Assembly (NCBI GenBank): GCA_947470805.1
Contig: CANIVU010000062.1
Coordinates: 1-49,268, forward strand
Direction: 5' to 3'
DNA from: Acidobacteriota bacterium
GTDB taxonomy: Bacteria > Acidobacteriota > Terriglobia > Bryobacterales > Bryobacteraceae
Length of the DNA stretch: 49,268 bases
This document shows, in pieces, positions 1 through 49,268 of the stretch. Every line of letters begins with the position of its first letter. Position 1 is the first letter of the stretch. A model generated the notes under the pieces. That model worked only from the letters and a program-made list of their open reading frames with translations. It had not been told where the DNA came from and made no database searches. A program made the translations under genes and the position numbers.

Positions 1-95
1 ATGGAGCCGTCGGCCAGGAAGACGTCGGCTTCAACGGTGGGGTTGCCACGGGAATCCAGAATTTCTCTACCTACAACTTTGACAATGTCAGTCAT
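1..95 (-). CDS. eno: enolase, N-terminal fragment cut by the window edge
   Basis: Read on the minus strand from the ATG at 93-95, the first 95 bases encode 31 residues with the motif [14 protein letters not shown], the signature N-terminus of enolase (2-phosphoglycerate to phosphoenolpyruvate, glycolysis, cytoplasm). The rest of the gene lies beyond base 1. An AGGA sits about 8 bases upstream of the ATG on the minus strand, which supports this start. The gene is divergent from the small membrane-protein genes that follow, so its promoter should lie in roughly 96-200; I see no clear hexamers there. The plus-strand reading through this stretch is a shadow. The identification rests on a short but very characteristic motif. 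Confidence 0.9.
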
Positions 96-202
96 TTCGA
101 TGATCCTGCTTGGGAATTCTTTCTTGGGATGGGGCGTGCGCGAGGAGGGGTTCTACGGGGCGCGGCGCCTGATTCGGAGTCTCTTCTATTTTGGCATACT
201 GG

Positions 203-601
203 GTGGAAATCACAGTGTCCACTTCAGGATTGCGGTTTCTTCCCCAGGGATTTCGACTTGCTCCGGACGACCGGTTGGCGGTGGGATTGGTGGCGCGGGT
301 GGGGATGTTTGCCGGGATGTTGATGACGTTGCGGACGGTGGGATTGTTGTTCTTTTATGGGCGGTGGGGCGAGGGGATTGTGGCGGGGGTGCTGTTGGGG
401 TTGTTGGCGTATTGGTTGCGGCGATTGCATTTGGTGGCGGCGGGGGTATTGATGGTGGCGGGGCCGTTGTTTCTGTGGTTTGCCTCGTTCCGGTTTGTGC
501 ACGTATTTGTGGTGGTGGCGGTGCCGCTGGTTGGGTATTTTGCTTGGGCGATCCGGGGGGTGGAGGGCGAGGCGCGGCGGCGGTTGTTGGAGTTAGGATA
601 G
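203..601 (+). CDS. hypothetical membrane protein 1
   Basis: A frame of about 133 residues that I do not recognise. It contains a short polar N-terminus followed by several hydrophobic segments (for example LLFFYGRWGEGIVAGVLLG and LVAAGVLMVAGPLFLWF), so it is probably an inner-membrane protein with about four helices. It ends with a charged tail (EGEARRRLLELG). The start is uncertain: GTG at 203 and TTG at 191 are both in frame and neither has a clear ribosome-binding site. It is the first of four closely spaced genes of the same small-membrane-protein character (203-2221). Third-codon positions are extremely G-rich, as in its downstream neighbours. Confidence 0.55.
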   Translation: MEITVSTSGLRFLPQGFRLAPDDRLAVGLVARVGMFAGMLMTLRTVGLLFFYGRWGEGIVAGVLLGLLAYWLRRLHLVAAGVLMVAGPLFLWFASFRFVHVFVVVAVPLVGYFAWAIRGVEGEARRRLLELG

Positions 602-605
602 TTTC

Positions 606-1107
606 GTGCAGGTGCGGAAGACAGAGCGGACGGCGGGGCACCGATTCTGGTTCGATGTGCGGGAGCCGGGGGCGGCGGCGTATGCGTCGCAGTTGGGGGC
701 GCATGCGATGTATCTGGCCCTTCTCTCGTTGGTACCAAACCTCGGAGCAAAAGCCGGTTTTTGGGTTATGGTTCCGGGGTACTTGCTTGTTGCCGGGTTG
801 ATGGGCGCGTTGCGGCGGTTGGAATTGTGGGTGGCGATGGTAACGGGAGTGGCGATAGTGATTCCGGTTGTGGGGTCGGCGGTGCTGGCAAGTCGGGGGG
901 TATTGGGTCTATGCGGCGATGGCCGGTTTTCTGTTCTTGATACTCTGGGGCTCTGGGTTGCCGATGGCGATTTGGGCGGCGTGGGTGCATCGGGGGTTAC
1001 GGGCGGAGGAACGTTGGGATTTGGTGGGGTTGCCGGCGGTGCGCATCGGGACACCGAAGTGGAAACTGTGGGTGGCCGTCTGGTGGGGGGCGGCGCGGCC
1101 ATGGTGA
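606..1107 (+). CDS. hypothetical membrane protein 2, apparently frameshifted
   Basis: The reading starts at GTG 606, four bases after the previous stop, and gives sensible membrane-protein sequence (PGYLLVAGLMGALRRLELW, VAIVIPVVGSAVLAS) up to about 894. Past the six-G run at 895-900 this frame becomes low-complexity Gly/Val, while the frame one base later reads YWVYAAMAGFLFLILW and continues to a TGA at 1105-1107. With five Gs the two halves join as LASRGYWVYAA. The final stop overlaps the next start as TGATG, the usual arrangement of an intact operon. The break is either a sequencing error in the homopolymer, a recent inactivating mutation, or (less likely) slippage. About 166 residues if restored, with about four helices. 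Family not recognised. Confidence 0.5.
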
Positions 1108-1787
1108 TGGAAGAACGGATGGGCGCTTGGGCGCGGTGGAATGTGCTGATGGGAGTCGGCGGGGGTGGCGCGGTGGCGGCGTTGGATCTGCTGCAGCGGG
1201 GTGAGCAGGGGGCGAGCCTGGTGTTCTTTATGACTTCGCTGCTGGTGATGTTGGAGATGCAGTACTTTACGATTTGGGCGGCGATTGCGGTGACGGTTGG
1301 GTGGCCGGCGGTGATCCATTGGTTTGGTTTGAATCCGGGCTATTGGTTGGTGCTGGTGCTCGCTGCACCGGCGATTTGGCTGGCCTGGCGGTGCCGGGGC
1401 ATGGCGCTGGGGGAGCGGGCGCGGGTGGCGGGGTTGGCCGATCCGGGGAGTTTGCGGATGCGGTTTTGGGGTAACGCCGGGGATTTTCAACATCGGACGG
1501 ATTGTGCGCGGGAGGCGATGTGGGCCACCTTGGCGATGGCGTTTTTGTTCGTGCTGGGGCAGGCGTTGGGCGGGGACTGGCGGGTTGCGGTGGCGGTGGG
1601 ATTGGCACTGTGCTGGATTGCCGATGGCTTCCGGCAGCGGGCGCTGTGGACGGTTGGCGCGGCGGTGGTGGTGGTTCCGCTGGCGATCTGGCTATCGAGG
1701 GACTGGCTGTTGCCCTTTACCATTACGATTTCGTATCTGCCGCCGGGGCTGTGGGCGATTTGGGCGGAGCGGAAGCGGTTCGTGTAA
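1107..1787 (+). CDS. hypothetical polytopic membrane protein 3
   Basis: 226 residues starting at the ATG inside the TGATG overlap with the previous gene. The sequence begins MEERMGAWARWNVLMG and contains about six or seven hydrophobic segments, including FFMTSLLVMLEM, YWLVLVLAAPAIWLAW and MWATLAMAFLFVLGQAL, with a charged loop between about residues 95 and 130 and a basic C-terminus (WAERKRFV). This predicts an inner-membrane protein. I do not recognise a family or any catalytic motif. The overlap with its broken upstream neighbour implies translational coupling, and the gene looks intact. Confidence 0.6.
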   Translation: MEERMGAWARWNVLMGVGGGGAVAALDLLQRGEQGASLVFFMTSLLVMLEMQYFTIWAAIAVTVGWPAVIHWFGLNPGYWLVLVLAAPAIWLAWRCRGMALGERARVAGLADPGSLRMRFWGNAGDFQHRTDCAREAMWATLAMAFLFVLGQALGGDWRVAVAVGLALCWIADGFRQRALWTVGAAVVVVPLAIWLSRDWLLPFTITISYLPPGLWAIWAERKRFV

Positions 1788-1798
1788 AGTCGTTCGAG

Positions 1799-2221
1799 AT
1801 GGATACTACCGAGGGACGCCGGGACGGGAATTGGGCGGGGTATTTTGCGCTTGGCGCGGGGCTGATTGAGGCGATCAGTATACGCATGACTGCATCCTGG
1901 TGGGATGCGTTGCTTCCGGCGATCGTGTACTTCGGAGCCGTCTATGGGCTGAGGCGTTTGTCGCGGCCGGTTTGCGTGGGGATGGTTTTGATGCAGGCGG
2001 TGACGGGGTTGATCCGGTGGAAGTATATGGATCAGGATTTCAGCGAGAATGCCTTCCTGCTTTTCGCGGCGTGGAACTTCGGTGCGGCGGCTTGGGCGGC
2101 GATTCAGCAGGGGCAAGGGGGGAGGGGTTGGATGTTGGTGTACGAGATGGTTGTGGTGGCTGGATGCGTGGCCGTGGTGGGGCGGTGGATCTGGATTGTT
2201 ACGCATATGCGAACCATTTGA
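1799..2221 (+). CDS. hypothetical membrane protein 4
   Basis: 140 residues from ATG 1799, 11 bases after the previous stop. It has a short charged N-terminus (MDTTEGRRDGNWAGYF), then about four hydrophobic helices (LLPAIVYFGAVYGL, VGMVLMQAVTGLI, AFLLFAAWNFGAAAWAAI, YEMVVVAGCVAVVGRWIW). Last gene of the four-gene membrane-protein group. Its stop codon lies inside the first copy of a 31-bp-period tandem repeat. No ribosome-binding site is obvious and no family is recognised. An in-frame open reading exists further upstream inside the previous gene, but it overlaps that gene and lacks membrane character, so I start at 1799. Confidence 0.5.
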   Translation: MDTTEGRRDGNWAGYFALGAGLIEAISIRMTASWWDALLPAIVYFGAVYGLRRLSRPVCVGMVLMQAVTGLIRWKYMDQDFSENAFLLFAAWNFGAAAWAAIQQGQGGRGWMLVYEMVVVAGCVAVVGRWIWIVTHMRTI

Positions 2222-2278
2222 GGGGCTGGCTTTCTTGTAGGGGATAGATTGAGGGGCTGGCTTTCTTGTAGGGGATAG
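2218..2278. repeat. two-copy tandem repeat, period 31 bp
   Basis: A 30-base block at 2218-2247 recurs exactly at 2249-2278; the core begins AGGGGCTGGC and ends GGGGATAG. The first copy carries the stop codon of the preceding gene, so the second is a downstream duplication of the gene end. There is no obvious hairpin with a T run, so I do not call it a terminator. Confidence 0.9.
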
Positions 2279-2298
2279 AGGGAGGAGCGGACCGCAAA

Positions 2299-2502
2299 TC
2301 AAACGTGATCATAGTCGCGTAGAAACTCTTCGCGGGTGATACCGGCGTGCGTGAGGATTGTCCTCAATGTGGAGGCCTTGATTAGCGGGTGGTTCGGCAG
2401 CGTCAGAGTAGCCGATCCGCCACGGAGATTGGAGCGGCGCATGGCGATGTGCTCCGCCTCACGCACCAGTTCAAACCCGAGCGAGCGGAAGGCCGCGATC
2501 AC
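2299..2502 (-). CDS. HicA-like mRNA interferase toxin
   Basis: 67 residues with the HicA pattern: helix IAAFRSLGFELVRE, then EHIAM, where the His stands in the place of the catalytic His of the usual GSH motif, then the strand LTLPNHPLIKASTL and the helix LRTILTHAGITREEFL. HicA toxins are small double-stranded-RNA-binding-fold RNases that cut mRNA and are held inactive by HicB. The GTG at 2500-2502 is the first usable start after the hicB stop, but it trims the expected N-terminus: HicA proteins normally have several residues before this helix. Nine codons in the same frame, without a start codon, separate it from the hicB stop. The gene order hicB-hicA is the reverse of the most common arrangement. 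Confidence 0.65.
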   Translation of the reverse strand: MIAAFRSLGFELVREAEHIAMRRSNLRGGSATLTLPNHPLIKASTLRTILTHAGITREEFLRDYDHV

Positions 2503-2529
2503 CCGGTTCCGGGGAACGTCAACGGAGAA

Positions 2530-2742
2530 TCAAGTGGGATCTACTCCCTCGGCCAGGAACGTCTCGACACCCGGGAAGTTCTCGCCGAAGGCCTCGGCGC
2601 CGAAGGTTTCGATGTGGAATCGAATCGCGGAATTGACGTCGGCGAGCGCTTCGTCGTGAGTGGCGCCTTGGCCGACGACGGTGCCCTTGAGGCCGATTGG
2701 ATAGGCGACGAAACAATCCTCGTGTTGTACAACGATGATCAC
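2530..2742 (-). CDS. HicB-like antitoxin
   Basis: 70 residues with the HicB N-terminal fold: VIIVVQHEDCFVAYPIGLKG, then GQGATHDEALADVNSAIRFHIETFG. This matches the partial RNase-H-like domain of HicB antitoxins, which bind and block HicA. No DNA-binding (HTH or ribbon-helix-helix) domain follows; the protein stops after FLAEGVDPT, so autoregulation is not evident from its sequence. The start is GTG 2742, whose GTGA overlaps the TGA of the upstream thioredoxin gene, implying translational coupling to it. The stop TGA at 2530-2532 is in the same frame as hicA. Confidence 0.65.
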   Translation of the reverse strand: MIIVVQHEDCFVAYPIGLKGTVVGQGATHDEALADVNSAIRFHIETFGAEAFGENFPGVETFLAEGVDPT

Positions 2743-3230
2743 TTCGATTCGGGCTTGGTCAACCCGGCTTCCTTCAGCATTTCGCGCAGGGCCATGAGGC
2801 CGCCGGAGCCGGGTTGCATGGCGGCGATGTTGCTGTCGCGATCGATCAGGATGTAGGCCGGGACGCCGGCGCCTTCGAAAAGGGCGGCCAGGTTGGTGTC
2901 GGGCGTGAGGACGACCTGCGCGGTTCTGGGGTGGTCCTTCAGATAGTTCTGGACGGTGGCTTTCGATTCGGCCGCATTGATGGCGAGGACGACCAGGCCG
3001 TCTTTGGCGTGGTCCTTTAGGATCTGTTCGACCGCGGGCTCGTCCTTGCGGCAGTAGCCGCACCAGGTGGCCCAGTGTTGGACCAGCACTACTTTGCCTT
3101 TCAGCGTTTCGCGGGTGTGGAGTTGACCGTCGAGCGAACGGGCTTGGAATCGCGGCATGGCGTCCCGCTTCGGGGCTTGGGCGGCCAGGGGAGCAGCGGC
3201 GGCGAGCGACAACCATCGACGGCGGTTCAT
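2739..3230 (-). CDS. TlpA/ResA-like thioredoxin-fold protein, exported
   Basis: 163 residues. The N-terminus MNRRRWLSLAAAAPLAAQA is a signal peptide with a run of arginines that could be read by Tat. The redox motif WATWCGYCRKDEPAVE places the CGYC active site at residues 57-60, and GAGVPAYILIDRD near residue 115 carries the cis-proline loop. This is the AhpC/TSA-thioredoxin fold of TlpA and ResA, periplasmic thiol-disulfide oxidoreductases that reduce substrates such as apocytochrome c or copper proteins; the partner here is unknown. It is divergent from the S9 peptidase gene (30 bases between starts), and its stop overlaps the start of the HicB-like gene, so the three minus-strand genes are probably one transcript. 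Confidence 0.85.
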   Translation of the reverse strand: MNRRRWLSLAAAAPLAAQAPKRDAMPRFQARSLDGQLHTRETLKGKVVLVQHWATWCGYCRKDEPAVEQILKDHAKDGLVVLAINAAESKATVQNYLKDHPRTAQVVLTPDTNLAALFEGAGVPAYILIDRDSNIAAMQPGSGGLMALREMLKEAGLTKPESK

Positions 3231-3260
3231 GATTCCAAGCTATCATGCGGGGTAACCGTT

Positions 3261-5378
3261 ATGAGGCTCTTCCCTTCCCTCTTCTTGCTGGGCTCATTGC
3301 TCGGCGGGGCTCCGTGGTCCGTTGAGACCCTGTTCACGCGTCCTTATGTCTGGGGGACGCCGCCGGATGGTTTGACGTGGGCGAAGAAGGCGCCGCGGCT
3401 GGTGTTTTTGTGGAATGAGTCCGGGCGGCGGTTTATGGACCTTTATGCCTACGATGCGGTGGCGAAGAAGCGGGTTAGGCTGACGTCGTTGGAATTTGCG
3501 AAGGATCCGTTTAATCCGGCGGGGGACGAGAACGATGAAAGGCTGAAGGCGCACCGGATGCCGGAGGCGGGGTTGGGTGGGTTTTCGGTTTCCGAGGATG
3601 GGACGCGGGTGGCCTTTGCCTGGAAGGGGGATCTGTATCTGGTTGCGGCGGATGGGTCGGCGGCGCCGTTCCGATTGACGCAGACGAAGGCTGGGGAGTC
3701 ATCGCCGCAGTTTTCGCCGGATGGGAAGAAGATTGGGTATTCGCGCGGTGGGGATTTGTTTGTGCAGGATTTAGGGACGGGTGCGCTTGTCCAGGTGGCG
3801 GAGGGCGCGGGGGGATTTCAGTTCTCGCCGGATGGCACGAAGATTCTGTATTCGGCGCGGCGGGGCGGGGCGCGGATGCAGGTGTTGCCGAACTACTCGG
3901 GCCGGTTTGTGACGGCGCGGCCGTTCCCGCGGTCGGTGGCGGGGGATGAGCCGGGGGCGCCTACGTTCTTTACGGTTGCCGTAGGCGGGGGGAAGGCGGT
4001 GCGGTTGGGGGAAGGCGCGGGACGGTCGGCCGAGTGGTCGCCGGATTCCAAGGAAGTGTTGTTGCAGGTGGCGGCGGCGGACACGAAGAAAGTGACGTTG
4101 CGGGTCTATGACGCGGGGACGGGGAAGGCGCGGGTGGTGCAGGAGATTACCGATTCGCGTTGGGTGGCGCGGACGTGGGCAATGTGGTCGCCGGATGGGA
4201 AATGGATTGCGTTTACGAAAGACCCGGATGGGTTCATTCATCTCTATCGCGTAGCCGCGGTTGGCGGGGCGGCGGAACAGATCACGAAGGGCAATTGGGA
4301 ACTCGACACGGAGCGGTTTGGGTTTGCGCCGCAGTGGGTGGGGGACCGGTTGTTCTATGCGTCGACGGAGACGGGGACGAATGAGCGGCAGTTTTATTCG
4401 ATTTTGGCGGATGGGACGGGGAAGCAGCGGTTGTCGACTCGGGAGGGGATCAATGTGGGCGTCGTTCATGAGGATGGGAAGAATTTGGCGCTGTTGGAAG
4501 CGGACTTGAAGATGCCGCTCGATTTGTTTGTGAACGGGGCGCGGGTGACGACGTCGACCCGGCCGGAGTTTGTTTCGTATGACTGGCCCGAGACGCGATT
4601 TGTGTCGTTTCCGGCGCGTGGGGATGGGGCGATTGTCAAAGCCAAAATCTTGCTGCCGCCGGGGTATGACCCATCGAAGAAAGATGGGAAGAAGTGGCCT
4701 TCGGTGTTCTTCATTCATGGGGCCGGGATTGCTTCCAGCGTGTTGAAGCAGTGGGGCTCCTATCAGGACCAGCGGTTTGTTTATAACGCCTATTTGGCTT
4801 CGAAGGGGTTTGTGGTGATGGACCTGGATTACCGGGGTTCGTCGGGCTATGGGCGCGAATGGCGGACGGGGGTGTATTTGAATATGGGCGGGCCCGATTT
4901 GGATGACGTCATGGGGGCGGTGGAGTTCATGCGCGGGTTGGGGAATATCGATATGGGCAAGCTGGGGATTTGGGGCGTTAGCTATGGGGGCTTCATGACC
5001 AATATGGCGATGTTCCGGGAGCCGGGCGTGTTTAAGGCCGGGAGTTCCTGGGCGGCGGTGAACGATTGGGAAAACTACAACGATGGGTACACGCGGGAGC
5101 GGTTGACGACGCCGGCGGAGAATCCGGAGGCCTACCGGCGGTCATCGCCGATTACGTTCAGCCATAACCTACGGGACAATTTGCTGCTGGTGCACGGCAT
5201 GGTAGACTCGAACGTTCTGTTCCAGGATACGGTGCAATTGACGGAGAAACTGATTCAGGAAGGCCGGCCGTTTGAGGAGATCTTCTATCCCGAGGAAGAC
5301 CATGGGTTTGTGCGGGATGAGACCTGGATTGACGCCTTGCGGCGGACGACGGCGCTATTTGAGAAACACCTACGATGA
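3261..5378 (+). CDS. secreted S9 family prolyl oligopeptidase
   Basis: 705 residues from ATG 3261. A signal peptide (MRLFPSLFLLGSLLGGAPW) is followed by an N-terminal beta-propeller with WD40/TolB-like blades (repeated FSPDGKKI, FSPDGTKI and WSPDGKWI signatures, about residues 90-400) and a C-terminal alpha/beta-hydrolase domain. The catalytic triad is visible: Ser574 in GVSYGG, Asp649 in HGMVDSNV and His681 in EEDHGF. This is the DPP-IV/acylaminoacyl-peptidase architecture, which cleaves short peptides in the periplasm or outside. The frame is open further upstream over the thioredoxin gene, but the signal peptide fixes the start. The 3' end overlaps thiE by four bases (ATGA). Together with the amino-acid permeases downstream, a peptide-scavenging role is plausible. 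Confidence 0.9.
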   Translation: MRLFPSLFLLGSLLGGAPWSVETLFTRPYVWGTPPDGLTWAKKAPRLVFLWNESGRRFMDLYAYDAVAKKRVRLTSLEFAKDPFNPAGDENDERLKAHRMPEAGLGGFSVSEDGTRVAFAWKGDLYLVAADGSAAPFRLTQTKAGESSPQFSPDGKKIGYSRGGDLFVQDLGTGALVQVAEGAGGFQFSPDGTKILYSARRGGARMQVLPNYSGRFVTARPFPRSVAGDEPGAPTFFTVAVGGGKAVRLGEGAGRSAEWSPDSKEVLLQVAAADTKKVTLRVYDAGTGKARVVQEITDSRWVARTWAMWSPDGKWIAFTKDPDGFIHLYRVAAVGGAAEQITKGNWELDTERFGFAPQWVGDRLFYASTETGTNERQFYSILADGTGKQRLSTREGINVGVVHEDGKNLALLEADLKMPLDLFVNGARVTTSTRPEFVSYDWPETRFVSFPARGDGAIVKAKILLPPGYDPSKKDGKKWPSVFFIHGAGIASSVLKQWGSYQDQRFVYNAYLASKGFVVMDLDYRGSSGYGREWRTGVYLNMGGPDLDDVMGAVEFMRGLGNIDMGKLGIWGVSYGGFMTNMAMFREPGVFKAGSSWAAVNDWENYNDGYTRERLTTPAENPEAYRRSSPITFSHNLRDNLLLVHGMVDSNVLFQDTVQLTEKLIQEGRPFEEIFYPEEDHGFVRDETWIDALRRTTALFEKHLR

Positions 5379-6010
5379 GTTTGCCACGACTGTATCCGAT
5401 ATTAGACACGGGCGCGCTGGAGCGGGCCGGGGTTCCGTTGCTGGAGGCCGCGATCGGGATGATCGAGGCCGGGGCGCATATTCTGCAGCTGCGGCATAAG
5501 GGACATTTTTCGCGGGAATTGTTTGAAACAGCGGCGCATCTGGCTGTTTTATGCGAGCAGGCGCGGATTGGGTTTGTGATCAATGATCGTGTCGACATGG
5601 CGAAGCTGTTGAACGCGCATGTGCATGTGGGACAGGACGATTTGTTGCCGGTTTTTGTGCGGCAGTTGGCGGGGGCGGATACGATTATCGGGCTATCGAC
5701 GCACAACCGGGAGCAGTTGGAGGCGGCGAATCTGGAGCCGGTGGATTATCACGCGCTGGGGCCGATTTTCGGGACTGGGTCGAAGGTGAATCCGGACCCG
5801 GTGGTGGGTGTGGAGGCGCTGCGGGCGTGGCGTCCTTTGTCGACCAGGCCGTTGGTGGCGATTGGCGGGATTACGCTAGCGAATGTGGGCGAGGTGCTGG
5901 CGGCGGGGGCGGATTCGGTGGCGGTGATTAGTGGGTTGATTCCTGAGGGGGCTGACCGGAAGGCGATTCGGGAGAGGACTGAGGAATGGCTATTGGCGGT
6001 GCGGGCGTGA
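5375..6010 (+). CDS. thiE: thiamine-phosphate synthase
   Basis: 211 residues with the ThiE TIM-barrel motifs in order: GAHILQLRHKG (phosphate/pyrophosphate side), INDRVDMAKL, HVHVGQDDL, IIGLSTHN, VDYHALGPIFGTGSK, and RPLVAIGGIT with ISGL at the end. ThiE joins hydroxymethylpyrimidine diphosphate and thiazole phosphate to form thiamine phosphate. Loop residues differ slightly from the usual GPIFPTxTK (here GPIFGTGSK), so a TenI-like relative is the alternative, but the catalytic and substrate-binding segments are kept. It is translationally coupled to the S9 peptidase by an ATGA overlap; no other thiamine genes are adjacent. Confidence 0.88.
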   Translation: MSLPRLYPILDTGALERAGVPLLEAAIGMIEAGAHILQLRHKGHFSRELFETAAHLAVLCEQARIGFVINDRVDMAKLLNAHVHVGQDDLLPVFVRQLAGADTIIGLSTHNREQLEAANLEPVDYHALGPIFGTGSKVNPDPVVGVEALRAWRPLSTRPLVAIGGITLANVGEVLAAGADSVAVISGLIPEGADRKAIRERTEEWLLAVRA

Positions 6011-6043
6011 GGGTTTCTTGGGGGACGGGCTTTTCGGTGGGCG

Positions 6044-6103
6044 GGGGACACCCTTCACTTCGGACTGGGGTGGTTGGACTGGGGGCTCGATCAGGGTGTC
6101 CCC
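6044..6103. repeat. 11-bp inverted repeat between thiE and the permease
   Basis: GGGGACACCCT at 6044-6054 is the exact reverse complement of AGGGTGTCCCC at 6093-6103, with 38 bases between. The right arm is followed by GGGCTTG rather than a T run, so it is not a typical terminator. It may be a REP-like dispersed element or a long-armed RNA hairpin in the 159-base gap between thiE and the permease gene. Confidence 0.6.
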
Positions 6104-6169
6104 GGGCTTGTGGCGTTGGGGCGGGCGGGCTGGTTTGTGGCGTGAGCGCCAGCGGGAAAGGGGGTCGGC

Positions 6170-7543
6170 ATGGCATCGAAGGCTGAAGGCTTAGAGCTGC
6201 ACCGGAGTTTGGGGTTGTTCGACGCCACCACGATCGTGATGGGGTCGATGATCGGGTCCGGCGTGTTTATTGTGGCTGCCGATATTGGGCGACAGGTGCA
6301 ATCGCCGGGGTTGTTGCTGTTGAGCTGGGCGGTGACGGCGCTGATGACGCTGATTGCGGCGCTGAGCTACGGGGAGTTGGCGGCGGCGATGCCGCATGCG
6401 GGCGGGCAGTACGTTTACCTTCGCGAGGCGTTTGGGCCTCTTTACGGATTTTTGTACGGCTGGACCTTCTTTATGGTCATCCAGACGGGGACGATTGCAG
6501 CGGTGGCGGTAGCGTTTGCAAAATTTTTGGGGGTTTTCGTGCCGGCCGTGTCGGCTTCCAATAAGATCTTGCCGTTTTTGTCGACGCAGCAGTTGGTGGC
6601 GATCCTGCTCATCGTATTCCTGACGTGGGTGAATTCGCGGGGGATTCGGACCGGGGCGATGGTGCAGAACGTTTTCACCGTTGCCAAGACGGCGGCGCTG
6701 CTGGGGCTGATCCTGGCCGGGTGGTTTTTCGGGAAGAACGACGCGGCGGTGGCGCGGAACTTTACGGCTCCGTTTGATGGGGTGCAGTGGGGTTGGGGGA
6801 CGGTGCAACTGGTGGGGGTGGCGCTGGTGGGGTCGTTGTTCAGTTCCGATAGCTGGAACAACGTGACGTTCACGGCGGGCGAGATGCGGAACCCGCGGCG
6901 GAACCTGCCACTGTCCCTGGTGTTGGGCGTGGGGCTGGTTTCGTTGCTGTATTTTGCATGCAACTACGTTTATTTGCAGGTACTTCCGTTAGAGGCGATC
7001 CAGGCGGCGCCGGAGGACCGGGTTGGGACTGCTGTGGCCCGCGGAATCTTTGGCGACCGGGCGGTGCAGATGATGGCGGCGGCGATCATGGTGTCGACAT
7101 TCGGGTGTTTGAACGGGCTGACGATGGCTGGAGCCCGGGTTTTCTACGCGATGGCGTTGGACAAGCTGTTCTTCAAAGCGGCGGCGACGCTGGACCCGAA
7201 GACCTACGCCCCGGTGACGGCGCTATGGATTCAAGCACTGTGGGCGGGGGCGCTGACGTTGACCGGCAGTTATAACGAACTGCTGGACTATGTTATATTC
7301 GCTGTTTTGCTTTTCTACATCCTGACGATCGTTGGGATTTTCGTTCTCCGTAGAACCCGGCCAGAGATGGAACGACCGTATCGGGCATTCGGATATCCGG
7401 TGCTACCGGCCGCCTACATCCTGCTGGCGGGCGTGGTTGAGTTTTTGTTGTTGCTCTACAAACCGAATTTTACCTGGCCCGGATTGCTCATCGTGCTGTT
7501 GGGCATACCGGTGTACTTCGTCTGGAAGAAGAGAGAGGTCTGA
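6170..7543 (+). CDS. APC-family amino-acid permease (first of a pair)
   Basis: 457 residues with twelve-helix APC superfamily character. The N-terminal motif ATTIVMGSMIGSGVFIV carries the helix-1 unwound G-S/A-G substrate-binding signature, and SYGELAAAMPHAGGQYVYLREAFG is the conserved helix 2-3 loop. Later segments include WNNVTFTAGEMRNPRRNLP, a typical LAT/PotE-type helix-6 to helix-7 stretch. It resembles the L-type (LAT-like) branch, which exchanges neutral amino acids. It is probably an inner-membrane proton symporter or antiporter; the substrate cannot be told. The ATG is preceded by GGGGGTCGGC, a plausible ribosome-binding region. Only two bases separate it from the next permease. Confidence 0.85.
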   Translation: MASKAEGLELHRSLGLFDATTIVMGSMIGSGVFIVAADIGRQVQSPGLLLLSWAVTALMTLIAALSYGELAAAMPHAGGQYVYLREAFGPLYGFLYGWTFFMVIQTGTIAAVAVAFAKFLGVFVPAVSASNKILPFLSTQQLVAILLIVFLTWVNSRGIRTGAMVQNVFTVAKTAALLGLILAGWFFGKNDAAVARNFTAPFDGVQWGWGTVQLVGVALVGSLFSSDSWNNVTFTAGEMRNPRRNLPLSLVLGVGLVSLLYFACNYVYLQVLPLEAIQAAPEDRVGTAVARGIFGDRAVQMMAAAIMVSTFGCLNGLTMAGARVFYAMALDKLFFKAAATLDPKTYAPVTALWIQALWAGALTLTGSYNELLDYVIFAVLLFYILTIVGIFVLRRTRPEMERPYRAFGYPVLPAAYILLAGVVEFLLLLYKPNFTWPGLLIVLLGIPVYFVWKKREV

Positions 7544-7545
7544 GA

Positions 7546-9018
7546 ATGAGTCTTTTCGCGACCAAGCCGCTAAGCCGGATTATGGCCGAATCCGAGGACG
7601 GCGAGCATAAGCTGAAACGGACGCTATCGGCGGCGCAATTAACCGCGCTGGGGATTGGCGCCATTATCGGCGCGGGTCTGTTTTCGCTTACCGGGCCGGC
7701 GGCGGCGCTCCATGCCGGGCCGGCGATTATGCTCTCCTTCGTGGTCGCGGCCATTGGCTGCGCGTTCGCGGGGCTTTGCTATAGCGAATTTTCGACGATG
7801 ATCCCGGTGGCCGGATCGGCGTACACGTATTCGTATGCGACGATGGGCGAGCTGTTTGCCTGGGTGATCGGATGGGATTTGGTGCTGGAGTACGCGGTGG
7901 GCGCGGCGACGGTGGCTACGAGTTGGTCTCGGTATGTCGTCAGTTTGCTGCGCGATTTCGGATTCAGTTTTCCAATGGAATGGGCGGCGGGACCGTTTGA
8001 AAGCGTGACGCTGCCGGATGGGACGATGATCGCCAACGGCATCCTTAATCTGCCGGCGGTTTTTATTGTTTGCATGGTTTCGTGGCTGCTGATGATCGGC
8101 ATTCAGGAGTCGGCGCGGGTGAACGCGGTGATCGTGGTGGTGAAGGTGGCGGTGATTATCCTCTTCATCGGGTTCGGCTGGTCGTATGTGAACCCGGCCA
8201 ACCACGTGCCGCTGATTCCGGAGACGGTGACGGGCGAGTTCGGCAACTTCGGCTGGACGGGTATCGTACGCGGGGCGGGTATTATCTTCTTCGCCTATAT
8301 CGGGTTTGACGCCGTATCGACGGCGGCGCAGGAGGCGATGAAGCCGCAGCGGGACATGCCGATCGGCATTATCGGTTCGCTGCTGGTTTGCACGATTCTC
8401 TACATCCTGTTCAGCTACGTGCTGACGGGCATTGTGAACTACAAAGAGCTGAACGATCCGGCCGCGGTGGCGGTGGCGATCGATCGCACGCCTTACATCT
8501 TCCTGAGGAAGCTGGTGAAGTTCGCCATTATCGCGGGCTACACGTCGGTGATTCTGGTCATGCTGTTGGGCCAGAGCCGCGTGTTCTTCAGCATGTCGCG
8601 CGACGGACTGTTGCCGCAGCTGTTTTCGGCGATCCATCCGAAGTGGCAGACCCCGTGGCGCAGCAATTTGCTGTTCATGTTCTTCGTCAGCCTGATGTCG
8701 GCATTGCTGCCGCTGTCGAAGCTGGGTGAGGCGACCAGTATCGGTACGCTGTTTGCGTTCGTGCTGGTGTGCGCCGGGATCCTGGTGATGCGGAAGACGA
8801 ACCCGAATCTGGAGCGTCCGTTCAAGACGCCGATGGTGCCGCTGGTGCCGATTCTGGGCATTGCGGTGAACCTATACCTGATGTACGGTCTGGGCCTGGA
8901 GAACTGGCTGCGGCTGTTTATCTGGATGGCGATCGGGCTAGCTGTGTACTTCTTCTACGGCCGCAGCCATAGCCGGCTGGCGATCGACAACGCCAAGGGC
9001 ATCGACGTTACCCGCTAA
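7546..9018 (+). CDS. APC-family amino-acid permease, cationic-transporter-like (second of a pair)
   Basis: 490 residues, start two bases after the previous stop with GAGAGAGG just upstream. The N-terminal ALGIGAIIGAGLFSLTG motif is the APC helix-1 binding loop, and CYSEFSTMIPVAGSAYTYSYATMGELFAWVIGWDLVLEYAVGAA is cut here into the family segments CYSEFSTMIPVAG and LFAWVIGWDLVLEY, typical of the CAT/YfnA branch. FFAYIGFDAVSTAAQEAMKP is the helix-6 signature. About 12-14 helices. The subfamily differs from its neighbour, so the pair likely arose by gene association rather than local duplication. The last 81 bases overlap the opposite-strand HEAT-repeat gene. Confidence 0.87.
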   Translation: MSLFATKPLSRIMAESEDGEHKLKRTLSAAQLTALGIGAIIGAGLFSLTGPAAALHAGPAIMLSFVVAAIGCAFAGLCYSEFSTMIPVAGSAYTYSYATMGELFAWVIGWDLVLEYAVGAATVATSWSRYVVSLLRDFGFSFPMEWAAGPFESVTLPDGTMIANGILNLPAVFIVCMVSWLLMIGIQESARVNAVIVVVKVAVIILFIGFGWSYVNPANHVPLIPETVTGEFGNFGWTGIVRGAGIIFFAYIGFDAVSTAAQEAMKPQRDMPIGIIGSLLVCTILYILFSYVLTGIVNYKELNDPAAVAVAIDRTPYIFLRKLVKFAIIAGYTSVILVMLLGQSRVFFSMSRDGLLPQLFSAIHPKWQTPWRSNLLFMFFVSLMSALLPLSKLGEATSIGTLFAFVLVCAGILVMRKTNPNLERPFKTPMVPLVPILGIAVNLYLMYGLGLENWLRLFIWMAIGLAVYFFYGRSHSRLAIDNAKGIDVTR

Positions 9019-9804
9019 GGGTTCGATCGGGTCGAGCGGTGTTTTATCCCCGGAGGCGATGCGTTGGGCCGCCTCCGCGGATTTCCGGACGTCTTGCATT
9101 TTGGAGTTGGTGCGCATTTTGATGAGAGCGCCCGCGCCGCTATGGCCGGCACGGGCGCGGAGTGCCAGTGCCAGAGAAGAGACGCGGGTGTGCTGATCGC
9201 GGGTGGCGCGTTCGATGAGGGGGAGGAGGATCTCCACCGAGTTGCGGCGGCTGATGCCTTCGATGAGATTGGCGCGGACGCGGCCATCGGGGTTGGAGAA
9301 GAGCTCGTCCATAACTTCGACCGAATCGATGCAGCGGCCGAGGATCTTGGCGACTTTGGACTGTACGCGGCGGTCCGGGAACTTGGAGAACTTGAGCAGC
9401 GTCATCGATAGGCGTTGCGGTTCGTCGAGGGTTTCCAGAACTTCGAGTGTGCGCATGACTTCGTCGGAGGGGACTTCCTCCGGCCAGAGGCGCTGCGCGA
9501 GAAGGCGACGAAGCAGTTTGGTATCGAAAAGCGTATCTACTTGAAGGGCGTAGCCCATGAGAATGAGGGCTTGTTTGAGCGAAAGGACACCGGGATGTCC
9601 GACAGCGCGAAGGATGAACTGTCCGTCCATGAGAAGATCCCAGGCGGCGGTATCTCCGTCACCGCGACGTTGCCATTGCCTTTCGGCGAAATCGCAGAAC
9701 GCAGGGGGATTCCCGAAATCGATTAAGGCACCCAGTTTCTCAATCGAGGAGGGTTGAGACTCGGAAACCACTACTGTCCAGGAATCGATCGTGCTGAAGT
9801 CCAT
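8938..9804 (-). CDS. HEAT-like repeat protein of unknown function
   Basis: 288 residues, no signal peptide or membrane helix. From about residue 120 to 250 the sequence is a chain of paired helices with HEAT-like features: DEPQRLSMTLLKFSKFPDRRVQSKVAKILGR is represented by the segments LLKFSKFPDRRVQSKVAKIL, NPDGRVRANLIEGISRR and DQHTRVSSLALALRARAG. Such solenoids are usually protein-interaction scaffolds. The first 100 residues are acidic and unlike any family I know. The start at 9802-9804 gives MDFSTIDSW. The gene converges on the permease and overlaps its 3' end by 81 bases. The promoter region lies in 9805-9870, shared with the divergent RRM gene. Confidence 0.7.
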   Translation of the reverse strand: MDFSTIDSWTVVVSESQPSSIEKLGALIDFGNPPAFCDFAERQWQRRGDGDTAAWDLLMDGQFILRAVGHPGVLSLKQALILMGYALQVDTLFDTKLLRRLLAQRLWPEEVPSDEVMRTLEVLETLDEPQRLSMTLLKFSKFPDRRVQSKVAKILGRCIDSVEVMDELFSNPDGRVRANLIEGISRRNSVEILLPLIERATRDQHTRVSSLALALRARAGHSGAGALIKMRTNSKMQDVRKSAEAAQRIASGDKTPLDPIEPLAGNVDALGVVDRQPAMAAAVEEVHS

Positions 9805-9865
9805 CTAATGAGACATATCGGCGGCGAGGGGACAAAGCTAGAAGGAAAAGTTTGCACGAAAAAGC

Positions 9866-9894
9866 TTGCTTCGTTAGTACCTGTTAATTAAAAT
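9866..9894 (+). promoter_or_regulatory. candidate sigma-70 promoter of the RRM gene
   Basis: TTGCTT at 9866-9871, a 17-base spacer, and TAAAAT at 9889-9894. The expected transcript start near 9901 lies downstream of the ATG at 9893 and so favours the ATG at 9926 as the true start of the RRM protein. Confidence 0.5.
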
Positions 9895-9925
9895 GCCTTT
9901 ATCGGAACTGAGGCCGATACAGACT

Positions 9926-10222
9926 ATGTCGAGAAAAGTATTCATCGGAAATGTGCCATTCCAGGCACAGGACGAAGACCTGCGGACCTGGTTTACGAGT
10001 AACTCCATATATCCGGCGGGAGTGGCGATTGTGAAGCACCGGGTGACGGGGAAGTCCCGGGGATTTGGGTTTGCCGACTTTGAGCGTGCCGAAGATGCCG
10101 AAGCTGCCGTGGGAGCCTTGAACGGTTTGGAACTGTTGGGACGGCGGCTGATGCTGAGCGTGGCGCACAGCGAAGGGCCGGCGGTGCAGGCGACTGAGAC
10201 GGAAGCCGCAGCCCGTCACTAG
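9926..10222 (+). CDS. RRM-domain RNA-binding protein
   Basis: 98 residues comprising one RNA-recognition motif: RNP2 is VFIGNV (residues 5-10) and RNP1 is KSRGFGFADF (43-52), followed by a short acidic tail rich in Ala/Glu. Small single-RRM proteins of this kind occur in cyanobacteria and other bacteria and bind single-stranded RNA, often in cold response. I chose ATG 9926 over the in-frame ATG 9893 because the latter falls inside the apparent -10 element and 9926 is preceded by GAACTGAGG. Monocistronic by appearance: it has its own promoter and is followed by a separate promoter-like site. Confidence 0.88.
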   Translation: MSRKVFIGNVPFQAQDEDLRTWFTSNSIYPAGVAIVKHRVTGKSRGFGFADFERAEDAEAAVGALNGLELLGRRLMLSVAHSEGPAVQATETEAAARH

Positions 10223-10247
10223 GGGTTTCGCCTGATTGTAAAGTAGT

Positions 10248-10256
10248 TGGTATAGT
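10248..10256 (+). promoter_or_regulatory. candidate extended -10 element
   Basis: TGGTATAGT is an extended -10 (TGN plus TATAGT) 28 bases before the start of the DUF3592-like gene. No convincing -35 is present at the usual distance. Confidence 0.35.
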
Positions 10257-10284
10257 GGGATGTTAGAACAGCGAGACGCACCTG

Positions 10285-11010
10285 ATGATCAACTACTGGA
10301 TGCTCATGAGGCAACCTCTGCTTCTTTTGGGCGCACTACCGATTCTCGCCGGCGCGTTCATCAGTTGGCTTGGATTGGGCTATCTTTCCAATTCGGCGGA
10401 GTTTGTCGAGAACCTGCAGCAAGCCGATGCCCGGGTCATTCGATTCCTGGCGGTCGAGCCGAAGATGTTGATGGATGTGGAATACGAGGACTCGGCCGGA
10501 GTGAAGCACTCAGCCCAGTTCGAGGTGGATGAGTCCGATGCGCCTCACTTGCGTTCGATCGGTAAAGTCAGCATCGTCTTCGACCGGCGGAGTCCGGATC
10601 GGGCGGAGCTGGGCCACATTGTGAGCGCGAACAACGAGAAGATCTTTGACATGGCGGTAGCAGGCGGCGGTTTGCTGCTCGGCTTGTTCGGAGTGGTCTA
10701 TATTATCCTGCGGGCGCGGCAGGTTGGCGCCGTCAAGCGGCTATTCCGTCGCGGACAGGTAGTCCAGACGGAAGTGAGGGACAGGGCGATGGCGCCGGGG
10801 CAGCAGATGGGCCGGTTCACCTATGCCTTCCGGGGACCGAATGGCCGCTGGTACGAGGGGAAATCGCCGGACATGACGGCGGCGCAGTTGGCGGAGTGGC
10901 CAGTGGGACGCCAAATTCTAGCGGCCTACGACCCGTTGGATCCGAAGCGGTCGGAGCCAGATGTGTTTGGTGTGTTGCACAAGCGGCGAGACGTGCCGCA
11001 ACTGGCCTAG
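10285..11010 (+). CDS. DUF3592-like membrane-anchored protein
   Basis: 241 residues with two membrane helices, at about residues 10-33 (LLLLGALPILAGAFISWLGL) and 123-144 (AVAGGGLLLGLFGVVYIIL). Between them is a soluble beta-rich segment (DARVIRFLAVEPKMLMDVEY, then HLRSIGKVSIVFDRRSPDRA), and after the second helix a further segment with VKRLFRRGQVVQTEVRDRA and FTYAFRGPNGRWYEGKS. The pattern of a short beta domain ending in a y-dP-P/DP-like turn (VSIVFDRRSPDRAEL; AAYDPLDPKRSEP) resembles DUF3592, here apparently twice. Function unknown. The stop overlaps the convergent outer-membrane protein gene by four bases. Confidence 0.55.
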   Translation: MINYWMLMRQPLLLLGALPILAGAFISWLGLGYLSNSAEFVENLQQADARVIRFLAVEPKMLMDVEYEDSAGVKHSAQFEVDESDAPHLRSIGKVSIVFDRRSPDRAELGHIVSANNEKIFDMAVAGGGLLLGLFGVVYIILRARQVGAVKRLFRRGQVVQTEVRDRAMAPGQQMGRFTYAFRGPNGRWYEGKSPDMTAAQLAEWPVGRQILAAYDPLDPKRSEPDVFGVLHKRRDVPQLA

Positions 11011-11597
11011 AGCACGAAGGCGAGGGACGAGGAGAACTCGTTCATCTTGATCCAGCCGCCGGGATTGATGAGACCGAAGGGCTTGGGGTTGATGTACTGG
11101 CGGGCGTCGAAGCGGATCATGAATTTCTCGGAGACGCGGATTTTGAGGCCGGCACCATAGTTGACGCCGAACTTGGTGTTGCCGCCGCCGCTGGTGGCGG
11201 AGGCGCCGGGGGGCACGTAGTTGTTAAAGTGCACGCCGCCGGCGGCGAAGGGGCGGATTCGAAATCCTTCGCGGGTGGGGTAGAGCAGGTAGTTATAGAA
11301 GCCCTGGTGAATGGCCATTCCGGTTGCGGTGCTGGAGCCGCCGCCCGTGTTCTGAAGCAACTGGGTGCGGTTGTAGGCGTAGCCGAACTCGTGACCGGTG
11401 AAGTCGCCGGAGTTGGTGGTCATGCGGAAGTTGAGGCGGAAGCCGCCTTTGAGCGAGTAGTCGTTCTGCTCGGTGGAGGCGGCATCGACTTTGCCGAGGC
11501 CGGCGTTGGAGAGGCGCGATTGCCCCCCGCCGACGGCGACTTCAAGCACCTGCGAAAAGGCAGGGACCGCGAGCAGGAGAACCAGCAGGGTTCGCAT
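11007..11597 (-). CDS. outer-membrane beta-barrel protein
   Basis: 196 residues with a short signal peptide (MRTLLVLLLAVPAFSQ). The remainder is alternating aromatic and polar strands typical of an eight-stranded OmpA/OmpX-like barrel (GGFRLNFRM, GHEFGYAYNRTQLL, FRIRPFAAGGVHFNNYV, KFGVNYGAGLKIRV, FMIRFDARQYINPKPFG), ending in SSSLAFVL with a hydrophobic C-terminal residue as expected for BAM recognition. It lies two bases downstream of lutC on the same strand and may be the last gene of the lut transcript. Ligand or role unknown. Confidence 0.75.
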   Translation of the reverse strand: MRTLLVLLLAVPAFSQVLEVAVGGGQSRLSNAGLGKVDAASTEQNDYSLKGGFRLNFRMTTNSGDFTGHEFGYAYNRTQLLQNTGGGSSTATGMAIHQGFYNYLLYPTREGFRIRPFAAGGVHFNNYVPPGASATSGGGNTKFGVNYGAGLKIRVSEKFMIRFDARQYINPKPFGLINPGGWIKMNEFSSSLAFVL

Positions 11598-11599
11598 GA

Positions 11600-12226
11600 T
11601 TAACCTCCAACGATGACCACGTGCACGTGGCCGGGACCGTGGACGCCGCGCACCAGGAACTGTTCAATATCACCGGTGCGGCTGGGGCCGGTGACGAGCA
11701 CCATAGCGCTGGAGTCATCAACGGGCCGGGGAATCATCGAGAGCATCTCATCCAGATTGGTGAGCAAACGGTCCTGCGGGACGACGGCGATATGGACCGG
11801 CGGGAGGAGCGAGATGAGACGAGGCTCCTGGGGCGTGGCGCGGAGGACGATCGTACCGGTTTGGGCCAGCAGGCAGTAGGCACTGGTTATTCCGACGCCG
11901 GCGGTGGCGCAGGCGTTTCGCAATTCCTCCGGGTTGGCGTAGGGCATGCCGGCGATGCCGCATTGGGCCAGGAACGGGTGCGGGGAGGCGACGAAGGATT
12001 GGCCGTCGACGAGCGTTTCGACAGCCTGGCGGGCGGAGGCGAAATTGGGGACAAGGGTGACTGTCCCTCCGAGAGCTTCGAGCGCGGCGCGGAAACGGGC
12101 GAGGCGCTGCTCCACAGTTTTCGCGCTGACCCGGAGCAGCGGTTCGGGAGGCGGGAGCGGCTTCTGGCCAAGCTTGCGACCGATGGCGGAGCGGACCCGT
12201 TCGAAGATGGCGTCGCGGGAGTCCAT
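11600..12226 (-). CDS. lutC: LUD-domain lactate utilisation protein C
   Basis: 208 residues of the LUD (YkgG/LutC) family: an N-terminal helical stretch, then CGIAGMPYANPEEL, AYCLLAQTGTIVLRA and LVTGPSRTGDIEQFLVRGVHGP, which is the family C-terminal signature. In Bacillus, LutABC oxidises L-lactate to pyruvate; LutC is the third subunit. It directly abuts lutB: the lutB stop is at 12227 and this start at 12226. Start ATG gives MDSRDAIFERVRSAI. No regulator or lactate permease is adjacent. Confidence 0.88.
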   Translation of the reverse strand: MDSRDAIFERVRSAIGRKLGQKPLPPPEPLLRVSAKTVEQRLARFRAALEALGGTVTLVPNFASARQAVETLVDGQSFVASPHPFLAQCGIAGMPYANPEELRNACATAGVGITSAYCLLAQTGTIVLRATPQEPRLISLLPPVHIAVVPQDRLLTNLDEMLSMIPRPVDDSSAMVLVTGPSRTGDIEQFLVRGVHGPGHVHVVIVGG

Positions 12227-13648
12227 TTACTTTTTCCGCTCCTTCACTTTCCGCTCAACCCAGAGCTCTCGGAATGGCTTGGGCGGAGGCGCGGGAAAGT
12301 CGCGTTCGCTGAGCCAGGCGGTGAGGGGGCCGCTGGGGGAGTTGGCGGGCCAGGGTACCTTGTTGAGCCAGCCATTCGGCTGTCGGCCGAGCCAGCTGAG
12401 TCCGATTTTCGCGGCCAGGGAATACATCGCCGGGCGGCGCATAAGCCAGGACCAGAGGCCGAAGACGCGGGTGTCCTTGGGATCGGGTTTGGCTTCGTGA
12501 CGGAGTTTGAGCAAGATGCCGGGGAGATCGATCTTCACCGGGCAGACCTCGGCGCAGGCGCCGCAGAGACTGGAGGCGAAGGGCAGCCAGGGATCCTTTT
12601 CGTTGCCTTTGAACTGAGGCGTGATGACCTTGCCGATGGGGCCGGAGTAGACCCACGGGTAGTTGTGACCGCCGATTTTGCGATAGACGGGGCAGGTGTT
12701 CAGACACGCGGCGCAGCGGATGCAGCGGAGCGATTCGCGCTTTTCGACGTCGGCGAGGAGCTTCGTGCGGCCGGCGTCCAGGAGCACGATGTAGAACTCT
12801 TCGGGACCGTCGAGTTCGCCGGCGCGGCGGGGGCCGCTGACGATACTGGTGTAGCTGGTGAGCGGCTGGCCGCTGGCGGAACGGCCCAGCAGATCGAGGA
12901 ACACGGCGAGGTCCCGCATGCGGGGGATGAGTTTTTCAATGCCCGCGATGGCGATGTGGATCTTGGGCGCGGAGTGGGACAGGCGCGCGTTACCTTCGTT
13001 TTCGACGATGACGACGGCTCCGGAATCGGCGAGCAGGAAGTTAGCGCCGGTGATGCCGATGCCAGCTTGGAGGAACTTCTCGCGGAGCACGCGGCGGGCG
13101 GTCATGGCTTGATTTTCAATGACCGTATCGTGGGCGACGCCGAGCTTCTCTTCGAAGATGTCGGCGACGTCGTGACGGGTCATGTGAATCGCGGGCGCTA
13201 CGATGTGATAGGGGCGCTGGCCGGCGAGTTGGAGGATGTATTCGCCGAGATCGGTTTCGACGGCGTCGAGTTCGTGGTGAATGAGACGCTCGTTCAGATG
13301 AATCTCTTCGCTCGTCATCGACTTCGATTTCACGATGACGTTCGCGCCTTTTTCCTTGGCCAGTTGCAGGACGAAATCGGCGGCCTCTTCGCCGGTTTGG
13401 GCCCAGATGACTTTGCCGCCGTTGGCGTTGACGGCGGCTTCAAGTTGGAGGAGATAGACGTCGAGGAAGTCGAGCGTGTGCTGCTTGATTTCGGCGGCGC
13501 GGGTGCGCAGGTCCTGGTACTCGGGGAGCGTTTCGGGGGAGACGGCCTTGCTGCGATTGTCCTTGAACCGGCCGGTGTTGGTGTAGATGGCCAGTTGGAG
13601 ATTGGCGTCAGCGAGCGTGGTGCGGATGGCCGGATCGGGAGCGCTCAT
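12227..13648 (-). CDS. lutB: lactate utilisation iron-sulfur protein B
   Basis: 473 residues. The N-terminal two thirds is a LUD domain (GGKVIWAQTGEEAADFVLQL, IGITGANFLLADSGAVVIVE). Two iron-sulfur clusters are marked by Cys309, 312, 315 and 319 (CIRCAACLNTCP) and Cys362, 365 and 369 (CGACAEVCP). The second motif should have a fourth ligand outside this stretch. The C-terminus carries the LutB-type DUF3390 segment with WLSERDFPAPPPKPFRELW. This subunit passes electrons from lactate. Start ATG 13648, five bases after lutA. A GTG further upstream in frame overlaps lutA and gives implausible sequence. Confidence 0.92.
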   Translation of the reverse strand: MSAPDPAIRTTLADANLQLAIYTNTGRFKDNRSKAVSPETLPEYQDLRTRAAEIKQHTLDFLDVYLLQLEAAVNANGGKVIWAQTGEEAADFVLQLAKEKGANVIVKSKSMTSEEIHLNERLIHHELDAVETDLGEYILQLAGQRPYHIVAPAIHMTRHDVADIFEEKLGVAHDTVIENQAMTARRVLREKFLQAGIGITGANFLLADSGAVVIVENEGNARLSHSAPKIHIAIAGIEKLIPRMRDLAVFLDLLGRSASGQPLTSYTSIVSGPRRAGELDGPEEFYIVLLDAGRTKLLADVEKRESLRCIRCAACLNTCPVYRKIGGHNYPWVYSGPIGKVITPQFKGNEKDPWLPFASSLCGACAEVCPVKIDLPGILLKLRHEAKPDPKDTRVFGLWSWLMRRPAMYSLAAKIGLSWLGRQPNGWLNKVPWPANSPSGPLTAWLSERDFPAPPPKPFRELWVERKVKERKK

Positions 13649-13653
13649 GGTGG

Positions 13654-14382
13654 TTATTTCCGGGAGGCGAGAACTTCGGCGAGGTGGACGATTTCGATGT
13701 TGTGGCCGCCGCGGGAAAGGGCGCCGCGGAGTTGCATGAGGCAACTGGAATCGAGCGAGACGACGTGGGTGGCGCCGGTTTGGAGGATGCTATCCACCTT
13801 CGTGCGGGCCATGGCGCCGGAGATCTGGGCGAACTTGACGGAGAAGGTTCCGCCGAAGCCGCAACACTCTTCGGCGGCTTCCATTTCGACGAGTTCGAGG
13901 TCCTGGACGCGTTTGAGCAGCAGGCGTGGGGCGTCTTTGAGCTTGAGTTCGCGGAGGGCGTGGCAGGAGTCGTGATAGGTGACTTTGTGGGGGAAGCGGG
14001 GAGAGAGTTTGTCGAGGTCGGCGCTGTTGAGCAGGAACTGCGAGAACTCCCAGACGCGGGGGACGATGGAATCGACGCGGGCGAGATTTTTGGGGTCGTT
14101 AGCGAAGAGTTCGGCGTAGTGGTGCTTGATCATCGACGTGCAACTGCCGGAGGGGACGATGATGGTTTCGGCGTCGGAGAAGACGTCGAGGAAATGTTCA
14201 GCGACGGGGCGGGCCTGATCGTGAAAACCGCTGTTGAAAGCCGGCTGGGCGCAGCAGGTTTGCGCGGGGCGAAACTCCACTTCATAGCCGAGTTGTTCGA
14301 GTACGTCGACCATCGCCATTCCGGCATTGGGAAAGAGTTGGTCTACGATACAGGTGACAAAAATCGCGACACGGCGCGGCAT
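13654..14382 (-). CDS. lutA: lactate utilisation protein A (CCG-domain)
   Basis: 242 residues with two CCG domains typical of LutA/GlpC/HdrB: CCAQPAFNSG (43-52) and, in the second half, YHDSCHALRE plus ECCGFGGTFSVKF (from residue 172). The paired cysteine motifs bind an iron-sulfur centre. Start ATG at 14380-14382 (MPRRVAIFVTCIVDQLFP, the family N-terminus); an upstream in-frame codon lies across the promoter region. First gene of lutABC. A symmetric promoter lies immediately upstream with its -10 hexamer only eight bases from the ATG. Confidence 0.92.
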   Translation of the reverse strand: MPRRVAIFVTCIVDQLFPNAGMAMVDVLEQLGYEVEFRPAQTCCAQPAFNSGFHDQARPVAEHFLDVFSDAETIIVPSGSCTSMIKHHYAELFANDPKNLARVDSIVPRVWEFSQFLLNSADLDKLSPRFPHKVTYHDSCHALRELKLKDAPRLLLKRVQDLELVEMEAAEECCGFGGTFSVKFAQISGAMARTKVDSILQTGATHVVSLDSSCLMQLRGALSRGGHNIEIVHLAEVLASRK

Positions 14383-14390
14383 GACCACCG

Positions 14391-14418
14391 ATTGTAGCAC
14401 CGGGCCATTGGCTACAAT
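14391..14418. promoter_or_regulatory. symmetric divergent promoter and possible operator
   Basis: ATTGTAGC at 14391-14398 is the exact reverse complement of GCTACAAT at 14411-14418, with 12 bases between. On either strand it reads TTGTAG, a 15-base spacer, TACAAT: a -35/-10 pair. The plus-strand -10 ends six bases before GTG 14425 and the minus-strand -10 ends eight bases before the lutA ATG. The same sequence could equally be an operator for a dimeric repressor. Confidence 0.55.
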
Positions 14419-14424
14419 GGGAGA

Positions 14425-14823
14425 GTGAAACGGCGTCATCTCCTACTGATAGCAGCGGCGAGCGTATGGGGGGCCGAGACACGCGCGACGGCGTTGCGCG
14501 GGCGGCTGCGAGAGGGCGAACCACCGACGGTGGAAACCGCCGGCGGGAAGCGTGTTCCGGTAGACGGCGACACGGAGATCCGCGGCGTATTGCGCGATAA
14601 GCGCGTGATCGGCAGCGACTTTGAGGTGATGGGAAACATGGAGCCCAACGGCACCTTCCAGGCGCTGGCCGTGTATGAAAATCCGCTGTTTGTGTACAAG
14701 GGCGGCCAACGCCTCTATGTGACATACTGGTGCGACGTCTGCGCTATCCGGACACGCACACCGGGAGTTTGCTGGTGCTGTCAGGAAGAGACAGAACTTG
14801 ACCTCCGGGATCGTAAAGACTAG
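14425..14823 (+). CDS. secreted cysteine-rich (zinc-ribbon-like) protein
   Basis: 132 residues from GTG 14425. It has an N-terminal signal peptide (KRRHLLLIAAASVWGAE), a beta-rich middle with GKRVPVDGDTEIRGVLRD and FQALAVYENPLFVYKGG, and a C-terminal cysteine knuckle with Cys103, 106, 116, 118 and 119 (WCDVCAIRTRTPGVCWCCQ). The CxxC plus CxCC arrangement could bind zinc or a redox metal. I do not recognise the family. It begins a plus-strand group and its stop overlaps the mutarotase start by one base. The start is six bases after a TACAAT hexamer, so the transcript may be leaderless. Confidence 0.65.
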   Translation: MKRRHLLLIAAASVWGAETRATALRGRLREGEPPTVETAGGKRVPVDGDTEIRGVLRDKRVIGSDFEVMGNMEPNGTFQALAVYENPLFVYKGGQRLYVTYWCDVCAIRTRTPGVCWCCQEETELDLRDRKD

Positions 14824-15869
14824 TGAAACTCTCCATCCTCTTCCCCGCCCTCCTTGCTATGACTGCACATTCGAACGCCGCCCAATATGAGGCGCGCACG
14901 AGTTCCGAAGACGGCATCGGAACGCTGACGCTGCGCGACAACACCAACGACGTGACGGTATCGGTGGTACCGTCGATCGGCAACAACGCCTTCCGCATGC
15001 TGGTGAAAGGCAAAGACGTTTTCTGGTCGCCTTATCAGAAGCTGTCCGAGTTGAAGGCCAAGCCGACGTTGCTGGGCAATCCGTTTCTGGCGCCGTGGGC
15101 GAACCGGTTGGATCAGGCCGCGTTCTTCGCCAACGGGAAGAAGTACCTTCTGAATCCTGAGTTGAAGAACTACCGGCTGGACGGCAATCAACTGCCGATT
15201 CACGGGCTGGTGAATTTCAGTTCCCATTGGAAGATGATCGGCATTGGCGCCGACGATAAGAGCGCGTGGGTGACCAGCCGCCTGGAGTTCTTCCGGCTGC
15301 CGGAGTACATGGCGCAGTTCCCGTTCGCGCACACGATCGACATGACCTACCGGCTGTCGAACGGCGTCTTGGAAGTGGAAACCGAAGTGACCAACATGTC
15401 CTTCGAGAAGATGCCGCTGATCATCGGCTACCACCCGTATTTCCGGGTCTACGACGCGCCGCGGGCGGACTGGAAAGTGACGCTGCCGGCCAAGCTCCAC
15501 GTGACGTTGAACAGCAAGCTGACGCCGACCGGCGAGACGACTCCGAACCCTTATGGCGATCCGCACGTACTGGCGGCGACGCAGTTGGACGATGTGTTCA
15601 CAGGGCTGGTGCGCGATTCGAAAGGCCACGCCGAATTCTCCGTGCAGGGCAAGCAGCAGAAGGTTTCCGTGATCTATGGTGCGAAGTATCCGGTGGCGGT
15701 GGTGTATGCCCCGACCGGGCCGAACCGCGACTTCATCTGCTTTGAGCCGATGACGGGCATCACCAATTCGATGAATCTGGCCCACGAAGGCAAGTACAAA
15801 GAGTTGCAGTCCATTGCGCCAGGCGGCGTGTGGAAAGAAAGCTACTGGGTGAAAGCCACGGGGTTCTAA
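14823..15869 (+). CDS. aldose 1-epimerase (galactose mutarotase), exported
   Basis: 348 residues with a signal peptide (MKLSILFPALLAMTAHSNAA) and the beta-sandwich mutarotase fold: GNPFLAPWANRLDQ (substrate Asn-Arg), LPIHGLVNFSSHW (the first catalytic-site His), IIGYHPYFRV (second His) and FICFEPMTGITNSMN (general-base Glu). It interconverts alpha and beta anomers of aldoses such as galactose or glucose. The presence of a signal peptide suggests periplasmic action on sugars being taken up. Start GTG 14823 overlaps the preceding stop by one base; SDR follows after four bases. Confidence 0.87.
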   Translation: MKLSILFPALLAMTAHSNAAQYEARTSSEDGIGTLTLRDNTNDVTVSVVPSIGNNAFRMLVKGKDVFWSPYQKLSELKAKPTLLGNPFLAPWANRLDQAAFFANGKKYLLNPELKNYRLDGNQLPIHGLVNFSSHWKMIGIGADDKSAWVTSRLEFFRLPEYMAQFPFAHTIDMTYRLSNGVLEVETEVTNMSFEKMPLIIGYHPYFRVYDAPRADWKVTLPAKLHVTLNSKLTPTGETTPNPYGDPHVLAATQLDDVFTGLVRDSKGHAEFSVQGKQQKVSVIYGAKYPVAVVYAPTGPNRDFICFEPMTGITNSMNLAHEGKYKELQSIAPGGVWKESYWVKATGF

Positions 15870-15873
15870 CACG

Positions 15874-16788
15874 ATGCAGACAGCACTGGTGACCGGAGCA
15901 AGTACGGGCATTGGGCTGGCTACAGCGGTGCATTTGGCGCGGCATCGGTTTCACGTGTTCGCGGGCGTGCGGGATCCCGAAGGGGCCGTTGAACTGCACG
16001 CGGCGATCCGCGAAATGGCGCGGTCGGTGGATTGGGAAGACGGTTGCCGCCCAGTGACGGTGGTGTGGCTGGATGTGTGCGACGAGGCGTCGATTGCGGC
16101 GGCGGTGGCGGAGATTGGCCGCGTTGACGTCCTGGTGAACAACGCCGGGATCGGCGGCGGCGGGCAACCGGTGGAGACGGCCTCGATTGAGATCGGCAAG
16201 CGCGTGTTCGACACCAACTACTGGGGCGCGGTGCGGATGGTGCAGGCGGTGCTACCGGCGATGCGCGAGGCGCGGCAAGGGACCATCGTCAATATCACGT
16301 CGATGCTGGGTCTGTTCACGCTTGGCTCCGGTGCGCATTATGCGGCCAGCAAACATGCGCTGGAAGCGGCAAGCGAAGTGCTGGCGCAGGAGACGGCTCT
16401 ATTCGGCGTCCGGGTGGCGATGGTGGAACCAGGCGTGATCCTGACGCCGATATTCAGCAAGAAGATCGAGGCGGTTTGCGAGGACTCTCCGTACCACTTT
16501 TCGCGCCGCCGGCTGAAGGCGTTCTTTGAGGCACAGATGGGAAGCGGAACGTTGCCGACAGCGGTGGCCGAGACCGTGCTCCACGCCATTCGCACCGATG
16601 CGCCGCAACTGCGGTACCTGGTGGGACCGGACGCGGTGGCGCTGGCGGCGGGCCGGGCGGCGGTGAGCGACGAAGAGTGGATTGCCGACTTCGCCATTGC
16701 CGACGATGAAGCGTTCTTCGACCGCATGGCGCAGCGCTTCGGCCTGGACCTGTGGCGGAAGCCGGCAACGCCGGAAACGGAAGCGTAG
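15874..16788 (+). CDS. short-chain dehydrogenase/reductase
   Basis: 304 residues of the classical SDR family. The Rossmann motif TGASTGIG is at residues 7-14 and NNAG at 89-92; Ser143 (ITSML), Tyr156 and Lys160 (HYAASK) form the catalytic site. An insertion (about residues 44-63, EEMARSVDWEDG-like acidic stretch) precedes VVWLDVCD. The absence of Asp at the end of beta-2 (GVRDPEG has Arg before Asp) suggests NADP use, but this is only a guess. The C-terminal extension LRYLVGPDAVALA resembles SDRs acting on lipids or steroids. It is the last gene of the plus-strand group and is followed by a strong hairpin. Confidence 0.85.
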   Translation: MQTALVTGASTGIGLATAVHLARHRFHVFAGVRDPEGAVELHAAIREMARSVDWEDGCRPVTVVWLDVCDEASIAAAVAEIGRVDVLVNNAGIGGGGQPVETASIEIGKRVFDTNYWGAVRMVQAVLPAMREARQGTIVNITSMLGLFTLGSGAHYAASKHALEAASEVLAQETALFGVRVAMVEPGVILTPIFSKKIEAVCEDSPYHFSRRRLKAFFEAQMGSGTLPTAVAETVLHAIRTDAPQLRYLVGPDAVALAAGRAAVSDEEWIADFAIADDEAFFDRMAQRFGLDLWRKPATPETEA

Positions 16789-16795
16789 AAACGGA

Positions 16796-16830
16796 AACGG
16801 GGAACGCTCCTGGTAAGAGCGTTCCCCGTT
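16796..16830. terminator. bidirectional hairpin between convergent genes
   Basis: AACGGGGAACGCTC (16796-16809) pairs perfectly with GAGCGTTCCCCGTT (16817-16830) over 14 bp around a 7-base loop. It sits between the SDR stop and the convergent skp gene. There is no strong T run, so termination may need Rho or rely on stem strength. Confidence 0.7.
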
Positions 16831-16855
16831 GGTCTTGCGGGTGGACCGGAAGTGT

Positions 16856-17461
16856 TTACTTGACGCCGGCGGGCTTGGGAGCGGTGGGCTTCGGCGCGGC
16901 CGGTTTCACGGCGGCGGGCGGCGGCACAGCGTTGGAGGCCGGGGCGTTTTTGTCGTAAGTCTCAACCACCTGACGGGTAATGTCGACGGCGGTGGAGGCG
17001 TACAGGATGGGGCTGGATTGGGCGCTGACGTCGATGACAACGGCGTAGGCATTGTCGGTGGCGTATTTGTCGATCACCGCCATCACCTTCCCACCGATCT
17101 CCTGGAAGAGCTTCTGCTGTTCCTGATCGAGCTCGGCCGAGGCGTCTTCGCCGTCGCGCTGCAGGGCCTTCTGCTTGACGTCGATGTCGCGCATCAGCTT
17201 GTTCTTCTGCTCTTCACTGGCGGTGTTGGAGCTGGCGCGGAGCTGCTGCTGGAGGGCCTGGATTTCACCCTGGCGCTTTTCAATTTCCTGCCGCTTGGGC
17301 ATGAACTTGGTTTCCAGTTCCTTGGCAGCTTTCTGTCCATCGCGCGTGCCGATGATGGCATTCTGCAGGTGGATGATCGCGATCTTGTTGGGGGCCTGCG
17401 CTGGCAGGCTGAGGGCGGCGCCAGCGAGCATAGCGGGCAGCCAGAGCATCATTCGGTTCAC
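16856..17461 (-). CDS. OmpH/Skp-family periplasmic chaperone
   Basis: 201 residues: a signal peptide ending near PAQA, the family opening NKIAIIHLQNAI, then a long coiled coil (about residues 45-125, ETKFMPKRQEIEKRQGEIQA and on) and the closing strand YAVVIDVSAQSSPILYA. The C-terminus is an added Pro/Ala/Lys-rich tail (from about 180). Skp trimers hold unfolded outer-membrane proteins on the way to BamA, whose gene lies just upstream on this strand. GTG 17461 is supported by CAGGAG nine bases before it. A TACAAT hexamer on the minus strand at 17492-17497 may be its own -10. Confidence 0.87.
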   Translation of the reverse strand: MNRMMLWLPAMLAGAALSLPAQAPNKIAIIHLQNAIIGTRDGQKAAKELETKFMPKRQEIEKRQGEIQALQQQLRASSNTASEEQKNKLMRDIDVKQKALQRDGEDASAELDQEQQKLFQEIGGKVMAVIDKYATDNAYAVVIDVSAQSSPILYASTAVDITRQVVETYDKNAPASNAVPPPAAVKPAAPKPTAPKPAGVK

Positions 17462-17543
17462 GTTGGAAGACTCCTGAAAGGCGGTGCAAGTATTGTACTA
17501 AAGTTACCGGGAACGACAGGCGAGAGACGAAAGCCCCAAGCGC

Positions 17544-20522
17544 CTAGAACGTGCGGCTGATGGTGAAACGGAACGTTTTCCGCTGTTCGAAGAACGGCGT
17601 CGCACGGCCCCAGGTGGCGACCGAGTTGATGAACGTCGCCTGATTGGGGAACGAGGAGCGATCCAGAACGACCGGCGGCTGCAGGTACTGCTGCACGATC
17701 GTGGGGTTGTAGGCCCAGTAGAAGCGGAACGGGGCGTTGACGACCGGCATCATGATCTGCATTTCGAGGCCGGTGGAGGTGCGGAGTTTTTCCGTACCGG
17801 GGGCGACGAGAATGCGGCGATCAAAGCCAGCCGAAGGATGATTGAAGTTGAGCTCATCGACGCGCTCGGTGTTCATTTTGAGGGCCTTGCGGAGGCTGAT
17901 CTTGTTCAGACCGGCGTCGAAGAAGGCGGCCAGGGTGACCGGGCCAAAGATCGGAATACGGTATTCGAAGTTGGCGATACCCTGGGTGTCACCACCGGGG
18001 AAGATGAGCTGATAGATCGGCACGCCCTTGGTGACGGGCGAGTAGGTGTAGGTACCATCGGCCTGCAGGGTGCGCTGCGAACGGGCGGAGCCGTCGTCAT
18101 TCAGCACCGGGATGGCCGATTCGGAAGCGATGTAGGCCATCGGGCTGACGCCCCAGATCTGGAAGCCGCGGACGTCGTTTTCACCGCCCATGTAGACGCG
18201 GTTGAACGGAGGCGCCGTTTTGCCGCCGTAACCGGCGACGAGGCGGCCCATCAGACGGTAGCCGATGACGTGGCCCTTCTTCAGACCGGCGCGGAACAGC
18301 GTATGGCTGATGGTCGGCTCGATCATATTCACGTTGCCGCCGAGGAAGCTGCCGGCGAAGGTGGTGGAGAAGAAGAGGCTCTTGCCACGGCTGGGCGTGA
18401 TCGGGTGATCGACCGTGTTGTATTGGAACGACGGAACGATCTTGCTGGTGCGAATGCCGGTCAGCTGGTTCGGACCACCGATGCCCTGGAAGTTGACGTA
18501 GTTGAAGTACTGGCTGGCCGAGTCGGTCAAGGTTTGAATCTTGGAGACGTCGTAGCCATAGCTCATGGTCCAGCGAGCGAAGGTACGGCGCAGCTGTGAC
18601 GAGGCGAACACGGTGAACCCGCGTCCGTTGGAGACGTAGTTCAACAGGTTGTTCGTTCCCAGCGACTGGTAGAGCGGGATGAGGTTGCGGCCGCTCAACA
18701 GCGACACTTCGCGAGCCTGATCGTAGTTGTACCGCTGCATGTAGACGGTGAAGCCGGTCTGAATGGGACGGTCGAACAGGTACGGTTCGGTGAAGCTGAA
18801 GGTAACGTCGCGGATACGGTCGCCGATTTGGCTGTTGATGCCAAGCGTTTCGCCGAGGCCGAGGAAGTTGTTGGTAGAGTAGCCGAAAGCCACGAAGCTG
18901 CCGGCGATACCGCTGACGCCGCCGGAGAGCTGCACGGAGTTCTTTCCGCGTTCCTTTACCTTAAGGGTAATGTCGACGGTGTTGGTCCGGGTGTCGCGCT
19001 TGATTTCGGCCGACTCGCCTTCCTTCAATGCTTCGAAGTAGCCCAACTGATTCAGGCGCAGAACGCTGAGTTCCCACAAGCGAGTGGAGAACATATCGCC
19101 TTCGTCGACGAGCAGTTCACGGCGGATGACCTTATCGCGCGTGGTGGTGTTCCCGGAGAAGTCGATGCGGCGAACGAAGAACTGCTTGCCTTCGTCGACG
19201 TTCAGCGTGAAGTCCACTTTGTCGGACCCGGTGACCGGGTTGATGTCCGGTTCGGGCACCATGTCGATGTAGCCGAATTCGCCGTACAGCTTGCGGATCT
19301 GTTCCAGGCCCTTGCGGAGCTTGGCGGTGGAGAACGTATCGCCCACTTTCATCTGGAAGATGTTGGCCAGGATGCTTTCCGGCGTACGGAAGAGCTTCAT
19401 GCCAACGGCGTTGAGCGTCTGCAGTTTATACAGCCGGCTCTCTTCCATGTTGATCGTGAGGTCCGCCTTCTTGCCGGGTTTGTTCGGCTTGAAGATCGGG
19501 ATCTTGAGACCGCTGCCACCGGTGTCGCGGATGACAACCTTGTGTTCACCGGCGCGGGTGGTGAAGTAGCCCTTTTCCTGATAGAAGCTCTGGACACGCT
19601 GTTTGTCCTCTTCGAGCTTCGAGGAATCGTAGGTCTTGGCGAAGAGATTTTCCAGGAAGATGGAACGGGGGACCCCGATGGGGTGCAGGTTCTTCATGGC
19701 GCGAATGACGACGCGATCGCTGAAGATCTTGTTGCCCTCGATTTTGATGTCGCCCATCTTCACCTTGGGGCCTTCGGTGACTTTGAAGACCACTTCCATG
19801 GTCGAAGGAGGAATCTGCCGGAGTTCCGGTTCGACAGTCGCATACTGGCGGCCGCGTTCGGCGAGGAACTCTTTCAGCGCGATGGCGGCACGCTGCACCT
19901 TATTCGGATCGTACTGCGATTCGACGGTCAGACCGACGCGGCGCTCTTTAAAACGATCGAGAATTTCAGAAACAGTAACCGACTTGGCGCCTTCGTACTT
20001 GATGGAACGGACAATGCGGCGTTCGACAACGACAAAGCGAAGAATGTAGCCGGTGCGCCCGGCTTCGCGTTCGAGCGAAATATCGTCGAACCGGCCAGTG
20101 TTCCACAGCGACATAAAGTCGCGGTGGAGGGTTTCCTCGTCGAGTCGATCGCCCTTCTTGGTGAGGATCATCGCGCGCAACGTGTCTTGTGGGACGCGGC
20201 GCGCACCGCGAAATTCCACAGTCTCTACAACATCATCCACCTGTCCGGCAGGCGCGGCCGATTCCGGTTTCGACGGATCGACGGCCGGCTTGGGAGCCTC
20301 CAATTGCGGCGCACCTGGCTTGGCCGGGGCCGCTTGCGGGGCCTCCGGTTTAGCGGGCGAAGCCGATTGCGGAACCGTTTCAAACGGGTTCGCGTTACCG
20401 GGCTTTGCGGGCGCTGGTTTGGGAGGAGTAGTCGGTGGTTGCTGGCAATAGAGTGAACCTGCTCCGAGACAGACACACAATACTGTCAGAAGTTGCAGGC
20501 TTCCGAGCCCGGCATGCTTCAT
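17544..20522 (-). CDS. bamA: outer-membrane protein assembly factor BamA
   Basis: 992 residues. A signal peptide (about 1-27) is followed by an unusual Pro/Ala/Lys-rich linker of about 65 residues, then five POTRA domains (first VETVEFRGARRVPQDTL; then IRSIKYEGAKSV-like VRSIKYEGAKSVTVSEIL; MGDIKIEGNKIFSDRVV; the linker domain; VRRIDFSGNTTTRDKVIRRE) and the Omp85 barrel. The barrel contains the conserved lock VRGF (NDVRGFQIWG) and ends with RFTISRTF, a C-terminal Phe beta-signal. BamA inserts outer-membrane proteins. ATG 20522 has AAAGGA upstream; a longer in-frame reading adds 54 residues of no signal-peptide character and is rejected. Upstream of skp in a typical bamA-skp order. Confidence 0.95.
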   Translation of the reverse strand: MKHAGLGSLQLLTVLCVCLGAGSLYCQQPPTTPPKPAPAKPGNANPFETVPQSASPAKPEAPQAAPAKPGAPQLEAPKPAVDPSKPESAAPAGQVDDVVETVEFRGARRVPQDTLRAMILTKKGDRLDEETLHRDFMSLWNTGRFDDISLEREAGRTGYILRFVVVERRIVRSIKYEGAKSVTVSEILDRFKERRVGLTVESQYDPNKVQRAAIALKEFLAERGRQYATVEPELRQIPPSTMEVVFKVTEGPKVKMGDIKIEGNKIFSDRVVIRAMKNLHPIGVPRSIFLENLFAKTYDSSKLEEDKQRVQSFYQEKGYFTTRAGEHKVVIRDTGGSGLKIPIFKPNKPGKKADLTINMEESRLYKLQTLNAVGMKLFRTPESILANIFQMKVGDTFSTAKLRKGLEQIRKLYGEFGYIDMVPEPDINPVTGSDKVDFTLNVDEGKQFFVRRIDFSGNTTTRDKVIRRELLVDEGDMFSTRLWELSVLRLNQLGYFEALKEGESAEIKRDTRTNTVDITLKVKERGKNSVQLSGGVSGIAGSFVAFGYSTNNFLGLGETLGINSQIGDRIRDVTFSFTEPYLFDRPIQTGFTVYMQRYNYDQAREVSLLSGRNLIPLYQSLGTNNLLNYVSNGRGFTVFASSQLRRTFARWTMSYGYDVSKIQTLTDSASQYFNYVNFQGIGGPNQLTGIRTSKIVPSFQYNTVDHPITPSRGKSLFFSTTFAGSFLGGNVNMIEPTISHTLFRAGLKKGHVIGYRLMGRLVAGYGGKTAPPFNRVYMGGENDVRGFQIWGVSPMAYIASESAIPVLNDDGSARSQRTLQADGTYTYSPVTKGVPIYQLIFPGGDTQGIANFEYRIPIFGPVTLAAFFDAGLNKISLRKALKMNTERVDELNFNHPSAGFDRRILVAPGTEKLRTSTGLEMQIMMPVVNAPFRFYWAYNPTIVQQYLQPPVVLDRSSFPNQATFINSVATWGRATPFFEQRKTFRFTISRTF

Positions 20523-20671
20523 TAAGCGGTAGATCCTTTCCACTCTGCGACTCTTTGGTGACGCGCCAACTCCGTCCCCGGTTTCCACACAGGTGAGCAG
20601 AGTCCGACGAATCGGCACACAAACTACACAGTTTACCTGATCCGGGGGAACGGGTTCAAACTTCCCAATTG

Positions 20672-21295
20672 TTACGTTTCCCAAATCAATCCAATTTCAC
20701 GGGCCCGATGGGCCGTTCTGCTGATGGCGGCGCCGAATAAAAAGTAGGCCAGAGCGGTGGCCGGCAACGGGGTAATTCGGCTCACAACCGGCGCAACTGC
20801 TGGCCAAAACGCATGCATCAGGAACAAATAGAGGCCTGCGGCGGCGCCAAAGGAGCACAGCAAGTGCAGCCAGTAGTTCGAAATTCGGCCGGCGACGAGC
20901 GCCCACACCGCCCCGGCGGTGCCGTGTAAAAAGAAATGCATGGAGGCACCGGCAAGGGTGGCGACGCCGAATCCCATCGAAAAAACCCGGTTGTGGTAGA
21001 CGCCGGCTCCCCAAAGATTCAACATCGCCCACCAGTACTGACGCTCCCAAATGGAGTCCATCGCGAACCAGCCGATCATGAGAATGGCGCCGAGGATGCC
21101 GCTTTCGAGCCCGGCCAACAGACTGGCGACCGCGCCCGGCGGCGGGAGCGGCGGTGGAGGCGCGACGTAGACAGGCGGGGGCGCAGGGGGGACGAAAGGG
21201 TTGTCGTCACCAATTTCGGCGTGAAACACGCGGGGAGGAGGCTCCGGCGGGGACGCTTCCGATTCGATTTCGCGGGGGTTAGGATCCGCTTCCAT
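20672..21295 (-). CDS. hypothetical membrane protein with proline-rich N-terminus
   Basis: 207 residues. The first 55 are acidic and then proline-rich (PFVPPAPPPVYVAPPPPLPP), followed by four hydrophobic helices (VASLLAGLESGILGAILMIG; VFSMGFGVATLAGASMHFFL; LHLLCSFGAAAGLYLFLM; PLPATALAYFLFGAAI). Probably an inner-membrane protein with a cytoplasmic disordered tail. I do not recognise the family. Start ATG 21295 is 39 bases from the divergent ketosynthase start. It may be cotranscribed with bamA (149-base gap). Confidence 0.65.
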   Translation of the reverse strand: MEADPNPREIESEASPPEPPPRVFHAEIGDDNPFVPPAPPPVYVAPPPPLPPPGAVASLLAGLESGILGAILMIGWFAMDSIWERQYWWAMLNLWGAGVYHNRVFSMGFGVATLAGASMHFFLHGTAGAVWALVAGRISNYWLHLLCSFGAAAGLYLFLMHAFWPAVAPVVSRITPLPATALAYFLFGAAISRTAHRAREIGLIWET

Positions 21296-21319
21296 GAAAA
21301 TTCTTACGGGAAAAAGGCC

Positions 21320-21325
21320 TATACT
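21320..21325 (+). promoter_or_regulatory. candidate -10 element of the ketosynthase gene
   Basis: TATACT ends nine bases before ATG 21335, with no Shine-Dalgarno sequence in between and no good -35 upstream. It would give a leaderless or nearly leaderless transcript. Confidence 0.4.
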
Positions 21326-21334
21326 AGCACATTC

Positions 21335-22609
21335 ATGGGTATATACCGTTCGGGCGCGCCGGTAAGGCGGGTGGTTGTCACCGGGATTGGAGCGATGAGC
21401 CCGAATGGGATCGGCAGGGAGGCCTTTTGGGCGAACTCGCTGGCCGGGCGGAGCGGTGTGGGCGCCATCAGCCAGTTCGATACATCGGGCCTGCAGGTGC
21501 GCATTGCGGGCGAGGTGACGGGGTTCGATGAGTCGGCCTGGGTGGATGCGAAGGAACGGCCGCATGTGGGCCGGGTGACGCCGTTGGCGCGGGCGGCGGC
21601 AGCCGAGGCGTTGGCGGACGCAGGGATTGAGCCACGGGGCATGAGCCGCGAGGGGTTGCGGGAGATCGGGGTGATTCTGGGATCCGGGGGCGGCAGCCAG
21701 GCGTTCACCGAGGAGCAGTACAGGCTGTTTCACACCGGGCAGTTGAAACATTGCAGCGTCTACGTGATTCCCACTTCGACGATCGGCACGCTGGCGAGCG
21801 AAGTTTCCATGTATTTCGGTTTGCGCGGGTTTTCGCATATCGTTTCGACCGGGTGCACGTCGTCGACCGATGCGATGGGCTATGCGATGCGGATGATCCA
21901 GTCGGGGATGATTGACTGCGTGGTGGCCGGGGGGGCCGACGCGCCGCTTGCGCCATTGATTGTCCGCGGGTTCCAGTTGATGCGCATCATGACGCAGCGT
22001 TGGAACGCCGAGCCGGAACGCGGCTCGCGGCCGTTTTCGAAAGACCGGGATGGGTTCGTGCTGGCCGAGGGGGCGTGGTTTTTCGTGTTGGAGGAGCGGG
22101 AGCGGGCGTTTGCGCGGGGGGCGCGGATTTATGGGGAGTTGGCCGGGTATGGCTCGACGTGCGAGGCCTACCACCGGGTGCGACTGGAGGAGTGCGGGGA
22201 GGAGCCGGCGCGGTCGATTGGGATGGCGCTGGAGGAGGCGGGCATTGCTCCGGAAGCCGTAGGGTACCTGCAGTATCACGGGACGTCGACGGAGTTGAAT
22301 GACCGCATTGAGACGGCGGCCATCAAGCTGGCGTTTGGGTCGCACGCAGCCCGGCTGCCTGGGAGTGCCCTGAAGAGCCTGCTGGGGCATCCGCAAGGGG
22401 CGTGCGGGGCTGCCGGGGTGGCGGCGATCCTGCTGGCCATGCGAGACGGGGTGGTGCACCCGACAATTAACCTGGAGGAGGCCGACCCGTTATGCGACCT
22501 GGACTATGTCCCTAAAACAGCGAGGCCACTGCAGTTTGAGTATGCAGTGGCCAACTGTATTGCTTTCGGGAGCAAGAACGCCGCGCTGGTGGTGCGGCGT
22601 CCGGAGTAG
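21335..22609 (+). CDS. beta-ketoacyl-ACP synthase (FabF/KAS II-like)
   Basis: 424 residues of the thiolase-fold condensing-enzyme family. Catalytic Cys174 is in the unusual nucleophile elbow STGCTSSTDA, His315 in QYHGTSTELND, and His352 in KSLLGHPQGACGAAG. The N-terminal VVVTGIGAMSPNG and SRPFSKDRDGFVLAEGA are family signatures. It condenses malonyl-ACP with acyl-ACP. It stands alone, with no acyl carrier protein or other fatty-acid gene beside it, so it may serve a specialised lipid or polyene rather than the housekeeping pathway. Its stop is directly adjacent to the stop of the convergent tyrosine kinase gene. Confidence 0.87.
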   Translation: MGIYRSGAPVRRVVVTGIGAMSPNGIGREAFWANSLAGRSGVGAISQFDTSGLQVRIAGEVTGFDESAWVDAKERPHVGRVTPLARAAAAEALADAGIEPRGMSREGLREIGVILGSGGGSQAFTEEQYRLFHTGQLKHCSVYVIPTSTIGTLASEVSMYFGLRGFSHIVSTGCTSSTDAMGYAMRMIQSGMIDCVVAGGADAPLAPLIVRGFQLMRIMTQRWNAEPERGSRPFSKDRDGFVLAEGAWFFVLEERERAFARGARIYGELAGYGSTCEAYHRVRLEECGEEPARSIGMALEEAGIAPEAVGYLQYHGTSTELNDRIETAAIKLAFGSHAARLPGSALKSLLGHPQGACGAAGVAAILLAMRDGVVHPTINLEEADPLCDLDYVPKTARPLQFEYAVANCIAFGSKNAALVVRRPE

Positions 22610-23572
22610 CTACTCCTGCTTGTTTTCCGCTTCGGCTGCCGCTTCGGCCTGCAGTTCTTCGGCGCGGGCGTTTTCGGCCGCGTAGTAGTAGGAGTGATAG
22701 TAGGTGTACTTGGAGTAGAGTTCCCCGCGGCGGGCGCCGTTGACGCTGATGCCGAGTACGTTGTTTTCGCAGAGTGACTGCATGGCGCGCGTCACCGAAT
22801 CGATGGTGGTGGTACCGATGCGCACGACGAGAATGGTGCCGTGGCAGAGGGTGGAGAGCAGACTGGCGTCGGCGGCGAATAGCAGGGGCGGCGTGTCGAG
22901 AATGACCCAGTTGAAAACCGTGGGGAGAATATTGAAGAGGTTGTTCACTTCCTGCAGGTTGAGCAGTTCCAGCGGGTTGAGTACGGCCTCGCCGGCGGGC
23001 ATGATGTAGAGGTTCGTGCCGGCGACTTTCTTGATGATCTGGTGCAACTCCGCCTTGCCCATCAAATAGTCGGTGATGCCGGGACTCCGATCGACCTGGA
23101 ACATCGAGTGGACGATCGGACGGCGGAAATCGAAGTCAGCCAGGAGTGTCAGGTTCCCGGACAGCTGCGCTTCGGCCAGCGCCAGATTCACCGCGGTGAA
23201 GGACTTACCCTCTGCCGGCGACGGCGAGGTGACGACTACATTGTGAATCGGGCTAAGGCTTTGGAGATGGTTGAGACGGGTGCGCAGCGAACGGAACTCT
23301 TCGGCCGGCGCCTCACTGGGACGGGTGGCGTCCAAAAGGTGAGCATCGGCGAGAGGCTGGAACGGAACTTCCTGGACGCGTGCCAGGACATCTTGCATGT
23401 TGATGCCAGCCGGCGCCATCGCAGCACCACGGGCATACGCCGGAGGCTGGCCCTGCGGAGGAGGCGGAACATAACCGCGCAGACCGGATGAAGTCGAACT
23501 GCCCGGGGGCGGGACGGGGGCAAGGACACCTGCCTGCTCTGCCCGGCGCAACGCTTCGTGAACTTTACTCAT
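22610..23572 (-). CDS. BY-type tyrosine kinase / exopolysaccharide ATPase (CpsD/Wzc C-domain-like)
   Basis: 320 residues. The opening MSKVHEALRRAEQAG is the usual start of these proteins. Walker A is SPSPAEGKSF (116-125), Walker A' is LLADFD (143-148) and Walker B is ILDTPP (224-229). Near the C-terminus Tyr286, 289, 291, 292, 295, 296 and 297 form the autophosphorylated tyrosine cluster. Such kinases act in trans on a membrane activator, here the Wzz-like protein encoded just upstream, to control polysaccharide chain length and export. The N-terminal 60 residues are Pro/Gly-rich. TGAGG precedes the ATG by nine bases. Last gene of the three-gene cassette. Confidence 0.9.
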   Translation of the reverse strand: MSKVHEALRRAEQAGVLAPVPPPGSSTSSGLRGYVPPPPQGQPPAYARGAAMAPAGINMQDVLARVQEVPFQPLADAHLLDATRPSEAPAEEFRSLRTRLNHLQSLSPIHNVVVTSPSPAEGKSFTAVNLALAEAQLSGNLTLLADFDFRRPIVHSMFQVDRSPGITDYLMGKAELHQIIKKVAGTNLYIMPAGEAVLNPLELLNLQEVNNLFNILPTVFNWVILDTPPLLFAADASLLSTLCHGTILVVRIGTTTIDSVTRAMQSLCENNVLGISVNGARRGELYSKYTYYHSYYYAAENARAEELQAEAAAEAENKQE

Positions 23573-23604
23573 GGATCTGGACCTCAGACAAACGAATCGA
23601 CATT

Positions 23605-25287
23605 TTAGGTATTGGTGACCATGTAATAGGCGACCGAGCCGCCCATCACGACCACACCGAGGACGATGGCTGTTGACCAGCCGAGGAGACCAACCCGCTT
23701 ACGGCGCTTCAAAACAATGTCCTCTTCAATCAAGGGCACGCAGCCAAGGACGGTCAGTTGCGTATACGCCCGAACGTCTTTCAGGTTCTTGAGCGTCGTG
23801 TCTTTCATCTCACGCACACCGACGGCGAGAAGGCCAAGCAGGAAACCGATCATCGTACCGGCGCCAATAATAAAGGCGCGTTTCGGTTCCGCCGGGGTCA
23901 CCGGGAGCGACGCCTGATCGATCAGATCGAGCGTTTCACCCTGTTTGTTGCGGATAATGGCGGTCCCGCGGGCGGAGTCATCCTGCTTAAATTTCAGGGA
24001 ATTGTAGGTTAACTTGGCTTGTTCGTAGTCGCGATTCAGCTGCGCTTGGGCCTGGCTTGAAAGAGGAGCAGCGGTAATCCGGCTCTGATAGCCTTTTGCC
24101 TGCTGACCGGCACGCACAATCTCTCCGTTAAGGTCCTGCAATTCCATGTTCTTGGCATTGATCATGGACTCGGCCTGCTTGATGTTGGCGTCGAGGGCTT
24201 GCATCTCACGGGTGACAACAACCCGGCGGGGCGCCTTGGTCTTGTCGTTCTGCGCGGCTTTCCGGGACTCCTCCGCCTGCGCTTCCTTTTCGTGACGAAC
24301 CAGCTCATCCCGCTGCCGGCGAAGCATGGAAAGGTTCGCTTCGACACGGCGCACGTCGGGGTGAGTGCTGGTGTACATCTCGCGGAACTGAACGAGCGAT
24401 TGCTCGGCAGCCGCCACTTCCCGTTCTTTGCGAAGCAGCTCTTCATTCTTCGCCATAGCGCGAGCCGGGTCCGCCGGGATGATGGACGCCACCTCCGTCG
24501 CCTTTACCAGCTGCTCACGCAGGATCCGGAGATTGGACTCCATCAGCAGCTTTTCCTGGTTTACGCGGCTGATCGAAGCATTCATTTGGGAAATTCGCTG
24601 ATCGAGCGAGTTCATCGCCGCGAAGTTGACGTTTTGATCCTCCGGCAACGTCCCAGTGTGTTCGATCCGGAACGCGGCCAATTTGGATTCAATTTCGTCC
24701 AACTTCTGCTTCGCCTTTTCCACTTCCTGCGTAAAGAAATCGGTTGTCGTCTGGCTCTGCGTGATCGTTTCCCGCTCGTTTTCGTTGATCAACCGGCTTA
24801 CGATGTCGCCGGTGACTTTCTGTGCCAGATAGCGATTCTCATAGTGAAACGAGACCGGGAAAGCGCCGACACGACTGGCGCCCTGCTGCAAATTCACCAC
24901 GCCAATTTTGATGTCCCGGTTCCGCATCTGCTCTACGACGTCCTGCATCGGCAGCCGGCGCCGCTCGCGCGGATATAGATCGTGCGTTTGGATAATGTTG
25001 GTTAACGTGCTGGTCGAAAGCACACCCTGAGCGATCGCGCTAATGCGCTCCGACAGGACTTGGTTCAGATTCGCCTGGACCAACCGGTCCGGCACTTGGG
25101 AGGAGGTAACGCGAATCAACGCGGAGGAAACGTAGGTGTCGGGCCAGAGAAACGCAACAACCGTCGAGACAACTACCCCAGCCCATAGAGGACCAAAAAT
25201 CCAGGTCCGGTGACGCCGAGTGATATCGACAAAATCCTCAAAATCCGGCGCCCGACGAGTGACTTCAAAACTATCTGTTGCTTGCAT
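23605..25287 (-). CDS. Wzz/GNVR-type polysaccharide co-polymerase
   Basis: 560 residues. A cytoplasmic N-terminus, a first membrane helix (about 33-52, WAGVVVSTVVAFLWPDTYVS), a long periplasmic coiled coil (QEVEKAKQKLDEIESKLAAF and onward), the C-terminal GNVR-like segment LPVTPAEPKRAFIIGAGTMI leading into a second helix, and a further C-terminal helix (WSTAIVLGVVVMGGSVAYY) after a basic stretch. It is the activator/scaffold of the BY-kinase downstream and sets export chain length. ATG 25287 has GAGGAG 11 bases upstream; a TTG nine bases earlier would be too close to it. No glycosyltransferases or Wzx/Wzy lie nearby. Confidence 0.87.
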   Translation of the reverse strand: MQATDSFEVTRRAPDFEDFVDITRRHRTWIFGPLWAGVVVSTVVAFLWPDTYVSSALIRVTSSQVPDRLVQANLNQVLSERISAIAQGVLSTSTLTNIIQTHDLYPRERRRLPMQDVVEQMRNRDIKIGVVNLQQGASRVGAFPVSFHYENRYLAQKVTGDIVSRLINENERETITQSQTTTDFFTQEVEKAKQKLDEIESKLAAFRIEHTGTLPEDQNVNFAAMNSLDQRISQMNASISRVNQEKLLMESNLRILREQLVKATEVASIIPADPARAMAKNEELLRKEREVAAAEQSLVQFREMYTSTHPDVRRVEANLSMLRRQRDELVRHEKEAQAEESRKAAQNDKTKAPRRVVVTREMQALDANIKQAESMINAKNMELQDLNGEIVRAGQQAKGYQSRITAAPLSSQAQAQLNRDYEQAKLTYNSLKFKQDDSARGTAIIRNKQGETLDLIDQASLPVTPAEPKRAFIIGAGTMIGFLLGLLAVGVREMKDTTLKNLKDVRAYTQLTVLGCVPLIEEDIVLKRRKRVGLLGWSTAIVLGVVVMGGSVAYYMVTNT

Positions 25288-25347
25288 CCGATCCAACGCT
25301 CCTCAAAATCGTTACTGCCCTACTCCACATTTCGGCTCAAACCGCGA

Positions 25348-25977
25348 CTACTTCACAATAATGTGATCGCCGTTTTCCACCAAAATGTTCTGGTCCATCT
25401 TCTTGCCATTGATCACTTCGTCGTAGTTAAACCGAATAATCTTACTTCCGCGCAAAATCGTGACCTTTTTCCGGTTCGCAAACTCCTGAAAACCGCCGGC
25501 CGCGTTGATCGCTTCCAAAATGGTCGTCGGCACCACAAGCGGCATCATTCCGGTACGTGCCACCTGGCCTACGAGGTAGTACTTCTTGCTGCCGACCCGG
25601 GAAAGGGATACCCCTACTTCAGGCTTGTTCACAAACTTCGAGTACATCTCGATCACTTTGGCCTGAACCTGCTCCGGCGTTAAGTCCGAAACAGCCAATT
25701 CTCCCGCCAACGGCAAAGTGATCCGCCCGTCGGGACGAACAACAAACTGCCCGGACAACTCCGGCTCACGCCACACGCGCACGGCGATCACATCTTCCGG
25801 CCCAACACGGTAGCTCTTTGGATCGACAGGCATCGACGGAGCATCGGCCGCCGGCAGATCCGCCGCCGGATTGGCCGCCGGCTTCGGCGGATCCTGTACT
25901 TTGGATTTCGCGTCCTGGCCCCAGCAGCCGACCGCCATGGTCAGGCTTAAAGCAATCAAAACGAAGAACTTCTGCAT
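25348..25977 (-). CDS. polysaccharide export outer-membrane protein (Wza-like)
   Basis: 209 residues. A signal peptide (MQKFFVLIALSLTMAVGCWG) holds a possible lipoprotein Cys at AVGC. A Poly_export domain follows (SYRVGPEDVIAVRVWREPEL, RPDGRITLPLAGELAV) and one SLBB domain (YYLVGQVARTGMMPLVVPTTILEAINAAGGF is its region; key core LEAINAAGGF). Wza-type proteins form the outer-membrane polysaccharide channel. At this length it has one SLBB and no long C-terminal helix, like short export proteins. GGAG five bases upstream supports ATG 25977; ATGs at 25989 and 25998 are in frame. First gene of the export cassette. Confidence 0.87.
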   Translation of the reverse strand: MQKFFVLIALSLTMAVGCWGQDAKSKVQDPPKPAANPAADLPAADAPSMPVDPKSYRVGPEDVIAVRVWREPELSGQFVVRPDGRITLPLAGELAVSDLTPEQVQAKVIEMYSKFVNKPEVGVSLSRVGSKKYYLVGQVARTGMMPLVVPTTILEAINAAGGFQEFANRKKVTILRGSKIIRFNYDEVINGKKMDQNILVENGDHIIVK

Positions 25978-26151
25978 TGAGCTCCGCATCTCTTCCATAT
26001 CTCCGTGTGTCGATGGCACTAGTAGAAGCCCCCAGTACCGCTGGGACTCCACAATCCATTATCGACTTTTTATTGTAGCTCAGTAGGGTACTTGTGCATT
26101 TCATACCCCGTACGGGCTAAACTTTTTGCTTGGTACGGAATACAAAACGAC

Positions 26152-26562
26152 ATGGCTTACTTCCTGGCAAAAACTGACCCCGAAACCTACTCCATCGAGG
26201 ACTTCATTCGCGAAAAACGAACCACCTGGGACGGCGTCACGAATCCCCTGGCTGCTCGGCACATCTCTACGATGGCGAAAGGCGACATAGTGTTTCTCTA
26301 TCATTCGATGGGGGACTCGGCGGTGGTCGGCCTGGCGAAGGTGGATTCGGCGCCCCGACTGGATTCGAAGAACCCCAAATCCTGGGTTGTTGACATGAAG
26401 TTTGTCTCCCGCCTGGACCCGCCCACCTCGCTACGCGTCATCAAAGATTCAGGGCTATTCCCCACCTTCGATCTGGTTCGCAACAGCCGCCTGTCGACAA
26501 TGCCCTGCCCTGACGACTTCGTCGAATGGCTCCGCTCCCGCTATCCAAAGGCGAAGATTTAG
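26152..26562 (+). CDS. EVE-domain protein
   Basis: 136 residues forming a complete EVE (PUA-like) domain: MAYFLAKTDPETYSIEDF, TTWDGVTNPLAARHI, MAKGDIVFLYHSM, AVVGLAKVDSAP and WVVDMKFVSRL. EVE domains bind modified bases in RNA or DNA; the homologous human THYN1 and bacterial proteins are thought to recognise methylated or hydroxymethylated nucleotides. The start at ATG 26152 begins exactly at the domain; an in-frame upstream start adds residues with no family counterpart. The 3' end overlaps the convergent maf gene by three bases (TTA/TAG). Confidence 0.88.
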   Translation: MAYFLAKTDPETYSIEDFIREKRTTWDGVTNPLAARHISTMAKGDIVFLYHSMGDSAVVGLAKVDSAPRLDSKNPKSWVVDMKFVSRLDPPTSLRVIKDSGLFPTFDLVRNSRLSTMPCPDDFVEWLRSRYPKAKI

Positions 26563-27113
26563 AGAAGACCCATCTTTCCCAAATACCGGCAGACCAGCGA
26601 CACCGGTAGCCCGACAACATTGAAATAGCACCCTTCGATACTGGTGATGTAGCGGGACGCCAGCCCTTGGATACCGTAGGCCCCCGCTTTATCCATCGGC
26701 TCGCCGGTGGCGACGTAGGCGTCAATTTCCGCCGCGCTCATCGGCGCAAAATGGACGCGCGTCACCGAAGCGTCGATGAACAAATCCTGCCGGTATCGGA
26801 GGCAGATTCCGGTGATCACCTCATGCGAACGTCCGGCCAGGGCGGTCAACATACGGACAGCATCGGCGGCGTCCACAGGCTTGCTCAGGATCTCCTCGCC
26901 CAAAACCACCGTCGTATCGGCGGCCAGAACGCACTCCTCGGCACCGCGAGGCACCGCCATTGCCTTCCGCGCCGCCAACCGCCGGACATACTGCTGCGGC
27001 GCTTCGCCGTCCTGGACGGATTCGTCGATATCGGCGGTGTGAACCACGAAGGAAATCCCTGCCCGTTCAAGGAGTTCGCGGCGACGAGGGGACTGGGAGG
27101 CGAGTACAATCAT
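26559..27113 (-). CDS. maf: Maf-family nucleoside-triphosphate pyrophosphatase
   Basis: 184 residues with the Maf signatures: opening LASQSPRRRELLERAG, DIDES, ARKAMAV, VLAADTTVVLGEEILSKP, AGRSHEVITG, and the closing DKAGAYGIQGLASRYITSIEGCYFNVVGLP. These enzymes hydrolyse non-canonical or modified nucleotides (YhdE type: dTTP/UTP and m5U forms) and influence septation. The Ser and Arg of SQSPRR and the Asp in AADTTV are the known catalytic residues. Divergent from the TonB-dependent receptor (37 bases between starts). Confidence 0.92.
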   Translation of the reverse strand: MIVLASQSPRRRELLERAGISFVVHTADIDESVQDGEAPQQYVRRLAARKAMAVPRGAEECVLAADTTVVLGEEILSKPVDAADAVRMLTALAGRSHEVITGICLRYRQDLFIDASVTRVHFAPMSAAEIDAYVATGEPMDKAGAYGIQGLASRYITSIEGCYFNVVGLPVSLVCRYLGKMGLL

Positions 27114-27150
27114 GCGTTTTCCATGGTACGTCGATTGTTAGAATGATGGG

Positions 27151-30100
27151 ATGAATAGACGGGGTATCGTGGCGATTCTCGCCCTCTTTTGCTTAGCAGT
27201 ATCCGCTTTTCCGCAAGGAACCACCTCCCGGTTGTTGGGCGTCGTTACCGACTCCAGCGGCGCCGCCGTGGCCAACGCAAATGTAACGCTCACCAACGAA
27301 GGCACCGCGGCAGCCTTCGCCTCCACCACCGGGGCCAACGGCGCCTATGCCTTCGAATCCATCCAGCCCGGAACCTACGCGCTGACCGTGGAAGCCAGCG
27401 GCTTTAAGAAATTTTCGGCCAAGGGCAATCGCGTCACCATCGGCCAGCCGACGACGTTGAATCTCGCCTTACAACTCGGCACCGTGACCGAAGTCGTCGA
27501 AGTCTCCGGCGCCGCCGAAGTGGTGCAGACGGCGACCTCCGGCAACCACGGCCAACTCCTCGAAGAAAAGACGATCAAAGATCTTCCCATCGTCGGCACG
27601 CGCGGCCGCAATCCGCTGCAGTTGCTCGAAATTCAGCCCGGCGTCGTCAGCGGCGCCAACACCGGCGGCGGCGTCCATATCCACGGCGCACGCGACCGTT
27701 CCTGGAACTTTACCCTCGATGGCATCGATGTCAATGAGACCTCCGCCGGCGGATCGAACTTCACGCCGCTGCGCCCCAATCCCGATATGCTCGCCGAGTT
27801 CCGCGTGCTCACCGGCAACTTCACGGCCGACTCCGGCCGCAACTCCGGCGGCCAGGTGGCCATGGTCACCAAGTCCGGCACCAACGAACTGCACGGCTCC
27901 GGCTTCTGGCTCTATCGCACCCCGCGCTTCAACGCCAATGAGTGGGAGAGCAACCTGAACGCCATCGGCAAGCGCCAGTTTGTCCAGCACATTTTCGGCG
28001 GTTCGCTCGGTGGAGCCATCGTCAAGAACAAGACGTTCTTCTTCGCGAATGGTCAGGGCTTGAAGGCGCTCGAAACCGCCATCGTCACCCGCACTGTCTA
28101 TACCCAGCAGGCGCGGCAAGGCCTGTTCCGCTACATGAGCAACGGCACGCGCAACCTGCCCGCCGGCGTCGCCGGAGCCAGCGTCGACTTTTCCGGCAAC
28201 CCCACGAACGCGGGCGCGGTGAAGAGCTACAACATGTTCACGAACGATCCATCGCGCGCCGGTCAGGATAAGACCATTGCCGCGCTGATCGCCCAGACCC
28301 CGCTCCCCAACCGCTTCGATTTCGGCGACGGGCTCAACACCGCCGGCTACAATTTCACGGCCCCGCAGTTTGAGCGGCAGAACGACATCGTAGCGAAGGT
28401 CGACCACATCTTCGACAACCAGAACACCATCTATATCCGCTACGCCTTCGGCCGCCAGGACTCCAACTGCGACCGCGCCAACGGCGGCCAACCGCTCTTC
28501 CCCGGCGCCACCTGCCTGGTGAATACCGAGCGCACGCCGCGCAACATGGCTGTCAACTGGCGTACGAACCCGACGCCGACCATCACCAACGAATTCGTGA
28601 TCGGCTTCAACTCCTTCGGCTTCATCTTTGATCAGCCGCTGGCGTCGTTGAACAACTACTCTCTCTCCGGCGCCCCGGTCACCGTGTTGACCGACTACTC
28701 CTTCGGCAACAACCGCTCCGTGCGCACCGCCCAGTTCGTCGACAACTTCTCCTGGATCAAAGGCAAGCACTCCATCAAGTTCGGCACCAACGTGCGCCTG
28801 CAGCGCCAGGTGGACGACCGCGGCACCGTCGGCGGGTTAAACGCCAATCCGTCGGTGAATTTCTCCACCGCCATCAACCCGGTGGATCCGGCCACCTTCG
28901 GCATCCCGGCCGATATCAACACCGGCTTCGACCGTCCGGCGCTCCAGTCGAACATCAACTTCCTGCTCGGCCGCGTCGGCCAGCGCTCCGTCGGCTTCGT
29001 GTCGCAGAACGACAAGTTCGTCCCCGGGCGCTTCGCCTTCGTCACCGACTACCCGGAAATCGACCTCTACATCCAGGACAACTGGAAGGTGAAGAAGAAT
29101 CTGACCATCGATTTCGGCCTGCGATGGGAAGGCAAGATGGCGGCCAGCAACCCAGACAACCGCATCCGCCGTCCCGATGCGCCCTTCGTCGCAGGCGCGC
29201 CCGGAACCACCTCCGCCAAGTGGATCAACAGCAAGCTCTACGATAGCGACCTGAATAACTTCGGCCCCTCCATCGGCTTTGCCTGGGATCCGTTCGGCAC
29301 CGGCAAAACGTCCATCCGCTCCAACTTCAGGACGGCTTTCGACCGCATCCCGACGTTCCTGTTCGCCTCGGCCATCTTCCCCAATATGCCGGGCGAGACG
29401 ATCGGCATCTCCGATCAGACCTATGGCCAGGGTGGTGGCCGGTTGGCTGGATTGCAGCCGATCGCGCCGCCGTCGGTGGCGCCGTCGTCGCTCTCCCAGC
29501 CCGCCGCGTTCAGCAACAACAGCGTCACGACCGTGGACCCGAACTTCCGTTCGGCCGTCACCAATCAATGGTCGCTGTCGCTGCAGCGCGAAGTGTTTAA
29601 GAGGACGGTCGTTGAGGTGAGCTACTTCGGCCGCCGCGGCTACGGGCTGATGGGCGCCTACAACCCCAACCAGACCGAGATCTACAAGAACGGCTTTCTG
29701 CAGGGTTTCAATGAGGTGAAGGCGGGTGGAGAGTCGGCCACGCTCAACCGCGTGCTTGCCGCCGACACCCGCATCAATGCCGGGGAGACTGCCTCCCGGA
29801 TGATCCGCCGCCTGTTCCCGAACGATCTGACAAACAATAACGTTGGCGGTCTGGCCGCCAACTTCGCCTCCCGCATTCAGGGTGGCCGCTCGGTCACGGA
29901 CCTCTCCGGCGCCGGTCCGTTCTTCTTCTACGGGTTCCCGCAGTTCAGCTCCGCCGGCACGGCGACGATTGACTCGAACGACTTCTCCACCTACAACGGC
30001 CTCGAGTTGCTGGTCGAGCGCCGGTTCTCCTCGAACCTGTTCGTGAACGCCAACTATACGTTCTCGAAGTCGCTCGATACGCGCAGCTTCGATCCCGCGT

Positions 30101-30762
30101 TCACCGTCGCCAGCACCGGCGCCGGCCAGAGCGCGTCGTCGACGCCGTTCGACATTAACAACCGCCGCTTGAACTACGCCCGCAGCGATTTCGACCGGAC
30201 CCATACGTTCAAGTCGACTTTCAGCTACGATCTGCCCTTCGGCCGCGGTCAACGGTTCGGCTCCGGTTCCGGACGCATGATGAACTACGCCATCGGCGGC
30301 TGGCGTATGGCCGGGATCTTCACGCTCACCTCGGGCCGGCCGTTTACGGTCTATTCGGGGCAGAACACGGCGTCGAACGTCGTCAATTCGCTGGCCGATT
30401 GCAACGGCTGCACGCGGAAAGATGGCGCGGCGCTTACCGATCCAGGTACCGGATTCGTCTTCTACTTCGACCAGGCGCAGCGCAGCAAGTTCTCCATCCC
30501 GGCGACCGGGTCGCTCGGGAACACGTCGCGGAACTTCTTTGAAAGTTCGCGCTTCGTGAACTTCGACGCGTCGTTCGCCAAGAACCTGAAACTGACCGAA
30601 AAATTCAACATGGAGATCCGCGCCGACGTCACCAACCTGACCAATACGCCCACCTTCGGATTTCCGACAACGACCTACACCTCGGCCACCTTCGGGCGCA
30701 TTCGGGATACGGTACTGAGTTCGTCGCGGAAGATCCAGTTGGGCGCACGGTTCTCTTTCTGA
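27151..30762 (+). CDS. TonB-dependent-receptor-like outer-membrane protein with carboxypeptidase-regulatory N-domain (Oar-like)
   Basis: 1203 residues: a signal peptide (about 1-22), a carboxypeptidase-regulatory-like beta domain (about 27-105, RLLGVVTDSSGAAVANANVT to FKKFSAKGN), a plug region (LDGIDVNETSAGG, SGGQVAMVTKSGTNELHG) and a large TonB-receptor barrel with many aromatic strands, ending KIQLGARFSF with a terminal Phe. Proteins of this build are very abundant in Acidobacteriota and are thought to import or bind polymeric substrates. The next gene overlaps as TGATG. Codon use is C-ending and differs from the G-ending style of the genes at 200-9000. A TAGAAT hexamer ends six bases before the ATG. 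Confidence 0.9.
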   Translation: MNRRGIVAILALFCLAVSAFPQGTTSRLLGVVTDSSGAAVANANVTLTNEGTAAAFASTTGANGAYAFESIQPGTYALTVEASGFKKFSAKGNRVTIGQPTTLNLALQLGTVTEVVEVSGAAEVVQTATSGNHGQLLEEKTIKDLPIVGTRGRNPLQLLEIQPGVVSGANTGGGVHIHGARDRSWNFTLDGIDVNETSAGGSNFTPLRPNPDMLAEFRVLTGNFTADSGRNSGGQVAMVTKSGTNELHGSGFWLYRTPRFNANEWESNLNAIGKRQFVQHIFGGSLGGAIVKNKTFFFANGQGLKALETAIVTRTVYTQQARQGLFRYMSNGTRNLPAGVAGASVDFSGNPTNAGAVKSYNMFTNDPSRAGQDKTIAALIAQTPLPNRFDFGDGLNTAGYNFTAPQFERQNDIVAKVDHIFDNQNTIYIRYAFGRQDSNCDRANGGQPLFPGATCLVNTERTPRNMAVNWRTNPTPTITNEFVIGFNSFGFIFDQPLASLNNYSLSGAPVTVLTDYSFGNNRSVRTAQFVDNFSWIKGKHSIKFGTNVRLQRQVDDRGTVGGLNANPSVNFSTAINPVDPATFGIPADINTGFDRPALQSNINFLLGRVGQRSVGFVSQNDKFVPGRFAFVTDYPEIDLYIQDNWKVKKNLTIDFGLRWEGKMAASNPDNRIRRPDAPFVAGAPGTTSAKWINSKLYDSDLNNFGPSIGFAWDPFGTGKTSIRSNFRTAFDRIPTFLFASAIFPNMPGETIGISDQTYGQGGGRLAGLQPIAPPSVAPSSLSQPAAFSNNSVTTVDPNFRSAVTNQWSLSLQREVFKRTVVEVSYFGRRGYGLMGAYNPNQTEIYKNGFLQGFNEVKAGGESATLNRVLAADTRINAGETASRMIRRLFPNDLTNNNVGGLAANFASRIQGGRSVTDLSGAGPFFFYGFPQFSSAGTATIDSNDFSTYNGLELLVERRFSSNLFVNANYTFSKSLDTRSFDPAFTVASTGAGQSASSTPFDINNRRLNYARSDFDRTHTFKSTFSYDLPFGRGQRFGSGSGRMMNYAIGGWRMAGIFTLTSGRPFTVYSGQNTASNVVNSLADCNGCTRKDGAALTDPGTGFVFYFDQAQRSKFSIPATGSLGNTSRNFFESSRFVNFDASFAKNLKLTEKFNMEIRADVTNLTNTPTFGFPTTTYTSATFGRIRDTVLSSSRKIQLGARFSF

Positions 30763-31352
30763 TGATTGAAAAACCCAAAGGAACCTACTGCCGGGTCGCC
30801 ATTGGCGACCCGCTGCATGGGCCCTATCACGATCTGGAGTATGGCTTTCCTGTGTCGAGCGATGAGGCGTTCTTCGAGCGTCTCGTCCTAGAAATCAATC
30901 AAGCTGGGCTCAGTTGGGCGACCATCCTGCGGAAACGGGAGGGGTTTCGGACCGCCTATCGGGGCTTTGATCTCGATACCGTGGCTGCTTTCGGGGACGA
31001 GGACGTGGCCCGGTTGCTGGCCGATGCGTCGATTATCCGGAATCGCTTGAAGGTAGAGGCGGCGATCTCGAACGCCAAACGCCTCCAGGAGATCCGGGAA
31101 ACCGATGGGTCGTTCCGCGCCTGGCTCGACCGCCATCATCCCCGCGATAAACAGGAGTGGGTGAAACTGTTCAAGAAAACCTTCCGATTTACGGGAGGGG
31201 AGATCGTCGGCGAGTTTCTCCTGAGCAGCGGGTATCTCGCTGGGGCTCACCACGAGAACTGCCCTGTTTTTGAACAGGTTCTGGCAAAAAAACCGGCGTG
31301 GACGTTGGAACACTTGTGCTACGAAGCGGATCGATCAGTTATCATAACGTAA
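30762..31352 (+). CDS. tag: DNA-3-methyladenine glycosylase I
   Basis: 196 residues of the TagI family: YCRVAIGDPLHGPYHDLEYG, INQAGLSWATILRKREGFR, FDLDTVAAFGDEDV, ASIIRNRLKVEAAISNAKRL and the C-terminal HENC zinc-site segment with a preceding GAHH. It excises 3-methyladenine from DNA in base-excision repair. Cys10 (YCR), the early His and the C-terminal His and Cys match the known zinc ligands. The usual GFxFxGPTxxYxFMQ motif is altered to FRFTGGEIVGEFLLSS. Its ATG lies in a TGATG overlap with the receptor gene, an unlikely functional pairing but a sign of cotranscription. Confidence 0.88.
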   Translation: MIEKPKGTYCRVAIGDPLHGPYHDLEYGFPVSSDEAFFERLVLEINQAGLSWATILRKREGFRTAYRGFDLDTVAAFGDEDVARLLADASIIRNRLKVEAAISNAKRLQEIRETDGSFRAWLDRHHPRDKQEWVKLFKKTFRFTGGEIVGEFLLSSGYLAGAHHENCPVFEQVLAKKPAWTLEHLCYEADRSVIIT

Positions 31353-31560
31353 GTGTTGCTGGGAGGCCTGTACGTCCGCTCGTAGTTCGTTCCTACCTTT
31401 TTTTCTTGCTCCAATCCTGTTAGTCACGTCGAATGGTTGTTCGCAAACCCCTAAGGAAGCGACCAATCCAGTAGATGCCAGCAGTAAGAACCGGGCCTTC
31501 AATGATGCCGCACGGTTCCTGGCCGGCCTGCCTTCGACGCCGGGGAGCGGCTACGCCGCT

Positions 31561-32535
31561 TTGGAGAAAACCGAAGCCTGGCAGAAATTTGCCGGAGAGA
31601 TGGACGCCGCCTGGCAGCGCGCTCAGGAAAAGCGTCTGAAACCGGTGCAGGAGTTCCAAGCCAAGGAACTCGGTGGCGCCAACGCCAAAAGTGGCTTTGT
31701 TTTCTACCCGTTCAGCGGTCCGGACGTGATGTACATGCAGGGGTTCTATCCGAATGGGAACGTCTATGTCCTGGCCGGATTGGAAATGCCGGGCACCATT
31801 TTGGAACCGGCCGCCTACGAAGCCAAGGACCTGGAAGTGCAGCTCGACGGGCTCCGCGAAGGGATTTCGTCGTTGTTTGAGCGGAGTTTCTTCGTGACCG
31901 GCGAAATGTCGCGCCAGTTGCGCGGCCAGAAGGTGGATGGCGTGTTGCCGGTGATCCTGACGCTGCTCGCGCGGACCGGGAATACGATTGAAAACGTGCG
32001 GAATGTGGAGATTGGCGACGACGGGAAGCTGGTCGAGTTGGCGCAGGCCAAACCGAAAAAGCAGCCGCCTCCGGGGGACAAACCGGACGGGTTGGAGGTC
32101 GTTTACCACAAGAATGGTGATCAAAAACAGCGCAAAGTGTACTACTTTCGCCTCGATTTAGGCCCTGGATTGGACAAAAACGAGTCGTTTTTGACGTTCT
32201 CTTCGAGCTTTGGGAAGCCGGAAACGCTCATCAAGAGCGCCTCCTTCCTCCTGCACTGGAAGCAGTTCATCAAGCTGCGCGACTATATCGTTGCCAACTC
32301 GACGCAGATCGTGCAGGACGACACCGGGATTCGCTACGAGATCTTCCGGAAGAACAACTGGAAGGTTCGGTTGTACGGGGCCTATGGCCGTCCGGACCGG
32401 CCGTTCCAGTCGCAGTATCAGAACGATATGCGCGATGCGTTTGAGGAGCCGGGGCGGGCGAAACCGCTCGGGTTTTCGATGGGATACGGAACGGGACGGC
32501 GGGCGTCCCACGTCATCGTAGCGGAACGGCCTTAG
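31561..32535 (+). CDS. hypothetical (probable lipoprotein), N-terminus unresolved
   Basis: At least 324 residues, unknown family. It contains KSGFVFYPFSGPDVMYMQGF, LFERSFFVTGEMSRQL, VLPVILTLLARTGNTIENV and a C-terminal YGAYGRPDRPFQSQYQNDM. The open frame extends upstream to 31348 and reads FLPFFLAPILLVTSNGCSQ, a lipoprotein-like signal with Cys in SNGC, yet has no ATG, GTG or TTG before TTG 31561. A T run of seven at 31398-31404 sits just before that segment; if it held eight, a GTG at 31316 would join in frame. Thus the start here is the first legal codon, but the true protein probably begins near 31316-31420. The stop precedes the flagellar operon by 30 bases. Confidence 0.5.
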   Translation: MEKTEAWQKFAGEMDAAWQRAQEKRLKPVQEFQAKELGGANAKSGFVFYPFSGPDVMYMQGFYPNGNVYVLAGLEMPGTILEPAAYEAKDLEVQLDGLREGISSLFERSFFVTGEMSRQLRGQKVDGVLPVILTLLARTGNTIENVRNVEIGDDGKLVELAQAKPKKQPPPGDKPDGLEVVYHKNGDQKQRKVYYFRLDLGPGLDKNESFLTFSSSFGKPETLIKSASFLLHWKQFIKLRDYIVANSTQIVQDDTGIRYEIFRKNNWKVRLYGAYGRPDRPFQSQYQNDMRDAFEEPGRAKPLGFSMGYGTGRRASHVIVAERP

Positions 32536-32538
32536 TTT

Positions 32539-32553
32539 TGGCGGTTAACGTGC
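32539..32553 (+). promoter_or_regulatory. candidate sigma-54 promoter for the flagellar operon
   Basis: TGGCGGTTAACGTGC has the GG and GC of a -24/-12 promoter 12 bases apart, differing from TGGCAC-N5-TTGC at three positions. The implied transcript start is at about 32565, next to the flgB ATG. Tentative. Confidence 0.3.
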
Positions 32554-32565
32554 TGAGAGATAAGC

Positions 32566-32901
32566 ATGTTGGACCGAATCGCCGCAAAACATGAGCATTA
32601 TCTCGACCTGCTGAGTACCCGGCAGAAGCTGGTGGCGTCGAATTTGGCAAACGCCGAGACGCCTGGGTATGTCACCAAGGACATCGATTTCCAGCAGGAG
32701 TTCCTGACCCTCACCAAGGGTCAGGCCCCCACCGTGCAGGAGCCGGAGGGGCTGGAAACCCGCAACGACGGCAACAACGTCAGCCTGGAGCGCGAGGCGC
32801 GGCTGCTGTCGGAAAACGCCCTGCGTTTTCAGCTAGTTAGCATGATGGCGAAGGGGCAGTTCCGGGCCGTGCGGTCGGCGCTGCAGGAAGGGCGTGGGTA
32901 A
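32566..32901 (+). CDS. flgB: flagellar basal-body rod protein FlgB
   Basis: 111 residues, the usual short FlgB length. The N-terminal helix runs into LVASNLANAETPGYVTKDID, the classic rod-protein motif, and the C-terminal helix contains ALRFQLVSMMAKGQFRAVRS. FlgB is the proximal rod subunit, exported through the flagellar type III apparatus. First gene of flgB-flgC-fliE-fliF-fliG-fliH-fliI-fliJ. Its stop overlaps the flgC start by one base (TAATG). Confidence 0.92.
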   Translation: MLDRIAAKHEHYLDLLSTRQKLVASNLANAETPGYVTKDIDFQQEFLTLTKGQAPTVQEPEGLETRNDGNNVSLEREARLLSENALRFQLVSMMAKGQFRAVRSALQEGRG

Positions 32902-33338
32902 TGAGCCTCTTCCACTTACTCTCTGTGAGCGCATCGGGCCTGGAGGCCCAGCGGCGGCGCGCCGAAGTATTGACCGAAAACCTCGCCAACGCCGAAACGA
33001 CAAGAACTTCTCAGGGCGGGCCGTACCGGCGAAAAGATGTCATCTTCGAAAGTGCCAAGGCGGAACAGCCGTTCCAGGCCATGTTCCAGACTGAACTCGG
33101 CTCGGGGGTGGAGGGGGTCCGGGTGGCGGAGGTGGTGGAAGACCAGCGGGAGCCGGAGCGGCGGTATGTCCCCGGGCATCCGGACGCCGATGCGAATGGG
33201 TATGTGGCGTTCCCTCGGATTAATCCGGCCGAGGATATGGTCGACCTGCTGAACACGACGCGGGGCTATCAGTCGAACATCGCGGCGATGTCGGCGGTAA
33301 AGGACATGATTCAGCGGTCGCTGGATCTGTTGAGGTAA
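32901..33338 (+). CDS. flgC: flagellar basal-body rod protein FlgC
   Basis: 145 residues with the FlgC pattern: N-terminal LSVSASGLEAQRRRAEVL and NLANAETT, central VEDQREPERRYVPGHPDADA, and C-terminal DLLNTTRGYQSNIAAMSAVK. FlgC is a proximal rod subunit. It begins with a one-base overlap with flgB and ends six bases before fliE, whose product joins the rod to the MS ring. Confidence 0.92.
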   Translation: MSLFHLLSVSASGLEAQRRRAEVLTENLANAETTRTSQGGPYRRKDVIFESAKAEQPFQAMFQTELGSGVEGVRVAEVVEDQREPERRYVPGHPDADANGYVAFPRINPAEDMVDLLNTTRGYQSNIAAMSAVKDMIQRSLDLLR

Positions 33339-33344
33339 CGGACC

Positions 33345-33662
33345 ATGGCGAATATGCAGGGAATGAATCCGATCGGGTCGATCGGGAAGCTGGACTCGAT
33401 TATTAAGCCGGAAGGGCCGGCGGCGGGCTCGTCGGTCGGAGGTAAGGAGTTCGGCGAACTGTTCAACGATGCCATTGGGGCTGTTGAGAAGTATCGCGTG
33501 AACGCCGAGGACTCGGCGAACCGGTTTATGAACGGGGAAACCGAAGAGATTCACCAGGTGATCCTGGCGGGGCAGCGCGCCGAAATTGCGTTTGAAACCT
33601 TCCTGCAGGTCCGGAACAAGGCGGTCCAGGCGTATCAGGAAGTTATGCGGATGCAGATGTAA
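33345..33662 (+). CDS. fliE: flagellar hook-basal body complex protein FliE
   Basis: 105 residues with an N-terminal disordered stretch followed by the FliE core FGELFNDAIGAVEKYRVNAE, FMNGETEEIHQVILAGQRAE and FLQVRNKAVQAYQEVMRMQM, which is the family C-terminus. FliE is the adapter between the FliF ring and the rod. Classical flgBC-fliE order; 21 bases to fliF. Confidence 0.92.
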   Translation: MANMQGMNPIGSIGKLDSIIKPEGPAAGSSVGGKEFGELFNDAIGAVEKYRVNAEDSANRFMNGETEEIHQVILAGQRAEIAFETFLQVRNKAVQAYQEVMRMQM

Positions 33663-33683
33663 GGGATTTGACGGAACCGGACC

Positions 33684-35498
33684 ATGGCTTATTTTCAGCA
33701 GCTACGTGAAATGTTTCTCCGCCTCTCGATGCGGCAACGCATCCTGGTCGGGGTGGCGGCCGTGCTGGTGGTGGGCCTGCTCTTTGGGATGCGGTACTGG
33801 CAGACGGAGCGGAACTTTAAGCCGCTATTTCAGGACCTGGCGAACGAGGATGCCGGAACGGTGCTGGCGAAGTTGAAAGAAGCCGGTGTTGAAGTGCGGC
33901 TGGAAAATGGCGGAAAAGTCATTAAAGTTCCCGCCGAGCGCGTCGATGAGTTACGCATTCAAATGGCTTCCGCAGGGCTTCCCAAAACGGGACGGATGGG
34001 TTATGAACTCTTCGACAAAGCCAATTTCGGATCGAGTGAGTTCGACGAGCAGGTGAAGTATCACCGTGCCGTGGAGGGGGAACTGGATCGCTCAGTGATG
34101 TCGCTGCAAGAGGTGGAGTCGTCACGAGTCCACATTACGTTCCCGCGGCAGAGTTTGTTCCTGGAGAACCGGCAGCCGGCGAAGGCGAGCGTCCTGTTGA
34201 AACTGAAGCCGGGCGCGAACCTGAGCAAGGAGAACATCAAGGCGATCACGCATTTGGCAGCGAGCGCGGTGGACGGATTGACGCCGGAGAACGTCTCGGT
34301 CCTCGATATGCGGGGGAACCTGCTGAGCCGTCCCAAGAAGGAGACGGACAGCGACGATGAGACCTCCAAACAGTTGATCGAGTACCGAGAGCGGATGGAG
34401 CAGGGGTTGCGGGAGAAGATCCGCGCCACGCTGGAACCGCTGCTGGGCGCGGATGGCTTCCGGGCGGCGGTGTCGCTCGAGTGCGATTTGGCGAGCGGCG
34501 ACCAGAGTGAAGAGTCGTTTGACCCGTCGCGTTCGGTGATGCAGAGGTCGCAGCGTTCTGAGGATGGCTCGACGCCAGCAGGCGCGAATGGCGTCCCAGG
34601 AACCGCTTCGAATCTGCCGCGGCCGACGTCGCGGCCGGGATCGGGGAACGGGAACCCTCTGTATCGCCGCAGTGAAGATACAACGTTTCAGACGAGCCGG
34701 GTGATCCGGCACATCAAATTTCCGCACGGGCAGATCAAGCGTCTGTCGGCGGCAGTATTGCTGGACCATATCGTCAAGACCAATGGCGGAAAACGAACCA
34801 TAGAGGAGCCGACGCCGGAACGGTTGCGCGCGATCAAGGATATCGTCGCGGCGGCAGTGGGTTTCCAGCAGGACCGCGGCGATCAGATTATCGTCGAAGC
34901 ACAGGCGTTTGAGACGACGCGAAACTTGCCTCCGCTGGGTGCACCGGTGGCGGCGGCACCAGCGCGGCCCCGGCTTTACTTGCCAACGGCGATTCCGGAG
35001 TGGCTCCGCATGCCGATGGAAGGCCATTTGAACTGGCTGGTGGAACAGAACTGGCTGCCGGCTGTCGTGATTGCGCTGGCTCTGGGAATCCTATACGGGC
35101 TCTTCCGGGTGTTGAAGGCGGTTGGCAGCAAGGCGACCGCGATTACAAAGAAGGCCGCCGGCGCGGTTGGCAGCAAGCTGCCGTTTGGGAAGAAGAAGAA
35201 GGGCCAGCACGTGGATGTCACGCTCGATCCGTCGCTCGAAGGGACACACGCGGCGGGCCAACTGGAAGCTGGGCATGGGAGTACGGACACGGTGCACAAG
35301 CCGCTGCACGAACAGCTACGCGAACGGGACAAGCTGCAGGAGCAGCTCACGAAAGATGCCATGTCGGAACTGGAAGTGCCAGAACCGGTGGTCCGGCGCG
35401 GCGAGGTTCTGTCGCGGCACATCGTCGAGATGGTCGACAAAGATCCGGCGGCGGTCGCAAGTCTGTTGCGCACGTGGCTGGAAGGAGCAGGGAGTTAA
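33684..35498 (+). CDS. fliF: flagellar MS-ring protein FliF
   Basis: 604 residues. First membrane helix at about 20-37 (ILVGVAAVLVVGLLFGMR), the YscJ-like ring-building domains (ANEDAGTVLAKLKEAGVEVR to VDGLTPENVSVLDMRGNLL), a central variable loop (about 270-330) containing Ser/Pro-rich sequence, a second helix near residues 455-472 (WLPAVVIALALGILYGLF) and a cytoplasmic C-terminus (ending LRTWLEGAGS) which binds FliG. FliF forms the MS ring on the inner membrane. Three bases separate it from fliG. Confidence 0.94.
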   Translation: MAYFQQLREMFLRLSMRQRILVGVAAVLVVGLLFGMRYWQTERNFKPLFQDLANEDAGTVLAKLKEAGVEVRLENGGKVIKVPAERVDELRIQMASAGLPKTGRMGYELFDKANFGSSEFDEQVKYHRAVEGELDRSVMSLQEVESSRVHITFPRQSLFLENRQPAKASVLLKLKPGANLSKENIKAITHLAASAVDGLTPENVSVLDMRGNLLSRPKKETDSDDETSKQLIEYRERMEQGLREKIRATLEPLLGADGFRAAVSLECDLASGDQSEESFDPSRSVMQRSQRSEDGSTPAGANGVPGTASNLPRPTSRPGSGNGNPLYRRSEDTTFQTSRVIRHIKFPHGQIKRLSAAVLLDHIVKTNGGKRTIEEPTPERLRAIKDIVAAAVGFQQDRGDQIIVEAQAFETTRNLPPLGAPVAAAPARPRLYLPTAIPEWLRMPMEGHLNWLVEQNWLPAVVIALALGILYGLFRVLKAVGSKATAITKKAAGAVGSKLPFGKKKKGQHVDVTLDPSLEGTHAAGQLEAGHGSTDTVHKPLHEQLRERDKLQEQLTKDAMSELEVPEPVVRRGEVLSRHIVEMVDKDPAAVASLLRTWLEGAGS

Positions 35499-35501
35499 GA
35501 G

Positions 35502-36542
35502 ATGGCAACCGCGGAACTCGACGCCGACCAAATAGAAGCATACAGCGGACTGAAAAAGGCAGCGATTCTTCTGGTGACTCTGGGAGAAGAAGCCAGCTCG
35601 AAGATCCTGAAGACCTTTTCCGAGGACGAGGTCCATATACTAGGCCGCGAGGTGGCGCGGTTGCAGCATGTATCGACCGAGTCGAGTGAGAAGATTCTGG
35701 AAGAGTTCTACCAGATGTCTGTCGCGCACGACTACGTCCTGAAGGGCGGCGTCGAGTATGCTCGGAACATGCTGATCAACGCGTTCGGCCCGGAACAGGC
35801 GCGGAGTCTGCTGGACCGGCTGATGAAGACGATCGGCAGTGATGCGGCGAACTTCGACGCGTTGCAGAAAGCCGATCCGCAGCAGTTGGCGAAGTTCATT
35901 CACAGCGAGCATCCGCAGACGATCGCACTGATTTTGTCGCACTTGAAATCGTCGCAGGCGGCGGCGTTGTTGTCGTCGCTCCCGGCGGAGATGCGGCCGG
36001 ACGTGGCGTTGCGCATGGCGCATTTGGACCAGATCTCGCCGGATATTATTGCGCGGATCGCGACCATCATCGGGCAGAAGCTGAAGGCCCTGGGCGAGTT
36101 GAACCGCGAATCCTACGGCGGTATTCACGCGGTGGCGGAGATGTTCAACCGGTTGGACGCCGGATCGAGCAAGGAGATTCTGGACAACATCGAGGTGCAG
36201 GATCCGAGCCTGGTGGAAACAGTCCGGCATTTGATGTTCGTGTTCGAAGATTTGCTGACCGTCGACAGCAATGCGATCAAGGAGATTCTCTCCCGGGTGG
36301 ACCGGAAGATGCTGACCCTGGCGTTGAAGGGCACAAGCGAGAACTTGCGAAACCACTTCCTGGGGAACATGTCCCAGCGCGGCTCCGAGATGCTGCGCGA
36401 AGAGATGGACACGATGGGGCCGGTGAAGATCAAAGACGTCGAAGGCGCCCAGCAGCAGATCATCAGCGTGGTCCGGCAACTGGAGAACGAAGGCGTGATC
36501 AGCATGAAGGGAGGAGGCGGCGGCGAGCAGTACGTGCTCTAG
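35502..36542 (+). CDS. fliG: flagellar motor switch protein FliG
   Basis: 346 residues: the N domain (YSGLKKAAILLVTLGEEASS) binds FliF, the middle domain has the EHPQTIALILSHL motif of ARM-M, and the C domain carries the torque helix HLMFVFEDLLTVDSNAI with conserved charged residues, then DRKMLTLALKG and MSQRGSEMLREEMDTMGPVK. FliG transmits torque from MotA. Length and motifs are typical. Nine bases to fliH. The start ATG has AAGAG seven bases upstream. Confidence 0.95.
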   Translation: MATAELDADQIEAYSGLKKAAILLVTLGEEASSKILKTFSEDEVHILGREVARLQHVSTESSEKILEEFYQMSVAHDYVLKGGVEYARNMLINAFGPEQARSLLDRLMKTIGSDAANFDALQKADPQQLAKFIHSEHPQTIALILSHLKSSQAAALLSSLPAEMRPDVALRMAHLDQISPDIIARIATIIGQKLKALGELNRESYGGIHAVAEMFNRLDAGSSKEILDNIEVQDPSLVETVRHLMFVFEDLLTVDSNAIKEILSRVDRKMLTLALKGTSENLRNHFLGNMSQRGSEMLREEMDTMGPVKIKDVEGAQQQIISVVRQLENEGVISMKGGGGGEQYVL

Positions 36543-36551
36543 CCATTCCCC

Positions 36552-37271
36552 ATGTCGTCCCGCGTCCTGACCGGATCGAAAGTTGCGCGCGCCGAGACCA
36601 TCCATTGGATGACCGCGTATGGCGAGGCGATCAACGCGTCTCCGAATCCTCAGGAGCCTGAAGCTCCGAACGAGGAACCGCCGGCGGTGTCTCCGGAACT
36701 GGAAGGAGCGATTCAGCGGATTCAGGTATTGGAGCGGCGCATCCAGGAGTTGGAAGCGGAGTTGCCGCGACGGCACGAGATGGGCAAGAAAGAGGGCCGG
36801 GCGGAGGGGGAGCGGGCTGGGATGGCGTCGGGGACGGCGGCGGTGCAGCCGGTGTTGGAACGGATGACGGCGTCGATCGCGGAGTTGGCGAGTTACCGGG
36901 CGCGGTTCCGGCGGGACTCCGAACCCGAGCTGTTAAAGCTGGCGCTGGCCGTTGCGCGGAAGATTCTGCGGCGGGAGTTGACGGTGGATCCGCACTCGCT
37001 GCTTGGCATTTTGAAGGCGGCGCTCGAGACCATCAATCAGGCTGAGGTGCTGTGCGTGCGGGTGTCACCGGACGATGCGGCGCAGTTGAGCGGGAAGCTG
37101 GCTGGGCTGGGGTTACCGGACGCGGTGGAAGTGGTTGGCGACCGGACGCTGGAACGGGGATCGGTCGTCCTCGACACCCGGCGCGGGCAGATCGATGCCA
37201 GTATTCAGACACAGTTGGCCGAAATTGAAAATGGCTTTGCCGACCGCATCGCCACACAGAAGGCAAAATGA
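36552..37271 (+). CDS. fliH: flagellar assembly protein FliH
   Basis: 239 residues. N-terminal Pro/Glu-rich stretch, then a coiled coil (QRIQVLERRIQELEAELPRR) with GKKEGRAEGERAG, the Gly-spaced helix typical of FliH, and the C-terminal domain LLKLALAVARKILRRELTVD plus LERGSVVLDTRRGQIDASI, the YscL/FliH signature. It regulates the export ATPase FliI. The stop overlaps the fliI start by four bases (ATGA), which fits the FliH-FliI complex. Confidence 0.88.
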   Translation: MSSRVLTGSKVARAETIHWMTAYGEAINASPNPQEPEAPNEEPPAVSPELEGAIQRIQVLERRIQELEAELPRRHEMGKKEGRAEGERAGMASGTAAVQPVLERMTASIAELASYRARFRRDSEPELLKLALAVARKILRRELTVDPHSLLGILKAALETINQAEVLCVRVSPDDAAQLSGKLAGLGLPDAVEVVGDRTLERGSVVLDTRRGQIDASIQTQLAEIENGFADRIATQKAK

Positions 37272-38617
37272 ACACGACACTGGCACCGGTAACAGCACCT
37301 GATCACTTCCTGGCGACACCGTATCTGCAAGATTTGGAACGAACCAACTCGTGGCGGAGCAGCGGGCGGGTGACGGAGGTGGTGGGGCTGCTGGTGGAGT
37401 CCGAGGGGCCGGCGGCGGGCCTGGGAGATTTCTGTGAGATTGCGCTGGCGAACGGTCGGCGGGTGCGCACGCAGGTCATTGGGTTCAGGAACGGACGACT
37501 GCTGTCGATGCCGTTGGAGGAGACCGATGGGCTGCAGTTGGGCGATACGATCATCGCCCGCAGCGCGGCGGCGCGGGTGCCGGTGGGGCGGGGTTTATTG
37601 GGACGCGTATTGGACGGATTCGGGCGCCCGATGGATGGCGGCCCGATGATCGATGCCGAGGACGCCTATCCGCTGTATGCGACGCCACCGGGGCCGTTGT
37701 CGCGGCCGTCGATCAAGGAGCCGCTGGTGACCGGGATTCGCGCTATCGACGGGATGCTGCCGTGCGGGAAGGGGCAACGTATCGGCATTTTCGGCGGGAG
37801 CGGCGTGGGCAAGAGCACGCTGTTGGGCGCGATGTCGAAACACAACGCGGCCGATGTGAGCGTGCTGGCGTTGATCGGCGAACGCAACCGCGAGGTGCGG
37901 GGATTTCTGGAGCATGAGTTGGGGCCGGAGGGGTTGGCGCGGTCGGTGGTGATCTGCGCGACTTCCGATCAGCCGGCGCCGTTGCGGTTGCGGGCGGCCT
38001 TTGTGGCGCTGGCGGTGAGCGAGTATTTCCGGGACCAGGGCGCGGATGTGATGTTGGTGATGGATTCGGTGACGCGGTTGGCGATGGCGCAGCGGGAGAT
38101 TGGACTGGCGGCCGGCGAGCCGCCGAGTCAGAAAGGGTATCCGCCTTCCGTGTTCAATTTGCTGCCGCGGATCTTTGAGCGGGCGGGCAACTTCGAGGGC
38201 GGTTCCATAACGGGACTATTTACCGTTTTGGTGGAAGGTGATGACTTCAACGAACCGATTTGCGACGCGGTGCGCGGTATTTTGGACGGCCACATTATCC
38301 TGTCGCGCGAGCTGGGTTCGGCGGGACATTATCCGGCTATCGATATCTTGCAATCAGTGAGCCGGCTGGCGGGGGCGGTGTCGACACCGGGGCAGAAGGA
38401 GGGATCACGGAAGGTGCGGGAGTCGATGGCGTCATATAGGCGGTCGGAGGATCTGATCAATTTGGGGGCTTACGCGGCGGGATCGAACCCGGTGCTGGAC
38501 GCGGCGATCAGGACGCGGACGCAGTTGGAGTCATTCTTAAAGCAGGACGCGGGGTTGAAGGTGACGCGAGAGGAGACGCTGCATTCGCTTGAGCGGCTGG
38601 CGGGGGCGCTGGGTTGA
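37268..38617 (+). CDS. fliI: flagellum-specific export ATPase FliI
   Basis: 449 residues, F1-beta-like ATPase of the type III export machine. Walker A GGSGVGKST near residue 176, Walker B VMLVMDSVTRLAMAQREIG, and the family motifs GRVLDGFGRPMDGGP, RAIDGMLPCGKGQRIGIF and ERAGNFEGGSITGLFTVL. It energises export of rod, hook and filament proteins together with FliH and FliJ. Overlaps fliH by ATGA, and its TGA overlaps the TTG start of fliJ. Confidence 0.95.
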   Translation: MNTTLAPVTAPDHFLATPYLQDLERTNSWRSSGRVTEVVGLLVESEGPAAGLGDFCEIALANGRRVRTQVIGFRNGRLLSMPLEETDGLQLGDTIIARSAAARVPVGRGLLGRVLDGFGRPMDGGPMIDAEDAYPLYATPPGPLSRPSIKEPLVTGIRAIDGMLPCGKGQRIGIFGGSGVGKSTLLGAMSKHNAADVSVLALIGERNREVRGFLEHELGPEGLARSVVICATSDQPAPLRLRAAFVALAVSEYFRDQGADVMLVMDSVTRLAMAQREIGLAAGEPPSQKGYPPSVFNLLPRIFERAGNFEGGSITGLFTVLVEGDDFNEPICDAVRGILDGHIILSRELGSAGHYPAIDILQSVSRLAGAVSTPGQKEGSRKVRESMASYRRSEDLINLGAYAAGSNPVLDAAIRTRTQLESFLKQDAGLKVTREETLHSLERLAGALG

Positions 38618-39045
38618 AGAAGTTTCAGTTTTCCCTGCGGGCGGCGCTGGTGATGCGCGAACGGGCGGTGGAGGCGGCCGAGTTGGCGTTGCGGGTGGTT
38701 CAGGAGGAGTGGAACACGAATCAGCAGAGGCAGCAGGATCTGGTGGATGAGGTGAAGGCGGCGGAGCTGGCGGTGCAGGCGGGGCCGGTGGATCCGGCGG
38801 ACTATATAGCGCTGGATCGATTTCGGACGGGGGCGCAGCGGCGGAGGATGCGGCTGGCGCAGGAGGCTGTGGGCATTGGCAAACGGCTGACGGAGCGGAG
38901 GGCGTTGTGGCAGTTGGCGGAGCGGGATCGAACGTTGTTGATCCGGTTGGAGGAGAAGGCGAAGGCGCGGTGGACGGTGGAGTACGACCGGGAGCAGCAG
39001 CAGTTGGCCGAGGAGGCGTATTTGAGCCGATGGAATGCCCGGTAG
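38614..39045 (+). CDS. fliJ: flagellar export chaperone FliJ
   Basis: 143 residues, almost entirely a coiled coil (KKFQFSLRAALVMRERAVEA, then long Arg/Glu/Ala heptads to QQLAEEAYLSRWNAR). This is the length and build of FliJ, which sits in the FliI ring and shuttles export chaperones. Sequence is weakly conserved in this family; position directly after fliI, with TTGA overlap, is the main evidence. It ends three bases from the convergent hypothetical gene. FliK and later flagellar genes are absent here. Confidence 0.82.
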   Translation: MKKFQFSLRAALVMRERAVEAAELALRVVQEEWNTNQQRQQDLVDEVKAAELAVQAGPVDPADYIALDRFRTGAQRRRMRLAQEAVGIGKRLTERRALWQLAERDRTLLIRLEEKAKARWTVEYDREQQQLAEEAYLSRWNAR

Positions 39046-39048
39046 GAA

Positions 39049-39927
39049 TCAGCGGGGCAGGGCGGCGAGGATGCTCGACGCGGTGTCCATGGCGGCCTGG
39101 AAAGTGCCGTCGGGGATCGTCACCTGCGCGAGGTACATCGCGTTCTGCTGCGGGGCTGGCTGGACGAAGTAAGCGCGGAAGCCGGTCTGGCCGTGTTCAC
39201 CGATCCGGACGTTGGTAAGGGCGAGGAAGGCGACGCCGTCGATGGCGTCGAACATGATGTCGGCGCGCGGGTCACTGGTGGCGTAAGACGCCTGGATTTT
39301 GTCGAAGATGCGATCGTCCACCGGGATGCGACAGACGCGGACGCGGGCGCCGGAGTCGGGTTGCTCGACGACCGCGAACGAGCCCTCATCGAACCCTGTC
39401 CAACCGGTGGGAATCGGCAGAGTAATGCCGAGAACGGAAGGGAACGATGTTTGCGGGCCGGCGTCGAGCCGGAACGATTCGGTCATCGAGGAGAGGACCA
39501 GTTCCATGGTGGCGAAGACGGACTGGGCGGCGATGGCGGTGATGGCGAAGAGATGCCCGTGGGTCTCCACGTAGAGCTTCCGGATGACGGTGACGCGGCC
39601 ATCGACGGTATGGTGGGCGTTGAAGAGGTAGCCGCCCGCGAACTGGCGGGTTGCGTCGATTTCGACATTCCCTTCGCGGCAGAGCCCGGTGAGCCACTGG
39701 AGAGTGGCCCCGCCGTGAGGGAGAGCGAGAACGCCGATCGTAAAGAGAGCGGCACCATCGGGGCTGGTGGCGAGAACGAGAGGTTCGAAGTGGCCGCCAC
39801 CGGTCTTCCGGACGAAGTCGCGGGGGAGCGGCGCGACTATCCAGGTGGTGGGTTTGGAATAGCAAAATGCGATTCCGGCCCGGCCCTGCGGTACTACCCG
39901 AATTGTTTCCAGCACGGCATCATACAT
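39049..39927 (-). CDS. hypothetical protein, paralogue A of a tandem pair
   Basis: 292 residues, no signal peptide or membrane helix. It opens MYDAVLETI and closes with MYLAQVTIPDGTFQAAMDTA, both shared with paralogue B at 40492-41397. Two similar halves are visible: a W-containing start (SKPTTWIVAPL), a hydrophobic core and a closing helix in the first (about 20-150), and the same order in the second (ITLPIPTGWTGF to ASSILAALP). The halves could be PsbP/DUF1795-like alpha/beta folds, but this is only a topological guess. It is transcribed in the direction of the his operon, 71 bases after a relic of hisA. GAGGGG lies ten bases upstream of the ATG. Confidence 0.65.
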   Translation of the reverse strand: MYDAVLETIRVVPQGRAGIAFCYSKPTTWIVAPLPRDFVRKTGGGHFEPLVLATSPDGAALFTIGVLALPHGGATLQWLTGLCREGNVEIDATRQFAGGYLFNAHHTVDGRVTVIRKLYVETHGHLFAITAIAAQSVFATMELVLSSMTESFRLDAGPQTSFPSVLGITLPIPTGWTGFDEGSFAVVEQPDSGARVRVCRIPVDDRIFDKIQASYATSDPRADIMFDAIDGVAFLALTNVRIGEHGQTGFRAYFVQPAPQQNAMYLAQVTIPDGTFQAAMDTASSILAALPR

Positions 39928-39998
39928 CCGGTTTTACCCCTCACGTGACTAGTGCGTAAAGAGCAGCTCGAACGTCTCATTTTTTTGAACTCCCGACA

Positions 39999-40046
39999 TT
40001 AAAGCATCGCACGGAGTTCGGCGAGAACGAGACGACTGGGGTAGAT
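39999..40046 (-). pseudogene. relic of the 3' end of hisA
   Basis: On the minus strand this stretch reads IYPSRLVLAELRAML and a stop, against IYTGRLDLAELRAML and a stop at the end of hisA (41469-41516): 12 of 15 residues and 39 of 48 bases match. Upstream the resemblance ends. The relic stop lies 71 bases before the start codon of paralogue A, and hisA lies 71 bases before paralogue B. Confidence 0.85.
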
Positions 40047-40204
40047 GTTGTTCGCGGAGGTGGTTGAGGGTGGGGCGCGGAGTTGCGTGCGGTGGGGTTT
40101 GCAGGGGGCAGCGAGGGCTTCGCCGGAGCGGCCGGCTCTGGGCGCTGAGTTTCAGGCCGCCGAGGATGGGCGGGGCGGGATGGCGGAGGAGTTTCGGGAT
40201 GTCC

Positions 40205-40393
40205 GGGATGTTGGATTGCCGTACTTCGGCCTGGTGGGCGAGGGGCGTTGTGGCGCTTGAGGGGCCGATGCGGCCGGCTTGGCAGCCACATTAGACGGAT
40301 GGGTGGGCGACATCGAGGCGATCGGCGTTGACGGTGCCGTAAAGACGCTCCTGCCGCCCCGCGGGGATGTTGGATTGACGTACTTCGGCCTGG
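40205..40393. repeat. 30-bp direct repeat, 159 bp apart
   Basis: 40205-40234 and 40364-40393 share GGGATGTTGGATTG and CGTACTTCGGCCTGG, with one mismatch. On the minus strand both read QAEVRQSNIP, so they are fragments of one former or present coding sequence. Confidence 0.85.
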
Positions 40394-40434
40394 AGGCCGA
40401 TCCGGTAGCGGCGCCGATGGCTTGGCCGCTCCAT
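40291..40434 (-). CDS. small hypothetical ORF (47 aa) or gene fragment
   Basis: A 47-residue reading starting MERPSHRRRYRIGLQAEV, rich in Arg, ending LDVAHPSV. It has biased, coding-like composition and contains the QAEVRQSNIP segment that recurs in the second repeat copy nearby. There is no recognisable ribosome-binding site. It lies 57 bases downstream of paralogue B on the same strand. It could be a real small basic protein cotranscribed with the his operon, or a fragment of a decayed gene; I lean to the latter. Confidence 0.3.
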   Translation of the reverse strand: MERPSHRRRYRIGLQAEVRQSNIPAGRQERLYGTVNADRLDVAHPSV

Positions 40435-40491
40435 TTCAGTGATCGGTGGGCAGCGTTGACGACCCTCCGACCGGCACAGCCGGCGGCGTTG

Positions 40492-41397
40492 CTACGCGCG
40501 CGGGAGGGAGGCGAGGACGCTGGAGGCGGCGCTCAGGGCGGCTTGGAACGATCCGCCGGGGATGGTGACTTGCGCCAGGTACATCGCCCCTTCTTGCAGA
40601 GCGGGCTGCACGAAGTACGCCCGGAAGGCGTGGGTGGCCGCCAGGTGGATATTGGCCAGGGCGAGGACGGCGACACCGTCGAGGTGGTTGTACATGACGT
40701 CGGCCTGGGGGTCGGTGGCGGCGTAGTTGCGGTGGAGCTTGTCGAGGATGGCCGGGTCGTAGGGGGCGCGGGTGACGCGGATCTGGGCGCCGGATTGGGT
40801 TTGGGAGAGCACGGCGCTGGCGCCGTCGTTGGCGGCGGCCCAACCGTAGGGGACCGGGAACGTCAGGCCGAGGGTGGAATGGAAGGCAGCGTCGGGAATG
40901 GCGTCGATGGGCAAGGTCGGGCCGGCGGGGGAGGCGAGCTCGAACGACTCGGCCATGGTGGAGAGCAGCAGTTGGATGCCGTCAAACATCGGCTCGGCGG
41001 CCATGGCGCAGATGGCGTAGAGGCGGCCGCCGTCTTCGAGAAAGAAGATGCGCATGGCCATGGTGACGCCGTTGGCGGTGTGGCGCGCGGCGGCGAGCAG
41101 GCCGGTGCGGTAGGGGCGGATGGCATCGACGACCGCGCCTTCGGTGCAGCACCAGGCGGCGAGGGATTCGCGGAGGGAACCGGTGGCGGGGGCGGGGCGG
41201 GTGCCGATCGTGAGGATAGCGTCCGTGGCCGGCGAGGAGGCAATGATGGCCGGTTCGTAGAAGCTGGGATCGTCGAAACTGGCGGGCGGATAGGGGAAGG
41301 CAAGCACATGCCAGTTGGCTGGCTTAGAGAAAGAGAAAGCGGGCATGCGGTCACGCCGTGGCTTGCATTCGATTGTCTTCAGTTCCGCGTCGTACAT
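40492..41397 (-). CDS. hypothetical protein, paralogue B of a tandem pair
   Basis: 301 residues, paralogous to the 39049-39927 gene: the same opening (MYDAELKTI), W-motif (FSFSKPANWHVLAFP), middle (SSPATDAILTIG; DGIQLLLSTMAESFEL), second half (LTFPVPYGWAAANDG) and ending (MYLAQVTIPGGSFQAALSAA). No signal peptide; function unknown. It follows hisA on the same strand after 71 bases with a good ribosome-binding site (GGGAGGG ten bases upstream) and so is the last or next-to-last gene of the his transcript. Members of this pair may be accessory to the operon only by position. Confidence 0.68.
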   Translation of the reverse strand: MYDAELKTIECKPRRDRMPAFSFSKPANWHVLAFPYPPASFDDPSFYEPAIIASSPATDAILTIGTRPAPATGSLRESLAAWCCTEGAVVDAIRPYRTGLLAAARHTANGVTMAMRIFFLEDGGRLYAICAMAAEPMFDGIQLLLSTMAESFELASPAGPTLPIDAIPDAAFHSTLGLTFPVPYGWAAANDGASAVLSQTQSGAQIRVTRAPYDPAILDKLHRNYAATDPQADVMYNHLDGVAVLALANIHLAATHAFRAYFVQPALQEGAMYLAQVTIPGGSFQAALSAASSVLASLPRA

Positions 41398-41468
41398 GTT
41401 GCGATGTCCCTCCCCCTGATATGCGCAAACAGGGGGGCAAATCGCTCACACGATTTTCGCGTTTCTGG

Positions 41469-42179
41469 TTAGAGCATGGCGCGGAGTTCGGCGAGGTCGA
41501 GCCGGCCGGTGTAGATGGCCATGCCGAGGGCGGTGTGGATGTTGATCGACCGGAGGGCGCGGACATCGTCGAGCGTGGTGACGCCGCCGGCGGCGGTGAG
41601 GTCGTGGGTGGGAGAGAGGGCGGCACGGAGGCGTGTGAACCAATCGATGTCGGTGCCCTGCATCATCCCTTCCTTGTCGACGTAGGTGCAGAGGAAGCCG
41701 CGGCAGTAGGGTTCGAGCGAACCGATGATCTCTTCTGCGGTGAAGTTCGTCGCTTCCTGCCAGCCCTTGATGACGATCTTGCCGTCTTTGGAATCGAGGG
41801 CGAGGAGGATCTTTTCGGGTCCGATTTTGGCGGCGAGGTCTTCGAGGAAGGGTTTGTTGGGTCCTTCCTTCGTGAAGGCGCTGGTGCCGACGATGACTTT
41901 GTAGGCGCCCTGGTCGAGCAGCGTCTGGGCGCGTTCGACCGTACGCACACCGCCGCCGACGCGGCAGCGGGCGTGGGCACAGAGGGTTTCGACGATGGCA
42001 TCGTTGGCACCGCGGCCGAGGGCGGCGTCGAGGTCGATGACCTGGATCTCCGGGAAGCCGGCGAACTTGTCGAGCATGACGAGCGGGGCGTCGCCTTCGA
42101 GCGCTTTTTCTTTGCCTTGGACAAGCTGGACGACTTTGCCGTCCATGAGATCGATGCAGGGGAGGATTAAGCTGGCCAT
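41469..42179 (-). CDS. hisA: phosphoribosyl-ProFAR isomerase
   Basis: 236 residues of the HisA TIM barrel. ILPCIDLMDGKVVQLVQGKE carries the catalytic Asp after the first strand, GRGANDAIVETLC and CRVGGGVRTVERAQTLLDQG follow, then AAGGVTTLDDVRALR and the closing IYTGRLDLAELRAML. It isomerises ProFAR to PRFAR (step 4 of histidine synthesis). The HisA of Acidobacteriota-type operons usually lacks the doubled phosphate-binding signature at lower divergence; here it is intact. Five bases separate it from hisF. A partial copy of its 3' end lies at 39999-40046. Confidence 0.93.
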   Translation of the reverse strand: MASLILPCIDLMDGKVVQLVQGKEKALEGDAPLVMLDKFAGFPEIQVIDLDAALGRGANDAIVETLCAHARCRVGGGVRTVERAQTLLDQGAYKVIVGTSAFTKEGPNKPFLEDLAAKIGPEKILLALDSKDGKIVIKGWQEATNFTAEEIIGSLEPYCRGFLCTYVDKEGMMQGTDIDWFTRLRAALSPTHDLTAAGGVTTLDDVRALRSINIHTALGMAIYTGRLDLAELRAML

Positions 42180-42184
42180 GAGAT

Positions 42185-42952
42185 TTAGCGGCGTCTCCGC
42201 ACGACGATGCCGTGCTTATCGAGGAATTCCTTGAGGTCGTCGACGGTGTAGGTTCCGAAGTGGAAGATGCTGGCGGCGAGGGCGGCGTCGGCTTCTCCTT
42301 CGGTCAGCACTTTGAGAAAGTCTTCCGGCTTCCCTGCCCCGCCGGAGGCGATGACGGGGATGCGGGTAGCGCGGGAGACGGCGGCGGTGAGTTCGCAATC
42401 GAACCCGGTCTGGACGCCGTCGGTATCCATGGACGTGAGCAGGATTTCGCCGGCGCCGAGTTGCATGCCGCGGGCGGCCCATTCGACGGCGTCGATGCCT
42501 TCGTCGTGGCGGCCGCCTTTGGTGAAGACGTTCCAGCCGCCACCGCCCGGGCGGCGACGAGCGTCGATGGCGAGCACGACGGCTTGGGCGCCGAATTCGT
42601 TGGACAGTTCGGTGATCAGTTCGGGGCGGTGGACGGCGGCGGTGTTGACGCTGACTTTGTCGGCGCCGGCCATGAGGATCTTGCGGGCGTCGATGATGCT
42701 GCGGATACCGCCACCGACGGTGAGCGGGATGAAGACTTTGCGGGCGGTGCGGGCGACGACGTCGACCATGGTTTTGCGCTCGTCGGAAGACGCGGTGATG
42801 TCGAGGAAGACCAGTTCGTCGGCGCCTTGTTCGTTGTAGCGTTCGGCGAGTTCGACGGGGTCACCGGCGTCGCGGAGATTGACGAAGTTGACGCCTTTGA
42901 CGACGCGGCCGGCGGTGACGTCGAGACACGGGATGATGCGTTTGGCGAGCAT
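42185..42952 (-). CDS. hisF: imidazole glycerol phosphate synthase, cyclase subunit
   Basis: 255 residues: [21 protein letters not shown] with the catalytic Asp, [28 protein letters not shown] with the second catalytic Asp, [20 protein letters not shown] and [13 protein letters not shown]. HisF forms the imidazole ring of IGP and releases AICAR, using ammonia from HisH. ATG 42952 begins at MLAKRII, the conserved N-terminus, and follows the hisH stop by 19 bases. It is five bases upstream of hisA. Confidence 0.94.
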
Positions 42953-42971
42953 GGAATCAAACGTCCAGGCT

Positions 42972-43571
42972 TTAGAGCTCGATGAAATTTTTGACAATTT
43001 GCAACCCCAGGGGACCGGACTTTTCAGGATGGAATTGGACGCCGAAGACGTTTTCGTGTTCGAGGACGGCGGTAAAGGGTTCGGCGTACTGGCAGGTGGC
43101 CGCGGCCGAGTGGACGACGGGGACGTAGTAGCTGTTGGCGAAGTAGACGTAGGGGCGATCGCCGACGCCGCGGAGAAGGCGGGAGCCGGCCTTGACGTCG
43201 AGCTCGTTCCAGCCCATGTGGGGGACGCGGGCGTCTTCGGGGAAGCGCTTCACTTTGCCTTCGAAGATGCCGAGGCCTTTGACGTCGGGCGCCTCTTCGC
43301 TCTCTTCAAACAGCGCCTGCAGGCCGAGGCAGATACCGAGGAACGGAGTGCCGCCGGAGATGCAGGTGAGCAGTGTGGAGCGGACGCGCATGGCGTCGAG
43401 CGAGCGGAGGAGTTGGCCGAAGTGGCCGACGCCGGGGAGGATGATTTTGTCGGCGCTGGTGAGGCCGGCGGCGTCATCGACAAGCGTGAATTTGGCGCCG
43501 ATGGCTTCGAGCGTGTTCATGACGCTGCGAAGATTGCCGGCGCCGTAATCGAAGACGGCGATACCGCTCAT
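42972..43571 (-). CDS. hisH: imidazole glycerol phosphate synthase, glutamine amidotransferase subunit
   Basis: 199 residues. [20 protein letters not shown] at the start, [19 protein letters not shown] with the nucleophile Cys, and [20 protein letters not shown] with the His and Glu of the triad. It makes ammonia from glutamine for HisF. The start overlaps hisB by one base (TAATG at 43571). Confidence 0.94.
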
Positions 43572-44170
43572 TAGTTTGTTCCTTCGAGGAGGCCCTTGGT
43601 GGAGGGCAGTTGATCCTTGAGACGCGCGTCGGTGGAGCAGGCGAATTTCATGGCGCGCGCGAAGCCTTTGAAGATGCTTTCGAGCTTGTGGTGATTGGAC
43701 CGGCCGTACATGGTGAGCACGTGGACGTTGGCACCGGCGTGGACGGCGAAGCCGTCGAAGAAGTCGTGGACGAGTTCCGATTGCAGGTCGCCGACGAGGC
43801 GGGTTTTCACTTTGTCGTTATAGACGAGCGCGGGGCGGCCGCCGAGATCGATGGCGGTGACGGAGAGCGTTTCGTCCATGGGCATGACGAAGTAGCCGGC
43901 GCGGTTGATGCCTTTGCGATCGCCGAGGGCCTTGGCGAACAATTGGCCGAGGACGATGCCGACGTCTTCGACGGTGTGGTGCTGGTCGACGTCGAGGTCA
44001 CCGGTGGCCTGGAGTTCAAGATCGAACCCGCCATGCTTGGTGAACAGTTCGAGCATGTGATCGAGGAATCGAATGCCGGTCGATATCGTGTACTTGCCCT
44101 TGCCTTCAATTTTCAGCTTGCCGCGGATCTGGGTTTCCTTGGTGATCCGTTCTACGGTCGAGGTTCTCAT
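43571..44170 (-). CDS. hisB: imidazoleglycerol-phosphate dehydratase
   Basis: 199 residues, monofunctional HisB (no fused phosphatase domain). [20 protein letters not shown] opens; [18 protein letters not shown] and [17 protein letters not shown] carry the metal-binding His; [20 protein letters not shown] and [17 protein letters not shown] follow. It converts IGP to imidazole acetol phosphate with manganese. ATGA overlap with the HAD gene upstream. Confidence 0.93.
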
Positions 44171-44823
44171 GCGGGTAAGATTCGCTCCAGTTCGTTGATG
44201 CTTTCGATGATGGCGATGGCGCCTTCTGCTTCCATCAGGGCGACGGTGCGGGCGTGGCCTTCGTCGCGGCGATTGCCGACACCGATGAAGGGGACGCCTG
44301 CGGCGCGGGCGGCGCGGGCGTCGTCAACGGTGTCGCCGATATAACAACTTGCGTTGCCGATCTTCAGGATACCTTCCGGATCGGGCTTGCCTTTGGTGAC
44401 GTCGTCATCACCAATGACTGGATTGAAAATTAGATGGGTGGCGAAGCGGTCGAGGGTCATTTGCGCTTCGTCGCGGAGGCGGCCGGTGACGACGGAGAAA
44501 TCGTATTTTTGATTCAGGCGTTTCAGTGTGTCAGTGGTGTCGATCCAGACTTCGCGCTGCATCAGACCGTCGTTGCCGTTGGGGCCGAAGAAGAGCTTCT
44601 GGAAGGCGTCGATGACCGTTTGATAGTCGACTTCCATGCCGAGATCGGCGAGGATTTTCTGGGACAGGAGCCAGTCGTTATTCCAGCCGCCCTGGTTTTT
44701 GTAGTCCTGAATGGCGGCGCGTTCGATGGTTTTGCCGGAGAAATGTTTGACGGTTTGGACGATGGACTCGCGGTAGCTTTCGGTCACCTCGACCAGCACG
44801 CCATCCATATCGAACGCGATCAT
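44167..44823 (-). CDS. HAD-superfamily phosphatase, candidate histidinol-phosphatase
   Basis: 218 residues from ATG 44823 (inside the ATGA overlap with the hisC stop). HAD motif I is [10 protein letters not shown] with the two catalytic Asp, motif II the Thr in [10 protein letters not shown], motif III the Lys in GKPDP, and motif IV is [14 protein letters not shown]. The cluster has no other histidinol-phosphatase (no HisB N-domain, PHP or inositol-monophosphatase type), and this gene sits between hisC and hisB in an overlapping operon. It is therefore a good candidate for the L-histidinol-phosphate to L-histidinol step; this is inference from position. An upstream in-frame start six codons earlier is also possible. 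Confidence 0.75.
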
Positions 44824-45905
44824 TTTGCGGGGCGTTTCCAAACGGCCTCCAGTTCGGTTAAGAATTTGCGCATCTGTTCGCGAGTGCCCACCGTGACTCG
44901 AACGCAGCCGGGGAGTTCGTAGCTGCGGTCGCGAACGAGGATGCCTTTTTCGCGGAGCGTGTCGCGGATTTCGACGGCGCGATCGCCGGCGGCGAAGAGG
45001 ACGAAGTTGCCCTGGCTTTTGATGTAGGGGATGCCGAGTTTTTCGAAACCGACGTAGAGCAGTTCGCGGGCGGCGAGGACTTCGCCGACGTATTCGGAGA
45101 TGTATTCCGTATCACGAATGGCGGCGCGGGCAGCGAGCACGGCGAGCGAGTTGACGCTGTAGGGCGACTGGGCCTTCTTCATCCAGGCGACGTTTTCCGC
45201 CTTCGAGAACATGCAACCGACGCGCATGGCGGCCATGCCGTAGACCTTGCTGAAGGTACGGCTGACGAAGAGGTTGGGGTACTCGTTGATGAGCTTAAGC
45301 GCGGTGACGCCGCTGAACTCGTAGTAGGCTTCGTCGATGAGCACGGCGGCGTGGGGCGCCTTCTTCAAAATGCGGGTGATGCCGTCGAGATCGATGCCGG
45401 AGCCGGTGGGGTTGTTGGGATTCGAAATCAGGATGAGCCGGGTTTCCGGTTGGATGGCGGCGAGCAGTTCCTGGAGCGGGAAGGCCAGCGTGCCGGGACG
45501 GTATTCGAGCTCGCGGATGGAGGCGCCGGCCACTTCGCAATAGAAGCGGTACATGGCGTAGGAGGGCTTGAGGATGATGACGTCGTCGCCGTCGTCGATG
45601 TAGGTATTGACGAGGACCTGGATGGCTTCATCCGTGCCGTTGGTGATGGCGAATTCGTTGGTTTCCACCTTGAAGAATTCGGCCAGTTCTTCAACGGCCT
45701 TGCCGTATTCGGGGTAGACGGCGAGATCGTTTTCGACGAGGTGTTCGGCGATGAACTGGGTGACCTTTTCGCTGCAACCGAGGGTGTTTTCGTTGAAGTC
45801 CAGACGCAGGCGATCCATGCGGCCGCCGGTGGGCGGGTGGTAAGGCGCCATGCGCTCGACGGCGGGGCGGGGGCGGAGTGAGGGGCCTTTGCTACCGCTT
45901 GCCAC
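44820..45905 (-). CDS. hisC: histidinol-phosphate aminotransferase
   Basis: 361 residues, PLP-dependent fold type I. RLDFNENTLGCSEKVTQFIA opens, ITNGTDEAIQVLVNT and ILISNPNNPTGSG carry the cofactor and Asn, LIDEAYYEF the Asp/Tyr, and SRTFSKVYGMAAMRVGCMF contains the Schiff-base Lys. It converts imidazole acetol phosphate to histidinol phosphate. GTG 45905 overlaps the end of hisD by 14 bases, which is longer than the other overlaps here; the first conserved residues come about 20 codons in, so a later start near residue 20 (MAPYHPP) or 30 (MDRLRLDF) is possible. Confidence 0.92.
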   Translation of the reverse strand: MASGSKGPSLRPRPAVERMAPYHPPTGGRMDRLRLDFNENTLGCSEKVTQFIAEHLVENDLAVYPEYGKAVEELAEFFKVETNEFAITNGTDEAIQVLVNTYIDDGDDVIILKPSYAMYRFYCEVAGASIRELEYRPGTLAFPLQELLAAIQPETRLILISNPNNPTGSGIDLDGITRILKKAPHAAVLIDEAYYEFSGVTALKLINEYPNLFVSRTFSKVYGMAAMRVGCMFSKAENVAWMKKAQSPYSVNSLAVLAARAAIRDTEYISEYVGEVLAARELLYVGFEKLGIPYIKSQGNFVLFAAGDRAVEIRDTLREKGILVRDRSYELPGCVRVTVGTREQMRKFLTELEAVWKRPAK

Positions 45906-47139
45906 GGCGGACCTCCACGCTGCGCGCGTGCGCTTCGAGGCCCTCGGCGCGGGCGAGGGTGGTGATGGCCGGTTCCAATTTGGCGAGGGCGGAGGCGTTG
46001 AGCTCCTGCGTCGAGATGATCTTCACGTAATCCATGGCGGAGAGGCCGCCGCGGAGTTTGGCCGCGCCGCTGGTGGGCAGGACGTGGTTGGGCCCGCTGG
46101 CGTAGTCGCCGGCGGCTTCGGGGCTGTAGGGCCCGATGAAGATGCTGCCCGCGTGGCGGATGCCGGGGACGAGTTTGGCGCTTGGGATGGAGAGGTGCTC
46201 CGGTGCGAAGCGGTTGGAGATTTCGACGGCTTCATCGAGCGAGCGGACGAGGATGATGGCCGAGTTCTTATCGATCGCTTTGCGGGCCGTGGGGGCGGTG
46301 GAGAGCGTGGCGAGTTGCCGCTCAATTTCGCTTTGGACGGCGAGGGCGAGTTGCTTGGACGTGGTGAGCAGCACGGCGCTCGCGTCGGTGTCGTGTTCGG
46401 CCTGGGCGAGCATGTCGGCGGCGATCCAGGCGGGGTTGCCTTCTTCGGCGATCATGAGGATCTCCGTGGGGCCGGCGATGAAATCGATGCCCACTTCGCC
46501 CGCGAGGAGTTTCTTGGCGGCGGCGACGTAGATGTTGCCGGGGCCGACGATGCGGTCCGCTTGCGGGATGGTTTTGGTGCCGTAGGCGAAGGCGGCGATG
46601 GCCTGGGCGCCACCGATCTGGAAGACGTGGGGCGTCTTCAGCAGCGACGCGGTGCCGATGATTTCGGGGACCAGTTTCGGCGTTGTGACGCAGACGTTGG
46701 GCACGCCGGCGACGAGCGCGGGGATGACGGTCATCAGCACCGTGGACGGTAGCGGGTAGCGTCCGGCGGGGATGTAGGCGGCCACGGTGTCGAGCGGGCG
46801 GACGACCTGGCCGACCTTGAGGCCGGGGGCGATGGTGGCCGATTTAGCTACGGGCAACTGGAGCTTGGCGTAGGCGCGGATGTTGGCCGAGGCGGTTTTG
46901 ACGGCGGCGCGGAAGTCCTTGGAGAGGGCGGCTTCGGCGGCCTTCATTTCGGCTTCGGTGACGCGGAGGGAGGGGCGATCGAAGTTGTCGAATTTCTTCG
47001 CGTATTCGATGACGGCCTTGTCCCCGCGTTTGCGGACGGCTTCCAAAATTGGCGCGACCACCAGTTCCGCTTCGGTGAAGCGGGCGGCTTTACGGGCCAG
47101 AATGCGGCCCACCTGCGTGTGTTCAACGATGCGTATCAT
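45892..47139 (-). CDS. hisD: histidinol dehydrogenase
   Basis: 415 residues with family motifs: AAYIPAGRYPLPSTVLM, VPNVCVTTPK, IGGAQAIAAFAYGT, IDFIAGPTEILMIAEEG, AQAEHDTDASAVLLT (zinc-site His) and NRFAPEHLSI, then YASGPNHVLPTSGAAK. Catalyses the last two oxidations from histidinol to histidine with NAD. Starts MIRIVEHT six bases after hisG and overlaps hisC at its end. Confidence 0.94.
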   Translation of the reverse strand: MIRIVEHTQVGRILARKAARFTEAELVVAPILEAVRKRGDKAVIEYAKKFDNFDRPSLRVTEAEMKAAEAALSKDFRAAVKTASANIRAYAKLQLPVAKSATIAPGLKVGQVVRPLDTVAAYIPAGRYPLPSTVLMTVIPALVAGVPNVCVTTPKLVPEIIGTASLLKTPHVFQIGGAQAIAAFAYGTKTIPQADRIVGPGNIYVAAAKKLLAGEVGIDFIAGPTEILMIAEEGNPAWIAADMLAQAEHDTDASAVLLTTSKQLALAVQSEIERQLATLSTAPTARKAIDKNSAIILVRSLDEAVEISNRFAPEHLSIPSAKLVPGIRHAGSIFIGPYSPEAAGDYASGPNHVLPTSGAAKLRGGLSAMDYVKIISTQELNASALAKLEPAITTLARAEGLEAHARSVEVRRGKR

Positions 47140-47145
47140 GCGTGG

Positions 47146-48021
47146 CTACTCGATGATCTTGTTGAGCGGGTATTCGACGATGCCGCTGGCGCCGGCCTGC
47201 TTCAGGCGGGGGATGATGGTGCGCACGGTGGTTTCGTCGAGGATGGTGTTGACGGCTACCCACTTGTCGTCGGCGAGCGGCGAGATGGTGGGGTTCTTGA
47301 GGGCCGGTAGGATGGCGATGACGGCGTCGAGATTCTTGCGTTCGACGTTGAGAATGAGGCCGACTTTGCCGAGTGCGGCGATGGCACCTTCGAGCAGCAT
47401 CTTGATGTCGGCCAGTTTCTGCGACTTCCAAGAATCGGCGGCGGCGGCTTTGTTGGCGACCAACTGCGTGTTCGAGGTGAAGAGCTCTTCGACGATGCGG
47501 AGCTTGTTGGCGCGGAGGGAGGAGCCGGTTTCGGTGACTTCGACGATGGCGTCGGCCAGATCGGGCGGCTTGACTTCGGTGGCGCCCCAGCTGAATTCGA
47601 CCTTGGCCTTGACGCCGTTCTTGCGGAGGTACTTCTTGGTCGCTTCGACGAGTTCGGTGGCGATGATTTTGCCTTCGAGATCCTTCACCGTTTTGACGGG
47701 CGAGGACTCGGGCACGGCGAGCACCCAGCGCACCTTGCCGAAGCTCTGTTTGGAGTAGACGAGGTCGGCGATTTTGACAACCTTGGCACCGGACTCCTGG
47801 ATCCAGTCGAAGCCGGTGAGGCCGGCGTCGAGCACGCCGTCTTCCACGTAGCGCGCCATTTCCTGAGCGCGGATGAGCATACATTCGATTTCGGGATCAT
47901 CGATGACCGGGAAGTAAGAGCGGCTGGAGGATTGGATATTGAAGCCGGCCTTCTTGAACAGTTCGATGGTGGCGTTTTCGAGAGAGCCTTTGGGGATACC
48001 GAGTTTGAGCTTGTTCGACAT
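47146..48021 (-). CDS. hisG: ATP phosphoribosyltransferase, long form
   Basis: 291 residues: [20 protein letters not shown] opens, [12 protein letters not shown] and [12 protein letters not shown] follow, [15 protein letters not shown] is the PRPP-binding signature, and a C-terminal regulatory HisG_C domain (about 210-291; [38 protein letters not shown]) binds histidine for feedback inhibition. The long form does not need HisZ. It catalyses the first committed step. ATG 48021 is eight bases after the hisI stop. Confidence 0.94.
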
Positions 48022-48029
48022 GGAGTTTC

Positions 48030-48404
48030 CTATTTGTTGTAGACGGCGCCGGGGTCGTAGGTTTGGGTTTCGGTGACTTTCCATTCGCCCTCGTCGAGGG
48101 TGCGGAAGAAGCAGCTTTCGTAGCCTTCGTGGCAGACACCGGGGCCGACGGCTTCGACCTGGACGAGGACGGCATCTTTGTCACAATCCGTTTGGATGGA
48201 TTTGACCAACAACTTATGGCCGCTCGATTCGCCCTTGAGCCAGAGCTTCTTGCGGGAGCGGCTCCAGAAAATGGCGTAACCGCGCTCGACGGTGAGGCGG
48301 AACGACTCTTCGTTCATGTAGCCGACCATCAGCACGCGGCCGGTTTTGTGGTCCTGGATCACCGCGGTGATGAGGCCATCCGTTTTTTGAAAATCGAGGT
48401 CCAT
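48030..48404 (-). CDS. hisI: phosphoribosyl-AMP cyclohydrolase
   Basis: 124 residues, monofunctional His[39 protein letters not shown] and the three zinc Cys in QTDCDKD and [13 protein letters not shown] are typical. It opens the ring of PR-AMP in step 3. There is no HisE (PRA-PH) domain fused and no hisE in the operon, so that step must be encoded elsewhere. First structural gene of the operon, 24 bases after the T-rich tail of the attenuator terminator. Confidence 0.93.
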
Positions 48405-48427
48405 AAGAGTGGTTTGAGTGGGTTGTA

Positions 48428-48459
48428 GAAAGAAAAAGCCCGCCGAGGAAACGGCGGGC
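48428..48459 (-). terminator. intrinsic terminator of the his attenuator
   Basis: On the minus strand GCCCGCCG (48459-48452) pairs with CGGCGGGC (48445-48438) around the loop TTTCCT, then TTTTTCTTTC follows. It is a perfect 8-bp GC stem with a T tail, 38 bases downstream of the His-rich leader stop and 24 bases before hisI. Confidence 0.88.
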
Positions 48460-48497
48460 CAAATTACGGTCTCATGCTGCGGTACTTCAGCGCAATT

Positions 48498-48566
48498 TCA
48501 ACCAATGGCCCAGCGAATCGCCGTGTGGCGATGGTGGTGATGAGGGCCATGGGAGTGCAGCAGCAT
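48498..48566 (-). CDS. hisL: histidine operon leader peptide
   Basis: A 22-codon frame from ATG 48566 to TGA 48498 whose centre reads HSHGPHHHHRH: seven His among 22 residues, with four in a row. It lies between an extended -10 promoter and an intrinsic terminator, directly upstream of hisI on the same strand. Such peptides sense charged tRNA-His: a ribosome stalled on the His codons lets an antiterminator form. Possible alternative pairings: GGGCCA in the last codons (48506-48511) with TGGCCC of the terminator arm (48456-48461), and ATGCTGC at the peptide start with GCAGCAT (48474-48480). The mRNA start would fall just before the ATG, so the leader may itself lack an untranslated region. Confidence 0.85.
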   Translation of the reverse strand: MLLHSHGPHHHHRHTAIRWAIG

Positions 48567-48576
48567 CGGAAACCTA

Positions 48577-48585
48577 AGTATAGCA
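48577..48585 (-). promoter_or_regulatory. extended -10 promoter of the his operon
   Basis: On the minus strand TGCTATACT: TGN plus TATACT. The hexamer ends ten bases before the leader peptide ATG. The -35 (TGTCAA at 17-base spacing) is weak, as is common with extended -10 promoters. Confidence 0.6.
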
Positions 48586-48599
48586 AATGGACCCAGGAA

Positions 48600-48629
48600 T
48601 TGACACTTCCTTTGCAACGCCGATAGACT
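48600..48629 (+). promoter_or_regulatory. promoter of the DUF507 gene
   Basis: TTGACA at 48600-48605, 18-base spacer, TAGACT at 48624-48629. The -10 ends nine bases before ATG 48639, implying a leaderless transcript. The region overlaps back-to-back with the his promoter, so the two may compete. Confidence 0.6.
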
Positions 48630-48638
48630 CAGAACCGA

Positions 48639-49229
48639 ATGCTGCTGCAGAAGGAATTTGTCGCCTACCTGGCCGGACACGTTGTGACGGGTGTTTCGGC
48701 GGGCTTAGTGGAGATCATCAATCCGGCTTCGGCCAAGGAAACGGTGAACCAAGTCATCCTGGAAGAACTGTCGGTGGAAGATCAGTTGAACGACGAAGTT
48801 CGCGAGATCCTGGCACAGTACAACGAGTACATGCGCCGGGAGCAAGTGAGCTTTTCCGACATGTTCCGCAAGGTGAAGAATCAGCTGATCGCGGAGCGGA
48901 AGATTGTGCGCGCGTCGGGACGGGACACGGGCGACGGCATGAAGCTGTCGCGCGATAAGATCACCGACATATCGCACAAGATTCTGACGGCGATGCGGAA
49001 GGGGCGCGACTTCCGTTTGAAGAAACCGGAAAACGACATCCGGCTGAACATCGTTAAAACGTTCACCGATACGTTGCTGGCCGAGGATAAGATCGACAAG
49101 GCCGCGCGGCAGAAGATTCAATCGCAGAAGCGGGAGATTCTGGAAGGCAGCGAAGAGTACGATTTGCTGCATCGCCGTTACTATGCCGAGGAGATGAAGA
49201 AGCTCGGCATTGATTTGACGCGGGCGTAA
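48639..49229 (+). CDS. DUF507 family protein
   Basis: 196 residues, helical and charged. It contains LEELSVEDQLNDEVREIL, MRREQVSFSDMFRKVKNQL, and ISHKILTAMRKGRDFRLKKP followed by IRLNIVKTFTDTLLAEDKID and the acidic/basic tail SEEYDLLHRRYYAEEMKKL, the DUF507 pattern. Its function is unknown. The divergent his operon and the kinase after it are no clear guide to function. No Shine-Dalgarno sequence is seen; the ATG lies nine bases after a -10 hexamer. One base separates its stop from the next ATG. Confidence 0.85.
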   Translation: MLLQKEFVAYLAGHVVTGVSAGLVEIINPASAKETVNQVILEELSVEDQLNDEVREILAQYNEYMRREQVSFSDMFRKVKNQLIAERKIVRASGRDTGDGMKLSRDKITDISHKILTAMRKGRDFRLKKPENDIRLNIVKTFTDTLLAEDKIDKAARQKIQSQKREILEGSEEYDLLHRRYYAEEMKKLGIDLTRA

Positions 49230-49230
49230 G

Positions 49231-49268
49231 ATGGCGCGGCGGGACATCGTTGTCCTGGGCAGTTTGAA
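49231..49268 (+). CDS. PfkB/ribokinase-like kinase, N-terminal fragment
   Basis: The last 38 bases give MARRDIVVLGSL, the opening strand of ribokinase-family sugar kinases (usually IVVLGSLNMD or IVVVGSIN). The gene is cut by the right edge. It follows DUF507 after one base and is probably cotranscribed. The identification rests on about eight residues and should be treated as a suggestion. Confidence 0.45.
   Translation, partial: MARRDIVVLGSL

Follow-up and report, generated by a model that had tools for sequence, protein, structure and literature searches.

In enterobacteria such as E. coli, the his leader folds as a long chain of hairpins. This gammaproteobacterial leader (RF00514 in Rfam; hisL of E. 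coli and Salmonella) sets a His-rich leader peptide, a terminator and an alternative antiterminator before the his operon. Lopatovskaya et al. surveyed bacterial attenuators in 2010 and may have included Acidobacteria. Attenuators of his operons have been described in Proteobacteria and, in another phylum, predicted from comparison in 17 genomes of Firmicutes (B. cereus group, Peptostreptococcaceae and Lutispora, Erysipelotrichales), likewise with His-rich leader, terminator and antiterminator before the his operons (PMC9413887); the word Acidobacteria is absent from the main text of that report. A survey of 2005, in the part that deals with histidine operons of Actinobacteria, gives no conserved RNA structures before them (PMC1262725), and a paper of 2016 names Acidobacteria, in the passage concerned, for leader genes that lie close to structural genes, not for histidine (PMC4833913). 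The trpL transcript of Sinorhizobium meliloti (Alphaproteobacteria; tryptophan) begins at the ATG of the leader ORF and can adopt two mutually exclusive RNA structures (PMC7298713). The ilvB leader of Corynebacterium diphtheriae (Actinobacteria; branched-chain amino acids) is leaderless, with the start site at the leader start codon (PMC5784534). No his attenuator of Acidobacteriota was among the literature matches listed, which does not in itself establish absence from print.

The stretch of DNA analysed here (the window; 49,268 nucleotides, contig CANIVU010000062.1 of assembly GCA_947470805.1, Bryobacteraceae, Acidobacteriota) carries a His-rich ORF, a GC hairpin with a T run and two alternative pairings on its minus strand, all before a his operon (Table 1). 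We read this element as a ribosome-mediated transcription attenuator of the operon, with a probability of about 0.93. The initial annotation had recognized in it the his attenuation architecture of enterobacteria; this reading is supported, the parts being those of both the gammaproteobacterial leader and the Firmicutes candidates, with a layout that differs in some respects from the former. Here hisI and not hisG is the first gene, the leader mRNA is probably leaderless, and three segments, closer to the trpL type, stand against the longer hairpin chain of E. coli. Two mutually exclusive RNA structures are predicted as in S. meliloti trpL, although that system serves tryptophan and in our locus the start site is a prediction; the C. 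diphtheriae ilvB leader serves branched-chain amino acids, unlike the his element described here.

Table 1. Features of the his leader region and its surroundings in the window (positions as in the window).
Feature	Position	Strand	Remarks
Extended -10 element TATACT	48577..48582	-	Preceded by TGC (48585-48583); 10 nt to leader ATG
Weak -35-like hexamer GTGTCA	48601..48606	-	18 nt upstream of -10 element; from consensus scan only
Leader peptide ORF, MLLHSHGPHHHHRHTAIRWAIG	48498..48566	-	22 sense codons and stop; seven His codons
Segment 1, AUGGCCC	48544..48550	-	Leader codons 6-8; partner is segment 2
Segment 2, GGGCCAU	48505..48511	-	Leader codons 19-21; partner is segment 1 or 3
Segment 3, UGGCCC	48456..48461	-	Overlaps terminator 5′ arm; antiterminator partner of segment 2
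Predicted intrinsic terminator hairpin (3:4)	48437..48460	-	dG -19.3; followed by TTTTCTTT
hisI	48404-48030	-	First operon gene; Pfam PRA-CH, PF01502, E 6.8e-32
Remainder of his operon	41469..48021	-	Pfam matches; eight genes after hisI
Divergent DUF507 gene	48639-49229	+	PF04368; adjoins leader region upstream

The nine genes of the operon are hisI, hisG, hisD, a hisC-like aminotransferase gene, a HAD-family gene, hisB, a hisH-like amidotransferase gene and two PF00977 genes of the hisF and hisA types (the names hisC, hisH, hisF and hisA were assigned from general family and operon position). The hisI family has a single match in the 8.7 Mb genome of the window. The minus-strand frame of 22 codons with seven His codons, the GC hairpin plus T run between it and hisI, and the extended -10 (TGC-TATACT) ten bases before the leader ATG, all read from the letters by the initial annotation, were borne out. 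The hairpin has the form GGCCCGCCG-TTTCCT-CGGCGGGCT, with nine pairs of which eight are G-C, and a T run follows. Between 48380 and 48700 there are two terminator-like sites, nested in one hairpin (mean in shuffles 0.4), and two promoter-like sites, one per strand (mean in shuffles 0.2). The DUF507 neighbour is transcribed divergently, so no upstream gene has this hairpin as its terminator. The promoter-like site on the plus strand (48600-48629) points toward the DUF507 gene, so that the promoters of this gene and of the leader would share a short gap.

Scanned with Rfam at gathering scores, the whole window gave no match. When E values up to 10 were allowed for 48350-48700, ten matches appeared, all below their gathering scores; they include anti-hemB (E 0.0003; 26.3 bits against a gathering score of 49.5) and RF00513, the tryptophan leader (E 1.2; 15.9 bits against 41), and we put them down to chance resemblance to a GC hairpin that is followed by a T run. 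Neither the His_leader model RF00514 nor the T-box models matched, be it in the window at gathering scores or in 48350-48700 at E up to 10.

Conservation of the leader was examined in a comparison confined to Acidobacteriota, with hisI loci drawn from the family of the window, from 80 named relatives (labelled mostly Bryobacterales, Bryobacteraceae, Solibacter, Terriglobia or Acidobacteria), and from the class and the phylum. The 194 loci comprise 165 that are distinct by sequence; L106, which has less than 200 nt upstream, was left out, and the remaining 164 divide into 150 with hisG within 700 nt downstream (the locus of the window, L002, included) and 14 without. A closed ORF of at most 40 amino acids, with at least four His in ten codons and lying within 350 nt upstream of hisI, was counted as a His-rich leader. 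Such a leader is present in 142 of the 150 hisI-hisG loci; dinucleotide shuffles gave it in 17 of 3000 cases and the opposite strand of these loci in 0 of 150. Loss of the His codons in related leaders had been put forward by the initial annotation as an observation that would speak against it; the codons are conserved. When the excess test was applied to all 20 amino acids only His stood out (142/150), followed by Ala, Arg and Ser with 33, 31 and 20 of 150 (shuffled means 19.7, 39.0 and 15.7). The leader occurs in 47 of 48 loci from genomes verified as belonging to the family of the window and in 47 of 52 known from named records only, whose family was unchecked and which include L061, whose sequence is identical to that of a locus from a different family, and L105, from a MAG with the label Chthoniobacterales. 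Other families of the class have it in 34 of 35 loci and other parts of the phylum in 14 of 15, these loci being hand-picked from match lists, and the fractions are not an unbiased census. The verified family and the named records together, L105 apart, form what we call the nearest set (leader in 93 of 99 loci). The element is confirmed as real, with a leader that exceeds chance.

The leaders use both His codons (CAC 360, CAT 472) and seldom the two Gln codons that share the CAN pattern (CAA 18, CAG 46), which argues that His itself, and not a nucleotide repeat, seems to be under selection. CAT is the favoured codon in the 142 leaders, and CAC is favoured in the first 110 codons of hisI at the 150 loci (276 CAC, 97 CAT).

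Eight of the 150 hisI-hisG loci lie outside the leader count. L104, L123 and L141 have three His codons each and are uncounted for that reason. L035, a close relative whose hisI is 89% identical, is without the His codons and the stretch that leads up to the hairpin; the hairpin is kept with a poorer T run, and either the switch seems to have been lost naturally or the assembly is at fault. In L076 the leader is apparently lost, and a strong hairpin with a T run sits close behind the -10. No His-rich leader was seen upstream of hisI in L061, L075 and L157. The records of L035, L061, L075 and L076 are labelled MAG. The L105 contig, labelled Chthoniobacterales, has hisI, hisG and hisD that are 59-79% identical to those of the window; either the genes were transferred or the contig was binned wrongly.

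Of the 14 hisI loci that lack hisG, three carry the leader (L102, L109 and L133); L136, where hisD follows hisI, is without one. As a control, hisG was searched in 22 hand-picked genomes, 11 of them seen to lack hisG after hisI and the other 11, from the same or further families, taken as probably lacking it. The 26 loci found there gave 23 for scanning, since three are second pieces of one gene. The scan took in 450 nt upstream and is blind to a leader behind an intervening gene; a candidate leader was present at one of the 23 (L222). Since only one of these other hisG loci has a candidate, the element belongs mainly to the hisI-first operon, and from these scans the leader is not general to the histidine operons of Acidobacteriota.

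A predicted intrinsic terminator lies between the leader and the first gene. At 138 of the 142 loci with a leader, hisI is preceded by a hairpin that has a dG of -12 or lower and a T run (counted without a shuffle control; the four others are L080, L125, L156 and L166). It is conceivable that leader and hairpin act on the translation of hisI or on Rho-dependent termination instead of intrinsic termination, but in these 138 loci the strong GC hairpin and its T run end upstream of hisI. In the window the hairpin starts 37 nt past the leader stop and ends 32 nt before hisI, and of the alternatives considered we hold this one to be the least probable.

The helices 1:2, 2:3 and 3:4 each exclude the neighbouring helix, in the manner of trpL and hisL attenuators. 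The initial annotation had pointed to two alternative pairings that could serve as antiterminator; they exist, and across the 138 loci their energies show that both 1:2 and 2:3 coevolve on average. The letters of the pairing change between lineages while the logic is kept, for example AGCCUGC with GCAGGCU in L008. Mean RNAduplex energies for 2:3 are -19.5 for cognate, -15.1 for shuffled and -16.8 for swapped partners, and for 1:2 they are -25.9, -20.8 and -21.9; in neither case was the cognate mean reached in 2000 permutations. After thinning at hisI identities below 80, 70 and 62% (65, 25 and 10 loci) it was reached by none of 5000 permutations for either pairing at any of the three thresholds. 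The cognate value is better than the mean swapped value of the same locus in 52/65, 20/25 and 6/10 of the thinned loci for 2:3, and in 44/65, 20/25 and 8/10 for 1:2. Taken singly, the pairings offer weaker evidence than the averages over loci: in 101 of 138 loci (2:3) and 105 of 138 (1:2) the cognate partner binds better than swapped partners do on average, its median rank among 138 is 30 and 32, respectively, and 54/138 (2:3) and 66/138 (1:2) single loci fall below 5% of their own shuffles.

These pairings also bear on the idea that the short ORF encodes a functional His-rich small protein, for instance one that binds metal, with the hairpin behind it as a plain terminator. Peptides rich in His are able to bind metals, and the ORF is indeed conserved with a terminator behind it. 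However, the peptide outside the His codons varies between groups by eye, with endings such as WAIG, GQAGL, RRAVF and RAHA after the His codons, whereas at the RNA level this variable region has, on average, kept its ability to pair with both segment 1 and the terminator arm. In addition, the ORF goes with the hisI-first operon and seldom precedes hisG elsewhere. A small protein of this kind is very unlikely, and we retain the attenuator as the reading of the locus.

The core of segment 2 shares 4 nt or more with the terminator 5′ arm in 126 of 138 loci. In 123 of 138 no more than 24 nt separate it from the stop codon downstream, so a terminating ribosome would cover segment 2. Counted from the last His codon of the cluster, the core is 12 nt or more downstream in 81 of 138 loci and less than 12 nt in the remaining 57; in these a stall at the last His would cover part of segment 2, and only a stall at an earlier His codon would free it.

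RNA of the window that begins at the AUG and ends with the terminator 5′ arm was folded with the ribosome represented by a mask. This mask, of assumed extent, reaches from 18 nt before the first base of the A site to 12 nt past it. With the 5′ arm only, the probabilities of 1:2 and 2:3 are 0.83 and 0.11 without a ribosome; masking at His9, His12 or His14 raises P(2:3) to 0.98, and masking at the stop lowers it to 0.00. Folding with and without a stalled ribosome had been suggested by the initial annotation as a check, and the predicted shift from 0.11 to 0.98 is in its favour. With the whole terminator present at equilibrium, 3:4 wins in every ribosome state (P at least 0.99). The antiterminator is therefore exclusive with the terminator, and sensitive to the position of the ribosome, when the RNA ends with the 5′ arm and not at equilibrium with the whole terminator, from which it follows that antitermination must be kinetic, decided during RNA synthesis.

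The -10 element and its spacing to the leader ATG, from which a promoter is predicted, are conserved upstream of the leader in the nearest set. A start of transcription downstream of the terminator would count against attenuation according to the initial annotation, yet the sole promoter-like site on the minus strand in 48380-48700 lies upstream of the leader. A -10 was counted if it scored at least 7 of 9 and was spaced 7-10 nt before the ATG. In the nearest set this is found at 87 of 93 leader ATGs, compared with 3 of 93 for hisI and 4 of 272 for the remaining ATGs of these regions, and in the verified family at 43 of 47 loci. If L105 is counted (94 loci), 92 have such a -10, 79 of these with the TG extension, and a Shine-Dalgarno 4-mer precedes 3/94 leaders vs 25/94 hisI starts. 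Transcription usually starts about 7 nt behind the -10. At the observed spacing, the leader AUG is thus predicted to lie some 0-4 nt from the 5′ end. Given the -10 at 7-10 nt and the rarity of Shine-Dalgarno motifs, the leader mRNA of the nearest set is probably leaderless, with the start site placed by the promoter prediction. This probable leaderless start is the most distinctive trait of the element.

The leader could also be carried by a longer mRNA with a normal ribosome site, in which case it would not be leaderless and attenuation would still hold. Points in its favour are an in-frame upstream ATG at 17 of 93 loci of the nearest set and the figures from outside this set, where only 18 of 48 leaders have a -10 at the same spacing and a Shine-Dalgarno 4-mer precedes 7/48 leaders vs 30/48 hisI starts. 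Set against this are the -10 spacing and the scarcity of Shine-Dalgarno motifs in the nearest set, and we consider a longer mRNA unlikely, if appreciably less so than the two alternatives discussed above.

In the attenuator that we propose, RNA polymerase would start at, or a few bases before, the leader AUG, and a ribosome would load on this probably leaderless start codon. When charged tRNA-His is ample, the ribosome would reach the stop codon and cover segment 2, 3:4 would form and transcription would end before hisI. When charged tRNA-His is scarce, the ribosome would stall on the His codons with segment 1 covered and segment 2 free; the latter could pair with segment 3 as soon as this is made, the terminator would come too late, and the operon would be transcribed. 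Should no ribosome load, 1:2 would form and termination would be the default. We infer, as did the initial annotation, that histidine starvation permits readthrough.

A second attenuator is likely to lie before ilvB in the genome of the window. Upstream of ilvB (L200; G000:C84, at 25068) we noted an ORF that ends in TGIIPIVVVAIIGVTVTDPA and is followed, by eye, by a GC hairpin and T run. Frames like it are seen in L196, L199, L201, L202 and L203 of the same genus (nine ilvB loci looked at by eye and without a control, six of them readable at the gene start). At trpE-type loci of the genus (ten fetched, nine scanned) no Trp pairs were found in seven; the Trp ORFs of L211 and L217 lie hundreds of bases upstream and were judged unconvincing. 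The trpE-type scan is a weak one, as it covered up to 1500 nt before the domain match and did not run from a mapped gene start.

On balance we lean towards the view that leaderless attenuators are widespread in Acidobacteriota and make up a family that is probably old, with -10, start codon and sensor joined in a single compact unit, and that a similar unit may control ilvB in the genus of the window. If this is true, a ribosome would load right at the 5′ terminus of the RNA as it emerges and thereby control the whole his operon. The element opens histidine regulation in a little-studied phylum to direct test, and the fusion of promoter and start codon would provide a natural test of leaderless initiation coupled to transcription.
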